Notes under the pieces: generated by a model
Seen by the model: the letters and a program-made list of their open reading frames with translations, nothing else
What the model was told of the DNA's origin: nothing
The model's database searches: none
Shown here: positions 1-46,488 of the stretch, piece by piece
How positions within the stretch are numbered: position 1 is the stretch's first letter
How the letters are laid out: every line of letters begins with the position of its first letter
Program-made: the position numbers and the translations under genes
Virus record (IMG/VR): IMGVR_UViG_3300031651_000003
Span: 1-46,488 of that record
Length of the DNA stretch: 46,488 bases
From: a virus
Direction: 5' to 3' (one strand)

Positions 1-127
1 TGGGGTGCCACCTTACGTCTGTACTCAGCGGACAACGTCCTGCTGGAGACGCTGGAAATCCTGAACGAGCAAAACCCAGCGTGGACGGCCCAGTTCGTCG
101 CCTGGGGAAGCACTGTCCTCCACGGCG
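1..127. repeat. 127-bp overlap with window end (circular contig)
   Basis: Bases 1-127 are identical to 46362-46488. The tail-fibre reading frame runs uninterrupted through the join, so the two ends are the same locus and the genome is a circle of 46,361 bp. A length of exactly 127 is a common maximum assembly k-mer, so this is probably an assembly overlap and not a packaged terminal repeat. Confidence 0.95.
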
Positions 128-768
128 ACGGCCACCAATATCTGGATGACATGTATGTGTCCGACGACTGGCCTGGCCCAGGTCAGTGCGGAGCGAGGAA
201 CTACGCCACGGGCGTGGGCGACCCTGACGACTGGTCGGCAAGTGCGGGCACCAAACCCGCCTGCGTGGATGAATACCCGGCTGATGATGAGGGAAGTTAC
301 GTTTACGGGGCGGGCGCTCTTGTTGACCAACTGTTTACCCACGGCGCTCAGGGTGGCTATGCAGGAGCCGAAAGCATCAACGCGGTCATCTACTGGGGCC
401 GCGCAAGGGCTGTGACCGCTAGTGCCTTCTTCCGCATAATGAAGTCAGGGGCCACAACCGTTCAGTCGTATGGCGGCATTGGCCTCACTTACCTTTGGGT
501 CTATCCGCTAATCCGCGACCTCAACCCTGATACAAGCGCAGCCTGGACGGAAGATGCTGTTGATGCCCTGCAATTTGGTGCCAGAGCGCTGGGATCGCCT
601 GATAACGAGAGGCGCTACACGTCTGGCTTCATCATGGTGGACTATGTGCCTGGGGAAGCTGCGGGGCAGATCAAGACGATAGCGGGCGTGGCCTGGCCCG
701 ACGTGAAGAGCGTGGCAGGCGTGGCGGTGGCGGATATTAGTGAGATCGCCGGAGTTGCGGCGAACTAA
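1..768 (+). CDS. Tail fibre, C-terminal part (continues from 45657)
   Basis: This is the second part of the gene that starts at 45657. Through the circular join the product is 490 residues: 235 codons before the join and 255 after. The frame is open from base 1; an internal ATG at 151 is not the start. The middle of the protein reads like a lectin or LamG-type beta-sandwich (alternating aromatic and polar residues, motifs such as LRLYSADN), which suggests receptor binding. The last 32 residues (about 459-490) form three degenerate 11-residue repeats, IKTIAGVAWPD, VKSVAGVAVAD and ISEIAGVAAN; similar hydrophobic repeats end many environmental fibre-like proteins. It is the last late gene and faces the leftward early operon across a terminator. 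Confidence 0.75.
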   Translation, partial: WGATLRLYSADNVLLETLEILNEQNPAWTAQFVAWGSTVLHGDGHQYLDDMYVSDDWPGPGQCGARNYATGVGDPDDWSASAGTKPACVDEYPADDEGSYVYGAGALVDQLFTHGAQGGYAGAESINAVIYWGRARAVTASAFFRIMKSGATTVQSYGGIGLTYLWVYPLIRDLNPDTSAAWTEDAVDALQFGARALGSPDNERRYTSGFIMVDYVPGEAAGQIKTIAGVAWPDVKSVAGVAVADISEIAGVAAN

Positions 769-793
769 AAGAGATCACAATGGTCTCTTTTTT
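767..793. terminator. Bidirectional intrinsic terminator
   Basis: AAAAGAGATCA (767-777), loop CAA and TGGTCTCTTTT (781-791) form an 11-bp stem with one G-T pair, followed by T residues to 793. The opposite strand also ends in a T-run. It lies between the convergent ends of the tail-fibre gene (768) and the leftward operon (808) and can stop both. Confidence 0.85.
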
Positions 794-807
794 GACATGG
801 GATACGC

Positions 808-1161
808 TCACACTGAAGCCGAAGGTTGCCGCCTAGACTCCCTACGCTGCGCCACGAACTGAAAGAGCCAAGGGGCCGGCATGGTCGTAATACACCGTTC
901 CCCACCACCCCAAAAGCAGATCGTGACCTCATTTCTGTCTAAGTACCATACCTGGTTGCCGGTGGAGACGGGGTACACCGTGCCGTTGACCTCTATTCTG
1001 TCCTTGCGGCTGGCCCAATTCCGAACGATTGGAAAGTAATCACGTACACGCATCGGCGCAACATGCCGATGCAACTCCATGCGACGCGGGCCATCATCCT
1101 CGCATTGCCAACGCGGGTTGTTGGCTAGAACGAGGAGGAGCCGACGACCGTGAAGGTTCAC
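808..1161 (-). CDS. Hypothetical protein, last gene of the leftward early operon
   Basis: The product has 117 residues and I recognise no family. The start is GTG at 1161, overlapping the stop of the upstream gene as GTGA, which indicates translational coupling. The protein is rich in Arg and Trp, with a central beta-rich stretch containing GTVYPV and VWYLDRNEVTICFWGGG that could be a small barrel. One copy of the dispersed 18-bp motif (1019-1036) lies inside the gene. It is the promoter-distal gene of the operon, next to the terminator at 767-793. Confidence 0.6.
   Translation of the reverse strand: MNLHGRRLLLVLANNPRWQCEDDGPRRMELHRHVAPMRVRDYFPIVRNWASRKDRIEVNGTVYPVSTGNQVWYLDRNEVTICFWGGGERCITTMPAPWLFQFVAQRRESRRQPSASV
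1019..1036 (+). repeat. Dispersed 18-bp motif, copy 1
   Basis: TTCCGAACGATTGGAAAG. It is an imperfect inverted repeat of TTCCRA half sites. With one flanking base on the left and two on the right it is identical over 21 bp to the copy at 19888. It lies inside a coding region. Confidence 0.7.
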
Positions 1162-1514
1162 CTCGCAACCTCGCTAAGTAGGCCCTCTAACGAGTAGTAA
1201 ACCGCCAGGCCCAACTCCCGCGCCCGGTGCAGCTCGCGCTTGGCGCCCGCGCTTTCCTTCCAACCCGGCAGCATAAGGATGTCCGTACAGGCGTCCAGCA
1301 TCCGCAGGTCGGCTTGTAGATATAGCTCTGGTGGCGTGGTGCTTTTAACCTCAAAGTGCGCCGTGTTCAGGTGCGGACAGAACACCCCGAACCCCGCATC
1401 CCACAATGCTATGGCTGCTTTCTCTGCCTGCCGGATGTTGGCCTCGATCTCGTTGTAGGATGCGCCGTCTCTTGTCTTGCCCCGATAAGGCCCCGCCAGG
1501 TAAACTATTCTCAT
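1158..1514 (-). CDS. DUF4406 nucleoside 2-deoxyribosyltransferase-like protein
   Basis: The product has 118 residues from ATG 1514, preceded by an AGGGTGA ribosome site; a longer frame to 1559 adds 15 residues with no family character. The N-terminus MRIVYLAGPYRG is the nucleotide-binding start typical of DUF4406 and nucleoside 2-deoxyribosyltransferases. Further on are the conserved helix with NIRQAEKAA, the strand GFGVFCPHLNTAHF, and the LDACTDILMLPGW and SAGAKRELHRARELG segments. Relatives swap bases on deoxyribonucleosides or clean up nucleotides. The exact substrate cannot be read from the sequence. It sits two genes downstream of a dNMP kinase, which supports a role in nucleotide supply. 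Confidence 0.8.
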   Translation of the reverse strand: MRIVYLAGPYRGKTRDGASYNEIEANIRQAEKAAIALWDAGFGVFCPHLNTAHFEVKSTTPPELYLQADLRMLDACTDILMLPGWKESAGAKRELHRARELGLAVYYSLEGLLSEVAR

Positions 1515-1524
1515 CCCAATCACC

Positions 1525-1776
1525 CTACATATTTTGCGAGAATATACGCGTCTTCTCAACGCAGCCCCACGGAATCTTTAGAAGCCCGCCCATAGACCCG
1601 TCATTATCGTACGTGAGCGCTAGATAGAGGTACTTAGCGTCAAACTTCACCAGAAAGCCCACGCTCGTCCGTGGCGGCTCCGGCCCAATCTCCCCAACTT
1701 CGATAAGCGACCTACTATCGTGCCACGCATCGAGCCATGTAACTTGGCAGGGTCTAGGGGGGCTTACTATTGCCAC
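1525..1776 (-). CDS. Hypothetical small protein
   Basis: The product has 83 residues from GTG 1776. The start is supported by AAGGAGG seven bases upstream and by a 10-base overlap with the end of the kinase gene (stop at 1767). The C-terminal half (SVGFLVKFDAKYLYLALTYD, then LLKIPWGCV) looks like a small beta-rich domain of the kind seen in phage accessory proteins. I assign no function. Its place between the kinase and the DUF4406 gene may mean an accessory role in nucleotide metabolism, but that is only context. Confidence 0.65.
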   Translation of the reverse strand: MAIVSPPRPCQVTWLDAWHDSRSLIEVGEIGPEPPRTSVGFLVKFDAKYLYLALTYDNDGSMGGLLKIPWGCVEKTRIFSQNM

Positions 1777-2375
1777 CCGATTGCCTCCTTGAGTTCGGCG
1801 TAGATGTCGTCCAACGAACGCGAACGTGGCGCGTAGATAGAAACGTCGAAGTCCCTGTAGGAGTCGAGGTCTGTTTCGGACGGGTGTGAGGCAGCGACAC
1901 GAGCAACATCGCCCAACATGCCACCCTCCAAGAGATAGTCCATGCCTTCGTCCAGCGCCACTGTTAGCCGCACTAACACGAACCCTTCGCGTTTCAATAC
2001 CCGCGCCTCGTTCTGGTAACGAAGGTCGTCAACCACTATTCGCTTTGAGCGATCCTCTGGCACACGCACCAAGAGCTTGCGTATCCAGTAGCCCTCGCTC
2101 TGATAGCGCCGGGCCGAACCCCACTCCTGCATCAGCGCACGCCAACGAGTTTTATCGTCCTCAAAGTCGAACATAGAAACGTCCAAGAGTTCCGCCAGCT
2201 CTTCCTTGAGACGCCGCGCGAAACTCATGTGCTGGAACCCGAAGTCGGCAGCGAGCCGCTTGGCCAACGCCGTCTTGCCCGAGCCCGCCTTGCCAGACAG
2301 AGCGATGCGCGTCGGCGGGCCCTCTCGTACTGCCGCTGGCATAATGAAGGACTGCTTCTCAGCAACTGCAACCAT
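1767..2375 (-). CDS. Deoxynucleoside monophosphate kinase (dNMP kinase)
   Basis: The product has 202 residues. It has a P-loop GKAGSGKT at residues 28-35 and the IVVDDLRYQNEA segment around 113-124 that marks phage and bacterial dNMP kinases, with the Asp pair at 116-117. The likely reaction is phosphorylation of dNMPs to dNDPs, feeding phage DNA synthesis. The start ATG at 2375 overlaps the stop of the upstream gene (TAATG). An alternative is a general P-loop kinase, but the DDLRYQNE signature favours dNMP kinase. Confidence 0.8.
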   Translation of the reverse strand: MVAVAEKQSFIMPAAVREGPPTRIALSGKAGSGKTALAKRLAADFGFQHMSFARRLKEELAELLDVSMFDFEDDKTRWRALMQEWGSARRYQSEGYWIRKLLVRVPEDRSKRIVVDDLRYQNEARVLKREGFVLVRLTVALDEGMDYLLEGGMLGDVARVAASHPSETDLDSYRDFDVSIYAPRSRSLDDIYAELKEAIGWQ

Positions 2376-2602
2376 TACCCCGATCCCCCTTTAGTCCAAC
2401 CCCGGTATCCTTTGCCCAAGAATCCGACTTCGCCAACTAATGCGTTCCAATGAGGATGCCTCTCCCAGCCCACCCATAGTTCGTGCCCATTAGCGCGTAA
2501 GAGAACCGCGAAGGGAAACTTGGCCGCGAATGGCAAGGCCGAGGTAGGCAGTTCCCCTATTGCTATCCTCACAACCTCGACGATCCCGCGTACCCTGCTC
2601 AT
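2375..2602 (-). CDS. Hypothetical small protein
   Basis: The product has 75 residues from ATG 2602 with GAGGGGG just upstream, and is coupled to the dNMP kinase by a TAATG overlap. It has alternating hydrophobic strands (AVLLRANGHELWVGWERHPHW) and a Gly-rich tail. I recognise no family and see no signal peptide or convincing membrane span. Confidence 0.55.
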   Translation of the reverse strand: MSRVRGIVEVVRIAIGELPTSALPFAAKFPFAVLLRANGHELWVGWERHPHWNALVGEVGFLGKGYRGWTKGGSG

Positions 2603-2619
2603 GTCCCCCTCAGTCCCTC

Positions 2620-2820
2620 CTAATCGAAAGACAGGTTTGCTATTACGAAGATGCCAGCGATGCCACCAACCAATATGCCGATAATCGCAAATACACCACC
2701 GCCGGCGCCTGAGTCACCAATCCTATTTATTGCACCAGTTGCGAAGCCAGTTGCCACACTGGCCGTCCAGCCGACAGTCATAAAGCCAAGCAAAATAAAT
2801 AGCCCCTTAAAGTCTCTCAT
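2620..2820 (-). CDS. Small two-span membrane protein
   Basis: The product has 66 residues starting MRDFKGLF at 2820, with GAGG upstream and 7 bases from the previous stop; a longer open frame to 2961 overlaps that gene and is not the start. Two hydrophobic segments (about residues 6-28 and 44-63) are joined by a short loop containing NRIGDSGAGGG. The size and topology resemble small class II holins. It lies in an early operon far from the endolysin, so a different membrane role is equally possible. Confidence 0.55.
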   Translation of the reverse strand: MRDFKGLFILLGFMTVGWTASVATGFATGAINRIGDSGAGGGVFAIIGILVGGIAGIFVIANLSFD

Positions 2821-2827
2821 GCGAACC

Positions 2828-3058
2828 TCAATCCCGCCCCTCGTTTCGCAACGGCTCTGGATGTTCCGCGCGTTCGTCCTCGCGCCCCCGCTCATAGCCG
2901 TTGGCAAAGCAGGAGCAGTCATCGTTCGTGCAGCCGCCAGATACGTGCTGGTAGACGCCAAGGTTCTCGACGAGGAGGTAAAATAACTCCCATGCTTCCT
3001 TACGTGGCATCCGAAACGGCACTGTAAACTCTGGATAACGCCTCCTGCTACCTAGCAT
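2828..3058 (-). CDS. Hypothetical protein with clustered cysteines
   Basis: The product has 76 residues from ATG 3058, preceded by a GAGGGGGAG ribosome site and overlapping the phosphoesterase stop by 11 bases. The N-terminal part is helical (MPRKEAWELFYLLVENLGVY); a short CTNDDCSC segment could bind metal, and the tail is charged. I recognise no family. Confidence 0.55.
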   Translation of the reverse strand: MLGSRRRYPEFTVPFRMPRKEAWELFYLLVENLGVYQHVSGGCTNDDCSCFANGYERGREDERAEHPEPLRNEGRD

Positions 3059-3962
3059 AGAACTCCCCCTCAGCCCGAAAGCCCGTCGGATAAACCTGTA
3101 CGGGGACTAGGTGCAGCTTGTTTTTGTGCACTACTCCGTAGGTGAAGGCCTGCTGCCAGTTCGGGAAGGGCGCATACTCAAGCCCTAGCAGGCACAGGCA
3201 ACCATTCTCGATGTACGTGTGGGAGCCGCGTGCGTCGGTCCAAGAGTAAGACGAGCAGCGGTGCGTGTGACCGCAGAGGCCAGACGAGCCAGTGGCTATC
3301 GCCATCCAGCGGCTAACGTTGATGGGGTAAGCCTTAGATGTGCCTGCCTTCTGACCGTGCTCGATCCGATAGCCTAGCAGATCGAGGACGCTGCCGTACT
3401 CCAAGGTCTCAAAGCCGAATTCGTCCAGCCGCAGCAGTTGCTCTAACTTGAGCCCACGCAGGCCGGCAAACTCTGGCCCGAATCTCCAGAGCCAGCGGCG
3501 TAATCGATCCTCGTGATTGCCCAAGATTTTCACACGCCGCGCGTCCGGGTTAGCGTTGGCCCGCGCCTCGTACCAGCGACCCGTATCATCTAGTTCATGC
3601 TGCAAGTGGAACCTGCGCGACGGATTCTTGTCGAACGTGCTGATCGTATAGAGATCGGCAGTGTCGCCGTTGTAGACCTCAAGATCAGGGGCAAACTCGT
3701 CCCAGAAGCGCTCCACGGCGCTAAGCGTTCTGGGATCATGGAAAGGACGGTGCAAGTCGTTGACGATGATAACCTTGTAGCCATCTGGGGCACGAGAGAT
3801 GTGGAGTTCCCTGAACTCGCGCTCTAACTCGAATAGCGCAGGCTCGCGCACGCGCTGCCGTTGCCGCCTAGCCTCATCGCGGCAATGACGACAATACTTA
3901 TCGACACGCCTATAGGCGTCGAAGGTGCCGCCGCAACTCTCACACGTCTTCTGGAACGCCAC
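3048..3962 (-). CDS. Calcineurin-like metallophosphoesterase with N-terminal zinc ribbon
   Basis: The product has 304 residues. The metal-binding motifs of the family are present in order: DLH (D69, H71), NGD (99-100), GNHE (148-151), H202 and GHTH (231-234). These coordinate two metal ions for hydrolysis of a phosphoester. Cysteines C7, C10, C24 and C27 form a short zinc ribbon ahead of the domain, suggesting nucleic-acid or protein binding. The substrate is unknown; phage members are often DNA-related exonucleases or end-processing enzymes. The start is GTG 3962, overlapping the upstream stop (TAGTG). Confidence 0.85.
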   Translation of the reverse strand: MAFQKTCESCGGTFDAYRRVDKYCRHCRDEARRQRQRVREPALFELEREFRELHISRAPDGYKVIIVNDLHRPFHDPRTLSAVERFWDEFAPDLEVYNGDTADLYTISTFDKNPSRRFHLQHELDDTGRWYEARANANPDARRVKILGNHEDRLRRWLWRFGPEFAGLRGLKLEQLLRLDEFGFETLEYGSVLDLLGYRIEHGQKAGTSKAYPINVSRWMAIATGSSGLCGHTHRCSSYSWTDARGSHTYIENGCLCLLGLEYAPFPNWQQAFTYGVVHKNKLHLVPVQVYPTGFRAEGEFYAR

Positions 3963-4186
3963 TAGAGGTCTCTCAGTCCCTCTTGCAACACCCGCAGAAG
4001 AATCTTCACGTCGTCAAGCCGAGCAGCATTCGCCACCTCAGCGTCCTCGAAGGCCTTGAGGCGACGGGCGTTTTCGATCTCACCCTCGATGTAGCCGTCC
4101 AGACGACGCTCAATGTGCCCGAGAAAAGCAAGCACTCCTTCCGCTAGATGTGGTTGCCGCTGTTTCTTCGTGAACGGAATGCGCAT
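3962..4186 (-). CDS. Small helical coiled-coil protein
   Basis: The product has 74 residues from ATG 4186, coupled to the upstream membrane gene by TAATG; a longer frame to 4249 overlaps that gene and is unlikely. The sequence from about residue 18 onward is continuous helix with heptad-like spacing (FLGHIERRLDGYIEGEIENA, then LDDVKILLRVLQEGL). A partner role to the adjacent membrane protein is an inference from the overlap. I assign no family. Confidence 0.55.
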   Translation of the reverse strand: MRIPFTKKQRQPHLAEGVLAFLGHIERRLDGYIEGEIENARRLKAFEDAEVANAARLDDVKILLRVLQEGLRDL

Positions 4187-4383
4187 TACGTCCCCTTGTT
4201 CGCCTTCCGATACGCCAACACACCCACCAGCGTCGGTGCCATGAGCCACGACACCAGCTGGGCCTCTTCGGGCACGAAGGTGCCCCAGCCCTGCGAGTAA
4301 GCGACGAGAAGCGCCGCGTAGCCCACGACCATAGCGGCGAACGGTGCCGCGACCTCTTTTATCAACACCTTCAGTTCGTCCAC
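4186..4383 (-). CDS. Two-span membrane protein, holin candidate
   Basis: The product has 65 residues from GTG 4383, with a G-rich ribosome site upstream. The membrane segments lie at about 9-30 and 44-58, separated by a short acidic loop (TFVPEEAQ), and the C-terminus is basic (YRKANKGT). Size, two spans and basic tail are holin-like. It is followed directly by a helical soluble protein, a pairing seen in some lysis cassettes, but no lysin is nearby. Confidence concerns the gene, not the holin role. Confidence 0.6.
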   Translation of the reverse strand: MDELKVLIKEVAAPFAAMVVGYAALLVAYSQGWGTFVPEEAQLVSWLMAPTLVGVLAYRKANKGT

Positions 4384-4393
4384 ACTGTACCCC

Positions 4394-4570
4394 CTACCAC
4401 TTATCGAACCCCACAGTAATGGTGAAGAAGCCCACGTAAACGTAGAGCTCTATGTCGCGTTCCCTCAATGGCGAGAAAAACAACTGGGCGCCAAGCTGAA
4501 AGCAATCGGTGCCGAGCGAAAAGTGGAACTTCCAACCCCTTGGCAACGGGACCTCAAACCGTCCATTCAT
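4394..4570 (-). CDS. Hypothetical 58-residue protein
   Basis: The frame opens with ATG at 4570 behind a clear AGGAGG and closes with TAG at 4394. The product is almost entirely beta-like and aromatic (FEVPLPRGWKFHFSLGTDC, then ELYVYVGFFTITVGF). No family is recognised. It fills what would otherwise be a gap between the membrane protein and the peptidase-like gene. Confidence 0.6.
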   Translation of the reverse strand: MNGRFEVPLPRGWKFHFSLGTDCFQLGAQLFFSPLRERDIELYVYVGFFTITVGFDKW

Positions 4571-4579
4571 GTCAGCCTC

Positions 4580-5320
4580 CTAAAGTAGAATCTCCCCAGC
4601 CATTAGCTTGTAAATACCAGCCCCTATGTTCACGATCTTGTCGTGCTGTGGCTCTAGGAACCAAAAGCCCTCTGGTAGGATGATGGCGTTGTAGGCGTGT
4701 CCAGCCGAGTCGTCGATAACGTAGGCGCAGGAGTTGATGCCCATCGAGCGGAAGTCCTGGCGCAATGCCTCGGCGAAGTCGTCGCAGTCGAACTTGTCCT
4801 TGACATAGGGGAAGGTATTGACGATGCTGTGTTCCACGATTCTCAGGGCATCGCGTGGGCTAGGAAGCCAGTATTTGCCATCGAGCGTCCGCCTTCTGAC
4901 GGTGCTTCCGTAGGCGGGGATGGCCTTTGCCAGTGCGTTGTTAATGAAGGCGTTGTCAACAACCGTGAGAGAGTCAAGGAGCGTTAATGGCGAACCCTGC
5001 TCCGCGATCCAGAACTTCCCCCCATTGGGAGCCAAGCGTTCGTTGTTGAAGGCCCGCATGGCTTGTGAGAGTTCTGCACACCTAGCCCGCTCATTAGCTA
5101 TGTCCTCTGTCTGACTGTGACGGCAGTCGCGCAGCCAGGCAAGCTCTACAGCCATGAGATTGGTGAGGAGCGCAACGTCCTTCAGCCCCCAATGTCTGAA
5201 ATCATCAGCCATGACCTCTTGTCCTTCCGGCCAGTACCGTTTGACTGTATCCCGCACCCGATTCAGCGCCCCTTGTGCATCATTCAAGTGCGCGATTGTG
5301 TCATTCAGGTGATTCATCAT
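4580..5320 (-). CDS. MOA-like (transglutaminase-fold) cysteine peptidase-type protein
   Basis: The product has 246 residues. The C-terminal part has the pattern FDCDDFAEAL (C179), then GHAYNAI (H208), then FLEPQ (E223). This is the arrangement of the papain/transglutaminase-like domain of Marasmius oreades agglutinin-type proteins found in phages. C179 and H208 would be the catalytic pair. The N-terminal 100 residues are helical. The start is ATG 5320, directly after the upstream TGA, with GGGG as ribosome site. It may hydrolyse peptide or isopeptide bonds in host protein or wall, or be an inactive binding module. Confidence 0.65.
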   Translation of the reverse strand: MMNHLNDTIAHLNDAQGALNRVRDTVKRYWPEGQEVMADDFRHWGLKDVALLTNLMAVELAWLRDCRHSQTEDIANERARCAELSQAMRAFNNERLAPNGGKFWIAEQGSPLTLLDSLTVVDNAFINNALAKAIPAYGSTVRRRTLDGKYWLPSPRDALRIVEHSIVNTFPYVKDKFDCDDFAEALRQDFRSMGINSCAYVIDDSAGHAYNAIILPEGFWFLEPQHDKIVNIGAGIYKLMAGEILL

Positions 5321-6214
5321 TCACCCCACTTTACCTGAGTTCCGCCCCGCCGCCCATTGCACGAAACAACCAATGGCGCCATAGCGCGCCAAGAGCCTGG
5401 GCGTGTGCCACTCGCTCTGTATCCATTGCTCTTCTAGCCGCTCAAGTATGTCGTGGTCTCCAGCGTAGGCGGCGCGACGCAGCCTTGACCACCGGGACTC
5501 ATCCCTAGAGAGTAACCCGCGTTCCTGCAAGGCCGCTGCCGTCTGCCGCACGGACCTTCCGGGCTCTTCAAGCACCGTATTCGCCGCCTGCCGTCTAGCT
5601 TCCTCGCGACTAAGGATGCCGTTCTTGTCCTCAGCTCGCCAGATAAGACCGACGACGGTCGGATTGAGCATCCGCAGACCTTCCGATTGATCGGAAAGCT
5701 CGGTCTTAACGAGTTCCCAATCATTGGCATACTGATAGATTTGGCTCTTCTGGGGCCGTATGCCCCACAACGTGTCAATCCTCTCGGCGGCGACCTTCGC
5801 CCACCCCTCGCGCCAACCGTAGCGCACCTTAATGGCGTAACAGAGAACGCGCTTGACCCAACCGCCACGGTCGACGGCCTCCCAAACGACAGCAAGCGTA
5901 CCGAAGAGTGAGTCGTCATCGGCTCGCAGGGCGGCTTGCTCCAACCGTTCCAACGCTGCGGGCGAATCGAGCTTTTGCACAGGCAGAACGAGGGGCCGCG
6001 GATTTGCCGGCACCGCGCCGAGCCAGTTGCCTTTCAGGTCGTAGCCAACGAGGAAGTCGCCCTCGCGGACGAGCCTAGCGTGATATTCGTCGAACCGGAG
6101 ATCGCAGGAAGAACAGAGGCGGATGGTTTCCTTTCCCCCCTGCGAGCGCTTCTTGAGCGCGTGGGAGTCAACAAGCCCTTCGTTCGTACCACACCATAAG
6201 CAGGTATCAGTCAT
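5321..6214 (-). CDS. HNH-like zinc-binding protein
   Basis: The product has 297 residues from ATG 6214, overlapping the upstream stop as ATGA; the frame extends further upstream but into that gene. The first 45 residues hold CLWCG (C5, C8), VDSH (D16, H18), a SQGG turn and CSSC (C34, C37) with H45, the layout of an HNH/treble-clef nuclease. The long helical C-terminal part (YAIKVRYGWREGWAKVAAER and after) has no match I recognise and may bind DNA or a partner. One 18-bp motif copy lies inside (5681-5698). Confidence 0.6.
   Translation of the reverse strand: MTDTCLWCGTNEGLVDSHALKKRSQGGKETIRLCSSCDLRFDEYHARLVREGDFLVGYDLKGNWLGAVPANPRPLVLPVQKLDSPAALERLEQAALRADDDSLFGTLAVVWEAVDRGGWVKRVLCYAIKVRYGWREGWAKVAAERIDTLWGIRPQKSQIYQYANDWELVKTELSDQSEGLRMLNPTVVGLIWRAEDKNGILSREEARRQAANTVLEEPGRSVRQTAAALQERGLLSRDESRWSRLRRAAYAGDHDILERLEEQWIQSEWHTPRLLARYGAIGCFVQWAAGRNSGKVG
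5681..5698 (+). repeat. Dispersed 18-bp motif, copy 2
   Basis: TTCCGATTGATCGGAAAG. This copy is the most symmetrical: TTCCGAT and ATCGGAA are inverted repeats around a 3-base centre. It lies inside the HNH-like gene. Confidence 0.65.
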
Positions 6215-6648
6215 TCGCCGGGTTCCCTTGGCGGGATGGGATTGCCGTCCGCGTCCGCCTCCCTCCCACAATAGCGCCGCTGACCCGATGCGGGGTCCGT
6301 CCACGAGTAGGTGCAGTAATAGCCTTCGTGCTTCTTGCTCGGCCTCATCTGGCGGTCGGGGTGTACGGGGCAGTAAGGAGCGCCAGCCGTCGCTGGTGTC
6401 GTCTTGTCGGGCGGCGACCCACCGCCACGCGGTTTGCCGTTTACGCCCTTGACCGCGACCTCAAGCTGGTGCAGGAGCTCGGTCGAGAGTTTGTCTGCTC
6501 GCACCTCTACGAAGCCATCGTAGCCCAACTCGCTGACGTACATTAGGGTCGCACGGACGGGCCGGATATGCTCCACAGCCTCCGCAAGCGCACGCGCGAC
6601 AGCCACAAGTTCCGATTCTTTCTTCTTAGGCTTCTCTTCGTTGGACAC
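6211..6648 (-). CDS. Hypothetical protein with C-terminal zinc-finger-like motif
   Basis: The product has 145 residues. GTG at 6648 is chosen because GGAGG sits five bases upstream; a TTG four codons earlier would place the ribosome site inside the gene. The N-terminus is lysine-rich, followed by a helical or mixed domain. The C-terminal part has YCPVHPDRQMR, then YYC and RYCGRE, consistent with a Cys/His zinc site. A single-stranded-DNA or nuclease-partner role is possible next to the Cas4-like nuclease, but this is inference. Confidence 0.6.
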   Translation of the reverse strand: MSNEEKPKKKESELVAVARALAEAVEHIRPVRATLMYVSELGYDGFVEVRADKLSTELLHQLEVAVKGVNGKPRGGGSPPDKTTPATAGAPYCPVHPDRQMRPSKKHEGYYCTYSWTDPASGQRRYCGREADADGNPIPPREPGE

Positions 6649-6689
6649 TGCTTCCTCCAAAGTCTTTCGTCTTAAAACGCAGTGGGCAG

Positions 6690-7583
6690 CTATCCTCTAG
6701 CACGTTTCATCTCCTCGCGTCCCACGTCGCAGAACTGCGCCACGTCGCAGTAGTCACGACAACGACGGCCTTCCCAACGCTCTTCATCACGGCAGGGCGG
6801 AGGTAAGGTCTTTGTAGCAAGGGCTCCGGTTAGCAAGGCGGTCTGCTCCTCAAAGTAATCCCGAATCAGGTTATCGCTAACCCTCGGCACCGGGATGACA
6901 TAGATCGGCTCCGCCACTCCCCTGCTGCGGGCCATCCAGGTGCCGCCGTCACGCACGATGACCTCTAGCTGCATATGGGCGACGGGGAAGCCCCTGTCCT
7001 CGAAGAAGAGGCGGTAGCGGTTAAGCTGCCAGAGGGCGTCGCCTGGCTGCGCCTGGGTGGGGTCTGCTTCAAACACAGCGACCATCTTCGGCTCGCCCTT
7101 GCGGTAGCCCTTGCCAGACCTCTTATAGACGGCGCCGCTGGGGTCGGGAACCTTCTTTTCGACGATGCCCAGAGCGCGAGCGACACGCCATGAACCCCAC
7201 GTCTTGTAATCGGTAAGGACACCCTCGCCATTCTCTACCTCGTAGCAATCGGCGATACCGGTGATGTCCTCCTCCACGAACCGTTCTTCGAGCAGAGACA
7301 CATCGGTGTCGGCGTCAGCTAGCCCGAGGTGCACACGACTGCCGAGCAAAGCGAACGCCATGCGCGGCGGGGCAACGTAGTAGTCGTGAACAATCTTGAG
7401 GTACTCCATACGGGTGCCGTTGAGAAGTTGGGTTGTGGAAGGAGTCCCTCCCCAAGGGCGGGTCTTAGACAGGGCGGCGAGGGTCGATTTCGTGAGGCAT
7501 CGTCGGGGGAGACGGCAGGAAGCAAGGCAGTCGGCAAAGGTCACGCGCGCGCCGTCCGGACACACGAAGCCCACGCGAGGCAT
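6690..7583 (-). CDS. Cas4/RecB-like PD-(D/E)XK exonuclease with Fe-S cysteines
   Basis: The product has 297 residues. Nuclease core residues are visible as D112 (GIADCYEV) and D125-x-K127 (LTDYKTWG). An N-terminal cysteine group (C19, C23, C29) and a C-terminal set C264, C275, C279 and C285 match the Fe-S cluster arrangement of Cas4 and AddB-type nucleases. The likely role is 5' or 3' resection of DNA for recombination or replication. ATG 7583 overlaps the stop of an 8-codon mini-frame at 7583-7606 (TAATG), which itself overlaps the stop of the next upstream gene, so translation may be relayed. Confidence 0.8.
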   Translation of the reverse strand: MPRVGFVCPDGARVTFADCLASCRLPRRCLTKSTLAALSKTRPWGGTPSTTQLLNGTRMEYLKIVHDYYVAPPRMAFALLGSRVHLGLADADTDVSLLEERFVEEDITGIADCYEVENGEGVLTDYKTWGSWRVARALGIVEKKVPDPSGAVYKRSGKGYRKGEPKMVAVFEADPTQAQPGDALWQLNRYRLFFEDRGFPVAHMQLEVIVRDGGTWMARSRGVAEPIYVIPVPRVSDNLIRDYFEEQTALLTGALATKTLPPPCRDEERWEGRRCRDYCDVAQFCDVGREEMKRARG

Positions 7584-7602
7584 TAGTCGTGTGCCTCCTT
7601 AT

Positions 7603-7815
7603 TCATGGCTGGCTCCCCGCCAACGGCACCCTATCGCCATGCCATCGCCGCAAGGCCAGCCTCGACATATGACGACGACGTACGAGGGGGTCGGGATGGT
7701 GGCCCGGAGAGAGTTCGCGGATGCGGGCGAGGTGCTCAGCACCGCCTTGGCGATAGCGCTCCTGGCCGGCGATCTTGGCTGCAACAGAACGATTAAGGCG
7801 TGGCGCTGTCATCAT
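7603..7815 (-). CDS. Small basic protein, first gene of the leftward early operon
   Basis: The product has 70 residues from ATG 7815 (a second ATG follows immediately), with GAAGAGG upstream, and begins about 20 bases after the predicted transcription start of the promoter at 7829-7857. It is Arg/His-rich (QERYRQGGAEHLARIRELSP, PLVRRRHMSRLALRRWHGDR), suggesting nucleic-acid binding. I recognise no family. As the first gene of the operon it may be an early regulator. Confidence 0.55.
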   Translation of the reverse strand: MMTAPRLNRSVAAKIAGQERYRQGGAEHLARIRELSPGHHPDPLVRRRHMSRLALRRWHGDRVPLAGSQP

Positions 7816-7828
7816 TGCCTCTTCAACA

Positions 7829-7857
7829 ATGATAGAGGAACATCCCACGTTTGTCAA
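7829..7857 (-). promoter_or_regulatory. Leftward early promoter (TTGACA, 17 bp, TATCAT)
   Basis: Read leftward: -35 TTGACA (7852-7857), a 17-bp spacer, and -10 TATCAT (7829-7834). It drives the 7815-808 operon. Only 18 bp separate its -35 from the divergent promoter's -35, so one bound protein can affect both. Confidence 0.8.
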
Positions 7858-7875
7858 GCCCTTTTCGACAATCTC

Positions 7876-7904
7876 TTGACTTTTTTGCGACGATGGCTTA
7901 ATAT
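7876..7904 (+). promoter_or_regulatory. Rightward repressor promoter (TTGACT, 17 bp, TAATAT)
   Basis: The -35 is TTGACT at 7876-7881 and the -10 TAATAT at 7899-7904. Transcription would start near 7911, immediately before GGAGAG and the ATG at 7922, giving a very short leader for the HTH gene. TTGTC/GACAA inverted elements lie between the two divergent promoters. Confidence 0.75.
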
Positions 7905-7921
7905 AGTATACGGAGAGCGAT

Positions 7922-8365
7922 ATGACTGACCATTTCCAGGACTGGATCACAACGCGTCTCGAAGAGTGGCTAGCAAGGGAAGGCGGCGACCAGCGGGGCA
8001 AGGTTCACCGTTTCGCTATGGCGGTCGGCGTCCAACCTTCCACCGTAAGCCAGTGGCTACGTGCCGCTGCTCAGCCCGACGAGTTCAACTGCCTACGACT
8101 GTCAAAGGCGTTGGCTTTGCCAGTTGAAGAGGTCCGGGCAGCAGCCGGCAGGCTTAGGGTAGTGGCCGAAACGCCAGCCACCTACCAAACCGATGATGAT
8201 CTGCTAAACGACTTCCGCCACGCTCTCGGCCCAGACTACGACTTCATTGCATCGTTAGAACCGAAGGAAAGACAACGGCTCCTTCTTGCCTGGGCCGCCC
8301 AGATGAGCCACCACCTACAACTGTACCGCCGAATCAGGGAACTAGAGACGCCCGAGACCACCTAA
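7922..8365 (+). CDS. HTH (XRE/CI-like) repressor candidate
   Basis: The product has 147 residues. A helix-turn-helix occupies about residues 27-75: KVHRFAMAVGVQPSTVSQWL is the turn and recognition helix, followed by NCLRLSKALALPVEEV. The C-terminal half is helical and charged, probably for dimerisation, and lacks the Ser/Lys autoprotease pattern of LexA or lambda CI. It sits beside divergent promoters, attP and integrase, the usual place of an immunity repressor. Binding to the sequence between the two promoters is an inference. Confidence 0.75.
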   Translation: MTDHFQDWITTRLEEWLAREGGDQRGKVHRFAMAVGVQPSTVSQWLRAAAQPDEFNCLRLSKALALPVEEVRAAAGRLRVVAETPATYQTDDDLLNDFRHALGPDYDFIASLEPKERQRLLLAWAAQMSHHLQLYRRIRELETPETT

Positions 8366-8377
8366 CTTTCGGGGGTT

Positions 8378-8464
8378 TCTGCCGCTTATCATGTCTGCCG
8401 TTTACCGCATCCCGCCGCCCAAATGGGGTTCAGGAGGTCTGGGGTTCAAATCCCCACGCCCCGA
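8378..8464 (+). other. attP: Phage attachment site attP: tRNA-Pro(GGG) 3' half plus arm-type repeats
   Basis: Bases 8424-8464 read as the 3' half of a tRNA. An anticodon loop with T33 and anticodon GGG is followed by stem TCAGG, variable AGGTC, T-arm TGGGG-TTCAAAT-CCCCA, acceptor strand CGCCCCG and discriminator A. CCA is not encoded. No 5' half is present, so this is not a working tRNA but the identity segment that rebuilds a host tRNA-Pro after integration. Just upstream, TCTGCCGCTTA (8378-8388) and TCTGCCGTTTA (8394-8404) repeat with a 16-bp period and could be integrase arm sites. The integrase gene follows 372 bases downstream. Confidence 0.85.
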
Positions 8465-8547
8465 CTTTGCTACTTGGCCGCACCGCCTATCACGACCGCT
8501 CTACGCATCCGCACAGCACATCGCCCCAACTGAAAGGCTGTCTGGGC

Positions 8548-8576
8548 TTGACACAAGACCGCCATCGTGCTATGAT
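8548..8576 (+). promoter_or_regulatory. Integrase operon promoter (TTGACA, 17 bp, TATGAT)
   Basis: The -35 TTGACA is at 8548-8553 and the -10 TATGAT at 8571-8576, with a 17-bp spacer. Transcription would begin near 8583 and give a short leader with AAAGGA before the ATG at 8597. It lies between attP and int, so it would stay joined to int after integration only if the crossover is upstream of it. Confidence 0.8.
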
Positions 8577-8596
8577 GATGGCGAAAGGAATAGACT

Positions 8597-8839
8597 ATGA
8601 CAACGAAGGAGATACTGAAAGTCCTAGAAGACGCATACGAGAACTGTTGTGACATCTATTGGAAAGAACTGGAACCTATTATCGTCGAACTACGGCGCAG
8701 GGAGCAAAGCCCGGTCGCCCAACGCCTAGATGCTATGATAGGGGAGGCCTTAAAGCACTTCACCAGCGAAGACGATTTGGGACGAACCCTCAACGTGCTA
8801 CTGGACAACCTCCACCAACTTCGAGACGAACTGCCATGA
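8597..8839 (+). CDS. Small acidic helical protein upstream of integrase
   Basis: The product has 80 residues, from ATG 8597 with AAAGGA upstream. It is nearly all helix with many acidic residues (MTTKEILKVLEDAYENCC, LNVLLDNLHQLRDEL). No DNA-binding motif is evident. The stop overlaps the integrase ATG (ATGA), so the two are co-translated. A recombination-directionality or integrase-control role is possible but unproven. Confidence 0.65.
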   Translation: MTTKEILKVLEDAYENCCDIYWKELEPIIVELRRREQSPVAQRLDAMIGEALKHFTSEDDLGRTLNVLLDNLHQLRDELP

Positions 8840-9738
8840 AACCAATTCCTTGCCGCCTTGACACCTACCTACCCGCCTTCGCCCTCATGCTTGAGACGGA
8901 GGTCGCCCCGCGCACGGTCGAAGGCTACACGCAAAGCCTTGAGGGGTTTCTTCGCTACGCACAACGGGACGGCCTACCTACCGACCCGCAAGCGCTGACC
9001 GCCGACCACATCCGCCACTTCCTGCACGACCTCGCCGCCGCCGGCCGCAGTGCCAATACGCTTCGGCAATACCACGCCAGCCTCCGACGGTTCTTCAAGT
9101 GGCTCGCGGCTGAGGGCGACATCGTTGATAACCCGATGGATCGTATTCATATGCCGCGTCCGCCAGAGAAGGTCATTGACCCGTTTACGTCTGACGAACT
9201 CCAACGCCTCAACACCGCTGCCAAGATGCAGGGTCGCCGCATACTGGCCCTACGTGATTACGCCTTGCTCCTGATCCTCGAAGACACTGGCGCCCGTGCC
9301 AGCGAGATCACAACGCTCACACTTGACCACATCGACTGGCGACAGCGGACTTTCCGATTGATTGGAAAGGGTAACAGGGAAGGGCTAGTGGCAGCGTCGG
9401 GCAAGACGATGCGAGCGGTCGCCGCTTACCTCAAAGCGCGTCGCGTCGTCAATGACAGAGCATTCGTCACCGACCGAGGCCAAGCCATGAACCGTAACTC
9501 GCTCCTCCAAGTACTCCGGCGTATCGGCTTGCGGGCTGGCGTTGAGAACGTTCACACACACAGGTTTCGACATACCTACGGAGATATGTTCCTTGAGGCC
9601 GGCGGTCAGGAGGGAGATTTGCAAGCCGCTTTCCGCCACTCGACAAGCGCCATGACCAGGCGCTATACTCGTGCAAGGCAGACGGGCCGAGCACTGGAAG
9701 CGATGCGGCGCCTGAGCCCAGTGGAGAGGTTAAGATGA
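8836..9738 (+). CDS. int: Tyrosine recombinase (integrase)
   Basis: The product has 300 residues. ATG 8836 overlaps the previous stop; the frame extends upstream but inside that gene. An N-terminal SAM-like core-binding domain (about 5-95) precedes the catalytic domain. The active-site set is complete: R154 (TGARASE), K178 (GKGNRE), H242-x-x-R245 (HRFRH), H268 (RHST) and Y277 (RRYTRA), with the standard nine residues between H268 and Y277. It catalyses integration between attP at 8424-8464 and the host tRNA-Pro gene. An 18-bp motif copy overlaps the RLIGKG codons. Confidence 0.95.
   Translation: MKPIPCRLDTYLPAFALMLETEVAPRTVEGYTQSLEGFLRYAQRDGLPTDPQALTADHIRHFLHDLAAAGRSANTLRQYHASLRRFFKWLAAEGDIVDNPMDRIHMPRPPEKVIDPFTSDELQRLNTAAKMQGRRILALRDYALLLILEDTGARASEITTLTLDHIDWRQRTFRLIGKGNREGLVAASGKTMRAVAAYLKARRVVNDRAFVTDRGQAMNRNSLLQVLRRIGLRAGVENVHTHRFRHTYGDMFLEAGGQEGDLQAAFRHSTSAMTRRYTRARQTGRALEAMRRLSPVERLR
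9352..9369 (+). repeat. Dispersed 18-bp motif, copy 3
   Basis: TTCCGATTGATTGGAAAG, inside int where it encodes part of the conserved FRLIGKG segment. It may be coincidental, because that protein motif is conserved in the family. Confidence 0.45.
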
Positions 9739-9917
9739 ACACCCACCCCATGCAAGGCGTATCCACTGCGGCAGGGACTGTCTTCCTGGCTTGGACATGG
9801 ACCCAGCCTGTTCCCGTCATGCTGGGCCACCGGCTCCACGAACTTGCCATACCTTCCGGCAGATACATTACGGATGGCATCCGCCTCTGGTTTGAGCCAA
9901 GGATTTCGCCCAGATGA
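9735..9917 (+). CDS. Hypothetical 60-residue protein
   Basis: The start overlaps the integrase stop (ATGA) and the end overlaps the next small gene (ATGA), giving a tight chain of coupled frames. The middle is hydrophobic (GTVFLAWTWTQPVPVML) but too polar at the edges to be a clear membrane span. No family is recognised. Confidence 0.45.
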   Translation: MNTHPMQGVSTAAGTVFLAWTWTQPVPVMLGHRLHELAIPSGRYITDGIRLWFEPRISPR

Positions 9918-10051
9918 GCGAAAAACGATTCGGTTGGCCAGAGGTAATCGGCGGCAGCATCGGATGTATCGTAGGGATAATAACGGGGCTAATAATGCTG
10001 CTGATAACGATTGCTGTCGTCTGGTGGTTGCTCAGCCCATTGTGGGCCTAA
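9914..10051 (+). CDS. Single-span membrane miniprotein (45 residues)
   Basis: ATG 9914 overlaps the previous stop and TAA ends at 10051. The sequence MSEKRFGWPEVIGG is followed by a long hydrophobic run of about 26 residues (IVGIITGLIMLLITIAVVWW) and ends LLSPLWA. A cytoplasmic N-terminus and a single span suggest a superinfection-exclusion or membrane-anchoring role in the lysogen. That is an inference from its position behind int. Confidence 0.55.
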   Translation: MSEKRFGWPEVIGGSIGCIVGIITGLIMLLITIAVVWWLLSPLWA

Positions 10052-10084
10052 TTGCTAAGGCTCTTCCCCCACCGCCTGTCTTCA

Positions 10085-10268
10085 TTGTGAAAGATTTCAC
10101 AAACCCAGAACGCTTCTCTAATGAGACGGCCACGTCGCTTTCAGTGACACAGGGCACAGCTCTCGCGTTCGTATGTGTGAGGTCGAGTCCGTTTAAATCT
10201 CATTTACCGTACGTACGGTTCTATTAGTATACGGTACGACGAAGCGTATACGGTGCGGCCGGCCGCAC
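10085..10268. repeat. Cluster of palindromes in the int-distal gap
   Basis: The gap between convergent gene ends (10052-10329) has no gene but several symmetrical elements. TTGTGAAA and TTTCACAA (10085-10102) flank GA. ACCGTACGTACGGT (10206-10219) is a perfect 14-bp palindrome. GTATACGGT occurs twice, 19 bp apart (10227 and 10246). GTGCGGCCGGCCGCAC (10253-10268) is a perfect 16-bp palindrome. None carries a T-run, so they look more like protein-binding sites than terminators. Confidence 0.7.
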
Positions 10269-10273
10269 TTCTC

Positions 10274-10301
10274 ATTATAACATGAAACGGTGATTTGTCA
10301 A
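10274..10301 (-). promoter_or_regulatory. Leftward consensus promoter facing the int operon
   Basis: Read leftward: TTGACA (10296-10301), a 16-bp spacer and TATAAT (10274-10279). Both hexamers are perfect. The start point would fall in the 16-bp palindrome at 10253-10268, a natural operator position. Transcription runs towards the 3' end of the rightward integrase operon, so the product would be antisense to it. Only a 20-codon frame (10141-10203) is available downstream. Confidence 0.65.
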
Positions 10302-10329
10302 TGGCTTAATGTCAAACCGCCCGACAAAA

Positions 10330-10662
10330 TCACAAAACTTCTTCCACGCTCCACACCTTTACCCCGCGCCGCTTTCGTCTGCCTCGGTGCCGATTTCTCT
10401 GGCCGACCTCTTTGATGGTGCCGCGGGGTGCCTTGATTAGCGTCAACTCCTTTTTGGCCGTTTCCATTTCCTCGCGTGAGAGCAAATAGGACTTGACCTG
10501 TTGCAGCCGCCATTTCTTACGGTCGAAGCTCACAACATCGTACGGCTGGTTGCGGACCCGCAGCGCCGTGCGTCCCAGGCGTTGTTGGTAGGCGGTCCAC
10601 TCGCGTTCGGCGTCGGCGCCATGTCGACGGGCCATGCGGCCTGCACGTTGGCGGTCAGCCAT
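10330..10662 (-). CDS. Hjc-like PD-(D/E)XK nuclease (Holliday-junction resolvase type)
   Basis: The product has 110 residues from ATG 10662, with AAGGGG upstream and overlapping the stop of the preceding mini-gene; a TTG at 10683 is a weaker alternative. The order GADAERE, then PYDVVSF, then RLQQVKSY follows the E...D...(E/Q)xK core of archaeal-type Hjc resolvases and related small nucleases, with Gln replacing the usual Glu of the EVK motif. The C-terminus is very basic, fitting DNA binding. It would resolve recombination or replication intermediates before packaging. Confidence 0.6.
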   Translation of the reverse strand: MADRQRAGRMARRHGADAEREWTAYQQRLGRTALRVRNQPYDVVSFDRKKWRLQQVKSYLLSREEMETAKKELTLIKAPRGTIKEVGQRNRHRGRRKRRGVKVWSVEEVL

Positions 10663-10750
10663 TGAATAGCGCCCCTTGCTCAAAGCCTTGCCGTCGGGCC
10701 TCGGCCATGCGCCGGATACCCTGATCGCCCACCTGGAGCCGCGTCATCAT
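10655..10750 (-). CDS. Mini-protein between methyltransferase and resolvase
   Basis: The frame has 31 codons from ATG 10750, overlapping the methyltransferase stop (ATGA), and its end overlaps the resolvase start. The product is helical and basic (LQVGDQGIRRMAEARRQGFE). Coupling on both sides is the main support. Confidence 0.45.
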   Translation of the reverse strand: MMTRLQVGDQGIRRMAEARRQGFEQGALFNG

Positions 10751-11604
10751 TGCCATAACCCCAGGGGCAATGGCCGTTGCCGTAATCTGTCGGTTGCCAA
10801 TTTGCACCACTGTTCAACGATTTCAACCCCAATCGCTCGGCGTCCTAGCAGTTGGGCAGCAATAAGCGTTGTCCCGCTTCCGGCAAACGGGTCGCATACC
10901 AAATCGCCAGGCTCCGTAAAGAGCAGGATTAAGCGCTCTGGTATCTTCAGAGGAAATGGGCAAGGATGGGCGGGCCTCCCCCCATCATTCGCAGAAATCC
11001 ACCACACATCCTTTAGCCAGTCTATTCGCTCTTTCAGGTGTATCCGCCCATCCGTTCCAGCCCGGGTGTATTGCCCCTTGGACATTAAAAGGATGCGTTC
11101 GCTGGCAGGTCGAAAGAATGGATTGGCAACATTACTCATTGCCAATGAAGTCGCGTAGGCTTCGCCTTCCTGCGGCCCCTTAGCCCAAGTAATACTCCGA
11201 CGGGGCAAAAACCCTAAACGCAGCGCCTCCATTTGAACCCAAGCCGATATCGGGAAACAGGCCATTGTCTCATCAAGAGATGCAATATTGCCCTGTTCAC
11301 CATGTCCCTTGAGATAAATCCATTTGTCGCTTGGCTGCACCCTCATAGAAATGTCAAACGGCAGATTCAACGCTAAAACGCCACCCGCCCGAAGAATTCG
11401 ATACATAGCCTTCAGCCAGACTCGCAACTTGGCTTGATATTCCTTCAAAGGCAACCGGTCGCCACCTTCTAATCCATAATCCCGCTCTACGTTGTAGGGT
11501 GGGCTGGTAACAATAAGTTGGATTTCAGCGGGCAACGACGCGAGAACATCGCGCATGTCGCCGTGATACAGCGTCACGCCCTCAGCCTCGTGGTAGGGGT
11601 TCAT
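10747..11604 (-). CDS. DNA methyltransferase, N4-cytosine/N6-adenine beta class
   Basis: The product has 285 residues. Motif IV TSPPY is at residues 33-37, near the N-terminus, and the AdoMet-binding motif DPFAGSGTT lies about 240, followed by AIGVEIVEQWCKLA. This IV-before-I order is that of beta-class amino methyltransferases. The SPPY form is common in N4-cytosine enzymes but does not exclude N6-adenine. No restriction partner is nearby, so it is an orphan enzyme, probably protecting phage DNA from host restriction. Its start overlaps the endolysin stop. Confidence 0.9.
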   Translation of the reverse strand: MNPYHEAEGVTLYHGDMRDVLASLPAEIQLIVTSPPYNVERDYGLEGGDRLPLKEYQAKLRVWLKAMYRILRAGGVLALNLPFDISMRVQPSDKWIYLKGHGEQGNIASLDETMACFPISAWVQMEALRLGFLPRRSITWAKGPQEGEAYATSLAMSNVANPFFRPASERILLMSKGQYTRAGTDGRIHLKERIDWLKDVWWISANDGGRPAHPCPFPLKIPERLILLFTEPGDLVCDPFAGSGTTLIAAQLLGRRAIGVEIVEQWCKLATDRLRQRPLPLGLWQ

Positions 11605-12407
11605 CGCGGCGGCGATCGCCAGGCTATCTGCTTGTCGTAGAACTCGCGGTAGGCGTTGTTCTCCTTCTCTTGGCGAATCGCGTCTCTCTTCTCGGCTTCG
11701 CTCTCTGGGAACAGGTCAAACCAGTCCAAGAAGTGGTTGAATAGCTCCAGCTTCGCCTTTGGCCAGTCCATTGCTTCCTCCTTCAGAAACGATGCGCCAA
11801 ATACATTCAAGTCCACGCAGGTGCCATCGAGCATGACGCTCCCCGCGTACTGCTTGCCGATGATGGGCCCCAGGCCAGTAAGGGCGGGAAGCGCCGTGTC
11901 AACTGAACATCTGAGTTTTGGGTATCCGTCATAGTAGGCAACCCAAGCGGGGAGATTGGACCAGGCGTGGGGCACTACGTAAGCGTTATGTTGTGCCTTT
12001 ATCCAGGGCTCCCACCACCAATAGCCCGTGTAGCAGACAGGCATCAGGCCAAGCCCTATTTCAACCAAGGCATCCGTTAGATGCTGCGGCCTCAGCCCGG
12101 GCAACTCCATGTCCAGCGCCACGAACTCCAGTGTGTTCCAATGCCAGAAGTCCCCGCAGGCATAGCGTGCCTCTGCCACCTGCTCGTCGCCGCTGTGGAG
12201 CGAACTCAGGGCGATGTAGGTCGCCAGCATCATCCCCGCATCCTGGGCGAAGCCCATCTGGTCGCGGACGTAGGGATTAGTGCTGTTCCCGTGCCAACTG
12301 CCGGGAGTCGCCAGTCGCCAACCCTCAGCATATCGGTCGCGCCACCACTGGGCCGACGTGGGGCCAGAGTAGGCGCTGACATCGAGAGCGCGGATGAGTT
12401 CGCTCAT
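11601..12407 (-). CDS. Endolysin, glycoside hydrolase family 25 (lysozyme-like)
   Basis: The product has 268 residues from ATG 12407, overlapping the upstream stop (ATGA); an in-frame extension to 12494 lies inside that gene. GH25 landmarks are ALDVSAY (D9), the ALDMEL strand with the catalytic D99-x-E101, VCYTGYWWW, and the terminal strand with GTCVDLNVF. These enzymes cut the beta-1,4 MurNAc-GlcNAc bond of peptidoglycan. A helical charged tail follows the catalytic domain (from about 225). No signal peptide is visible, so release needs a holin. It lies in the leftward operon, not beside the late holin-like gene at 43504. Confidence 0.85.
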   Translation of the reverse strand: MSELIRALDVSAYSGPTSAQWWRDRYAEGWRLATPGSWHGNSTNPYVRDQMGFAQDAGMMLATYIALSSLHSGDEQVAEARYACGDFWHWNTLEFVALDMELPGLRPQHLTDALVEIGLGLMPVCYTGYWWWEPWIKAQHNAYVVPHAWSNLPAWVAYYDGYPKLRCSVDTALPALTGLGPIIGKQYAGSVMLDGTCVDLNVFGASFLKEEAMDWPKAKLELFNHFLDWFDLFPESEAEKRDAIRQEKENNAYREFYDKQIAWRSPPR

Positions 12408-12835
12408 GGCTCCTCCTCCAGGCTTATCCAAGCCCAGGCGTTCAGGCGCTTTCTTTCCCAAACAGGTAGGCGGGAAACAACGGCCAGTTTCCAATCTGCC
12501 TGCACGGAGTCCAATGACGCACCTGTTGTTACTACGTCGTCAACCGCAACGATTAGCCTGTGCTGGCGTATTTGGTACTTACCCGGCAGTGCTGCCTCCC
12601 CTCCGCAACGTTCAGCGATAGCCTCTGCCCATCTTATGCCGCCCCGTGGGACCCCGATGAAAAGGAAGTCTTCATGTGACTGGACTAAACTGTGGATTGC
12701 TTCCCCCCAACATTTCAGCACGCTTTCCCGCAGGTTCGGGTCATCAAAGATGGCCTGACCGTCCACGAACCAGTGGCTCTTGCCTCCGCTGTGGAGAGTG
12801 ATAGGCTTCTTGTGGTAGATAAGCCAGTCACTCAT
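12404..12835 (-). CDS. Orotate-phosphoribosyltransferase-like enzyme
   Basis: The product has 143 residues. The PRPP-binding loop VAVDDVVTTGAS is at residues 97-108. The N-terminal segment (TLHSGGKSHWFVDGQAI) and the FIGVPRGGIRWAEAIAE helix resemble PyrE-type orotate phosphoribosyltransferases. At 143 residues it is shorter than cellular PyrE (about 200), so the hood region is reduced. It would join PRPP to a pyrimidine-like base or work in reverse. ATG 12835 overlaps the upstream stop, and its own stop overlaps the endolysin start. Confidence 0.75.
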   Translation of the reverse strand: MSDWLIYHKKPITLHSGGKSHWFVDGQAIFDDPNLRESVLKCWGEAIHSLVQSHEDFLFIGVPRGGIRWAEAIAERCGGEAALPGKYQIRQHRLIVAVDDVVTTGASLDSVQADWKLAVVSRLPVWERKRLNAWAWISLEEEP

Positions 12836-13152
12836 GGCGCCTCCTCTTGTGGCTCGTCAGCAGGCAGGATGAGGACATCGACTGGACGGTGATTCGCCCT
12901 ACCGCGGCAGGCAATCGTAACCTCATCGAATGGATTCGAGGGGCCGCGCTGTGCATGGTATAGATCCTCATCCGTGATACCGCCCACAATGGTCACCAGC
13001 GGCTTCCTCCCCCCACAGATGTCGCAGGGGGCAGAGAGGGCGGCAATGGCGGCCTGCATTTTGTCTATCTGCGCTGGCAAGAATTTGTGATAGGTATCTT
13101 CCATTGCAGCTAGGATTGCCCTAAGCGCCTCCAGCGCCTCAGTCCTGTTCAT
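12832..13152 (-). CDS. Small protein with CxxC motif, paralogue of the next gene upstream
   Basis: The product has 106 residues starting MNRTEALEALRA at 13152. An N-terminal helical segment ends in ALSAPCDICGGRKP, which matches ALSSPCDICGGKEP in the neighbour at 13139-13483. DNA around this point (13010-13031 and 13309-13330 areas) is identical over about 22 bp. The two genes arose by tandem duplication. One CxxC per protein suggests a shared metal site in a dimer, but the function is unknown. Confidence 0.6.
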   Translation of the reverse strand: MNRTEALEALRAILAAMEDTYHKFLPAQIDKMQAAIAALSAPCDICGGRKPLVTIVGGITDEDLYHAQRGPSNPFDEVTIACRGRANHRPVDVLILPADEPQEEAP

Positions 13153-13483
13153 GGCGTCCCTCCTCTGGGGGCTCTTCAAAGACGTAGGCGGTTACAAGTT
13201 GGCCATCCTTGAAGCCATCAATGGCATAGAGTTTTATATGTGGAGCGACATAACCGCTCTGTCCGTGCATGTGAACTATCCCAGCGCCTTCAGCACGTGG
13301 CTCCTTCCCCCCACAGATGTCGCAGGGGGAAGAGAGGGCGGCGAGAACGCTGGCGAGCAGCCCTTGTGCTTTGCCAATATTCCGCCAAGGCTCGGCGTTG
13401 TCGGCATCAAGGGCACCGTCTAAGAGGCTGACGACTCTTTGAACTACCTCGCAGGCTTCCTCGCGTGTCATCGGCTCACTCAT
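13139..13483 (-). CDS. Small protein with CxxC motif, paralogue of the downstream gene
   Basis: The product has 114 residues starting MSEPMTREEACEVV at 13483, behind GAGGAGG; the longer frame to 13546 lacks a ribosome site and overlaps a separate mini-gene. It has the same plan as 12832-13152: N-terminal helices, ALSSPCDICGG, then a beta-rich tail (GYVAPHIKLYAIDG). The C-terminal parts differ, so the duplicates have diverged. Confidence 0.6.
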   Translation of the reverse strand: MSEPMTREEACEVVQRVVSLLDGALDADNAEPWRNIGKAQGLLASVLAALSSPCDICGGKEPRAEGAGIVHMHGQSGYVAPHIKLYAIDGFKDGQLVTAYVFEEPPEEGRHEQD

Positions 13484-13511
13484 GACTCCTCCTCTCGGCC
13501 AGCAGGAAAAC

Positions 13512-13616
13512 TCATATCGTGACAATGCGACCCGGCACAAAGGCAACCATTATGGGGCAATCTGGGTCCGTGCCAGCTTCGCAACCAAACTTGAGAGGCT
13601 TCTTGCGCCTGCTCAT
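13512..13616 (-). CDS. 34-residue miniprotein
   Basis: ATG 13616 follows GGAGGTGAG directly; the stop is TGA at 13512. The sequence begins MSRRKKPLKFGC and contains two cysteines (GCEAGTDPDC) before a hydrophobic end. The strong ribosome site is the main evidence. Confidence 0.5.
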   Translation of the reverse strand: MSRRKKPLKFGCEAGTDPDCPIMVAFVPGRIVTI

Positions 13617-13641
13617 CTCACCTCCACTATCTGTGTAGTGC

Positions 13642-14298
13642 CTATCGTTTGCGTGATGTTACCTCTGCCCAGGCGTAGCATCGCCCGATGCCATCTGGCC
13701 CGATGATGACTTGCTCACAAGGCGCGGGGCACGGCTCTTCGTATTCTGGCGTTCCTGGTGCCCCCCAGTGCCAGGCGTCCCAGCACCAGAACTCAACAAT
13801 GTCTCCAACGATTGCACCTCCTGTATCAAGGCATTGACATTCGTAAGGGCCAATTCTAAGAAAATCTTTGAATCTTGAAATGTCACACGCCAGTACCCCA
13901 GCAGCGACCGGAGCGCCCGACGCTGTTCGTCGTCCATTCGGGCAATAGGCTCCGGTAGCATCACCCTTGCAGAAGTAGTGCGAGATTCGGGCGAGGAAGC
14001 GTTCACCTACGACCCCCTTTGGCGGAAGGGCGGTGTCTCCCAATCTGCCTTCGTAGTCGCTGTTTCCCTCCGGCGGCGCTTCGAGCGCTGGAATATAGCA
14101 TCGTGGATAGAGTAGGTGGTGTTCCGCAATGGCAGTTTGTTCTGTGGGATAAGGAACTGTAGGTGGCGCGACCAAGCTAGCCTCTCCCACCTCCTCCACC
14201 ACCAACCCCGCGCCAGCCACCCTAATCCGAAGGCTATCGGCACGAGCAAGAAGGCGATCCACAGTAGCGTCCAAAGGCTCAGGTCGGGCATCAGTCAC
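13642..14298 (-). CDS. 3D (double-psi barrel) domain protein
   Basis: The C-terminal part carries a 3D/double-psi-barrel domain: the HYFCKGDATGAYCPNG entry, RTASGAPVAAGVLACD, then ECQCLDTGGAIVGD. Such domains bind or cut peptidoglycan (MltA/RlpA-like); the third acidic position reads VEF, so activity is uncertain. The start is unclear. GTG 14298 overlaps the preceding mini-gene stop (GTGA) and gives 218 residues. The same frame is open up to GTG 14598 and would then begin with a signal-like VILGLLLAAALAVSG, but that extension crosses two mini-genes with strong ribosome sites. Confidence 0.6.
   Translation of the reverse strand: MTDARPEPLDATVDRLLARADSLRIRVAGAGLVVEEVGEASLVAPPTVPYPTEQTAIAEHHLLYPRCYIPALEAPPEGNSDYEGRLGDTALPPKGVVGERFLARISHYFCKGDATGAYCPNGRRTASGAPVAAGVLACDISRFKDFLRIGPYECQCLDTGGAIVGDIVEFWCWDAWHWGAPGTPEYEEPCPAPCEQVIIGPDGIGRCYAWAEVTSRKR
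14007..14291 (-). CDS. Overlapping membrane-protein frame
   Basis: This frame starts at ATG 14291 and lies inside the 3D-protein gene in a different frame. Its first 35 residues are a clear membrane segment (LWTLLWIAFLLVPIAFGLGW, then a Trp/Arg-rich boundary); the rest is basic and less convincing. It could be a real overlapping gene, or its N-terminus could be joined to the 3D domain by a -1 frameshift. The TGACTGATG junction with the upstream mini-gene supports translation. Confidence 0.4.
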   Translation of the reverse strand: MPDLSLWTLLWIAFLLVPIAFGLGWLARGWWWRRWERLAWSRHLQFLIPQNKLPLRNTTYSIHDAIFQRSKRRRRETATTKADWETPPFRQRGS

Positions 14299-14417
14299 CC
14301 CCAAATCAGAAAACAGGCTACCCACACCACATTGGTAATCGCTGCCCCTGTGAAGGCAGCCAAAATCCATCGAGCCACTGGATCGTCTGTATCTATCACC
14401 AAAAAGTATTTGGCCAT
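14295..14417 (-). CDS. 40-residue single-span membrane miniprotein
   Basis: ATG 14417 has AAGGAGG five bases upstream. MAKYFLVIDTDDPVARW is followed by one hydrophobic span (ILAAFTGAAITNVVWVACFL). The stop overlaps the 3D-protein GTG. The ribosome site and clean topology make it a likely gene despite its size. Confidence 0.6.
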   Translation of the reverse strand: MAKYFLVIDTDDPVARWILAAFTGAAITNVVWVACFLIWG

Positions 14418-14438
14418 CGCTTCCTCCTTGTTGGGCAT

Positions 14439-14531
14439 CTAACCGCCCCTCGGTGTCCCACACTTCTTGCAAGTCTTCCGCCTGATACTGTTCTCGGTTA
14501 CACAACGACGGCAGACCCAAATCTCCTCCAT
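14439..14531 (-). CDS. 30-residue zinc-ribbon miniprotein
   Basis: ATG 14531 follows AAGGAGG. The product begins MEEIWVCRRCVTEN and ends with CKKCGTPRGG: two CxxC knuckles 13 residues apart, a complete rubredoxin-like zinc ribbon in 30 residues. Confidence 0.6.
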   Translation of the reverse strand: MEEIWVCRRCVTENSIRRKTCKKCGTPRGG

Positions 14532-14618
14532 CGTTCCCTCCTTGTTCTCCCTGCCCACTTACCGCCAGCGCTGCTGCCAAGAGTAGGCCAAGAATCACGA
14601 GCGCCCGCGGTAGGATAC

Positions 14619-14786
14619 TCAGCTAGGGCCTCCATGTTTAGTCGCCTCTTCGCGGTCGGCCTTGATCCAGCAGGCTTTACATAGAGGCGGACGCCGCTCT
14701 AGTCCATGCTCATAGGAGCCTTCCCAGTCTGGCTCAAGATAAGCAATTCGCTTCAGGGGCTTGCCGCATCTGTTGCAGTTAACCAT
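14619..14786 (-). CDS. 55-residue zinc-ribbon protein
   Basis: ATG 14786 overlaps the end of the upstream gene by 8 bases and has an AGGAG-type ribosome site. CNRCGKPLKR near the N-terminus and LCKACW near residue 36 form a zinc ribbon; the tail is charged. Probably a nucleic-acid- or protein-binding accessory factor. Confidence 0.6.
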   Translation of the reverse strand: MVNCNRCGKPLKRIAYLEPDWEGSYEHGLERRPPLCKACWIKADREEATKHGGPS

Positions 14787-15351
14787 CTCCTTCTCTCCTT
14801 TCTCTCGCCCGCCATCGCTCTAGCGCCTCGGCCCTTGTTGGCCCGCGCACCTCCGTCGCCTCGCGGAAGGCTTGCGCTGCGGGCTTGGCTATCTGTTCCT
14901 GATAGGCAGTCTTGACAGCACGGTATGCGGGCTGACGCAGCAGCATTTCCTCTTCGGGCGTGAATGCTTCGCCCCTGCTGATCTTCGCCATGAGACTTTC
15001 AGGCGTGAGCTTGGGGGAGGGTTCAGCAGCAGTGGCCCAGAATACGCTATCAGCGGGTCCTTTGCCGCCGTATAAACCAGACGGAGCAGCTTCAGCCTTC
15101 AATTGCAGTTCTGCATCCCTCTTTAGAATGGCGCTGATTTGGCCACTAGGCTCACGAATCCTCCAAGCTGTCATTTTCCCAGTGCCAGTTTCGCCAATGA
15201 CCTCACCATAATTAGGTAAGCCGCGAGCCTGAATAGTGTCCCCTATCTCGATTTTGCCCTCAATCGCCCCCGCTGTGCGGGTAGGGGCTTTGGCAGCCTC
15301 TAGTGCCCTAATTCCTGATTCGTTGTCCGGCAAAGTTATTACCTCTGCCAT
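14779..15351 (-). CDS. Hypothetical protein
   Basis: The product has 190 residues starting MAEVITLPDNE at 15351, behind AGAAAGGAG; the frame continues to 15432 without a better start. A small beta domain (IEIGDTIQARGLPNYGEVIG, GKMTAWRI) is followed by a long helical, proline-containing region. The C-terminal third is strongly charged (RAEALERWRARERREG). Not a family I recognise. The 237 bases upstream (15352-15588) contain no frame I can support. Confidence 0.55.
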   Translation of the reverse strand: MAEVITLPDNESGIRALEAAKAPTRTAGAIEGKIEIGDTIQARGLPNYGEVIGETGTGKMTAWRIREPSGQISAILKRDAELQLKAEAAPSGLYGGKGPADSVFWATAAEPSPKLTPESLMAKISRGEAFTPEEEMLLRQPAYRAVKTAYQEQIAKPAAQAFREATEVRGPTRAEALERWRARERREGDG

Positions 15352-15588
15352 CTCTCTCTCCTTTCTCTCACCGAATGGCAGGGGCTGAACTCCAGGCCAC
15401 CACCCCTTCTTCGCCTCCTGGCAGGCTCGCAACAGCTTATGCGCCCTCCACTGTTGTTAGCTATTTCATGGCGTCTCACCCGCCCTGTGGGAGCTAGAAA
15501 CCGCGCCGGTGGAGCCATGTCGCCAATGATCTCCAACCACTTCAAGGGCGGCAAGCTCGACTCCTAACCCCCACGCGGCGGGCAAGCA

Positions 15589-15834
15589 TCATAAATGTTC
15601 CCACTTTCCGGTGAAGACTAGACGTAGACCACGCCCTACTTGCTTGAAGAAGAACACCCACCTGTAATCGCCCACCCAGTCGCGTTGGAGAGGGTGCCGT
15701 AGATCATGCCAATGAGCGTTGTGGCCGCCAGCATCGTTGTTGAAGTGGATGCCCTTTTTCGTGACGCAGATATACGGTATCCGCTTCCAACTACAGTCGC
15801 CCGGCCAAGAACCCCACTGGAACCAGGGCCTCAT
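15589..15834 (-). CDS. Hypothetical aromatic-rich small protein
   Basis: The product has 81 residues from ATG 15834, behind AGGAGGG. It is rich in Trp, His and Phe (HNAHWHDLRHPLQRDWVGDY, RWVFFFKQVGRGLRLVF). No family is recognised. Strong start signal, with gene direction matching the operon. Confidence 0.55.
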   Translation of the reverse strand: MRPWFQWGSWPGDCSWKRIPYICVTKKGIHFNNDAGGHNAHWHDLRHPLQRDWVGDYRWVFFFKQVGRGLRLVFTGKWEHL

Positions 15835-15952
15835 CTCTCATCCCTCCTGGAGGCGCTAGGGGGCTGGCTACACGCCTGACAGCCCACGGAGATGGTGTAT
15901 CCACCAATTCTGCCGCACCCTGCTCGCTTCCCTCACCAACCCCCTGCGCCAT
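15791..15952 (-). CDS. Possible 53-residue protein
   Basis: An open frame starts at ATG 15952, one base after the upstream stop, and overlaps the next gene by 44 bases. Composition is Ala/Gly/Pro-rich and no ribosome site is convincing. It may be real only in its first 35 codons, or not at all. Confidence 0.3.
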   Translation of the reverse strand: MAQGVGEGSEQGAAELVDTPSPWAVRRVASPLAPPGGMRDEALVPVGFLAGRL

Positions 15953-15953
15953 G

Positions 15954-16286
15954 CTAGCCGTCGGCCTCAATTGCCACTGGCTGTAGCTCTGGCTCTAGGG
16001 CGACAAGTTCATAGCCAACGACAGCACGGATGATGTTGTCGAACGTCTTGCGGTTGAACTTGCCGTCTGGGAGATCGTTGCCCCGGTTCCAGTCCTCACC
16101 TGGCCTAGTAATCCGCGAGGTCGCCGTAGCACCGAGATATGTGCCGGTGAAATGCAGGTGGTAGGTATGTGCTGCCGTGCAGAAGATTACCGAACCGCGT
16201 CCGTCTACTTCGCTGAATCGAAAGCGTTCAGCCTGCTTCCCCCACAACGGTATCTCTTTTAGCCATTCCTCAAGTTGCTTCCTCAT
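15954..16286 (-). CDS. Hypothetical protein next to primase-helicase
   Basis: The product has 110 residues from ATG 16286 with AGAAAGGAGAG upstream. It is mixed alpha/beta with a central strand pair (GSVIFCTAAHTYHLHFTGTY) and a C-terminal helix (KFNRKTFDNIIRAVVGYELV). It lies just downstream of the primase-helicase gene, so a replication accessory role is plausible but unproven. Confidence 0.6.
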   Translation of the reverse strand: MRKQLEEWLKEIPLWGKQAERFRFSEVDGRGSVIFCTAAHTYHLHFTGTYLGATATSRITRPGEDWNRGNDLPDGKFNRKTFDNIIRAVVGYELVALEPELQPVAIEADG

Positions 16287-16307
16287 CTCTCTCCTTTCTC
16301 CCGTGGT

Positions 16308-17882
16308 TTACCTTCGGCTTCTCCACAGCCGGCCGTCTTCATATATCGCCGAGAACGGCAGGGCAGCACCACCGTTCCGCAATCGTGCGGAACACTCCAC
16401 TCGGTCGGGGTCATTCGGGTCTCGCATGAGGTGTAGTCGGCAGTCCGGCGCGTTTTCTAACACGCTCGACCCTCGGGGCGAGTCGCTTCCCTCGAACTGA
16501 CTAGGCTTACGGTCGTGGTGTATCAACAGGACACCTATATCTCGTTCATCGCGCATCCGTTTCAACGGCTCGAACAGACGAGTCATTGCCGCTGGGTCGT
16601 TTTCCTTGAACCCTGGTGGATAGGTACAGGTGAGGTTGTCGATGATCACTAGGACAGGTTCTAAGGCTTCTACGGCTCTTTGCAGCGCCTCTAGCGAGGC
16701 GGACTCGCTGTCCAGTATTAGGCCCCGTCGATTCCACACAAAAAACTTCGCTAATGCCTCGTCGTCCATGCCTGCCGTGCTTGAAGCCAACCGATAGTTG
16801 AAGAAGTTAGGGTGAATCTCCTCTTGCACGAACAATACCGGCCCGCGTGCCGCGGTTGGTATTTCACCAAGGAACGGCCTGCCCGACGCTACGGAGACAG
16901 CAAGTTCTAGGGCGAAGGTCGACTTAAAGGTGTCAGCGCGGCCAGAAAGAATGGCGAACTCGCCCCTGCGCATGATGCCCTTGGCGAGCCACGGATTTAG
17001 CGGCGCTAACTGCTTGCGGGCGAGGTGAACGGGTGTCCCGATGTCCTCCGTCTCATTCTTCGTCAGGTCTGTGTGCTCTAGTCTCTCTAGCGTATCGCTC
17101 AGGACATCGCCCTTGAAATCCAGGCTCTTGTATAGATCGGTAAGGTCGGCGCCCACGGCAAAGTCCTTCGGCAGTGACAGGACACCAACCGATAACACGG
17201 GCGTCAGCGCTGCCGCCGCCTTTCGTGCGCCACGTTTGCCAGCGTCGTCGTTGTCGTACAGGATTTCGATGTGTTGAATGCCGAGGCTCTGAAGCAAGAG
17301 GCCCGCTCCCGCTGGCACATAGCCGGCGCCAGTGGTAAACGAGATGGCAGGGATGCCGCATTCGTAGGCGGTCCAGGTGTCAGGTTCGCCCTCAACAAGA
17401 TAGACCGTGGGCGTTTGGGGAAAACGCTCAGCTAGCATGTCCAGCCCATACACGGCAAGTCGCGGCCCGCTCCCCCACCAGAACTTACGGTGGTGTTGTG
17501 GGCTGAACGCCTTAAAGCGATAGCTTACAGTTCGGCCCGTCTGGTCTCGCACGGGGTAGCGCCAAGCCTGGGCTTTTAGGTCAGCCTCGATGCCGAACGC
17601 CGATATGGTTTTCTTGCTGATACCCCGCGTTGTGAGTGCGCGCATCGCTGCCGTTTCGCCCAAACTTTTCCGTTCGACTGGAATGTTCAGGGCTTCGGCA
17701 AGTTCGGCAAGTGAGCCCTTCTTACCACAGCCGTGACAGTTGAAGCCTCGCTCAGGGTGGATTGAGAGCGATGGCACACGGTCCTCGTGGAAGGGACATC
17801 GCGCCATGCGGTTGCCCGCCGGGTCTGGCCGGGACACCTTGTCAAGTCGTTCTAAGATTTGCTCAAACAGTGCTGTTGTCAT
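16308..17882 (-). CDS. Primase-helicase (CHC2 zinc finger, Toprim, RecA-like ATPase)
   Basis: The product has 524 residues. The CHC2 zinc finger has C29, H32, C49 and C52. The Toprim core has LVEGEPD (162-168) and ILYDNDDAGKR (207-217). The RecA-like RepA/DnaB ATPase has Walker A SGRADTFKST (313-322), Walker B LVIIDN (411-416) and a sensor-like LLIHHD (452-457). It would unwind the fork and lay primers, as in T7 gp4-type fusions, although the ATPase is closer to RepA. It is the only replication fork protein recognised, so host polymerase is needed. It has its own promoter at 17973-18000. Confidence 0.9.
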   Translation of the reverse strand: MTTALFEQILERLDKVSRPDPAGNRMARCPFHEDRVPSLSIHPERGFNCHGCGKKGSLAELAEALNIPVERKSLGETAAMRALTTRGISKKTISAFGIEADLKAQAWRYPVRDQTGRTVSYRFKAFSPQHHRKFWWGSGPRLAVYGLDMLAERFPQTPTVYLVEGEPDTWTAYECGIPAISFTTGAGYVPAGAGLLLQSLGIQHIEILYDNDDAGKRGARKAAAALTPVLSVGVLSLPKDFAVGADLTDLYKSLDFKGDVLSDTLERLEHTDLTKNETEDIGTPVHLARKQLAPLNPWLAKGIMRRGEFAILSGRADTFKSTFALELAVSVASGRPFLGEIPTAARGPVLFVQEEIHPNFFNYRLASSTAGMDDEALAKFFVWNRRGLILDSESASLEALQRAVEALEPVLVIIDNLTCTYPPGFKENDPAAMTRLFEPLKRMRDERDIGVLLIHHDRKPSQFEGSDSPRGSSVLENAPDCRLHLMRDPNDPDRVECSARLRNGGAALPFSAIYEDGRLWRSRR

Positions 17883-17972
17883 GTCTGAATGGCGGGCTAG
17901 GCAAAGGGCCTTAGCTCCTCACTGCCACCGCAAGTCGACGCTCCCGTCGCCTCGGCTAGCCCACCATCTCCT

Positions 17973-18000
17973 ATTATACCATGAGACAATGATTGTGCAA
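17973..18000 (-). promoter_or_regulatory. Leftward promoter for primase-helicase (TTGCAC, 16 bp, TATAAT)
   Basis: Read leftward: -35 TTGCAC (17995-18000), 16-bp spacer, -10 TATAAT (17973-17978). It fills most of the 129-base gap between the primase gene and the gene ending at 18012, and would let replication genes be expressed separately from the main operon promoter. Confidence 0.65.
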
Positions 18001-18011
18001 GCGCTTCATCG

Positions 18012-18326
18012 TCAATCCTCGCAAAAAATAATCACGATTTGTCGCGCCGTTCTTGCCGCGTCCTTGCCGTTGTGAGGTAGGCGGATAGCAGGCGAGAGCT
18101 GGCCCCACAGTTTCTCGGCGCGTTCGGCTCCCAGTTCGTCCCAGAAAGCACCGATAATCCCGCCAGCTAGCATGTGGCTCGGCAAGCCGTGTGTTGCGGC
18201 TCTTACCGTCTCGGCAGCTACGGCCGCGAGTGCCTCTTGGTGGGCTTCCCAGCCCTTCGGGTCGAAGATTTGCCAGCCTTGCCGTTCAAGCGTGGCCGCA
18301 CAGTTATGACGAAATGGGTTTCTCAT
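18012..18326 (-). CDS. Hypothetical protein
   Basis: The product has 104 residues starting MRNPFRHNCAATL at 18326, overlapping the upstream stop (ATGA). It is mostly helical (GWEAHQEALAAVAAETVRAA, ELGAERAEKLWGQL). No catalytic motif is visible. It is the last gene before the internal promoter. Confidence 0.55.
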   Translation of the reverse strand: MRNPFRHNCAATLERQGWQIFDPKGWEAHQEALAAVAAETVRAATHGLPSHMLAGGIIGAFWDELGAERAEKLWGQLSPAIRLPHNGKDAARTARQIVIIFCED

Positions 18327-19114
18327 GCTTGTGCCTCCTCTAGCGTTCCTTGCCATAAAACGTTTCCGTCGGGACCGCCGTGAAGTCGCCAGGTTTTACC
18401 AGCGAGCGAAGGAATGAGGCCCATGTGCCAGAGATCAACGGCAGCCCTGAACGGATAGTCGTTGGTTGTTCCATTCGCCCATTTCCAGTTCTTGATGCCA
18501 GGGAAGAGTGAGCCAAAGTAAGCCCCCACGCTATCCCACACGCTGGGCCCCACGCTATCCCACACGCTATCCCACACGCTGGGCCCCACGCTATCCCACA
18601 CGCTATCCCACACGCTGGCCCACACGCTATCCCACACTCTATCCCACACGCTGGCCCCCACGCTGGCCCACACTCTATCCCACACGCTATCCCTCACGCT
18701 GGCCCCCACGCTATCCCTCACGCTGGCCCACTCCTTTAGCAGGCGTATGTGCCGTTGGGTAATCTTCTTGGGTGGCTTAATGTGGAACGGGTGAACGGGC
18801 TTAATGGCCTCGCTGTAGTTCCAGCCAAACAGCCTATCCAGGTGGCTCACCTCTTCCAAGACCCTCAATTCGTGGAAGCCAAACTTTTTACCGTCGCCTG
18901 TTACTGGCTCGCCCTCAACGACGAAAGCGCGGCAAGGAATGGAGGCACCAACGAAAGAGTCGTTTGGGTTAGGGCAGGCGTGGAGGACGCCCGGGGCGCA
19001 GAGGTTGTGGCGGCGGCGCTTCTTGGCGATCTTCACCGTCTTGCCTACAGCCCATTTGGTTGTGTGATCGTAGAAACTGCGGCCTTGTAGGTCGGTCAAC
19101 TTGTATGCCTTCAT
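18323..19114 (-). CDS. Protein with WDSV/GASV-type tandem repeats
   Basis: The product has 263 residues starting MKAYKLTDLQG at 19114, behind GAGGCG; the open frame further upstream has no start signal. The N-terminal 125 residues form a DUF-like domain (LTDLQGRSFYDHTTKWAVGK, CPNPNDSFVGASIPCRAFVV) found in phage proteins that carry such repeats. Residues about 127-198 are tetrapeptide repeats of WDSV, WASV, RDSV, GASV and GPSV, coded by a near-identical 12-base DNA repeat. They may form a coil like pentapeptide-repeat helices. A C-terminal domain follows. The function is unknown; the length is likely to vary by slippage. Confidence 0.7.
   Translation of the reverse strand: MKAYKLTDLQGRSFYDHTTKWAVGKTVKIAKKRRRHNLCAPGVLHACPNPNDSFVGASIPCRAFVVEGEPVTGDGKKFGFHELRVLEEVSHLDRLFGWNYSEAIKPVHPFHIKPPKKITQRHIRLLKEWASVRDSVGASVRDSVWDRVWASVGASVWDRVWDSVWASVWDSVWDSVGPSVWDSVWDSVGPSVWDSVGAYFGSLFPGIKNWKWANGTTNDYPFRAAVDLWHMGLIPSLAGKTWRLHGGPDGNVLWQGTLEEAQA
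18520..18735 (-). repeat. 12-bp minisatellite inside a coding region
   Basis: About 18 near-identical 12-base units occur; on the + strand they read as variants of CACGCTATCCCA and CACGCTGGCCCA. Unit length is a multiple of three, so gain or loss keeps the frame. Confidence 0.85.
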
Positions 19115-19151
19115 CTTATCGCCTCCTCGTTTGATACCCAATTCCCTCCTC

Positions 19152-19514
19152 TTATTCAAGGCCCTTCTCATCTGGCCCGGGTTCCAAGAACTTCCCAGAC
19201 AATCCCCCTTGGCCCACGACGCCCATCGGCGTATGGAACGTGGGCTCAAAGAGCCGCGTCGCCCCACAATGTCGGCAGCGGCCCTCGTTGCAGTTATCGA
19301 GAGAGCCTAGTCTGCCGAGCAGCCAGTGATGAGCACCAGTGGGCGATTGTTTACAGAGGCCGTTGCTCATCGCACGCACCAGCCTAACCGGACGATGGCG
19401 GGTCACCGGCCGCTTGGCCCCTGGCCGGTGCATGAAACAGTACCCATCGGGTTCTGCGGGCTTATGGCAGCGAGCACCGCTATTCGTTATCGCTTTGCAT
19501 GTTATCGAGGGCAC
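19152..19514 (-). CDS. Double zinc-finger protein
   Basis: The product has 120 residues from GTG 19514. The N-terminal finger has C6, C16, C26 and H29 (CKAITNSGARCHKPAEPDGYC, then FMH) of the kind found in small DUF5763-like proteins. A second Cys/His group follows after an Arg-rich linker: CKQSPTGAHHW and CRHCGATRLF. An internal ATG before the second finger could give a shorter form. It probably binds nucleic acid. Confidence 0.65.
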   Translation of the reverse strand: MPSITCKAITNSGARCHKPAEPDGYCFMHRPGAKRPVTRHRPVRLVRAMSNGLCKQSPTGAHHWLLGRLGSLDNCNEGRCRHCGATRLFEPTFHTPMGVVGQGGLSGKFLEPGPDEKGLE

Positions 19515-19653
19515 GGGCTTTCAATTCCATTTCCTGCACTTCGTCTACCAATGTCTTGATGTGCCGGCGCAGGGCGTCGGCCTCGTTGTAGAGCTTCGCT
19601 AGTTTCCGCGTGAATGGTTGCATTCGCCGAAGAGTTCGCTTTCGTAGGGCCAC
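19480..19653 (-). CDS. 57-residue coiled-coil protein
   Basis: GTG 19653 is preceded by GGAGG six bases upstream, which also overlaps the end of the previous mini-gene; ATG 19623 is a weaker internal alternative. After a basic N-terminus the sequence is one long helix with heptad pattern (KLAKLYNEADALRRHIKTLV, DEVQEMELKARALDN). It overlaps the next gene by 35 bases in another frame. Confidence 0.6.
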   Translation of the reverse strand: MALRKRTLRRMQPFTRKLAKLYNEADALRRHIKTLVDEVQEMELKARALDNMQSDNE

Positions 19654-19656
19654 GTT

Positions 19657-19791
19657 TCACCTCCTATCTATGGGCTTGAAGTCCTCGTTTCGTAGTGGCT
19701 TGCCTTCTGTCCACCTGATGAAACCCTCGCGGGTCAGGATTTGGGCCATCGCTTTTGGGCTTGGCTTCATTGTTGCCCTTGCTCTATTCAT
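19657..19791 (-). CDS. 44-residue basic protein
   Basis: ATG 19791 is preceded by AGGAAGGAGAG. The product begins MNRARATMKPSPKAMAQIL and continues TREGFIRWTEGKPLRNEDF. Its stop lies inside the ribosome site of the next gene, so the two are coupled. Confidence 0.55.
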   Translation of the reverse strand: MNRARATMKPSPKAMAQILTREGFIRWTEGKPLRNEDFKPIDRR

Positions 19792-19887
19792 ACTCTCTCT
19801 CCTTCCTACCGACATTCGCCCACTCTCACGAATGGGTGCACGGAGTAGGGCGAACGGGGCCGGGGCCAGGTGCCCCGCTCGCTAGGA

Positions 19888-19905
19888 TTCCGAACGATTG
19901 GAAAG
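19888..19905 (+). repeat. Dispersed 18-bp motif, copy 4
   Basis: TTCCGAACGATTGGAAAG, identical to copy 1, in the 144-base gap (19792-19935) between two leftward genes. Apart from this motif the gap has no feature I can support. Confidence 0.75.
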
Positions 19906-19935
19906 TACGATAGGGCTAGTTATTACGCGCCAGCT

Positions 19936-20460
19936 CTAGGCTTCAGCCATCGAATGCGCGGGGCTGTTTCGCCGCTCCGTACGGCCCATTTTCCTTTCAC
20001 TCGCACGCTCTGGCAGTGCGGGTTCGCGGCATGAGCTGCCGGTTAGTCTCTTCGATCCATTCTGGCGGCTAACGATTCGGCCCCCTTCCCGATCGGGAAG
20101 CCCGTGATCGTCGGACGGGGAGGGGCGCCGCTGGTAGCTCTGCGCACTGGTCCCCCTCGCCCGACGCCGCCTCTTTGGATACCATTGTTCTTTCTTGGCC
20201 CAGATGTAGGACCAAGCCTCATCGGCTGATTTGCGACGGATACGCTTACATTGCCCAGACGATATGAGTCGTAGATGCAGGCCCGCTTGGAGCCGGCCTT
20301 GCTCGTAGGCTTGGAGCAGGTTCTCACTCTCGCCCGACACGTTGCAGTCTAGTCCCTTACTCCAACTTATGAGCGTACCTGGGCTGTGTCTGCCTAGTCT
20401 CCAGCAGAGCCGCTTATGATTCGCCGCGCGCGTCGGGCAGTTGTCGCAAGGATGCTCCAT
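19936..20460 (-). CDS. Hypothetical protein with N-terminal cysteine motif
   Basis: The product has 174 residues from ATG 20460. The N-terminus MEHPCDNCPTRAANHKRLCW has a CxxC and a third Cys, with more cysteines at DCNV and GQC, possibly a metal site. The second half is strongly basic and low in complexity (RRRRARGT, then many Arg/Ser/Pro) and looks disordered. The ribosome site GGGGGAG lies in the 3' arm of a strong hairpin (20476-20513). Confidence 0.5.
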   Translation of the reverse strand: MEHPCDNCPTRAANHKRLCWRLGRHSPGTLISWSKGLDCNVSGESENLLQAYEQGRLQAGLHLRLISSGQCKRIRRKSADEAWSYIWAKKEQWYPKRRRRARGTSAQSYQRRPSPSDDHGLPDREGGRIVSRQNGSKRLTGSSCREPALPERASERKMGRTERRNSPAHSMAEA

Positions 20461-20475
20461 CTAACTCCCCCGCTG

Positions 20476-20513
20476 CCGCCCACTAACGAGGGGGTGCCGT
20501 CGCTAGTGGGCGG
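20476..20513 (-). promoter_or_regulatory. Intergenic hairpin overlapping a ribosome site region
   Basis: CCGCCCACTA (20476-20485) and TAGTGGGCGG (20504-20513) are a perfect 10-bp inverted repeat around 18 bases. Flanking CTCCCC and GGGGAG can extend it with a bulge. On the leftward transcript the extended arm reaches the GGGGGAG before ATG 20460, so folding could hide that start. There is no T-run, so it is not a standard terminator. Confidence 0.6.
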
Positions 20514-20548
20514 GGAGTGGGAGGGCTAGTTAGGCCCGCCTATAGAGT

Positions 20549-20830
20549 TCATTGGGCAAGAACAATTATGTCACCGTCATAGTCGCCGCTGCGCCCGGTA
20601 ACGGCTGTAGCGATTCGAAGGACGCGTCGCCGCATATCCCTATATTCTGATCCGTTGTAGCCTGGCCCAACGTTGATTTCGAGCCACGCCCAAGCGGTGC
20701 CGGTGCCGTGGCCTACCTTAGCGGCGATTCCCGCCTTTTGCAGTGCAGCCTTTACAGCCGCTGTTTCTTCCCTGTGGGTCTTGTGCTTTCGCCAGCTCAC
20801 GTGCTCGCTCCTTTTCCCCTCTCCGCCCAT
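20549..20830 (-). CDS. LPD29-like small domain protein
   Basis: The product has 93 residues. The pattern THREETAAVKAALQKAGI, then AWAWLEINVG and a C-terminal GDYDGDIIVLAQ, is like the small alpha-beta domain (LPD29 type) of phage polyvalent and accessory proteins. Such proteins accompany replication and anti-restriction genes. The exact role is unknown; the family call is from memory of the pattern only. Confidence 0.5.
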   Translation of the reverse strand: MGGEGKRSEHVSWRKHKTHREETAAVKAALQKAGIAAKVGHGTGTAWAWLEINVGPGYNGSEYRDMRRRVLRIATAVTGRSGDYDGDIIVLAQ

Positions 20831-20909
20831 GACGCACTCAGTCCTTGTGTATGGGCTAGGCTACTAGCGTCTAATGCTTCCATCATCGTCGCACAGTCGT
20901 CGTCCATTG

Positions 20910-21314
20910 TCAAGCAGGCGACAGCACGAGTTCGACGCGGAGCCCATTGCCGGTGAAGCGAGCAATCCAGCCTGCTTCCTCGTCTGGCGTCATCGTCCGT
21001 GTGACCTTGCCAGGGGTGGCCGCTTGCGCCTCGGGGGGCGCGAATATGCGGGCCAGCTGCCGAGGCTTGGCCCAATAGCCGGCAGCCATGAGCTTGTCAA
21101 CAGCAGCCTTGGGATCGCAGCCATCGACCATCTCCAGCCCCGGCAGGTGCCGCCGGACGGCGCGAAGCGTCGCGCGTTCTGGGATGTACCAGCGGTCATT
21201 CTTGTACGCCAGGGACCACTGAAGCACCGGCAGGAACTCAGTGTCGAAAGAGTAGGCGTTGAGATCGAACCTGCCCTGATTCCTGCTAATACTGATCATG
21301 CCGTATGCCTTCAT
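20910..21314 (-). CDS. Hypothetical protein, first gene of the leftward replication operon
   Basis: The product has 134 residues starting MKAYGMISISRNQGRFDL at 21314; the frame extends to 21341 without a ribosome site. It begins about 35 bases after the start predicted for the leftward promoter at 21356-21385. It has an N-terminal beta-rich part, a central helical segment (PERATLRAVRRHLPG, DPKAAVDKLMAAGYW) and a proline/alanine linker. No family recognised. The gap 20831-20909 holds nothing clear. Confidence 0.6.
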   Translation of the reverse strand: MKAYGMISISRNQGRFDLNAYSFDTEFLPVLQWSLAYKNDRWYIPERATLRAVRRHLPGLEMVDGCDPKAAVDKLMAAGYWAKPRQLARIFAPPEAQAATPGKVTRTMTPDEEAGWIARFTGNGLRVELVLSPA

Positions 21315-21355
21315 TGTCCTACCCCCTGTGAACCGTGCCACTCCCTCTATGTCCT

Positions 21356-21385
21356 AGTATGCCACCATTCGCTGACGTTTGTCAA
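21356..21385 (-). promoter_or_regulatory. Leftward operon promoter (TTGACA, 18 bp, CATACT)
   Basis: Read leftward: TTGACA (21380-21385), 18-bp spacer, CATACT (21356-21361). The + strand sequence ACGTTTGTCAAG across the -35 is identical to that across the leftward promoter at 7852-7857, suggesting shared control. Confidence 0.65.
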
Positions 21386-21415
21386 GGGGTTTCGGAGGGA
21401 ATTTGGGGAAATTTC

Positions 21416-21444
21416 TTGACATTCGGGGGCGCAAGGGTTATAAT
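21416..21444 (+). promoter_or_regulatory. Perfect consensus promoter for the HTH gene
   Basis: TTGACA (21416-21421), 17-bp spacer, TATAAT (21439-21444). Transcription would begin about 21450-21452, only two to four bases before ATG 21454, so the message is nearly leaderless. The GGGAG at 21445-21449 would then be outside or at the edge of the transcript. Confidence 0.85.
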
Positions 21445-21453
21445 GGGAGCGAG

Positions 21454-21639
21454 ATGGAAGAATGGCTTAAGCTGAAGGAAGCGGCGGCCTACCTAAAGGT
21501 TCACCGGAAGACGCTCTACCGCTATGTCAAAGAGGGTAAGCTGCGGCAATACCAGCTAGGCGGGACGGGCCGGCCCCGCTATCGAAAACAAGACCTTGAC
21601 GCGCTGTTAGTGCCGCGGGAGAAGAGCGAGGACGGTTAG
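21454..21639 (+). CDS. MerR/excisionase-type HTH protein
   Basis: The product has 61 residues. LKLKEAAAYLKVHRKTLYRY is a winged HTH_17 motif, followed by VKEGKLRQYQLGG and the wing RPRYRKQDLDALL. Such small proteins act as excisionases or as regulators. It is a lone rightward gene between two leftward ones, with a perfect promoter of its own, far from int in the linear map. A role as a Cro/Xis-like switch protein acting on the adjacent divergent promoters is likely but inferred. Confidence 0.8.
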   Translation: MEEWLKLKEAAAYLKVHRKTLYRYVKEGKLRQYQLGGTGRPRYRKQDLDALLVPREKSEDG

Positions 21640-21644
21640 GGGCT

Positions 21645-21995
21645 TCATTCCCAGCCGCAGTACCACCCGCAGACTTCCATGCAGGTCATGGAACAGTCTG
21701 GGTCGTAGCCATACCAGGAGCTAGGGCCATCTGCGCAGCATTGGTCGCACCCTTCTGGGTATGGCGGCGGGTCGCAAAACGGGGTATCGCCACTGTAGCC
21801 ACGTGGCGGGATGTAGTCTGGAACATAACCGGGTGGGGGCTCAGGCGGTGAGTAACTAGGGGCATAGGACTCTCGCTCAACCCCGGTGGGGTGTTCGTCG
21901 CTATCGCTCCAATCAACGCCGCCAGCGATCACAAGCCACACAACTACGCCAACGATGGCAGCCCATACAAGGGCGCTACCCCACCACTCGCTCAC
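21645..21995 (-). CDS. Membrane-anchored Cys/Tyr/Pro-rich protein
   Basis: The product has 116 residues. GTG 21995 is chosen because AAGGAG lies seven bases upstream and because the apparent ATG at 22019 overlaps the promoter -10 box. An N-terminal membrane span (SALVWAAIVGVVVWLVIAGG) is followed by an acidic and Pro/Tyr-rich stalk (YSPPEPPPGYVPDYIPP). A C-terminal domain has eight cysteines (CDPPPYPEGCDQCC, CSMTCMEVCGWYC). The cysteine part would be outside the cell. It could alter the lysogen surface or block superinfection; this is inference. Confidence 0.6.
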   Translation of the reverse strand: MSEWWGSALVWAAIVGVVVWLVIAGGVDWSDSDEHPTGVERESYAPSYSPPEPPPGYVPDYIPPRGYSGDTPFCDPPPYPEGCDQCCADGPSSWYGYDPDCSMTCMEVCGWYCGWE

Positions 21996-22014
21996 GGCTT
22001 CTCTCCTTGCTCCT

Positions 22015-22042
22015 ATCATACCACATCCCTGCCTAGCGGCAA
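22015..22042 (-). promoter_or_regulatory. Leftward promoter (TTGCCG, 16 bp, TATGAT)
   Basis: Read leftward: TTGCCG (22037-22042), 16-bp spacer, TATGAT (22015-22020). It sits directly upstream of the membrane-anchored Cys-rich gene and fixes the start of that gene to GTG 21995. Confidence 0.55.
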
Positions 22043-22656
22043 CACATACGGCAATTGCTAACCCTTCCTATGCAAAAAACACGGGGTTTACGCACGTCAA
22101 GCGGCAAGACGGGCGGCAATGAGTGCGTAGCGTAGACACCATCTATACTAACGGCGCTTACTATAGACGTAGGTTATAGGACGCGGGAGCTGCCCCCATG
22201 CCGACGGCCGCGGCAGGGGATCGCCACCACCAGAAGAATAGAGGGAGCGATCGAGCGCGTTGCCGGCCCTATCCCATCCGCCGGGTCGCGTTTCGTATCT
22301 AAATGCACAGCCTAATGCGTGTTTAGGGTGTCTAGCGAACCGAAAACCCCCGTAAGCGCCCTCGCACGCGTATATGCTGTATTGTCATTCCTCTAGCTCC
22401 CTCCCCGCGTGGTGTGTTGGCGCGCGTTCCGGCGGCGTTTTCGTGGGTTTTCGCTCATTTTCGTCGTGTGGCGTAGGTAGGGGGCGGGTCTTGCAAATAA
22501 AGCATTCCGCCCTTTCTTTAACCAGGGCCATACGCTAATTAGGCCTGCTTTCCCCGTTCGTTGGGAGCACCACGTTCACCGGACGGCGAACGCAACCGTT
22601 AGAGTGAGAGTTACGATTAATTCATAAATATTCTTTATCGGTTTGACGTAAGGCTA
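22043..22656. other. 600-bp non-coding region upstream of the late genes
   Basis: No frame here has a ribosome site or protein-like composition. Visible elements are a near-perfect inverted repeat CTATACTAA / TTACTATAG (22143-22166, one mismatch, 6-base loop) and three TTTTCG boxes exactly 10 bp apart (22438, 22448, 22458), so on one face of the helix. The end is AT-richer (22610-22645). Position before the terminase genes fits a packaging site, a replication origin, or both; neither is proven. Confidence 0.6.
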
Positions 22657-22685
22657 TTGACAAAGGGCATACACGGGTGTATAAT
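22657..22685 (+). promoter_or_regulatory. Perfect consensus sigma70 promoter
   Basis: TTGACA (22657-22662), 17-bp spacer, TATAAT (22680-22685). Transcription should start near 22692. It is followed by a structured non-coding stretch, not by a gene, and it is the strongest rightward promoter before the late genes. Confidence 0.9.
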
Positions 22686-22691
22686 AGAACA

Positions 22692-22918
22692 AAGGTTCGT
22701 GACCAGGGGGTAGAGGCGCGCGGGAATCCTCCGCTGGGCGGGCCTTCGGGAGTGCTGCTAACAGCGCCTAGGCGCGGCGGCCAGGTAGGGGTGGGAGGAA
22801 TAGTCTCCCCGTCTTCGTCGAGGCGACGGCGGGCTGGCGAGCGAGGGGCTGGCTCTGCGGCTCGAAGCCTCGCTCGCTGAATAAGGCGATGTGGTCGCAG
22901 AGCCGCACCGCCTTTATG
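22692..22918 (+). ncRNA. Candidate structured non-coding RNA with kissing hairpins
   Basis: About 227 nt between a perfect promoter and a terminator-like hairpin, with no supported protein frame. Helices seen by eye: AGGCGC (22714-22719) with GCGCCT (22764-22769), enclosing GCGG/CCGC (22720-22734) and a UUCG tetraloop (22745-22748); GGGAG/CTCCC (22793-22809); CGTCG/CGACG (22816-22828); and a perfect 10-bp stem GCGAGCGAGG (22837-22846) / CCTCGCTCGC (22868-22877). The final hairpin AAGGCG-AT-GTG / CAC-CGCCTT (22883-22914) ends in TTTAT. The loop bases GGCTCTGCG (22851-22859) and CGCAGAGCC (22896-22904) of the last two hairpins are fully complementary. No known family recognised. Confidence 0.65.
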
Positions 22919-22922
22919 AACG

Positions 22923-23156
22923 ATGAATGGTTGTCCACGTTGTGGTGGCTCTGTGGCGGCAGATGAGGACTTGTTTTGTATCTCCTGCGGGGCGCGGCTT
23001 GAATTGGTCTGTGGCGAGATCAGGGAGTTTCGTCGGCCTACGATAGAGCCAGACGAGGACATCGTGGGTGAGGTTGTGGCGGCGGCGCTTGAGGGCGGCA
23101 CATATAAGAGAGCCCGGACGCTGCTGAGGAAGTGGCGCGAGAACGGGGGAGAGTAG
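22923..23156 (+). CDS. Zinc-ribbon protein
   Basis: The product has 77 residues from ATG 22923. MNGCPRCGGSVAADEDLFC and ISCGARLEL give two CxxCG knuckles of a classical zinc ribbon, followed by an acidic segment and a basic C-terminal helix (TYKRARTLLRKWRENGG). No ribosome site is evident; the start lies a few bases after the terminator-like hairpin of the upstream RNA. That hairpin may therefore control this gene. Confidence 0.7.
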   Translation: MNGCPRCGGSVAADEDLFCISCGARLELVCGEIREFRRPTIEPDEDIVGEVVAAALEGGTYKRARTLLRKWRENGGE

Positions 23157-23205
23157 GAACGCCCCAGCCGCCTTCGGGCAATGCCCGGGGATGGGTGCAG
23201 GGAAA

Positions 23206-23234
23206 CGCGGGTGCAACTCCCGCCTCCTCCACCA
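23206..23234 (+). other. tmRNA/tRNA-like 3' end (T-arm, acceptor strand, CCA)
   Basis: A T-arm GCGGG-TGCAACT-CCCGC (23207-23223) is followed by acceptor strand CTCCTCC, discriminator A and an encoded CCA (23232-23234). The T-arm differs from that of bacterial tmRNA (TTCAACT loop) at one base and the run into CTCCACCA matches tmRNA ends. No complete D-arm, anticodon arm or tmRNA 5' domain pairs with it; GGGGGAG at 23145 could pair with the acceptor but lies in the preceding gene. It may be a degenerate tRNA, a captured host 3' end, or a tRNA-like processing signal. Confidence 0.5.
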
Positions 23235-23316
23235 AATCTGTCCGTGGGCCACACGGTTTTCCGCCCCTGCTGCTTCGGTGGCAGGGAGTAGCGGGCTCAA
23301 TATCGGGTCCGCTCAT

Positions 23317-23391
23317 CGCAGGATAGAGAAGCGGTATCTCACCTGGCTCATAACTAGGAGATCGCGGGTTCGAGTCCCGCTCCTGCTACCA
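23317..23391 (+). tRNA. tRNA with CAT anticodon (Met or Ile2)
   Basis: A complete cloverleaf: acceptor CGCAGGA/TCCTGCT with the first pair mismatched (C1-T72), TA, D-arm GAGA-AGCGGTA-TCTC, anticodon arm CCTGG-CTCATAA-CTAGG, variable AGATC, T-arm GCGGG-TTCGAGT-CCCGC, discriminator A and encoded CCA. It lacks the three G-C pairs at the anticodon stem base of initiator tRNA, although the unpaired first position recalls an initiator. Elongator Met or lysidine-type Ile are the likely identities. Confidence 0.9.
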
Positions 23392-23396
23392 AGAAT

Positions 23397-23690
23397 ATGA
23401 TTCATTATTTCAAGTTTCCTTATGAGCGCCTGAGTGTCTTGGGACCGCTTTTGGCGATGGCTCTCTGGTTCGCGGGCGCTCGCTTTCCTGGGGCCGTGCT
23501 GATGCTCTGTGTTGGCGCGGGCGCCCTGGGGGTCTTCTGGGACGAACTGACTTCCTACGCTGGCAGGCGGCAGCGCATTTCTGCCCTATGGCATGTTCCG
23601 TGGGGCATTGTGAGGCCGGGGCTATGGATATTTCTCGCAAGTCATATACCAATCCTGGTCGCGGGCCTCGTCATGGTCTTCCTTGTTTGA
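23397..23690 (+). CDS. Small multi-span membrane protein
   Basis: The product has 97 residues from ATG 23397, five bases after the tRNA, with no clear ribosome site. Three hydrophobic segments: about 14-28, 31-47 and 72-96 (IFLASHIPILVAGLVMVFLV). A basic loop (YAGRRQRISALWHVPW) separates the second and third. No family recognised. As the first gene after the RNA cluster it could be a holin-like or exclusion protein. Confidence 0.5.
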   Translation: MIHYFKFPYERLSVLGPLLAMALWFAGARFPGAVLMLCVGAGALGVFWDELTSYAGRRQRISALWHVPWGIVRPGLWIFLASHIPILVAGLVMVFLV

Positions 23691-23827
23691 TCGAGGTTTC
23701 CCGCATTACCCCAACCCAGACGAGTTACTTCGTTTCGGGCTGGACGGATGGGGTTTTTCACATAATCGCGGTGAGTCATGGGTGGTCGCCGATCTGCTGG
23801 CCGGCGCGCTTTCTTTTGCGATCCTGA
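23687..23827 (+). CDS. Uncertain small frame
   Basis: A TTG at 23687 overlaps the previous stop (TTGA) and opens 46 codons; a second frame (23683-23883) is also open and has protein-like composition (HYPNPDELLRFGLDGWG). One of the two is probably translated, since otherwise 23691-23777 is empty, but I cannot decide between them. Confidence 0.3.
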   Translation: MIEVSRITPTQTSYFVSGWTDGVFHIIAVSHGWSPICWPARFLLRS

Positions 23828-24002
23828 GTGTCGCCCTGCCACAAAGGAAAGGCAAGGCTGCCACACTGCGGCTTGCAGGATGAGGGCCTATCGGCGGCGG
23901 AAGAGGATCAAGGCAGAGCAAGAGCGCCAGGCGCATTGCCAGCACGAACGGCTCTTTTGCCTTGACTGCCAACGAGAACTGCGTCGGTCATTGGACTTTT
24001 AG
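23778..24002 (+). CDS. Zinc-finger protein
   Basis: The product has 74 residues. FFCDPECRPATKERQGCHTA and ACRMRAYRRRKR follow the C-x3-C...C-x4-C pattern of small phage or transposon-linked zinc fingers. A second group, CQHERLFCLDC, follows at the C-terminus, and the basic region between suggests nucleic-acid binding. It precedes the terminase genes. Confidence 0.6.
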   Translation: MGGRRSAGRRAFFCDPECRPATKERQGCHTAACRMRAYRRRKRIKAEQERQAHCQHERLFCLDCQRELRRSLDF

Positions 24003-24003
24003 T

Positions 24004-24021
24004 TTCCGAGCGACTGGAATG
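24004..24021 (+). repeat. Dispersed 18-bp motif, copy 5 (two changes)
   Basis: TTCCGAGCGACTGGAATG, directly after the stop of the zinc-finger gene and before the ribosome site of the next gene. It differs from the consensus at two positions of the right half. Confidence 0.55.
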
Positions 24022-24038
24022 TTAGAGCGGAGGAAGTA

Positions 24039-24143
24039 ATGGCACGTTGCCCAGGCGGGAAGATTCGATCTGACAAACAGGGCCGCGGCCTCGGTAGAGG
24101 CGGCGGTCGAGGGCCAAGAGGGATACCCGTAAAGGCGAAGTAG
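24039..24143 (+). CDS. 34-residue Gly/Arg-rich protein
   Basis: ATG 24039 follows GGAGG. MARCPGGKIRSDKQGRG is followed by a Gly/Arg-rich run (LGRGGGRGPRGIP). The stop TAG is immediately followed by the next ATG. Similar tiny Gly/Arg-rich proteins occur beside terminase genes; the role is unknown. Confidence 0.55.
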   Translation: MARCPGGKIRSDKQGRGLGRGGGRGPRGIPVKAK

Positions 24144-24398
24144 ATGCCCAAGCGCAAGGGCAGTGGGGCCGTCATGCGCGATATGTTCGAGATCGCGCAG
24201 AGATACGGCCCGGAGAGCATGGAGACGCTGGGCAAGGCGGCGGCAGACGGCGACGTGGATGCGGCCAAGGCCCTACAGCGGTTCTTCACGGACTTTATGA
24301 AGCTGATGGGTGAGGGCGAGGCATCGGACGTGCTCAAATTGATACAAGGTATTAGGAGTGGAAAGCGACCTCGCGGTAGGCCAAGGAATACCCGTTGA
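24144..24398 (+). CDS. Putative small terminase subunit or TerL partner
   Basis: The product has 84 residues. It is all helical with AAADGDVDAAKALQRFFTDF and basic ends (MPKRKGSG, SGKRPRGRPRNTR). Position directly before the large terminase and 41 bases of overlap with it suggest a small terminase, although it is shorter than usual and no HTH is certain. DNA-binding tails of the AT-hook type (RPRGRPR) are visible. Confidence 0.45.
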   Translation: MPKRKGSGAVMRDMFEIAQRYGPESMETLGKAAADGDVDAAKALQRFFTDFMKLMGEGEASDVLKLIQGIRSGKRPRGRPRNTR

Positions 24399-25854
24399 GG
24401 AGTGGCGGGCAGGTATCGGCCTGACCGCGCCAATATGGGAAGAGAAGCTCGCTCTGTGGGAGCGGGTGACAATTCCCTCAGCCGAGACAGCTATCACGAG
24501 GGAAACGGGTGGGTTCACGCCGAACTTCCTCATTGAGTTCTGCCTGAAACACCCGGCCGTCGCCAAGTTACTGTCGGGCGGACCGCGTAGCGGCAAGTCG
24601 CTCGGCATCGGGATGGACTTGGCGGCGTGGGCTATCCACTCGGAGCTGATATGGCTAGTGGCGGACACATACGCCGGGACTAGACGTGAGTTCCGTTACT
24701 TGGCTGATGCGCTGGACTCACTACGACTCGTAAGGCCGAGCACCATTTCGTTTCCGCGCAAGAAGGATGAGCCGTGCTCGATGCAGACGAAGTGGGGTTG
24801 CCAGATAGAAACCCTATCGCTGGCGGACGCGCGGCGCATCGCGGCCTATGGCCCGGACGTGATCGCGGTCTGTGAACCGGGGCTCCTTACCAAAGACATA
24901 GTGTGGCGTTTCCGGGAGCGATTGTCCGGCCGGCGGGGCTACCTCCTGATGGCGGGGAGTTTCGAGGAAGACATCGGCTGGATGGCTAAGGTCTGGGACG
25001 AATGGAAGGCTTGGCCGAACGCTGAGGGAAAGTCGTTCATCTGCCCGTCGTGGATGAACCGCTACCTATACCCAGGTGGCAAGAGGGACCCGGCGATCCA
25101 GGCAATGCGGCGGAACATGACCCGCCACGACTTTCTGCTAAGGGTGGCAGGGGTTCCGACGATGCCGCCGGAGGTCATCTTCTCAGAGACGTTTCAGCCT
25201 GACAGACGACGCGAGGACTCACAGATACGGCAAGCGGACAGGAAACGCATCTTGGAGGACCGCGACCTTCTGGTGGAGATAGCGATAGACCCGGGCTACT
25301 CAAGCGGGGTATACGCGGTGCACGCGATAGCTTGGGATGGTGAGCAGGGATGGGTATTCGACGAGATTCGCAAGGAAGGCGCTCTCCACTCCGAGATGAT
25401 CGGCTTGGCGATGTCACGCTGGTGGTGGCACCGGGTATCAGGTGGAACGCTCGATCCGTTTGCGGGCACGTCGCACATCTTCGGCTCGTCAAGCCCACAG
25501 GAGGTGTGGGCAAGGCCGCCGTCTAGCGTTCGGTTGCGGTGCGATTATCGCGTAGGCATCGAGGATGGTATAGAACGGCACAAGTGGTTTCTACGCGATC
25601 CGATCACGGGTCAAGTTCGGCTATGGACAGACCCGTGCAACGAAGGACTTATTCAAGAATACCAATCGTGGCGCCGAGTGCGGGTGCAAGAGGGTGTGGA
25701 CAAGACAGCACAGCCATTGAAACGCGGCTGCGATAGCATCAAGGCCCTGACAGGCTGGCTGGTGGATTGCTACATGCGACGGATGCGACCTAGACAGGAC
25801 TATGGGATAGAGGCCATTGGGCCTACGCGCACACATGCGCCGAGATGGAGGTAG
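24358..25854 (+). CDS. terL: Terminase large subunit
   Basis: The product has 498 residues from GTG 24358, overlapping the previous gene. The ATPase domain has Walker A GGPRSGKS (74-81) and Walker B-like VIAVCE (168-173). The C-terminal nuclease domain starts with IAIDPGYSS, D311 being the first metal ligand. It translocates DNA into the procapsid and cuts it. The Walker B Cys before Glu is less common. The start is not certain, because AGGA is directly adjacent; a downstream start is possible. Confidence 0.85.
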   Translation: MESDLAVGQGIPVEEWRAGIGLTAPIWEEKLALWERVTIPSAETAITRETGGFTPNFLIEFCLKHPAVAKLLSGGPRSGKSLGIGMDLAAWAIHSELIWLVADTYAGTRREFRYLADALDSLRLVRPSTISFPRKKDEPCSMQTKWGCQIETLSLADARRIAAYGPDVIAVCEPGLLTKDIVWRFRERLSGRRGYLLMAGSFEEDIGWMAKVWDEWKAWPNAEGKSFICPSWMNRYLYPGGKRDPAIQAMRRNMTRHDFLLRVAGVPTMPPEVIFSETFQPDRRREDSQIRQADRKRILEDRDLLVEIAIDPGYSSGVYAVHAIAWDGEQGWVFDEIRKEGALHSEMIGLAMSRWWWHRVSGGTLDPFAGTSHIFGSSSPQEVWARPPSSVRLRCDYRVGIEDGIERHKWFLRDPITGQVRLWTDPCNEGLIQEYQSWRRVRVQEGVDKTAQPLKRGCDSIKALTGWLVDCYMRRMRPRQDYGIEAIGPTRTHAPRWR

Positions 25855-25856
25855 GG

Positions 25857-26048
25857 ATGAACAGAGAACCCTCAGTTTGCTGGGACCAATACCCTTCTGC
25901 GTATCACTATGAGGAGTCTCCGCCGCGGGCGCAGTTGTGCCCAGTATGCAATGGACGCGGCACGGTGCCGGTTAAAGGCAACGTGACCAGCAGCTATGAG
26001 GAAACCTGTCATGGCTGCGATGGTCGTGGGTGGGTGACGGTTCGGTAA
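25857..26048 (+). CDS. DnaJ-type zinc-finger small protein
   Basis: The product has 63 residues from ATG 25857 behind GGAGGTAGGG, two bases after the terL stop. CPVCNGRGTVPVK and CHGCDGRGWVTV are two CxxCxGxG units, one half of the DnaJ-type zinc site. The stop overlaps the portal ATG (TAATG). It may chaperone head assembly; this is inferred from position and motif. Confidence 0.7.
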   Translation: MNREPSVCWDQYPSAYHYEESPPRAQLCPVCNGRGTVPVKGNVTSSYEETCHGCDGRGWVTVR

Positions 26049-27865
26049 TGGAGCCGCTAGAACACAGCCCCGCTTTCAAGACGAACATGGACAAGCTGAT
26101 ACGTCAGCGGAAGACGTACTGGCGAGAGTGGCACGACCTCATTCACGGCCTACGACGGCTGACGTATATGCGGGAGGACATCAGCCTTCCCAGCGACATT
26201 GAGGAGTACGTGAAGCAGCCGCCGCGCGTGCCGATCATTCTACGACTGAACCAGACTGTTGCCGGTGCCATCGCTAAGGGTTGGCCGATCTTCGAGATGG
26301 ACATTCGGGACGGCGACGAGGAACTGGCAGCGAAGGGCGCAAAGTGGGCAACGATGACGCTGCAAGACGCTTGTCGCAAGGCTGGACAGCCGTTGTTCTG
26401 GAAGTACATCGCGGCGCTGGTGGGTGACGGCGGTGCGGTATGGAAGGTAATGCGCCACAAGTGGCAGGACATGCCGCAGCGGAAAGACGGTGAGGAGGAC
26501 GATGCATATCGAGATAGAATGCAGGAATTCCTCGACAGGGGCCCGGGCTCGCCGTTGCACACGAGCCTGATCGACGTTCTCACCTTCCTGCCATCAACGG
26601 CGCAGTACGCCGAAGAGGACGTGGTGGTGGAGCACTCCAAACGGGGCACGTTCGACACGATGCGAACGCTGCGGTTGATGCCGTCGGACTCACGGCTGAC
26701 GCACCTAACATTCATACCAGAGGGCCAGCCGTTTCCAATTCAGGAGCTCCCATCGTTGCCGTCCGTTGTGGCCGTTTCGGAGATATGGGCGAACGATTAC
26801 ATTGACATTATCGTGGCGGGAAAGCACTTCGTATTCAAGAACCCGTACGGTTTCAAGCCCTACGTCCACGTTAAGGGAATGCCGAGCGGGCTAAACGACC
26901 CGGCGCTGGAATCGCTGCCGCTAGGCTTTAGCCTACAAACAATCCAGCCCTGGCTTAACCTCGTGCTGGCCAAGAAGATGGCGTGGGCTATGAAAGCGGG
27001 GGTGGCGTATGGGATAAGCCCAGCAATCGACCCGCAGGCGTCGCCGAGCGCTGGTAGCCAGCAAGGGCCGGAGCGAATCGAGGGAGATCGCCTTTACAAG
27101 CTGGCACCCGGATCGTCGGTAGCTCGTATGGAGACGGTGTTTGGGGGCGACGAACTACGGGAGGCGATCCGTCTATTCATGGACTTGCGACAAGAGTTGA
27201 CTCTGCCACCGGTTGTGTCGGGCTTCATCGGTACGAGAACGCCTGGGCTGACGCAAACGGCTGCCGTGCAACAGGCCGTGGCGATGTTGCAGCCCTTGGT
27301 CGATAACGGCCAATTCGGGCTTGCTGACCTTCTCAAACTGCACTGCCAGTTCATTCGTGACAACATCAAGGCTAGCGTTACCGTATCGGGCTTTGACACG
27401 ACGATAGACGAGGGTGGACGGCCAAAGAAGGGCGCGGTTTCCTGGGGCCCGAGCGACGTAGAGCGGCTGAACGATATTCTGGTCACCTTCTCGATGGAGA
27501 GCCTACAGGACGTGGTTTCTAAGGGCACGCACGCCGTCTTTATGAGGAACAACGAACTCTGGTCAGAGGAGCGGTCGATGCGCTTTTCGGGCGTGACGGA
27601 CGTGAAAGGCGAGCGGCGTAAGCAGGAGAAGGAACGGCTGCGGAAGCACCCCATTGTTCGTGCCTACATAGACCAACAGCTTCTATCTGAGGAGCCGGGC
27701 CTGGCACCGATTGTTGAGCAACTCGTCGCTGCCGAGGAAGAAGAGGCGGCAGGTGTGCGGAACATCGGTGGCCCTGCGCCCCGTGGGGGCGGCAGGAGCG
27801 CCGGTACACCGAAGCAGCCTGGCGGTACGCGACAAGTGAGACAGCCACGAGGTCGTATGGTGTAA
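26048..27865 (+). CDS. Portal protein
   Basis: The product has 605 residues from ATG 26048. An N-terminal helical segment (KLIRQRKTYWREWHDLIHGL) is followed by a mixed domain with a GDGGAVWKV turn and a long C-terminal helix (ERRKQEKERLRKHPIVRAYI) of the sort that forms the portal barrel. The C-terminus is Gly/Arg-rich. Assignment rests on length, the Gln/Arg-rich helical plan and position right after terminase. It would be the DNA entry ring at the capsid vertex. Confidence 0.7.
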   Translation: MEPLEHSPAFKTNMDKLIRQRKTYWREWHDLIHGLRRLTYMREDISLPSDIEEYVKQPPRVPIILRLNQTVAGAIAKGWPIFEMDIRDGDEELAAKGAKWATMTLQDACRKAGQPLFWKYIAALVGDGGAVWKVMRHKWQDMPQRKDGEEDDAYRDRMQEFLDRGPGSPLHTSLIDVLTFLPSTAQYAEEDVVVEHSKRGTFDTMRTLRLMPSDSRLTHLTFIPEGQPFPIQELPSLPSVVAVSEIWANDYIDIIVAGKHFVFKNPYGFKPYVHVKGMPSGLNDPALESLPLGFSLQTIQPWLNLVLAKKMAWAMKAGVAYGISPAIDPQASPSAGSQQGPERIEGDRLYKLAPGSSVARMETVFGGDELREAIRLFMDLRQELTLPPVVSGFIGTRTPGLTQTAAVQQAVAMLQPLVDNGQFGLADLLKLHCQFIRDNIKASVTVSGFDTTIDEGGRPKKGAVSWGPSDVERLNDILVTFSMESLQDVVSKGTHAVFMRNNELWSEERSMRFSGVTDVKGERRKQEKERLRKHPIVRAYIDQQLLSEEPGLAPIVEQLVAAEEEEAAGVRNIGGPAPRGGGRSAGTPKQPGGTRQVRQPRGRMV

Positions 27866-29166
27866 TGCCAGAAACGAGACAGTTAGAGCAATATATGGGC
27901 GGCAGGCTCATTGGCACCGTTGTTAGAACGGCCACGGTTGTTGTCGCCGCCAGCAATGCCCTCTCCGAGTCCAGGCGCCAAGCAGACTTCGCCTGCGATG
28001 GCGTGGCCGATGAGGCAGAGATAAACGCGGCGATAGCGGCGCTGCCTGCAAGCGGCGGCAGGGTTGTGCTGAGCGAGGGAACGTTCAACATCGCTGAAGC
28101 GGTCTCGCTGAATGGTGATTACATCAGTCTTGTTGGGCAGGGGCCATACAGCACCGTCCTGAACGCCGTTGCCAGTGGAACGATTATCGACATTCCCTCC
28201 AAAGGCGTAGGTAGTTGCTACAGGGAAGGCTACATCGGGCACCTTGGCATCAAGGGCAACAAAGGCTCTTACACTACCATTGGCATCGACCTGACGGAGG
28301 TCTGGAATTTCCGCCTAGAATACCTCTATGTTTATGACTGCACTAAGGGCATCTATTCGGCTGCCTCCTACGTCACGGGGATGGATGGTCTGACAGTTCA
28401 GGAAAGCTACGTCAGGGATTGCGTCGAGCAATTCTCGTTCAACAGTGGCGGTCAAATCCACCTTGTCGACTGCTACGCCATCATCGAACTCGGTGCCGCC
28501 CACAACTATCAACTGGTGAATGTGGCGGGGGCAAGGCTTCTCGGCTGCATTTCGGATACTGGCGACTACGGCTTTCATATAGCCGATTCTGACGACGTTG
28601 CCTTAGGCTTCTGCCGCGCCTATTCAGGCAACCGAGGCTTTAACTTTGAGGGCGGCGATGACATGGGCATCCTTCGTCTATGGGGGTGTTCTGCCAGGGA
28701 CATAGTGAATCAAGGGTTTCTCTACGTTCCAGGCGCTGGCAAGAGCATTGAAGGGGTCGTGCAACAGGGTTGTGACGCCAAGGGCTGTGGTACTGGGCTT
28801 TACCTTGGCGGAACTGGCACACTCCAGGACGTGGACGTCAGCCATAACGATTTCAGTGGGGCTACAACCCCAGTTGATGACTCACACGGAGGCACCAAGA
28901 CTAACGTCAGGATAGAACACAACCACGGCCATGCCACCGAGAACAGCGGCACAGCCACTCTAGTTAACGGTCAGACGAGCATCGTTGTTAACCACGGCCT
29001 CGCTGTCACCCCTGCCGCTGGCGACATCATGGTGACTCCCATCGAGGCGTGGGGTGCCATGACGGAGTTCTACATTGATACCTACACTAGCACGCAGTTC
29101 ACCATCCATGCTGATCAAGACCCAGGCCAGGATGTGGACTTCGCGTGGAAGGCTGTGGTGCTGTAA
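27865..29166 (+). CDS. Beta-helix tailspike-like protein (pectate-lyase-3 fold)
   Basis: The product has 433 residues. FACDGVADEAEINAAIAALP, ASGGRVVLSEGTFNI is the entry to the right-handed beta-helix of pectate lyase superfamily tailspikes. Repeated short strands and turns (GIYSAASYVTGMDGL, GCISDTGDYGFHIADSDD) follow to about residue 330. A C-terminal domain may trimerise. Such spikes bind or cleave surface polysaccharide. It is unusual that it lies between portal and scaffold, far from the fibre genes at the end of the operon. Confidence 0.75.
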   Translation: MPETRQLEQYMGGRLIGTVVRTATVVVAASNALSESRRQADFACDGVADEAEINAAIAALPASGGRVVLSEGTFNIAEAVSLNGDYISLVGQGPYSTVLNAVASGTIIDIPSKGVGSCYREGYIGHLGIKGNKGSYTTIGIDLTEVWNFRLEYLYVYDCTKGIYSAASYVTGMDGLTVQESYVRDCVEQFSFNSGGQIHLVDCYAIIELGAAHNYQLVNVAGARLLGCISDTGDYGFHIADSDDVALGFCRAYSGNRGFNFEGGDDMGILRLWGCSARDIVNQGFLYVPGAGKSIEGVVQQGCDAKGCGTGLYLGGTGTLQDVDVSHNDFSGATTPVDDSHGGTKTNVRIEHNHGHATENSGTATLVNGQTSIVVNHGLAVTPAAGDIMVTPIEAWGAMTEFYIDTYTSTQFTIHADQDPGQDVDFAWKAVVL

Positions 29167-29513
29167 TGCACGACAAGAAGCACTGGGTTGATGAAATCCT
29201 GGCGGGGGCGCGTGAGGACTTGCAGGACATGGTCGCGGAGACACGCGAGGCGTTGCATGATGTGGTGCCTATCGGGATGCGACTTCTCAGCAAGAAGGAA
29301 CAACTCACACAGTTCGAGAGCATGACGCCCGAGGACCACCAACGGCTCAGTGAAGAGCAAGGGCCGGAGGAATACGCTCGCTATGCACAGGCCCAGGTGG
29401 AGAACGCTCGCCAGACGTACGGAGACGAATACGCGGCGGAGCTGCTGAACGCGTTGACGCTCATGCAGGCGGGGTACATGAACTCGCAGGCACCGCAACC
29501 GGAGATGATGTAA
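29166..29513 (+). CDS. Hypothetical helical protein
   Basis: The product has 115 residues from ATG 29166, coupled by TAATG to the spike gene. It is strongly helical and acidic with heptads (KHWVDEILAGAREDLQDMVA, EEYARYAQAQVENARQ). It could be a head-assembly or internal virion factor. No family recognised. Confidence 0.6.
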   Translation: MHDKKHWVDEILAGAREDLQDMVAETREALHDVVPIGMRLLSKKEQLTQFESMTPEDHQRLSEEQGPEEYARYAQAQVENARQTYGDEYAAELLNALTLMQAGYMNSQAPQPEMM

Positions 29514-31150
29514 TGGCAGACTACGGAGTAAGAGATACACAACCAGAGAATCCCCAGGAGGGCGATACCTTCACCCAACGCGGGCTTGGCGGCGAGCTGC
29601 ATCCCTGGGTCTGGACTGGCGGACGGTGGGTGCCGCAGTCAGGCCAGGCTCCCCAGATTTATGCGCCCGGCGGGGAGCCGTCGCCGTGGGCTAAAAAGCA
29701 GGCGGCGGCGAAAGCAGAGACAGAGGTAGAGTCTGCCCATGACAAAGCGGTAGCGGCTTTGGTCAAAAAGCTGGGGGAGGACCCCGATACCCACCTGCCA
29801 CCCGAGGTCGCCTTGCTGATAGCAGAAGAAGCGGTCGGGAGGCAGGAACAAGGCGCTGGTAGCACGGCCCTTGCCAAGATTCTGGGAGTAACCCCAGAAG
29901 AAGCCGACGATATACTAAACAAGGCACTCGCTACCGAGGCCCCCGTCGAAGAGACCCCAACGGAGGAGGACACACTGGCCGCTCTAGCAGGCGAGGGCAA
30001 CGGCGGCGGCGGTGCCGCTGGTGCCGCCGGCATGACGGGCGAAGAGAAGCAATTATCACTTATGACCCTGGCCTTAGAAGCGTTAGCCGAAAAGGGCTCA
30101 CGTGAGCGGGCATCGATTCAGGAACTGGGGGACATTGCAGATCAATGGATTGAGATGCTAGGGCGCGCGGTCACGCCCGAACTCAAGGAGATGATCGCCA
30201 GCCGGACATTCACTAAGCCGGAGGAGATGAGAACGCAGCGGGTGTCGTTGGCGGACATCAAGCAACGGGCGGAGGAATTGCCCAATATCGAGGGCGAGCT
30301 TCCGCAACTCCAGTCGGTGCTGAGACAGTTGCTGCCTGGGTTCCAGTGGGGTGGCATTACTCTGAACGAGGCGCAGGCGCGTCAATTACTGGCGGGAGGC
30401 GCCCAGGGCACCTACGGTTCGCCAGCGGCGACAGACCCCTACGGGCTAGGCCCGTACGAGGTCGACGTGCCAGTTGGCGGGCAGTGGTACGTCGACGAGC
30501 TGGGCAATGCTCAAATATATAGGCCGCAATGGCAACGTAGCACCGAGGAGATGTATGGATGGGGCATCCCTGGCCAAGTAGGGCGGCCTTCTGAGGAGTG
30601 GGGGCCTGCTTTCCAAAAGGCTATCGCAGAGGGAACGGCTGTCCCGACTATGGAAAGGGAGCAGCAAGAGTTCGATCAGGAAATGGCCCGAATTAAGCAG
30701 GCTGCGGATCAGGACATCGCCGAGATGGAGGCCGCCAGCCGCGAGGAAGTGGCACGCATCTACGCTGCCGCGGAAGCGGAGGCCGCGGCGCTTCACGCGG
30801 CGGGCATGGAGGCGCAGGCGGAGGCGACGATTGCGGCGGCTGAAGCTAGCGCACAAGCAACCATCGAGGCTGCCCAGATTGCGGCCCAGAACCGGCTACA
30901 GGTAGCCGCGATGCAGGAGCAGGGCGCGAAGGAGCGCCTGGGAGCGCAACTGGGAATGCAGTGGGCAGAGACGAGTCAGGAAATGGCGGCTAACCCGCGC
31001 GATTTCCTACAACTAGCCTTCCGGCAGGCAGGATACGGTGTGCCCGAGGCCTTACAGAGTTTCTTGCAGCCTGGCGGCGGTACGCAGCCAACCACAGCGG
31101 GCGCGCCGCCGAGCATCCAGGATATTCTCGCTGAGTACTTGGGGCAATAG
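29513..31150 (+). CDS. Large Ala/Glu-rich virion-associated protein
   Basis: The product has 545 residues. The N-terminus DYGVRDTQPENPQEGDTF looks like a short structured tag, followed by helical linker regions and a very Ala/Glu-rich coiled-coil at about 380-470 (AEAEAAALHAAGMEAQAEAT). No enzyme motif. In short-tailed phages, proteins of this kind between portal and scaffold are often internal virion or ejection proteins; that is the best guess. Confidence 0.6.
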   Translation: MADYGVRDTQPENPQEGDTFTQRGLGGELHPWVWTGGRWVPQSGQAPQIYAPGGEPSPWAKKQAAAKAETEVESAHDKAVAALVKKLGEDPDTHLPPEVALLIAEEAVGRQEQGAGSTALAKILGVTPEEADDILNKALATEAPVEETPTEEDTLAALAGEGNGGGGAAGAAGMTGEEKQLSLMTLALEALAEKGSRERASIQELGDIADQWIEMLGRAVTPELKEMIASRTFTKPEEMRTQRVSLADIKQRAEELPNIEGELPQLQSVLRQLLPGFQWGGITLNEAQARQLLAGGAQGTYGSPAATDPYGLGPYEVDVPVGGQWYVDELGNAQIYRPQWQRSTEEMYGWGIPGQVGRPSEEWGPAFQKAIAEGTAVPTMEREQQEFDQEMARIKQAADQDIAEMEAASREEVARIYAAAEAEAAALHAAGMEAQAEATIAAAEASAQATIEAAQIAAQNRLQVAAMQEQGAKERLGAQLGMQWAETSQEMAANPRDFLQLAFRQAGYGVPEALQSFLQPGGGTQPTTAGAPPSIQDILAEYLGQ

Positions 31151-31152
31151 CG

Positions 31153-32751
31153 GTGCCTGCTGTAAGTAATGCACAATTCAGGCTTTTCAAGGGAATCTGT
31201 GAGGGAACGATTCCGAAAGAGCGCTGGCCGGAGGGCATGACACGAGAGAAAGCGTGCGAGTTTGTTGAGGGACAGTCGCCCAAAGGCTTGCCCGAGAAGG
31301 TGGAAGGGGCTGCGAGAGGAGCGGTTGTTTCCCCTGGAGAAAAGACAATGGGTGAATTGACTTATAAGAGAAGGGAGGCGCTTCCCGGTGGCGCGTTTGT
31401 TTTCCCTGGGGAACGCAGATACCCCATCCACGATGTAGCGCACGCTCGTAATGCCTTGGCTCGGGTTTCACAGCACGGAACCGCTGACGAAAAGGCGAAG
31501 GTGCGAGCCGCTGTGAGGCGTAAGTTCCCTAGTATTGACGTTTCGCCAAGTAAGGCAGCGCAGGGCAAGGTTCTATCTGGGCCATCGCTTGTCCGAGTGG
31601 GCAAACACGACGACGAGTATGGCTTTCTGATGCCTGGCTCCGTCATCGCGCCGATGCGTAAGGGGGAGAAACCGACTATGGCTGGTGGATTGAGAGCGGT
31701 ACTAGAGCAATTATTCGAGAGCCTTCCTGAGGGCCAAACTCAGGGGATGCAGCGTGGCGGGGTGGTCAATAGATACGCTCGTTCCACAGGGAGGGTGCCA
31801 CAAAACCGCACGGCTGTAGGCCCGATATGGCAACTGAGACGGGCCGCAAGTCAGACGCCGTTTGCAAGGCACCTCGCCCGGTCCCCTTCGCACAAGCAAG
31901 CACCCTATCACTACCCAGGTCGGAACCCTAGCGCCGTATTGGATTGGTGGAATCCCAGGCAAGTACAAAAGAATCCTGGCGCTCCTACTGGGGCGCAGGC
32001 TGGGGCCGTGGCCTGGCCTGAAGGCCCCTTGGCCAGTGAACTCTCGTCCTATATGCGAGGCTTTGAGGCCGAACATGGCCGTCGCCCCTTGGTGGGATCC
32101 GAGGTACTACCTTGGTGGCGCGAGTTGCAGGCCGGACGAGCAGCGGGCAGCACCGAACCCTACGTTTACCCAACTCCCACGCCGAGGCCCATGCCCACGC
32201 CCGAGCCCGGCCCTGCCTTCACCCCTAGACCTAGCGGATGGGGGGGAGGCAGACCAGGGGTTGAGCGCTTGAGAAGGCAGTATCCTCGGGCGAACGTTCA
32301 GCCCTCCACGGCCCCAACACGGCAGTTGAGACAGCAGCCAGGAACGAACCTATCCCAGAGTCGGTGGAGTGCTGGGCAAAGACGATGGATCCCCAAACAA
32401 GGGTCTCCCGTTTTTGCTGCCCAGGAAGGGGCTACAGTAGAACCCACGCTACCCGCCGAGTTCTTGGACATTCCCTTTATCCGTGACCTCATGCGAGGCC
32501 AGGGCACCAGCATCCTCCAAAGGATGGTCGGCACAGCAGAGCCATTCGGCCCTGGCGTGGGGATGCCCAACTGGCAGGCGATGAACTACTACGATTACCT
32601 AAAGCGACCCGAGTGGCAGCAAGGAATGACGCAGGGTATTGCCTCGGCGTTTGGGATGCCGCCCGAGCAGGCGATTGAGCAATCGCGACGGGCGACGGGC
32701 AAGACCCTTGGGGCGCCGATGCAGCGCGGCTTCGTGCCAACGATGAGGTAG
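31153..32751 (+). CDS. Virion-associated protein with DUF3008- and DUF6582-like segments
   Basis: The product has 532 residues from GTG 31153. Two short known-looking modules are near the N-terminus. FRLFKGICEGTIPKER to KGLPEK resembles DUF3008, and ALPGGAFVFPGERRYPIHDV, AHARNALARVSQHGT, ADEKAKVRAAVRRKFPSID resembles DUF6582. Both occur in phages as separate small proteins, so this is a fusion. The remaining 400 residues are Pro/Arg/Gly-rich and low-complexity (PTPTPRPMPTPEPGP). The last part is ordered again. Confidence 0.65.
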   Translation: MPAVSNAQFRLFKGICEGTIPKERWPEGMTREKACEFVEGQSPKGLPEKVEGAARGAVVSPGEKTMGELTYKRREALPGGAFVFPGERRYPIHDVAHARNALARVSQHGTADEKAKVRAAVRRKFPSIDVSPSKAAQGKVLSGPSLVRVGKHDDEYGFLMPGSVIAPMRKGEKPTMAGGLRAVLEQLFESLPEGQTQGMQRGGVVNRYARSTGRVPQNRTAVGPIWQLRRAASQTPFARHLARSPSHKQAPYHYPGRNPSAVLDWWNPRQVQKNPGAPTGAQAGAVAWPEGPLASELSSYMRGFEAEHGRRPLVGSEVLPWWRELQAGRAAGSTEPYVYPTPTPRPMPTPEPGPAFTPRPSGWGGGRPGVERLRRQYPRANVQPSTAPTRQLRQQPGTNLSQSRWSAGQRRWIPKQGSPVFAAQEGATVEPTLPAEFLDIPFIRDLMRGQGTSILQRMVGTAEPFGPGVGMPNWQAMNYYDYLKRPEWQQGMTQGIASAFGMPPEQAIEQSRRATGKTLGAPMQRGFVPTMR

Positions 32752-32753
32752 AC

Positions 32754-35700
32754 ATGGCCTATGAATGGTGGGAAGTCGGCTCGGCGAGTGCGCCGGCGCC
32801 TTCCGCCGAACCCGATCTTGACTGGAGCGAAGTCGACAACCTAGCGCAGATACAGGCGCTTGAGCCGCGCTTTGTTCCCTACGCGGAGCGATTGTATGCA
32901 GCTACCCGGCAGGCCTTCGAGGAAGAAGAGAAGGGCAACGGAGACGGTTGGGGTTTCGTCAAGGACGTCGGCGCCGGGCTGAAGAAAGGCCTGGGCTGGA
33001 CAGCCGATAAACTCGCGGACTACAATGAGCGGTTCGTAGCGCCAACGGCGGCCTGGATGTACGGGGGTGTCAAGGGCGGCGTCGAGGCACCGAACCCACT
33101 AAAGGCGTTCGCTGGCAACCGCGAGGAGATGGAGAAAGCCGAACAGACACTGGGTAATCTCCACTGGACGGCTCGTCTAGCCTTGGAGTTCGCAGCCGAC
33201 CCGTTAGTGTGGGGGACGCTGCCCCTGACGATGGGCGGCGGTACGTTGGCGAAGGTCGCAGGGAAATCGGCCCAGCTAGCGGCAAATGCCCACAGGGCGG
33301 GCAAGGTCGCCACAGCCGGACAAGAGGCGGCACTGCTTCTCTACAACGTGGGAAAGACTGCCGACATGGTTGGACACATCCCCGACCGCTTGATGATGGC
33401 GGCACTCAAACCAGTTGGGGCAGCGGTTGGCAAGGTGCCATTGTTGCCAGTGTCCACCGCCGAGGGCGGGGTGATGGGTATGAAGCTGGCACCACTGGGC
33501 AAGATGGCGAAGACGACCCAGTTGCGCCGCACCTATGACGACACGATTACTGGTCTTCGAGCGCTCAGCTACCACTTTATGGGCGAGGCTGATGAGACCG
33601 TACGCTTCCAGCGTGCCCTGGGCGAGATCGCTGAAGGGCGGTTAACAGAAGATGCCAGGAAACTGCTCACGGCGGCGGAACGAGACATGGCCGACGACCT
33701 TGTGCGGTTTAAGAAGGACATAAACCTGGGCGACTACATCGAGAAGCTGGGACGGCCCGACGAAGACATTATCGGCGTCACGCAGGAACTAGCGCGCAAC
33801 CTACGAGACGTACGATCTGTGGCATGGAAAGTGCCAAAGGCGGCGACTGAGAAAGAACTAGACAGCGTGATGGCGAATGCCAATCGCCTCTATCGCGGCA
33901 GCATGATGACATGGGTATGGGGCGTGTTGTGGTCGACGAACTATATGTTCCAGAACATGATCACCGACCTGATGGTGGCGGGGCCGTCCGCTCTATATTA
34001 CGGCGTGAAAGCGCGGATCGGCAAGACGATCATGCCTAATATCCCGTATGCACGGCTCCAGGCAGACCTCGCCAAGCGCAACGCTACGGTGCTTCAGAGT
34101 ACGGCGCTTCGGAGGATGAGGTCGCCCGAGGAAATGCTTGCCTTCGTGCGTGAGATCGCGGTCGACCAGGGTTTGAACCCAGACGAGCTTTTGCTTCGGA
34201 TCGGAGACCAGATTGGCACAACATCCTTCATGGCACCAGCGGGGATGAGGACAGACTCGGGCTTTGTGGTCAATCAGTTGGCAAAGATGGTGAACGCCAA
34301 CGCGCCAGAGATGGGCAGCTACGAGAGCCTTGTGAAAGCGATAATGCACAAGTTGGCTACGGGAGGCGAGGTTGCGGCGCTAGCACCGTTGCGTTGGGCG
34401 CAGTGGTGGGACTCGACGATGTGGATTGGCTGCATGGAGCGCCACATGGCTAAGAACATGCGCCAGGCCGCGATAGACAGCCCCGAAATGGGGGGAATCG
34501 CGGCGACCCTCGCCAACATCGGGAAGACAGAGGAGTTTAAGGCACTGCCCGGCGACGTGCAGCAGGCATTGATGATGACCTGGGAACGCTCGGTAACGCC
34601 AGACGACATCATACGACGTACGTTCGACCTGGCGAAGGCGACAGGTGAGTTTACGCAGGTATCCTCGCTTTCTTCGGCAGTTCCCTTGACGGAAGCGACA
34701 ACGGAAAGCCTCGACAAGGCGATCATGCGAGTCTTGCGAGCCACGGGTAAACAGAGGCACTACGAGGGCTTTGACCGCTTTTGGAGCAACGACCTCCTGG
34801 CCGACGTTTACATCCCGGCAAGCCGTCAACAGATAGACATGCGCCAAGAGTACGCCGTTGGGCTAGCGCGAGAACGCAATTTCACCACAGACCAGATCAA
34901 GGAAGTCAGCGATCACATGATGGCGGCCTCTAGTTCCTTCCAAGATGAGATGGGAGCCGTGGAGAAACTGCTGGCCAAGAAGGGCGGACTGACCGGCGAC
35001 CAGGCCGAGGCCCGGCTGGTGGCACATGTACGACGGGCCAACAGTTATTCCGTCAGGGCCAACTACATCCAGGAGACGGTCGCTAACACGGACCTTGGTG
35101 CCGCTGAGGTAATCGAGAGGCTGAACAAGCTGCGAGGCGGCATCGGCGAAACGGGCAAGGAAACCCGCTTCGCTGTCGCCGAGATGCACAACGAAGTTGA
35201 CACTGTTGCCAACAAGATTAGACGTGGCGCCGCAGATGCGGAAGAGGCGTGGACGGCTCTAGCAGAGAACCCTAGATATGGCATCGGAGCCGACATGGGC
35301 GTGTTTGCTACGCGAGAGGATGACCCAGGCGTCATCAGACGACTTTGGAGTGCTGACAAACTCGGGACAGACCGAATGTGGGGGCAGATGGAGCGAAACC
35401 GCTGGGCGGGAATCAGCCCTGAACATGCCAAGTTGGTCGCTGCTGAGGGTGAATTGCCAAGGTGGGTTAGCTACATCCGGCAAACGCTCAAGGGCGAGTG
35501 GAAGAAACAGATGAACACCCTGACCCAATTCGAGTCGGGCCAGGTAGTCGATACGGCAATGCGATACGCACGAGAGGTCGCCGAGCAGGTAAGGGCCATG
35601 CCAGCGGAGGCAAGCAGCAAACGAGCGGGTCTTCTGCTGAAAGCGCAGAACGACTCTGTAGAAGCGGCTAACGCCATCTTGGGCAACTTCTATGAGGGCG

Positions 35701-37541
35701 TGACCAACTTCGATGAACTCGTGCGACACATCTTCCCGTTTGTTCGGTGGTCCACCAGGGCACCGGCGATTGTGGCCCGATATACGGGTCGCAACCCGTG
35801 GTTTGTACCACAGGTGTCGCGGTGGGTTACTGAAACCGAGAAGGAGAATCTTTCCTACTTTGGGGCATGGATGCCGACGGCGAGCATCCCGCTCGTGGGG
35901 ACGCTGCTTGCGGAACCCGCACGGCAGTTTGCACCCTACCAGATGATTCGTCCCATCGTAGGCGGGCCGGAGATATTCGGGCGCGGAACAGCACAACAGG
36001 CGCTCTCCACGCTAGGCGTGGCGGGTTTCTTCCCTGGCCCTCTCCCACAGGCTGTTATCGGCCGTCTAGCAGGCGAATCTACATCGCCGACGGGCGAGTT
36101 CTTGCCCGGACAGAGGGGCGTCACGCAGCCGATGATGGTGGCGGGCCAGGAACTGAAGGCCCTGGCGGAGAGCGCAGGACTGCCAGGCGAACTAGCAAAC
36201 GCGGCGAATGCGCTGGGGCTACCCGAGGAAATCCTGGGCACCTTGGCGGACCTAGCCTATGGCGAGGTTAGCCAGGACATCTTCCACCGAGACGTAGAGC
36301 GTGAACTGGTCAACATGGGATTGGACATTGCGGAGGTAGAGGAGAACAGCGATCAATGGCGGCAAGCATCCCGCGCGGTAATGACACGACGAGCTATCCG
36401 CTTCGTATTGCCGTTCTTCCAACCCATCTCCGATGAGCAACTGGCCTACACGCGCAAGCAAGCCGATGCATTCATACGGGTCGGTATTTCCCAGGCGGAG
36501 CAAATAGCCTTGCGACGCGAAGGCAAAAGCCCCTGGGACATGCTGAACCGAGAGCAGTCAGCAAAGGTATCCAAGTTCATAGGCGAAGAAGAGATGCGCC
36601 GGCGGGCAAAGGTGGTGCCGCTCGGTCTCACTGAGGGCGAGGCGAAGACATGGTACACGGTGCAGAGCGCACGCGCCTTAGTGCAACTGAAGTATGACGA
36701 CCTGCATAGCAAACTAGGCGAACTGGGCTTGATGTTCCAGAAGGGCGAGATCACGGGGCGCGAGTACCGAGAGCAACGCGGCGAACTGAAAGGAAACAAC
36801 TACTACGAGGTACTCGCCGTCAGACAGCAGGCTATCGCTGAGAGAAAGGGCACGAACTTCGCTGCCGGCTTGGACGAAAACGGTGTTCGGCGCGAGTGGC
36901 AGGGACTCACAGAGTCCATGCGGTCTAGCGTAGGCGCCACCGCTCCGAGAGCCCTTCAACCAGAGGACGAGGCACTGGAAGGCTATCAGGAGATTCGGGC
37001 GGAGAACTACCTGCAACCCGACGGCGAGATCGACTGGGCCTCGTACAAGGATGAGCAAATCCGCTATCTAACTGCTGTTGCGCCACAACACGCGGAGTAC
37101 ATCATCCGCTATGAGCAACGATTCGAGGAAGAACTGCCGGTAGAGCAGATGTACCGTCAGGCACTGAAGGACATCGACGAGTGGGCGCGTATCCCACGCT
37201 ACGTCGGCGTCAGCCCGCAAGACCAGTGGCGGATCAGCGGGGTGCAAACAATGGTTGGTGCCCTGCAATCAGTCTTCCGACGCATGACGATGGGCGAGAG
37301 GAGCCTGGCTGGCCGAGACGCGGTAACGATTCTGGTTCAGCAGGGCAAGATCAGTTCCCAGGACGCCATACTTTATCTTACGGCTACACCCAAGAACTAC
37401 AACCCCGAAAGTGAGTATTACAGATACACACACGACCTCCTTGGGCTATTTGGACTCGATGGTAGCCAAGGGCAATACCTGAATGAACCCGCCCCGCTAG
37501 AACAGGCCACCGAAGCGCGGGCAGAGATAGCCACGCAGTAG
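32754..37541 (+). CDS. Very large internal virion/ejection-type protein
   Basis: The product has 1595 residues, the largest gene. No catalytic motif is evident. The N-terminal third contains amphipathic helices (VKDVGAGLKKGLGWTADKLA) and a hydrophobic region with WTARLALEFAADPLVWGT. Further membrane-active-looking stretches occur near IFPFVRWSTRAPAIVARYTG and around residue 1060 (MPTASIPLVGTLLA). The length, position before the scaffold and lack of tail-tube genes suggest an internal virion protein that enters the host envelope on ejection. A tape-measure role for a longer tail is the main alternative. Confidence 0.6.
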   Translation: MAYEWWEVGSASAPAPSAEPDLDWSEVDNLAQIQALEPRFVPYAERLYAATRQAFEEEEKGNGDGWGFVKDVGAGLKKGLGWTADKLADYNERFVAPTAAWMYGGVKGGVEAPNPLKAFAGNREEMEKAEQTLGNLHWTARLALEFAADPLVWGTLPLTMGGGTLAKVAGKSAQLAANAHRAGKVATAGQEAALLLYNVGKTADMVGHIPDRLMMAALKPVGAAVGKVPLLPVSTAEGGVMGMKLAPLGKMAKTTQLRRTYDDTITGLRALSYHFMGEADETVRFQRALGEIAEGRLTEDARKLLTAAERDMADDLVRFKKDINLGDYIEKLGRPDEDIIGVTQELARNLRDVRSVAWKVPKAATEKELDSVMANANRLYRGSMMTWVWGVLWSTNYMFQNMITDLMVAGPSALYYGVKARIGKTIMPNIPYARLQADLAKRNATVLQSTALRRMRSPEEMLAFVREIAVDQGLNPDELLLRIGDQIGTTSFMAPAGMRTDSGFVVNQLAKMVNANAPEMGSYESLVKAIMHKLATGGEVAALAPLRWAQWWDSTMWIGCMERHMAKNMRQAAIDSPEMGGIAATLANIGKTEEFKALPGDVQQALMMTWERSVTPDDIIRRTFDLAKATGEFTQVSSLSSAVPLTEATTESLDKAIMRVLRATGKQRHYEGFDRFWSNDLLADVYIPASRQQIDMRQEYAVGLARERNFTTDQIKEVSDHMMAASSSFQDEMGAVEKLLAKKGGLTGDQAEARLVAHVRRANSYSVRANYIQETVANTDLGAAEVIERLNKLRGGIGETGKETRFAVAEMHNEVDTVANKIRRGAADAEEAWTALAENPRYGIGADMGVFATREDDPGVIRRLWSADKLGTDRMWGQMERNRWAGISPEHAKLVAAEGELPRWVSYIRQTLKGEWKKQMNTLTQFESGQVVDTAMRYAREVAEQVRAMPAEASSKRAGLLLKAQNDSVEAANAILGNFYEGVTNFDELVRHIFPFVRWSTRAPAIVARYTGRNPWFVPQVSRWVTETEKENLSYFGAWMPTASIPLVGTLLAEPARQFAPYQMIRPIVGGPEIFGRGTAQQALSTLGVAGFFPGPLPQAVIGRLAGESTSPTGEFLPGQRGVTQPMMVAGQELKALAESAGLPGELANAANALGLPEEILGTLADLAYGEVSQDIFHRDVERELVNMGLDIAEVEENSDQWRQASRAVMTRRAIRFVLPFFQPISDEQLAYTRKQADAFIRVGISQAEQIALRREGKSPWDMLNREQSAKVSKFIGEEEMRRRAKVVPLGLTEGEAKTWYTVQSARALVQLKYDDLHSKLGELGLMFQKGEITGREYREQRGELKGNNYYEVLAVRQQAIAERKGTNFAAGLDENGVRREWQGLTESMRSSVGATAPRALQPEDEALEGYQEIRAENYLQPDGEIDWASYKDEQIRYLTAVAPQHAEYIIRYEQRFEEELPVEQMYRQALKDIDEWARIPRYVGVSPQDQWRISGVQTMVGALQSVFRRMTMGERSLAGRDAVTILVQQGKISSQDAILYLTATPKNYNPESEYYRYTHDLLGLFGLDGSQGQYLNEPAPLEQATEARAEIATQ

Positions 37542-37550
37542 CCCCAGAAT

Positions 37551-37571
37551 GCCCTCAGACAGCCTGAGGGC
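37551..37571 (+). other. Hairpin between virion protein and scaffold genes
   Basis: GCCCTCAG (37551-37558), loop ACAGC, CTGAGGGC (37564-37571): a perfect 8-bp stem just after the stop of the 1595-residue gene. No T-run follows. It may act as an mRNA stabiliser or processing site giving higher scaffold and capsid expression. Confidence 0.6.
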
Positions 37572-37675
37572 CACGCCACGGCCCCCCTAGGGTCTGACTG
37601 GTGTTTGACATCATCATTAAATAACGCGATCAACAGCGCCACGAAATGTGGCTAGCCACGGGGGAGGTAATCTTC

Positions 37676-38359
37676 GTGCTCGATGACGAGAAGGTTGACG
37701 ACAAGACGGAGGGCTCCGAGGGACAGGAGCCACCCGAGGACAAGCCCGAAGGGGAAGAGGAACGCCAGACGGGAACGGGCGAGGAAGCGCCCCACGTTGA
37801 CCCACTGGCTGCGCTTCTAACCCCCGAGGGCCAGCGAATGCTCGGTCAGGCGACTGAGCAGATCATCTCGGCGCGTGAGGCCGAGCGGCAGGCGCAAGCC
37901 GATGAGAGTGCCTTGCTAGAGAAGCCTGACGAGGAACTGGGCAGGCAATACAAGGAAAGCATAGCGAGGCAGCAGCAAGCACGCGATCTCATGCCAGATG
38001 TCCAGAAGGGCTTCTATCAAGGCGTGGTCGCGGACTTGATCAAGACGGTGCCTGAACTGACACAACTCACGCCCGAGGAGAAGCAGGCGGTTCTTAGCCC
38101 CAACCTGCGGAGCGACGCCGAGGTGCTACAGGCACTGATGAACGTCGTCGGCGAGAAGCGGGCGGCCAGTCTCACGGAGGCAGCCGTGACGAAAGCGCTC
38201 GCCGACCGCGACCAGGCCAAGACACAAGGGGACATCGCCGAGAAAGACAAGCAGACGGTGCCCGGATTGGGGAGCGGCTCGCCGGTCGGACCGACGGGCG
38301 ACAAGACCCATCACGACGATCTGCTCTCTGAGTATTTCAGAGAGAACCCTATCGAGTAG
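37676..38359 (+). CDS. Scaffolding protein
   Basis: The product has 227 residues. GTG 37676 is preferred, with GGGGAGG eight bases upstream; an ATG at 37646 has no ribosome site and would make the preferred site internal. The protein is very acidic at the N-terminus (DDKTEGSEGQEPPEDKPEGE), helical and coiled in the middle (AEREAQAD-type Ala/Glu/Gln runs), and ends in a short charged tail (HHDDLLSEYFRENPIE) suited to bind capsid subunits. Position directly before the major capsid gene is typical. Confidence 0.8.
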   Translation: MLDDEKVDDKTEGSEGQEPPEDKPEGEEERQTGTGEEAPHVDPLAALLTPEGQRMLGQATEQIISAREAERQAQADESALLEKPDEELGRQYKESIARQQQARDLMPDVQKGFYQGVVADLIKTVPELTQLTPEEKQAVLSPNLRSDAEVLQALMNVVGEKRAASLTEAAVTKALADRDQAKTQGDIAEKDKQTVPGLGSGSPVGPTGDKTHHDDLLSEYFRENPIE

Positions 38360-38384
38360 GGCACCCATTCGCAAGAGGTGAAAC

Positions 38385-39356
38385 ATGGCACTAACACTAG
38401 CTGACTACGCCGCCTTGCAGGAGACCAAACTCCGCAAGGGGGTAATAGATGCCCTGGCGGACTTCACCCGCATGGGCACGCTGTTGCCGTTTCAGTCAAC
38501 CGACGCGCTGGACGCCACGGTGGTCTACCGTTCTGGCTACCCAGCCATCAGTTGGCGGAACGTCGGCGGCACACCTGGCGAGGACAAGGCGACCTTCGCC
38601 CAGCGCACCGAGGCGCTGAAGGCCCTGTCCGCGAAGATCACCGTTGACCGCCTGGTACTCAAGGCCAAGAACACTGTCCAGGACCTCCGTAAGGCGCAAC
38701 TCGACTCGCATGTCGAGTCCATCGCTATGGAGTTCAACGACATGTTCATCAACGGCGACCCGACCGCAGACGAGGCCCAGCCTGCTGGCATCAGGTATCG
38801 TATGGATAACGAGGCGCGCTTCGCCGACCAGACCATTTCGCCCCCGAGCGCTGCCTACGACGTGGACCTTGACAGCGCTCACATCCACGTCTGGCTTGAC
38901 CTCATCCACGAGGCCATCGACCGCGTTGGCGGCAAGCCGTCGGCGATCATCCTGAACCGCCAGACGAAGCTACGGCTCACGGGCGTTGCCCGACGCGAGA
39001 GACAATATCGGGTCGACAAAGATCAGTGGGATCGTCGGGTTGAGAACTTTGACGGCATCCCCTTGATCGACCTTGGCCCGAAGCTCACTGGGGCACAAAA
39101 GGGCGCTGCTTACGCTGCGACCGACCAGATTCTTCTCAACAACGCCTACGGCGCAAGCTCCAACGCCAGCGAGATGTACGTCGTGCGGTTCGGGGACGAC
39201 TACCTGACTGGCATTCAGAATGGCGACGTGACGGTCGAAGGTTTCGCCAAGGACCCTGGTAACCCCCAGAACTTGGTGGCCTACGTCGAGTGGGTCTGCA
39301 CCATCGGCATCTTTCGACCCGATGCTATCTGTCGCATCGACGAACTCTTGATCTAG
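38385..39356 (+). CDS. Major capsid protein
   Basis: The product has 323 residues from ATG 38385 with AGAGGTGAAAC upstream. It has an N-terminal arm (ALTLADYAALQETKLRKGVI), an extended loop region and a spine helix (DLIHEAIDRVGG), and a mixed alpha-beta core with SAIILNRQTKLRLTG and GFAKDPGNPQNL, as in HK97-fold coat proteins of short-tailed phages. It follows the scaffold, as expected. Confidence 0.8.
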   Translation: MALTLADYAALQETKLRKGVIDALADFTRMGTLLPFQSTDALDATVVYRSGYPAISWRNVGGTPGEDKATFAQRTEALKALSAKITVDRLVLKAKNTVQDLRKAQLDSHVESIAMEFNDMFINGDPTADEAQPAGIRYRMDNEARFADQTISPPSAAYDVDLDSAHIHVWLDLIHEAIDRVGGKPSAIILNRQTKLRLTGVARRERQYRVDKDQWDRRVENFDGIPLIDLGPKLTGAQKGAAYAATDQILLNNAYGASSNASEMYVVRFGDDYLTGIQNGDVTVEGFAKDPGNPQNLVAYVEWVCTIGIFRPDAICRIDELLI

Positions 39357-39367
39357 GAGGTGGAGAG

Positions 39368-39772
39368 ATGTTTGACGAAAGCCTAGAACTGTTCCACAGC
39401 GATGACCTGACGGCGGCCACTAACGTTGCCATAGACGAGACGGGAACGGCAGTTGCCCTCCCCCAGGGCTTCCCCAGGTCGGGCCTGGCCCTGGTAGCGC
39501 TCGTGCAGAAGGCAGCCACCGTCAACCGCCCGCTAACCATTGCCCTTGAGTACACCGTCGACGACTCCAACTACGAAAACGCCTGCGAGATCGTCTACAC
39601 CGCTACAAAGGGCGCTCGGGTTGAGCGCTGGGCGGCTAACCTGCTCGACCTGGTGGCCGGCGGCTTCGACACAAGCCTGATCAAGGTGCGGGGAAAGATC
39701 GACTGTCCCTCCCACGCTGACGTTCCCGACTTTGATCGCGTCTACGTTTACCTGACGCCGGTCGGCTACTAG
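39368..39772 (+). CDS. Small beta-rich structural protein (decoration or head-associated)
   Basis: The product has 134 residues starting MFDESLELFHSDDLT at 39368 with GGAGGTGGAGAG upstream; the frame runs further upstream inside the capsid gene. Its beta-rich pattern (RPLTIALEYTVDDSNYE, FDRVYVYLTPVGY) fits a small jelly-roll. Co-location with the capsid gene suggests a decoration or stabilising protein. Confidence 0.6.
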   Translation: MFDESLELFHSDDLTAATNVAIDETGTAVALPQGFPRSGLALVALVQKAATVNRPLTIALEYTVDDSNYENACEIVYTATKGARVERWAANLLDLVAGGFDTSLIKVRGKIDCPSHADVPDFDRVYVYLTPVGY

Positions 39773-39809
39773 AAGACGACGATACTCGCCGTCTGAGCAA
39801 GCGCCCTCT

Positions 39810-39827
39810 TTCCGAGCGATTGGAAAG
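39810..39827 (+). repeat. Dispersed 18-bp motif, copy 6
   Basis: TTCCGAGCGATTGGAAAG, in the 69-base gap after the decoration-like gene. Here the flanks extend the inverted repeat (CTTTCC/GGAAAG), and a second small hairpin (AGACG/CGTCT) precedes it at 39775-39795. Confidence 0.7.
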
Positions 39828-39841
39828 GGGGAGGGTGGGAG

Positions 39842-40786
39842 GTGGGCAGAGAAAGATATGAACCATTCGCAGATACAAGGCGAATTGGGCTAGGGGGTCT
39901 TTGCGCCATGCAGCGGAAGATACTTAGAGAGACGATCATGGCGGGTCTGGGCCTTCGGCTACCCACATGGCCGGAGCGCTACTACACGATCACCGCTATT
40001 GATGACGCTGACTTAACCATCCCCGACCTGAAGATGGACTTGGCGGAGGCACATGGCGCCGAAGACCTGTACTTCAACCATGAGGAGGCGTTCAGTGAGG
40101 CCAACCAGATTCGGGTCGATACCTGGGGCTACCCCACGAATGATGTCGTGACGTTGGCGAAGGCACCGACAGGCGTGGCCCAGGACGACAAGTGTGAGTT
40201 CTATGTCGGAATGCCGGCGGGCGAGGTCAACGCAGCCATCGACGAAGCGCTGGCATCGCTTTGGTTCCTGGACACGGCTGAGGTTGCGCTGACAGCGAAC
40301 CAGAACGAACTCGACCTCACGGCGAGCGTGTCGTGGCTGAAGAACAGCGGACAACTGCTTGAGATGCTCTACCGACAGACAATAGCGACAAAGAAACTAA
40401 CGCAACGAACGGCGGTGGAGTTCGATTGGGACGACATCGTGGAGAGCGGCGCGCAGAAGCTAATGATCTACCTGTGGGACGTGCCGAGCGATGTCACAAG
40501 CATCGTTTTGCAGGTGCGGGGTAAGCACTACTATGACGCCCTTGCAACTGACACGACGGACACGACCTGCCCGCAGCCCCTGATTGTAGCGGCGGCGAAG
40601 ATGCGCGTTATCAAGAGGCTGCCCGAGCGGATCAAGGAGGCGTTTGTGGGGAAGCTGATCAGCGCACAGCAGGATCTCGCCGAGGCGCGGCTACAATTCC
40701 TGCCGCTTTCGTTGGACAAGCCATTAAGCCGTCGCAATTACTGGCGAGGGCCAGAGGTTCCCTGCGATGGCAAATGGAGCTGGTAG
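39842..40786 (+). CDS. Head-to-tail connector/adaptor protein
   Basis: The product has up to 314 residues. GTG 39842 lies behind GGAGGGTGGGAG; ATG 39908 is an alternative that loses 22 residues. The middle contains DEALASLWFLDTAEVALTAN and a beta-rich C-terminal half (QKLMIYLWDVPSDVTSIVLQ). Position between the capsid and the large tail protein suits a ring or tail-adaptor protein, but the family is not recognised. Confidence 0.5.
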   Translation: MGRERYEPFADTRRIGLGGLCAMQRKILRETIMAGLGLRLPTWPERYYTITAIDDADLTIPDLKMDLAEAHGAEDLYFNHEEAFSEANQIRVDTWGYPTNDVVTLAKAPTGVAQDDKCEFYVGMPAGEVNAAIDEALASLWFLDTAEVALTANQNELDLTASVSWLKNSGQLLEMLYRQTIATKKLTQRTAVEFDWDDIVESGAQKLMIYLWDVPSDVTSIVLQVRGKHYYDALATDTTDTTCPQPLIVAAAKMRVIKRLPERIKEAFVGKLISAQQDLAEARLQFLPLSLDKPLSRRNYWRGPEVPCDGKWSW

Positions 40787-43504
40787 ATGGGCTTTAAGAG
40801 CTACGACGTTGAGCTAGGCGGCATCCCCCTGATGCTCGCCACGGACAAACAGGGCAAGCAGAGCATCGACTTCGGCAAAACAGCACGGGAGCCTGGCCCA
40901 AGAGCCGAAATCGGCAGCATCGTTATGCCGTCATTCCATCACGGTCCGGGGCAGTTGTTGGCCAACGATCCAAGGGCGGTGAGATTGGCCACGAACGTCG
41001 ACATCTCGGTGCCAAGCAGGGTCTACCCTGCGGGGGCGACCACCGTACTGTTCACGGCTGGCGCTGACGACGATCACTACTGGAACCAAGGCGGCGGTTC
41101 AATCATTGTGCCCAAGCAGGGCAACCCTACAAACGCCCCGAAAATCTATTTCGTCACGGCGAAGCGAATCTACAGCGTGGACACGTCAGACGACAGCGTG
41201 GCGACGGTATACACCAACCCCTCGACCCTGGCCTTTACTGGCCAAGTGGCGCGCTATAGAGACAAGCTCTTCTTTGGCCGCGAGGACGAGGACCGCGAGG
41301 CCGCGACGCCGATTGTACTCTACCTACCCAGCGAGACGGCCTATGAGGGCACAGGAACCGATATGTCCTACGTCTTCACGGCGGCGAACTCCGTCTGGTG
41401 GGTGGCAAATCATGGTTACCTGACACCGCCCGACATCTACTGGACAGACGATGAACGTTTCCCCGGCGATCCCGTCTGCGTCACGGTCAAATACACAGGT
41501 AACGGCACCGCGCAGGACATTACGGCCATACCCTTTCAGCCCGACATTGCAATCGTCAAGGGCGACCTTGCGGAAGCGCCCGTTCTGAAGACCGACACAA
41601 TGGCGGCCAACGAGAGCCGAACGTGGGATACGGCCACGATGCTCACTACGGCGATCACGGGCTTTCTCGCCGGCGGCTTCAGCGTTGGTGCCCACGACGC
41701 GGTGAACAAGGATGGGGTGGAATACGTTGCTGTTTGCTTCAAGAAGAAAGACGGGCTTATAGACACACTAACCTACGAGGGCGACGACGCTGACAATAGG
41801 GATGTCGCGTGCAGTTTCTCGCCTGACCTGACGATCGTCGCCAAGGGATCTGCTGGAACGGGGGATGGGGATGTGGTTGTGCGTCCCAGCACACTCACGG
41901 GAGACAACACATTCCTGTTCGACGCTACTACACCAATCGCCAACGCTATCCAGAGCCTGGGGGCGAGCCTGTTTCAAGTAGGTACGGATAAGAGAACGAA
42001 TGAAAACGCCATCCCCTACCATGCTGTCATCTTCAAGGAGGCGCCCGACGTGCTGAACCTTAGCACTTATGATGGGGACGGCACCGATGATAGGGCGGTG
42101 GAGCTGGGCCTGACCCCAGCCTACAGCATCGTGAAGGGCATAGGCGCTGCACGCGGCATGCAGCGTATGTCATGTAAGGGCAGCGATTGGTCACACAGCT
42201 TCACGCCGCAAGGGATCTTTATCAACTGTATTCAGAAGCACACGCCAACTGGCATTGAAGTAGGCTCCGGTGCCTATGTGAACTTCGACGCCAGGGCCTA
42301 CCACTGTATGGCTTTCGGCTCCACGACGAGTTTCAACAAGGCGGGGCCGTTCGGCTTGGATGCTGGCGGGTACTGCACGTGGCTACACGCCATAGGGCCG
42401 TACACCCTGCCGTTCAAGGCAGACGGGATGGTCTACGGCGTCGACGAATACGGTGCGCCGGCACCGTTCCTCGTTCACGACGAGGGAGGGGGCACGGACT
42501 TCCGTTTCGGTCATGGGGCGCGCATGGACTGGCGGGGGCGACTACTGATTCCTGCAAAGAGTTCGCTGAAGGCCCTAAACTTCCCCAGCCTCGCAGGCGA
42601 GGACGTGAACCCCTTGGCCCAACTGCCGGGTTCGGAAAACGACTACTACGAGATAGCATCCATCTGTTCAATGGGTTCCCGCCAAGCAATAGTTCTCCAG
42701 ACCAGTCTTTATTTCGCCTGCTTCCTGTCGCGGGAGTACCCCGACGGCGAGTTTCTAACGCCAGCGTTCTCAATGGGCTTCTCACCGTGCTACGCGATAG
42801 AGGCGATCCAGCTAGATGACGGCAGCTACGCGGCCTACTTCCTCCACAACGCGATCGCGACGGCTGGCGTGGCGCGTATCAGCAAAACCTATGTGGCGGC
42901 AATCGACCACGTAGCAGGGCCGAGCACGGAGACCACATCGGGGGCGCTGGACACGAGCCTCTACGCCGGAGAGGGTCTAGCGGCGGGCGTGACAAAGGCC
43001 TTCCTGCAATTACGAGGCTACGCACCAGAGGCTACCGAAGCACACCCCATCACGCTCAAGTTCAGTGTGGACGGAGGCGCTAAGCAATCCCTGGGTACGA
43101 TAACAAGCCCGGGGCCGTTCAGTCTAGCATTCCCCTCGACAACGGCGGCTCTTGGCAGATTCCTTGCGGCCCACCTAGATCCGCTGGGCGACGGCAACTT
43201 GGCGCTGCCACTGACAGCGGACTTCGAGCACTGCCCCGCGGTGGATGACATTATGACGTTCGGCTTCGATGTGCGAGATGTCATGATCACCGCTCTTGGA
43301 GGCATCTCGAAACGCAGAGCGGCCCACGAAACGCAGCAGGCCCTAGCCGATATGCAGGGACAGATAAAGACAGTGAAGTTCGCTCAAGGGCGTCCCGACT
43401 GGACAGTGCGAGTGGAGGACGTGACCTCGCAGAACATCACGCGCAGGGCCTTCGGGCAAGGCGAGGAGAACCTAGTGTTTGTCGTTGTACGGAGGTTAAC
43501 GTAA
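40787..43504 (+). CDS. Large tail hub-like protein with three tandem repeats
   Basis: The product has 905 residues. The N-terminal 220 residues are beta-rich and propeller-like (DNA-ejection/stabilisation-protein style). Three repeats of about 96 residues start near residues 233, 328 and 424. Each begins Y-x-G-(N/D)-G/D with AQDI, NRDV or DRAVEL, continues with a PDIAIVKG-type strand, and ends with a Y(V)A(V)CFK-type strand. A beta-sheet region and a short helical end follow. It probably forms the tail hub or stabilises the connector. Confidence 0.65.
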   Translation: MGFKSYDVELGGIPLMLATDKQGKQSIDFGKTAREPGPRAEIGSIVMPSFHHGPGQLLANDPRAVRLATNVDISVPSRVYPAGATTVLFTAGADDDHYWNQGGGSIIVPKQGNPTNAPKIYFVTAKRIYSVDTSDDSVATVYTNPSTLAFTGQVARYRDKLFFGREDEDREAATPIVLYLPSETAYEGTGTDMSYVFTAANSVWWVANHGYLTPPDIYWTDDERFPGDPVCVTVKYTGNGTAQDITAIPFQPDIAIVKGDLAEAPVLKTDTMAANESRTWDTATMLTTAITGFLAGGFSVGAHDAVNKDGVEYVAVCFKKKDGLIDTLTYEGDDADNRDVACSFSPDLTIVAKGSAGTGDGDVVVRPSTLTGDNTFLFDATTPIANAIQSLGASLFQVGTDKRTNENAIPYHAVIFKEAPDVLNLSTYDGDGTDDRAVELGLTPAYSIVKGIGAARGMQRMSCKGSDWSHSFTPQGIFINCIQKHTPTGIEVGSGAYVNFDARAYHCMAFGSTTSFNKAGPFGLDAGGYCTWLHAIGPYTLPFKADGMVYGVDEYGAPAPFLVHDEGGGTDFRFGHGARMDWRGRLLIPAKSSLKALNFPSLAGEDVNPLAQLPGSENDYYEIASICSMGSRQAIVLQTSLYFACFLSREYPDGEFLTPAFSMGFSPCYAIEAIQLDDGSYAAYFLHNAIATAGVARISKTYVAAIDHVAGPSTETTSGALDTSLYAGEGLAAGVTKAFLQLRGYAPEATEAHPITLKFSVDGGAKQSLGTITSPGPFSLAFPSTTAALGRFLAAHLDPLGDGNLALPLTADFEHCPAVDDIMTFGFDVRDVMITALGGISKRRAAHETQQALADMQGQIKTVKFAQGRPDWTVRVEDVTSQNITRRAFGQGEENLVFVVVRRLT

Positions 43505-43695
43505 TGGACGCTGAAACCCTGCGGGTGCTTGTCCAGGGCGGTGCTATAAGCTTGGCGCTTGTGGCTCTTGGCATCGTCTTTTACACGATCAGGGCGCTCT
43601 TGAACCACCTGCCCCACATAGCGGAGGTACTGACAGGGCTCGTGGCCGAGGTTCGCGCCATGCGGGAAGAGATAAACGAGTGGCGGAAAAAGTAA
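43504..43695 (+). CDS. Holin-like single-span protein
   Basis: The product has 63 residues; ATG 43504 overlaps the previous stop (TAATG). A short N-terminus, one membrane span (AISLALVALGIVFYTIRALL) and a C-terminal amphipathic helix ending in EINEWRKK match the plan of small one-span holins or hemolysin XhlA-like proteins. The GH25 endolysin is in a separate operon. The first bases of the next gene overlap its end. Confidence 0.6.
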   Translation: MDAETLRVLVQGGAISLALVALGIVFYTIRALLNHLPHIAEVLTGLVAEVRAMREEINEWRKK

Positions 43696-44156
43696 GGTCC
43701 CCTGACGGACTGTCGCTAGTAGACCCTAGTCTACGGCGTCGGTTCACAGGAACTGGCGTTGCCGTTCTCGTGCCCACCTATAAGTCACTGCCGGCGCGGG
43801 GCGCGCGTCCGGGCGAACTCGCCTTCCTTCGGACGGGTACGGGCCTCTATCTCTATTACTGGTCGGAAACGGCTTGGGTGTTGCTCGCGACGCCAGGAGG
43901 CATGGAGCAACACAACCTCTTCTCTATCGTACACCCCGACGTGGACGAAACGGACACGCCGCAGGCAGACGATGTACTAACCTATGAGGACGGAAAGTGG
44001 AAAGCGAAGCCTAGCGGTGGCGGTATGGTCCAGCACGGGGACGAATACCACACGGGCAGAATCGAGGATGCTGGGGCATCATTGCCTGGCTCTGGGGAGA
44101 ACGGCGAACTCCTCTATCTGACGGCTGACAAGCATATATATTTGTATCAGACATAG
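43680..44156 (+). CDS. Fibre-associated protein A
   Basis: The product has 158 residues from GTG 43680. Two short beta modules, GELAFLRTGTGLYLYYWSE and GELLYLTADKHIYLYQT, match a known-looking phage fibre tip motif; the C-terminal GELLYL...YLYQ is shared with the next gene (GTLFFDSDDKHPYVYQ). The middle is Thr/Asp-rich. Probably a small fibre or fibre-tip subunit. Confidence 0.55.
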   Translation: MAEKVRSPDGLSLVDPSLRRRFTGTGVAVLVPTYKSLPARGARPGELAFLRTGTGLYLYYWSETAWVLLATPGGMEQHNLFSIVHPDVDETDTPQADDVLTYEDGKWKAKPSGGGMVQHGDEYHTGRIEDAGASLPGSGENGELLYLTADKHIYLYQT

Positions 44157-44171
44157 CAAAGGGGGATCGAT

Positions 44172-44522
44172 ATGGCGGGTTGGAAGAAGGTACTCCTAGA
44201 GGGAGATGCATCAGAACTGTCCGACGCAACCCCCGAAGCCGTAGGAACGGCCGGTGGCGCTGGGACGGGTTCGGCGGCCTCCCGCGAGGACCACGTTCAC
44301 GCCCTTGGTGCCGGTGTGGTGGACGACGCCACCATTGAGCTGTCTTTAGGCGTCCTGGGTGTAAAGGAGGACGGCATCGGGGCAACCGAGATAGACGACG
44401 CGGCCACCGACATCGCTTTTGCCCAGATCATCTTGACACCTGCTGCCGATGGCGTGGGAACGGTGGAGGGCACCCTGTTTTTCGATAGCGATGACAAGCA
44501 CCCATATGTCTATCAGGCATAG
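44172..44522 (+). CDS. Fibre-associated protein B
   Basis: The product has 116 residues. MAGWKKVLLEGDASELSDA is nearly the same N-terminus as the gene at 44782 (MSGWKQLLLETDLDA), and the end GTLFFDSDDKHPYVYQA matches protein A. The middle GSAASREDHVHALGAGVVDD is a typical phage fibre hinge (SREDHVHAL). The gene acts as a link between A and C type modules. Confidence 0.6.
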   Translation: MAGWKKVLLEGDASELSDATPEAVGTAGGAGTGSAASREDHVHALGAGVVDDATIELSLGVLGVKEDGIGATEIDDAATDIAFAQIILTPAADGVGTVEGTLFFDSDDKHPYVYQA

Positions 44523-44531
44523 GAGGTAGAA

Positions 44532-44816
44532 ATGGGTATTGCGGAGGAGAGCCTAGGCAAACTGCTTGAGGCTGAATACCGCCAACAGAGGGCTAAAGCT
44601 GCCGATGACCTTTACAACGCCCTAGCCGGCACCCTCAATGAGCAAAGACCCAGCATTGAGACAGCCCTCTATGTGCTTGAGTCCATCAAGGCGAACCTGG
44701 TGAACAGAGAGAGAGCTGCTAAGGCACCACCACCTGCTGAATCCGCAAGGGTGCCCGAGAAGATAGGCTGGAGGGAGACTCGTGAGCGGATGGAAGCAAC
44801 TCCTCCTGGAGACTGA
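44532..44816 (+). CDS. Hypothetical helical protein between fibre genes
   Basis: The product has 94 residues from ATG 44532 behind AGGAGGT. It is helical with coiled-coil spacing (ESLGKLLEAEYRQQRAKAAD, SIETALYVLESIKANLVNRE). Probably a fibre chaperone or coiled connector. Its end overlaps the next gene by 35 bases. Confidence 0.6.
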   Translation: MGIAEESLGKLLEAEYRQQRAKAADDLYNALAGTLNEQRPSIETALYVLESIKANLVNRERAAKAPPPAESARVPEKIGWRETRERMEATPPGD

Positions 44817-45657
44817 CCTAGACGCGCACGAGGCTGCCGAAGACCCTCATTCGGTGTACCAGAAGGAGTCGGAGAAGGATGAGGCCAACGGCTACGTGGG
44901 CCTGGATGGGGACGGCGCGGCTACACTTGATGAGATTAAGGAGAAGACCCTCGACGCTGGCGTCATCGTAGACACCTCGAAGATCAAGGACTGGCTGTTC
45001 TACCCCGACCCCGTGAACAATCCCAACATGAGGGTGGGCAAGGTCGGCACCCTCTTCTATTTTTCCTTCGACGCTGAAAACTTCATCCTGTATGCCAGCA
45101 CCATAGGCAAGTGGCATTTCTTCACTGGTGCTACCTCTCAAATGGAGGTGTCTGATGGACTCATTGACGCCAAGGGTAACCCCATCCAGAACGTCGAAGA
45201 CCCTACGAATGTCCAGGACGCCGCGACCAAGAACTACGTGGACAAGGGCGGTACACTCAATCCATCGTCACTCACATCCGACCACACGGCGATAGGGGCA
45301 AAGGCAACCCTTACCGCTGGCACTGCCCTGGTGTTTGGGGAGGCTTGCTACATCGGCGGCGACTCCAAGATGGAGAAGACTGACGCCGATGCTGAGGCTA
45401 CGTCGCGCTGCTTCGCTATGGCCCTCGCCACTATTGCTGAGAATGCGTCTGGAACGTTTCTCCTGTGCGGCTTCGTGCGCGATGATAGTTGGGACTGGGC
45501 GCCTGGGGGATACGTTTACTTGGACACTGAGACTGCTGGCGGGCTGACACAAACGGCCCCTAACGGGACAGATGATTGCATCGTCATCGTTGGCAAAGCC
45601 TATACAGCCCACGTCATGTACTTCGACCCGACGATGATAATCGTGGGGCACCTCTAA
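44782..45657 (+). CDS. Fibre protein C
   Basis: The product has 291 residues from GTG 44782, behind GAGGGAG and overlapping the previous gene. The N-terminus MSGWKQLLLETDLDAHEAAE resembles protein B and is probably an anchor. A middle domain with NVQDAATKNYVDKG is a classical phage fibre linker (the DAATKNYVD motif of tail-fibre proteins). The C-terminal domain is beta-rich. It likely forms part of the receptor-binding fibre with the next gene. The stop overlaps that gene's ATG (TAATG). Confidence 0.7.
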   Translation: MSGWKQLLLETDLDAHEAAEDPHSVYQKESEKDEANGYVGLDGDGAATLDEIKEKTLDAGVIVDTSKIKDWLFYPDPVNNPNMRVGKVGTLFYFSFDAENFILYASTIGKWHFFTGATSQMEVSDGLIDAKGNPIQNVEDPTNVQDAATKNYVDKGGTLNPSSLTSDHTAIGAKATLTAGTALVFGEACYIGGDSKMEKTDADAEATSRCFAMALATIAENASGTFLLCGFVRDDSWDWAPGGYVYLDTETAGGLTQTAPNGTDDCIVIVGKAYTAHVMYFDPTMIIVGHL

Positions 45658-46488
45658 TGCCTGCCATACAGCGCGTGAGTCAAACGAAGGACGCGATAGA
45701 GATAGACCTGGCCCTGCCCGACATGGCGCGAGCGGCAGGCCTGGGGATGAAGCCTGTGGCCGTGTCGCCCCACAAAAGCGGGTATGCTCGGCTCCGCATT
45801 CCCGCGAAGGGAAAGAAACCTGCCCAGCTTGTCGAAACGCTCAACTCCCACCTGCCGCCGGACCTCATTGACTTCGAGGCGGTTCTTGATGAACAGGGCC
45901 GTCTGACCTTTACCAACCGCTGGCAGGAGGAACCGAAGCCTGCGCCCAAGAGTCCTGGCACGTGTCTGTTCTTCGATGGGGTTGAGAGCACTGATACGAC
46001 ATTCTGGACTAGCAGCAGCGGCTCATGGGCTGTCATCTCCAAGCTGGGGCGCTACTGGTGGCGCAACGACAACACAGGGCGTCTGGCGACCCATTACTAC
46101 GGCGCAGACGGTAGTACGACATACCTTACCGACCTGTATGTCCGCTCGAACTTCCTCTTTGACGCCGAGCCTGACGGGGATAAGCCGCTCTTCAGCATCC
46201 TGGCCAGTGGAGACGATTACATACGGGCCTACTACAACTCCGACAGGCACCTGTGCCTGCTGTTCAACACCAGCACGGATGAGGGCAGCGTGACCCTGGC
46301 ACTGGACACGGTATACCGCATTGAGATGCACGTCTGGGAAATGTCTGGCGAGGGAGACCCCTGGGGTGCCACCTTACGTCTGTACTCAGCGGACAACGTC
46401 CTGCTGGAGACGCTGGAAATCCTGAACGAGCAAAACCCAGCGTGGACGGCCCAGTTCGTCGCCTGGGGAAGCACTGTCCTCCACGGCG
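45657..46488 (+). CDS. Tail fibre, N-terminal part (continues at 1-768)
   Basis: ATG 45657 overlaps the stop of the preceding fibre gene. The reading frame leaves the window at 46488 and is the same frame that continues from base 1; the combined product has 490 residues. The N-terminal 90 residues are mixed alpha-beta (DLALPDMARAAGLGMKPVAV) and anchor-like; from about residue 100 a beta-sandwich begins (CLFFDGVESTDTTFW, SSSGSWAVISKLGRYWW). It is the most likely receptor-binding protein of the phage. Confidence 0.75.
   Translation, partial: MPAIQRVSQTKDAIEIDLALPDMARAAGLGMKPVAVSPHKSGYARLRIPAKGKKPAQLVETLNSHLPPDLIDFEAVLDEQGRLTFTNRWQEEPKPAPKSPGTCLFFDGVESTDTTFWTSSSGSWAVISKLGRYWWRNDNTGRLATHYYGADGSTTYLTDLYVRSNFLFDAEPDGDKPLFSILASGDDYIRAYYNSDRHLCLLFNTSTDEGSVTLALDTVYRIEMHVWEMSGEGDPWGATLRLYSADNVLLETLEILNEQNPAWTAQFVAWGSTVLHG
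46362..46488. repeat. Second copy of the 127-bp terminal overlap
   Basis: Identical to bases 1-127; see that entry. Only one copy belongs to the circular genome. Confidence 0.95.

Follow-up and report, generated by a model that had tools for sequence, protein, structure and literature searches.

Half of a tRNA gene lying between the repressor and the integrase of a virus raises the question of whether it is the attachment site (attP) of a temperate phage and, if so, into which gene, at which position and in which host the phage integrates. We addressed this question in the window, that is, the whole stretch of DNA analyzed here, a record of 46,488 bases. Its first 127 bases are identical to its last 127 and a 375-codon open frame crosses the end join, so the window is complete: a genome of 46,361 bp, circular or circularly permuted, though IMG/VR classes the ends as linear.

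Results

Gene neighborhood of the tRNA half

The terminal repeat and the genes and promoter-like sites around the locus are as follows.

1-127, + strand: terminal direct repeat of 127 bp, identical to 46362-46488
7829-7857, - strand: divergent promoter-like TTGACA-17-TATCAT, toward the leftward early genes
7876-7904, + strand: promoter-like TTGACT-17-TAATAT, 5' of the repressor
7922-8365, + strand: HTH repressor, 147 aa (PF01381; phrog_3949, transcriptional repressor)
8548-8576, + strand: promoter-like TTGACA-17-TATGAT (11/12), 5' of the 80-aa ORF and the integrase
8597-8839, + strand: acidic 80-aa ORF, whose stop overlaps the integrase start
8836-9738, + strand: XerD-like tyrosine integrase, 300 aa (PF00589, PF02899, match to XerD 1a0p)

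The order, all on the + strand, is repressor, spacer, tRNA half, promoter-like site, 80-aa ORF and integrase, the last starting 372 bp downstream of the tRNA half. An earlier note on this DNA had placed the segment between a repressor and an integrase, and the PF01381 repressor and the tyrosine integrase indeed flank it. The sequence GGGCTTGACA occurs at 7852-7861 and 8544-8553, in opposite orientation, in the -35 regions of the leftward and the integrase promoter-like sites, and the pair is a possible shared operator.

Elsewhere in the genome, the phage has a whole tRNA-Met (CAT) gene of its own, CCA included, at 23317-23391, and a dense array of near-identical repeats with a period of 12 (also 24 and 36) occupies approximately 18522-18710, within an ORF on the - strand (18323-19267). 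For the terminase and the major head protein (24358-25854 and 38385-39356), known phages offer only remote relatives (25-27%), and no close relative of either was found in the viral contigs scanned.

Architecture and reconstitution of the tRNA half

The sequence at 8423-8464 reads as a tRNA-Pro(GGG) 3' half that opens with the anticodon loop and closes with the discriminator base; its parts, after the five phage bases to their left, are as follows.

8418-8422, + strand: CCCAA, putative phage-side core half-site, 3/5 bases like the host stem CCTGA
8423-8429, + strand: anticodon loop ATGGGGT, anticodon GGG; putative 7-bp overlap (strand-exchange) region
8430-8434, + strand: 3' anticodon stem TCAGG, putative second core half-site
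8435-8439, + strand: variable loop AGGTC
8440-8456, + strand: T-arm TGGGG-TTCAAAT-CCCCA
8457-8463, + strand: acceptor CGCCCCG
8464, + strand: discriminator A (A73), without CCA

The block spans tRNA positions 32-73, and base 8422 (A31) also fits a tRNA. Besides the GGG anticodon, the half has T33, G37, the T loop and a T stem of five pairs. The 44 bases at 8378-8421 are not tRNA, and the start at 8378 given in the earlier note is too early; the tRNA block runs from 8422 or 8423 to 8464. The parts themselves read as that note had described them, and its statement that the 5' half is missing agrees with both the lack of a matching 5' strand at this locus and the lack of an ARAGORN call. As expected for a half, neither ARAGORN nor Rfam at curated thresholds made a call on 8423-8464; the Rfam tRNA model gave the half by itself 12.8 bits (E 6.4), which is too weak.

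When 8423-8464 was set in silico behind the tRNA-Pro 5' halves of Planctomycetota, Omnitrophota, Chloroflexus and Gemmatimonadota, ARAGORN called tRNA-Pro(GGG) in all four cases. As a control, one host 5' half was set before each of 92,722 42-nt pieces of the phage, from both strands. Apart from two stray cases and the tRNA-Met of the phage itself, all calls fell in a cluster at 8417-8426; a tRNA-Pro(GGG) with the whole 42-nt half in register arose solely from the piece that begins at 8423. The tRNA half at this locus is not a product of chance.

The bases CTTTGC follow A73. Their first four, CTTT (8465-8468), also follow the discriminator base in five Pro(GGG) halves near related integrases (L136, L140, L144, L152 and L164), and the shared block may thus extend a few bases beyond the tRNA.

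The same tRNA half in known phages and viral contigs

In Alteromonas phage P24, Paraburkholderia phage IPK and the E. coli phages Flotzy and Eeyore, a tRNA-Pro(GGG) 3' half is likewise present, and its first bases are the same ATGGGG. Their halves are 77-86% identical to the present one and are followed by CCA, which is absent here. An annotated integrase lies near the half in P24, Flotzy and Eeyore, the IPK record being unannotated, and the Flotzy half is present in 5375/5426 E. coli genomes. Integration into tRNA-Pro(GGG) with reconstitution of the gene has been described for phage PhiLM21 of Sinorhizobium (PMC5537653), a different phage in a different host that shares with our proposal the target gene, the anticodon and the rebuilding of the tRNA.

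Among viral contigs, no match was found to an exact 31-mer or to the T stem plus acceptor. A relaxed 42-mer pattern, the one also applied to the species genomes below, gave nine matches (L108-L116), all consisting of the 3' half with the 5' half missing, in which identity runs a few bases further left than in this phage and retains CTGA of the 5' stem. Five of the integrases of these contigs form a separate group with a shared HARxSP-like C-terminal tail.

The integrase and its relatives

The catalytic residues R154, K178, H242, R245, H268 and Y277 are all present in the integrase, giving the R-K-H-R-H-Y set of the PF00589 domain. Its best solved relative is E. coli XerD (1a0p, E 1.3e-22), likewise a two-domain tyrosine recombinase, but a housekeeping enzyme of dimer resolution. 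The domain search found only the SAM-like and catalytic domains and no arm-binding domain, in contrast to P24 and Flotzy, whose integrases have the lambda arm-binding domain PF09003. The phage integrase aligns with its phage relatives to residue 299-300, whereas matches of the XerC/D type stop near residue 280.

Of 80 viral relatives, 25 have the integrase preceded, on the same strand, by a canonical tRNA half. The tRNAs include several Pro isoacceptors (Pro(GGG) among them), Val, Arg, Met and Asn, and identity again starts at the anticodon loop. T-arm matches in L151, L155, L156, L179, L185 and L187 were excluded from these 25 for wrong strand, wrong register or an adjoining tRNA cluster, and seemingly intact tRNAs upstream of the integrases of L155, L161, L162, L165 and L174 were not counted as intact since their 5' parts are un-tRNA-like. 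The five bases left of the loop (positions 27-31) match their stem partner at 16, 14, 14, 9 and 16 of the 25 loci, and 3/5 do so in this phage. Such stem-like matches are more frequent than expected by chance, as would suit a 7-bp overlap flanked by an imperfect core half-site.

An integrated counterpart in Chloroflexota

Among the 20 best Chloroflexota relatives of the integrase, 14 have an intact tRNA gene within approximately 350 nt of the integrase start, on the same strand in 10 of the 14. In one Chloroflexota genome (G373), contig C3 carries an intact tRNA-Pro(GGG) gene with the stem CCTGA/TCAGG and no CCA, followed by the integrase, with 149 nt between the T arm and the integrase. That genome has just one more copy of the 3' half; it is on contig C9, lacks a 5' half and adjoins an HTH/S24 repressor. 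We infer that C3 and C9 are the two ends of one prophage, whose locus is divided between the two contigs. Circularized, this prophage would read repressor, tRNA half, integrase, which is the gene order of our phage.

The two also share a related arm-less integrase, the stem TCAGG, the absence of CCA and a major head protein of phrog_212, which is encoded with a terminase on the integrase contig and belongs to the same family as the head protein of our phage. However, the G373 repressor has an S24 domain, the integrases are just 26% identical, and no match to the other proteins of our phage was found in G373 (tblastn, E 1e-3). Judged by the identity of the integrases, the G373 prophage is a distant counterpart and not this phage.

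Two further Chloroflexota loci were inspected. The two-copy locus in L083, which first looked like a 4-kb element, has genes for BipA and an ice-binding protein but none for an integrase, and was not used as an integrated example. Contig C1 of G355 (1.47-Mb, Chloroflexota) has three equal-scoring relatives of the integrase (one copy in L212), with no tRNA half beside the one examined.

Search for the host

The exact 42-mer (8423-8464) did not occur in 84,980 species genomes, and allowing as many as 3 mismatches gave no match either among sampled genomes of Planctomycetota, Chloroflexota (the phylum and one class), Gemmatimonadota and Omnitrophota. A relaxed pattern, with six T-stem bases and one T-loop base free and the rest fixed, matched 104 stretches, mainly in Chloroflexota and Planctomycetota with a few in Gemmatimonadota and Omnitrophota. 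Nearly all of them were intact tRNA-Pro genes with the 5' stem RCCTGA. The nearest host genes differed from the 42-mer by 4 mismatches, all in the T stem; in the search pattern that found them, the other bases were fixed. No prophage or attL/attR pair of this very phage was found in these searches.

The host tRNA gene probably lacks an encoded CCA, because A73 is followed by CTTTGC, whereas known phages of CCA-encoding hosts carry CCA after the half. In the integrase tree, a group with support 0.86 unites the phage with most Chloroflexota integrases sampled and some of the viral ones; the Planctomycetota and Gemmatimonadota matches fall outside it. The latter matches, which align only to approximately residue 280, were judged to be of the XerC/D type. 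The tree has several weak nodes and was built without phyla such as Actinomycetota. On the sequence comparisons made here, we regard Chloroflexota as the likely host phylum, although with only reasonable confidence.

Discussion

Our analysis indicates, with high confidence, that this temperate phage has its attP common core at 8423-8464 and uses a tRNA-Pro(GGG) gene of the host for integration, with strand exchange probably in the anticodon loop. The identity of the segment as attP and the tRNA that it targets are secure. The earlier note had proposed both, and they are borne out by the reconstitution, the known phages with the same half, the 25 viral relatives and the two-ended Chloroflexota prophage. 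The site is an ordinary, well-formed attP in the 3' half of tRNA-Pro(GGG), for which PhiLM21 is a precedent.

In the proposed mechanism, the integrase would bind two imperfectly symmetric half-sites flanking the 7-nt loop ATGGGGT, namely, CCCAA on the phage side or CCTGA in the host to the left, and TCAGG in both to the right. Strand exchange would take place inside the loop; a 7-bp overlap with core half-sites at anticodon loops has been described for tyrosine recombinases (PMC8371274). Integration would swap the host 3' half for the identical phage half. An intact tRNA gene would remain at attL, immediately 5' of the integrase, and the 3' half given up by the host would come to lie at attR, beside the repressor. 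The circular record, with attP within it, corresponds to the free form, and relatives show the same layout in both the free and the integrated states. The target gene in the phage's own host is presumably of the same kind.

Exchange could instead occur further along the tRNA, in its T arm or at its 3' end, the block serving only to restore the gene. The anticodon arm, the T arm and the 3' end are all known as sublocations used by tRNA-gene integrases (PMC8371274), and the crossover cannot be read from a single attP. However, a T-arm exchange would have no need for identity back to base 32, and identity starts at the anticodon loop not only in this phage but also in the four known phages and the related viruses. 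In addition, the five phage-side bases are stem-like beyond chance, as an imperfect core half-site would be. We therefore consider exchange outside the anticodon loop improbable. Still less credit is due to the idea that the phage once encoded a tRNA-Pro gene of which this segment is what decay has left, with no role in integration. The phage does carry a full tRNA gene of its own, the tRNA-Met gene, and some known phages have whole tRNA-Pro genes, but the structure of the half is flawless over bases 32-73 and breaks off abruptly at the loop, where decay would not end; the halves in unrelated phages and beside related integrases break off at this very base too. This origin is highly improbable.

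The region to the left of the core bears on the type of attP. Two copies of TCTGCCGYTTA lie within it.

8378-8388, + strand: direct repeat, copy 1, TCTGCCGCTTA
8394-8404, + strand: direct repeat, copy 2, TCTGCCGTTTA

Both repeats reported in the earlier note exist, but the arm-site role suggested for them is unlikely, because the integrase is XerD-like and has no arm-binding domain. A classical lambda-type attP, in which the N-terminus of the integrase binds arm-type sites at 8378-8404, would account for two near-identical 11-bp direct repeats, 16 bp apart and 18 bp left of the core, and P24 and Flotzy, which use the same tRNA, do have arm-binding integrases of the lambda type. In the present integrase, however, the SAM-like core-binding domain begins at residue 17 and the alignment to XerD starts at residue 7. 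The pair itself is only marginally unusual, since an equally good pair arose in 3.9% of spacer shuffles and similar pairs occur elsewhere in the genome. A lambda-type arrangement is thus very unlikely, and we return to an arm-less attP with exchange in the anticodon loop. The repeats are possible candidates for the site of an excision factor or of the repressor.

Our results also give a view of the integrase family. It is an even question whether the integrase and its relatives make up a large lineage, arm-less, XerD-like, for the most part unnamed and frequent in Chloroflexota, whose members all recombine in the anticodon loop and, carried in an unchanging cassette of repressor, tRNA 3' half and integrase, have come to use many different tRNA genes (Pro, Val, Arg, Met, Asn, Thr, Ile and others). 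If this is true, the lineage would allow the switching of tRNA targets by integrases to be tested directly.

For this complete phage genome, the attP establishes a temperate lifestyle, shows which gene is the target of integration and narrows the range of hosts. The viral collection searched had no recognizable relative of its terminase or its major head protein. Because related viruses share this attP layout across many tRNAs, tRNA halves beside arm-less XerD-like integrases could predict hosts for phages of the poorly cultured Chloroflexota.

Follow-up and report, generated by a model that had tools for sequence, protein, structure and literature searches.

What does the non-coding stretch between a perfect promoter and the first gene of the rightward block of this virus do? 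The first-pass annotation had seen in it a candidate for a new structured RNA. By the window we mean the whole stretch of DNA analysed, 46,488 nt long. Its leftward gene block starts at 22019; terminase, portal and capsid belong to the late block, which is rightward. The start of the latter is laid out as follows.

22657..22685, + strand: consensus sigma-70 type promoter, TTGACA-17-TATAAT, 12/12 match
22669..22682, no strand assigned: 6-bp inverted repeat ATACAC-GG-GTGTAT, reaching from the promoter spacer into the -10 hexamer (direct reading)
22692..22922, + strand: non-coding leader, its start placed at about 22692 from the promoter
22923..23156, + strand: first gene of the operon, a zinc-ribbon protein of 77 aa (Pfam Zn_ribbon_3, E 2.6e-5, under its cut-off; 57% identical in the relative L092 described below)

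The promoter is present exactly as annotated; the window has three 12/12 sites whose spacing is 16-18 nt, this one included. The inverted repeat in its spacer is a possible operator; no second copy with up to 3 mismatches occurs in the window. A further perfect consensus promoter (21416-21444, + strand) lies directly 5′ of a short gene of helix-turn-helix (excisionase/MerR-like) type, whose product might regulate the promoter at 22657. Between 22020 and 22640, upstream of the latter, are about 620 nt with no convincing gene, which is large for a phage. This gap contains a 20-nt imperfect inverted repeat (22341-22360/22434-22453) and could be the site of an origin or of regulatory sequences. 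Elsewhere in the window, another perfect promoter (TTGACA-16-TATAAT, 10301-10273, minus strand) points into about 500 nt, to about 9740, that hold no clear gene on the minus strand and begin GTGCGGCCGGCCGCAC; these could make another non-coding RNA. The sequence TCTGGGGTTCAAATCCCCACGCCCCGA at 8430-8465 is probably the phage attachment site, because it resembles a tRNA 3′ end (tRNA-Pro type) and adjoins the integrase gene (8659-9738). We also note a minus-strand protein (18323-19267) that matches no Pfam family and contains WDSVWASV-type repeats in a row.

No credible gene lies between about 22692 and the ATG at 22923. The overlapping ORFs there are mechanical and tblastx against L092 returned nothing for the leader, so that the annotated absence of a supportable protein frame holds. 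The Rfam search that the first-pass annotation had suggested, run on 22692-22922 with all families, gave no match at gathering score; at a relaxed threshold only RNaseP_arch appeared (9.2 bits, E 3.4). An Rfam scan of L092 gave no match for its leader either. Folding was compared with shuffles of the same dinucleotide content. The region 22686-22925 (240 nt) has a minimum free energy of -110.6 kcal/mol against a shuffle mean of -107.8 (z -0.61), and the first 144 nt (22692-22835) give z +1.04, with 177 of 200 shuffles folding at least as well. The description of the leader as having at least six helices is thus not borne out; only the last two hairpins beat chance. A C(UUCG)G tetraloop does occur at 22744-22749, as had been reported, but it is closed by a short clamp only and sits outside any structure that beats the shuffles.

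The folding signal is limited to the 3′ end of the leader, where the last 87 nt (22836-22922) reach z -3.64 and none of 200 shuffles is as stable. It consists of two hairpins, 4 nt apart.

22836..22878, + strand: hairpin 1, with an 11-bp outer stem (folding)
22851..22859, + strand: loop-1 segment GGCTCTGCG, complementary to 22896-22904
22883..22914, + strand: hairpin 2, followed by TTTAT and ending 8 nt before the ATG (folding)
22896..22904, + strand: loop-2 segment CGCAGAGCC, complementary to 22851-22859

The perfect 10-bp stem of the first-pass annotation is found in hairpin 1 (22837-22846/22868-22877), and the nine-base complementarity that it had proposed between the two loops is a perfect match. 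A stem of at least 10 bp arises in 28 of 2000 dinucleotide shuffles of the leader and a loop-loop match of at least 9 in 2 of 2000; among 59 neighbouring hairpin pairs in the whole window the loops match over at most 6 bp, with this pair (9) the sole exception. The loop-loop match was picked after the sequence had been read, which makes the shuffle and window figures flatter it. Despite this post hoc choice, the hairpin pair at 22836-22914 stands out as a sequence feature. TTTAT follows hairpin 2 at 22913-22917, and the next gene does begin a few bases on; the T tract is weak and the hairpin is absent from the listing of the terminator scan. The loop-1 sequence recurs as a 12-nt repeat within the start of the gene (22946-22957), which offers an alternative partner for hairpin 2, although 12-nt repeats of this kind are not rare in this composition.

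Relatives were sought by scanning for protein patterns of the terminase, zinc-ribbon, capsid and portal. These protein-guided scans gave a single close relative, L092 (IMGVR_UViG_3300035688_000544, 6262 bp), whose terminase and portal are about 75% identical to those of the window. Gene order is the same in both: zinc-ribbon gene, tRNA-like element, tRNA-Met, small genes, terminase and portal. In the window, the elements downstream of the first gene are placed as follows.

23145..23234, + strand: tRNA-like element resembling the tRNA-like domain of tmRNA without the mRNA part (Rfam, folding and comparison with L092)
23317..23391, + strand: tRNA-Met (CAT) (tRNA/Rfam scan)
24358..25854, + strand: large terminase (PHROG 2, E 4.3e-6)

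Because the L092 contig opens 124 nt upstream of the zinc-ribbon ATG, comparison is limited to the end of the leader, and the contig does not reach the promoter. These 124 nt fold strongly (z -2.82; hairpin 16-64, z -5.5), and 8-9 nt separate the last hairpin from the ATG, a distance like that in the window. No sequence similarity was detected between the two leaders, the longest common word being CAGGTAGGG (E 0.12); the tRNA-like elements are 78% and the tRNA-Met genes 92% identical. The 9-bp loop-loop contact is not kept in L092. A 6-bp pseudoknot of CCUCGC with the last loop is possible there, and a 6-base match in such a space is unremarkable. No T tract follows the last hairpin of L092, so a terminator would at best be specific to the window, and the terminator or attenuator role suggested by the first-pass annotation is not conserved. 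Its proposal of a new, discrete family of structured RNA also lacks support here: the one, truncated homologue shares position and strong folding, not sequence or loop contact. Other relatives have about 22-35% of the terminase in common, and both the zinc-ribbon gene and the tRNA-like element are missing from them. Several distant relatives have a long divergent gap ahead of the rightward block, and leader folding among them is mixed. In a DNA comparison with 50,697 phages, all hits among the matches listed were to the tRNA; with Gemmatimonadota as the host group, no additional match was found among 298 genomes.

As the simplest reading we propose, with a probability of about one half, that 22692-22922 serves the rightward (late) operon as a fast-evolving, cis-acting 5′ untranslated leader. 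Host RNA polymerase would initiate at the consensus promoter, which a protein bound to the spacer palindrome might switch, and the RNA would end in two adjacent hairpins with loops able to pair. The hairpins would act in cis, by slowing or partly terminating polymerase, by gating ribosome access, or by both; the target in the second case would be the zinc-ribbon start 8 nt downstream. What the leader controls may be polymerase, ribosome entry or RNA stability. The proposal is based on the 12/12 promoter and the folding of the last 87 nt, on a loop match that is unique in the window and rare in shuffles, and on the retention in L092 of gene order and of a strongly folded stretch before the same gene. 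It also draws on the zinc-ribbon gene having no Shine-Dalgarno sequence, unlike most late genes, and on the long divergent gap that recurs before the rightward block in several distant relatives. Two phages of one lineage place strong hairpins directly before the Shine-Dalgarno-less start of the first rightward gene; in the window a strong promoter precedes them. We counted against the proposal that L092 conserves neither the sequence nor the 9-bp contact, that folding is mixed in the distant relatives, that the 5′ part is missing from L092 and that the choice of the loop match was post hoc. For a structured leader downstream of the strong promoter there is partial support, confined to the 3′ end.

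The same layout would suit late control of the lambda kind, with a late promoter, a short 6S-like RNA, a terminator made of hairpin 2 and TTTAT, and a Q-like protein in the spacer that gives read-through into the late genes. The site ahead of the late block, the leader of about 225 nt and the T-rich end after hairpin 2 all agree with this, as does the palindrome between -35 and -10, where Q of lambdoid phages binds (PMC6606751). However, the T tract is weak, was missed by the terminator scan and has no counterpart in L092, and no Q family was found in the scanned genes near the promoter (part of the genes of the window); we consider this explanation unlikely, if worth keeping in view. Release at hairpin 2 of a free regulatory RNA that acts in trans would likewise fit the promoter, the length and the terminator-like end. 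We find it distinctly improbable, given a sequence that is not conserved in L092, the lack of a T tract there and the absence of an identified target. Tandem hairpins of about 80 nt behind a phage promoter also recall HK022 put, a protein-free antitermination RNA whose two hairpins bind polymerase, which then passes later terminators. The put element is two tandem stem-loops of about 70-80 nt in a phage operon leader (PMC9378689); the hairpins at 22836-22914 have this layout. Descriptions of put mention neither a 4-nt gap nor complementary loops nor a position next to a start codon, and an RNA of this type seems very doubtful here.

It is also conceivable, though on the whole improbable, that the hairpins are chance or DNA-level structure in GC-rich intergenic DNA with no function as RNA. 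The region as a whole folds no better than shuffles, the perfect stems and the loop match exist equally on the opposite strand, and the leader sequence is not conserved; against this stand the local z of -3.64 and the strong folding of L092 at the corresponding place. The head or packaging RNA raised by the first-pass annotation, which would multimerise through complementary loops as in phi29, has in its favour the two loops and a terminase gene 1.4 kb downstream. We regard it as extremely unlikely, since the motor gene is an ordinary PHROG 2 large terminase, no Rfam model matches, that of the known packaging RNA included, and the complementary loops are not kept in L092. The leader feature is, in our assessment, real but modest; the present data do not support many helices, a new family or a packaging role.

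The tRNA-like element at 23145-23234, which in the window overlaps the last part of the zinc-ribbon gene, is the better-supported RNA of the region. Its 7-bp acceptor (GGGGGAG/CUCCUCC) carries the alanine signal G3:U70, A73 and an encoded CCA; there is a T arm with the loop UGCAACU and a single P2-like arm, and neither an anticodon arm nor a tag frame, which is the layout of a tmRNA made of the tRNA-like domain only. ARAGORN did not call it. The Rfam tmRNA model gives 32.8 bits, below its cut-off of 47, but this full-length model penalises the absent mRNA part. The L092 copy (539-630) is hit only by the permuted-tmRNA model (17.1 bits) and folds into the same three-way shape (z -2.12). The P2-like arms of the two differ by two compensating changes and a one-sided change, a weak covariation that comes from two sequences only and is equalled in 116 of 500 shuffles. 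When about 160 more distant loci were searched with a two-sequence model, none yielded a comparable copy; the model's next-ranking matches fall on permuted tmRNAs of marine phage contigs, at their acceptor ends, and DNA patterns for the element matched only such marine genes and L092. Four marine virus contigs (L002, L004, L005, L006) appear to hold permuted tmRNA genes (for example at about 5031-5056 of L004, minus strand), with the acceptor piece first and then a GGGGGAG piece and the tag ANNDYLLAA or a variant. They are flanked by a small membrane-protein gene on one side and an iron-sulphur-type gene on the other, and ARAGORN reported none of them. A rival reading of the window's element is a degenerate tRNA-Ala, its 3′ half resembling tRNA-Ala of Vibrio phages.

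The element at 23145-23234 looks like a tmRNA of which only the tRNA-like domain is left. Its described precedent is the tmRNA of mycobacteriophage DS6A, which consists of hardly more than this domain; a molecule similar to the DS6A one strongly inhibits tmRNA in E. coli, and titration of SmpB may be the cause (PMC4131195, PMC11915505). By description, the two share a tmRNA-type acceptor and T arm, the lack of an mRNA-like part and a phage origin; they differ in that ours belongs to an unrelated lineage, has its own P2-like arm of about 40 nt and scores below the Rfam cut-off. By analogy, it is a possible inhibitor of host tmRNA. The cited literature names one phage, DS6A, as a source of the tRNA-like-domain-only tmRNA (PMC4131195, PMC11915505), and a conserved copy in a second lineage would make the decoy idea testable; in this respect the element matters more than the leader. 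That the hairpins and their pairing loops form a protein-free late-operon switch, its form kept and its sequence fast-evolving, with a tmRNA decoy from 23145-23234 against host ribosome rescue as the operon's second product, is a long shot.

If the leader works as proposed, it would add to the control leaders known from phage late operons, in a lineage without a studied member. The lambda late promoter PR' gives a 6S leader that ends at the terminator tR'. With PR'/6S/tR'/Q the window shares a promoter, a leader of about 200 nt, a hairpin before the late genes and a possible protein site in the spacer; it differs in its weak T tract, absent in the relative, and in that no Q was found in the scanned genes. 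We know of no loop-loop complement in the lambda PR'/tR' leader. From HK022 put it differs in having its hairpins directly before a start codon and its loops complementary. By analogy, these two systems would be the nearest working models, with membership in either not established.
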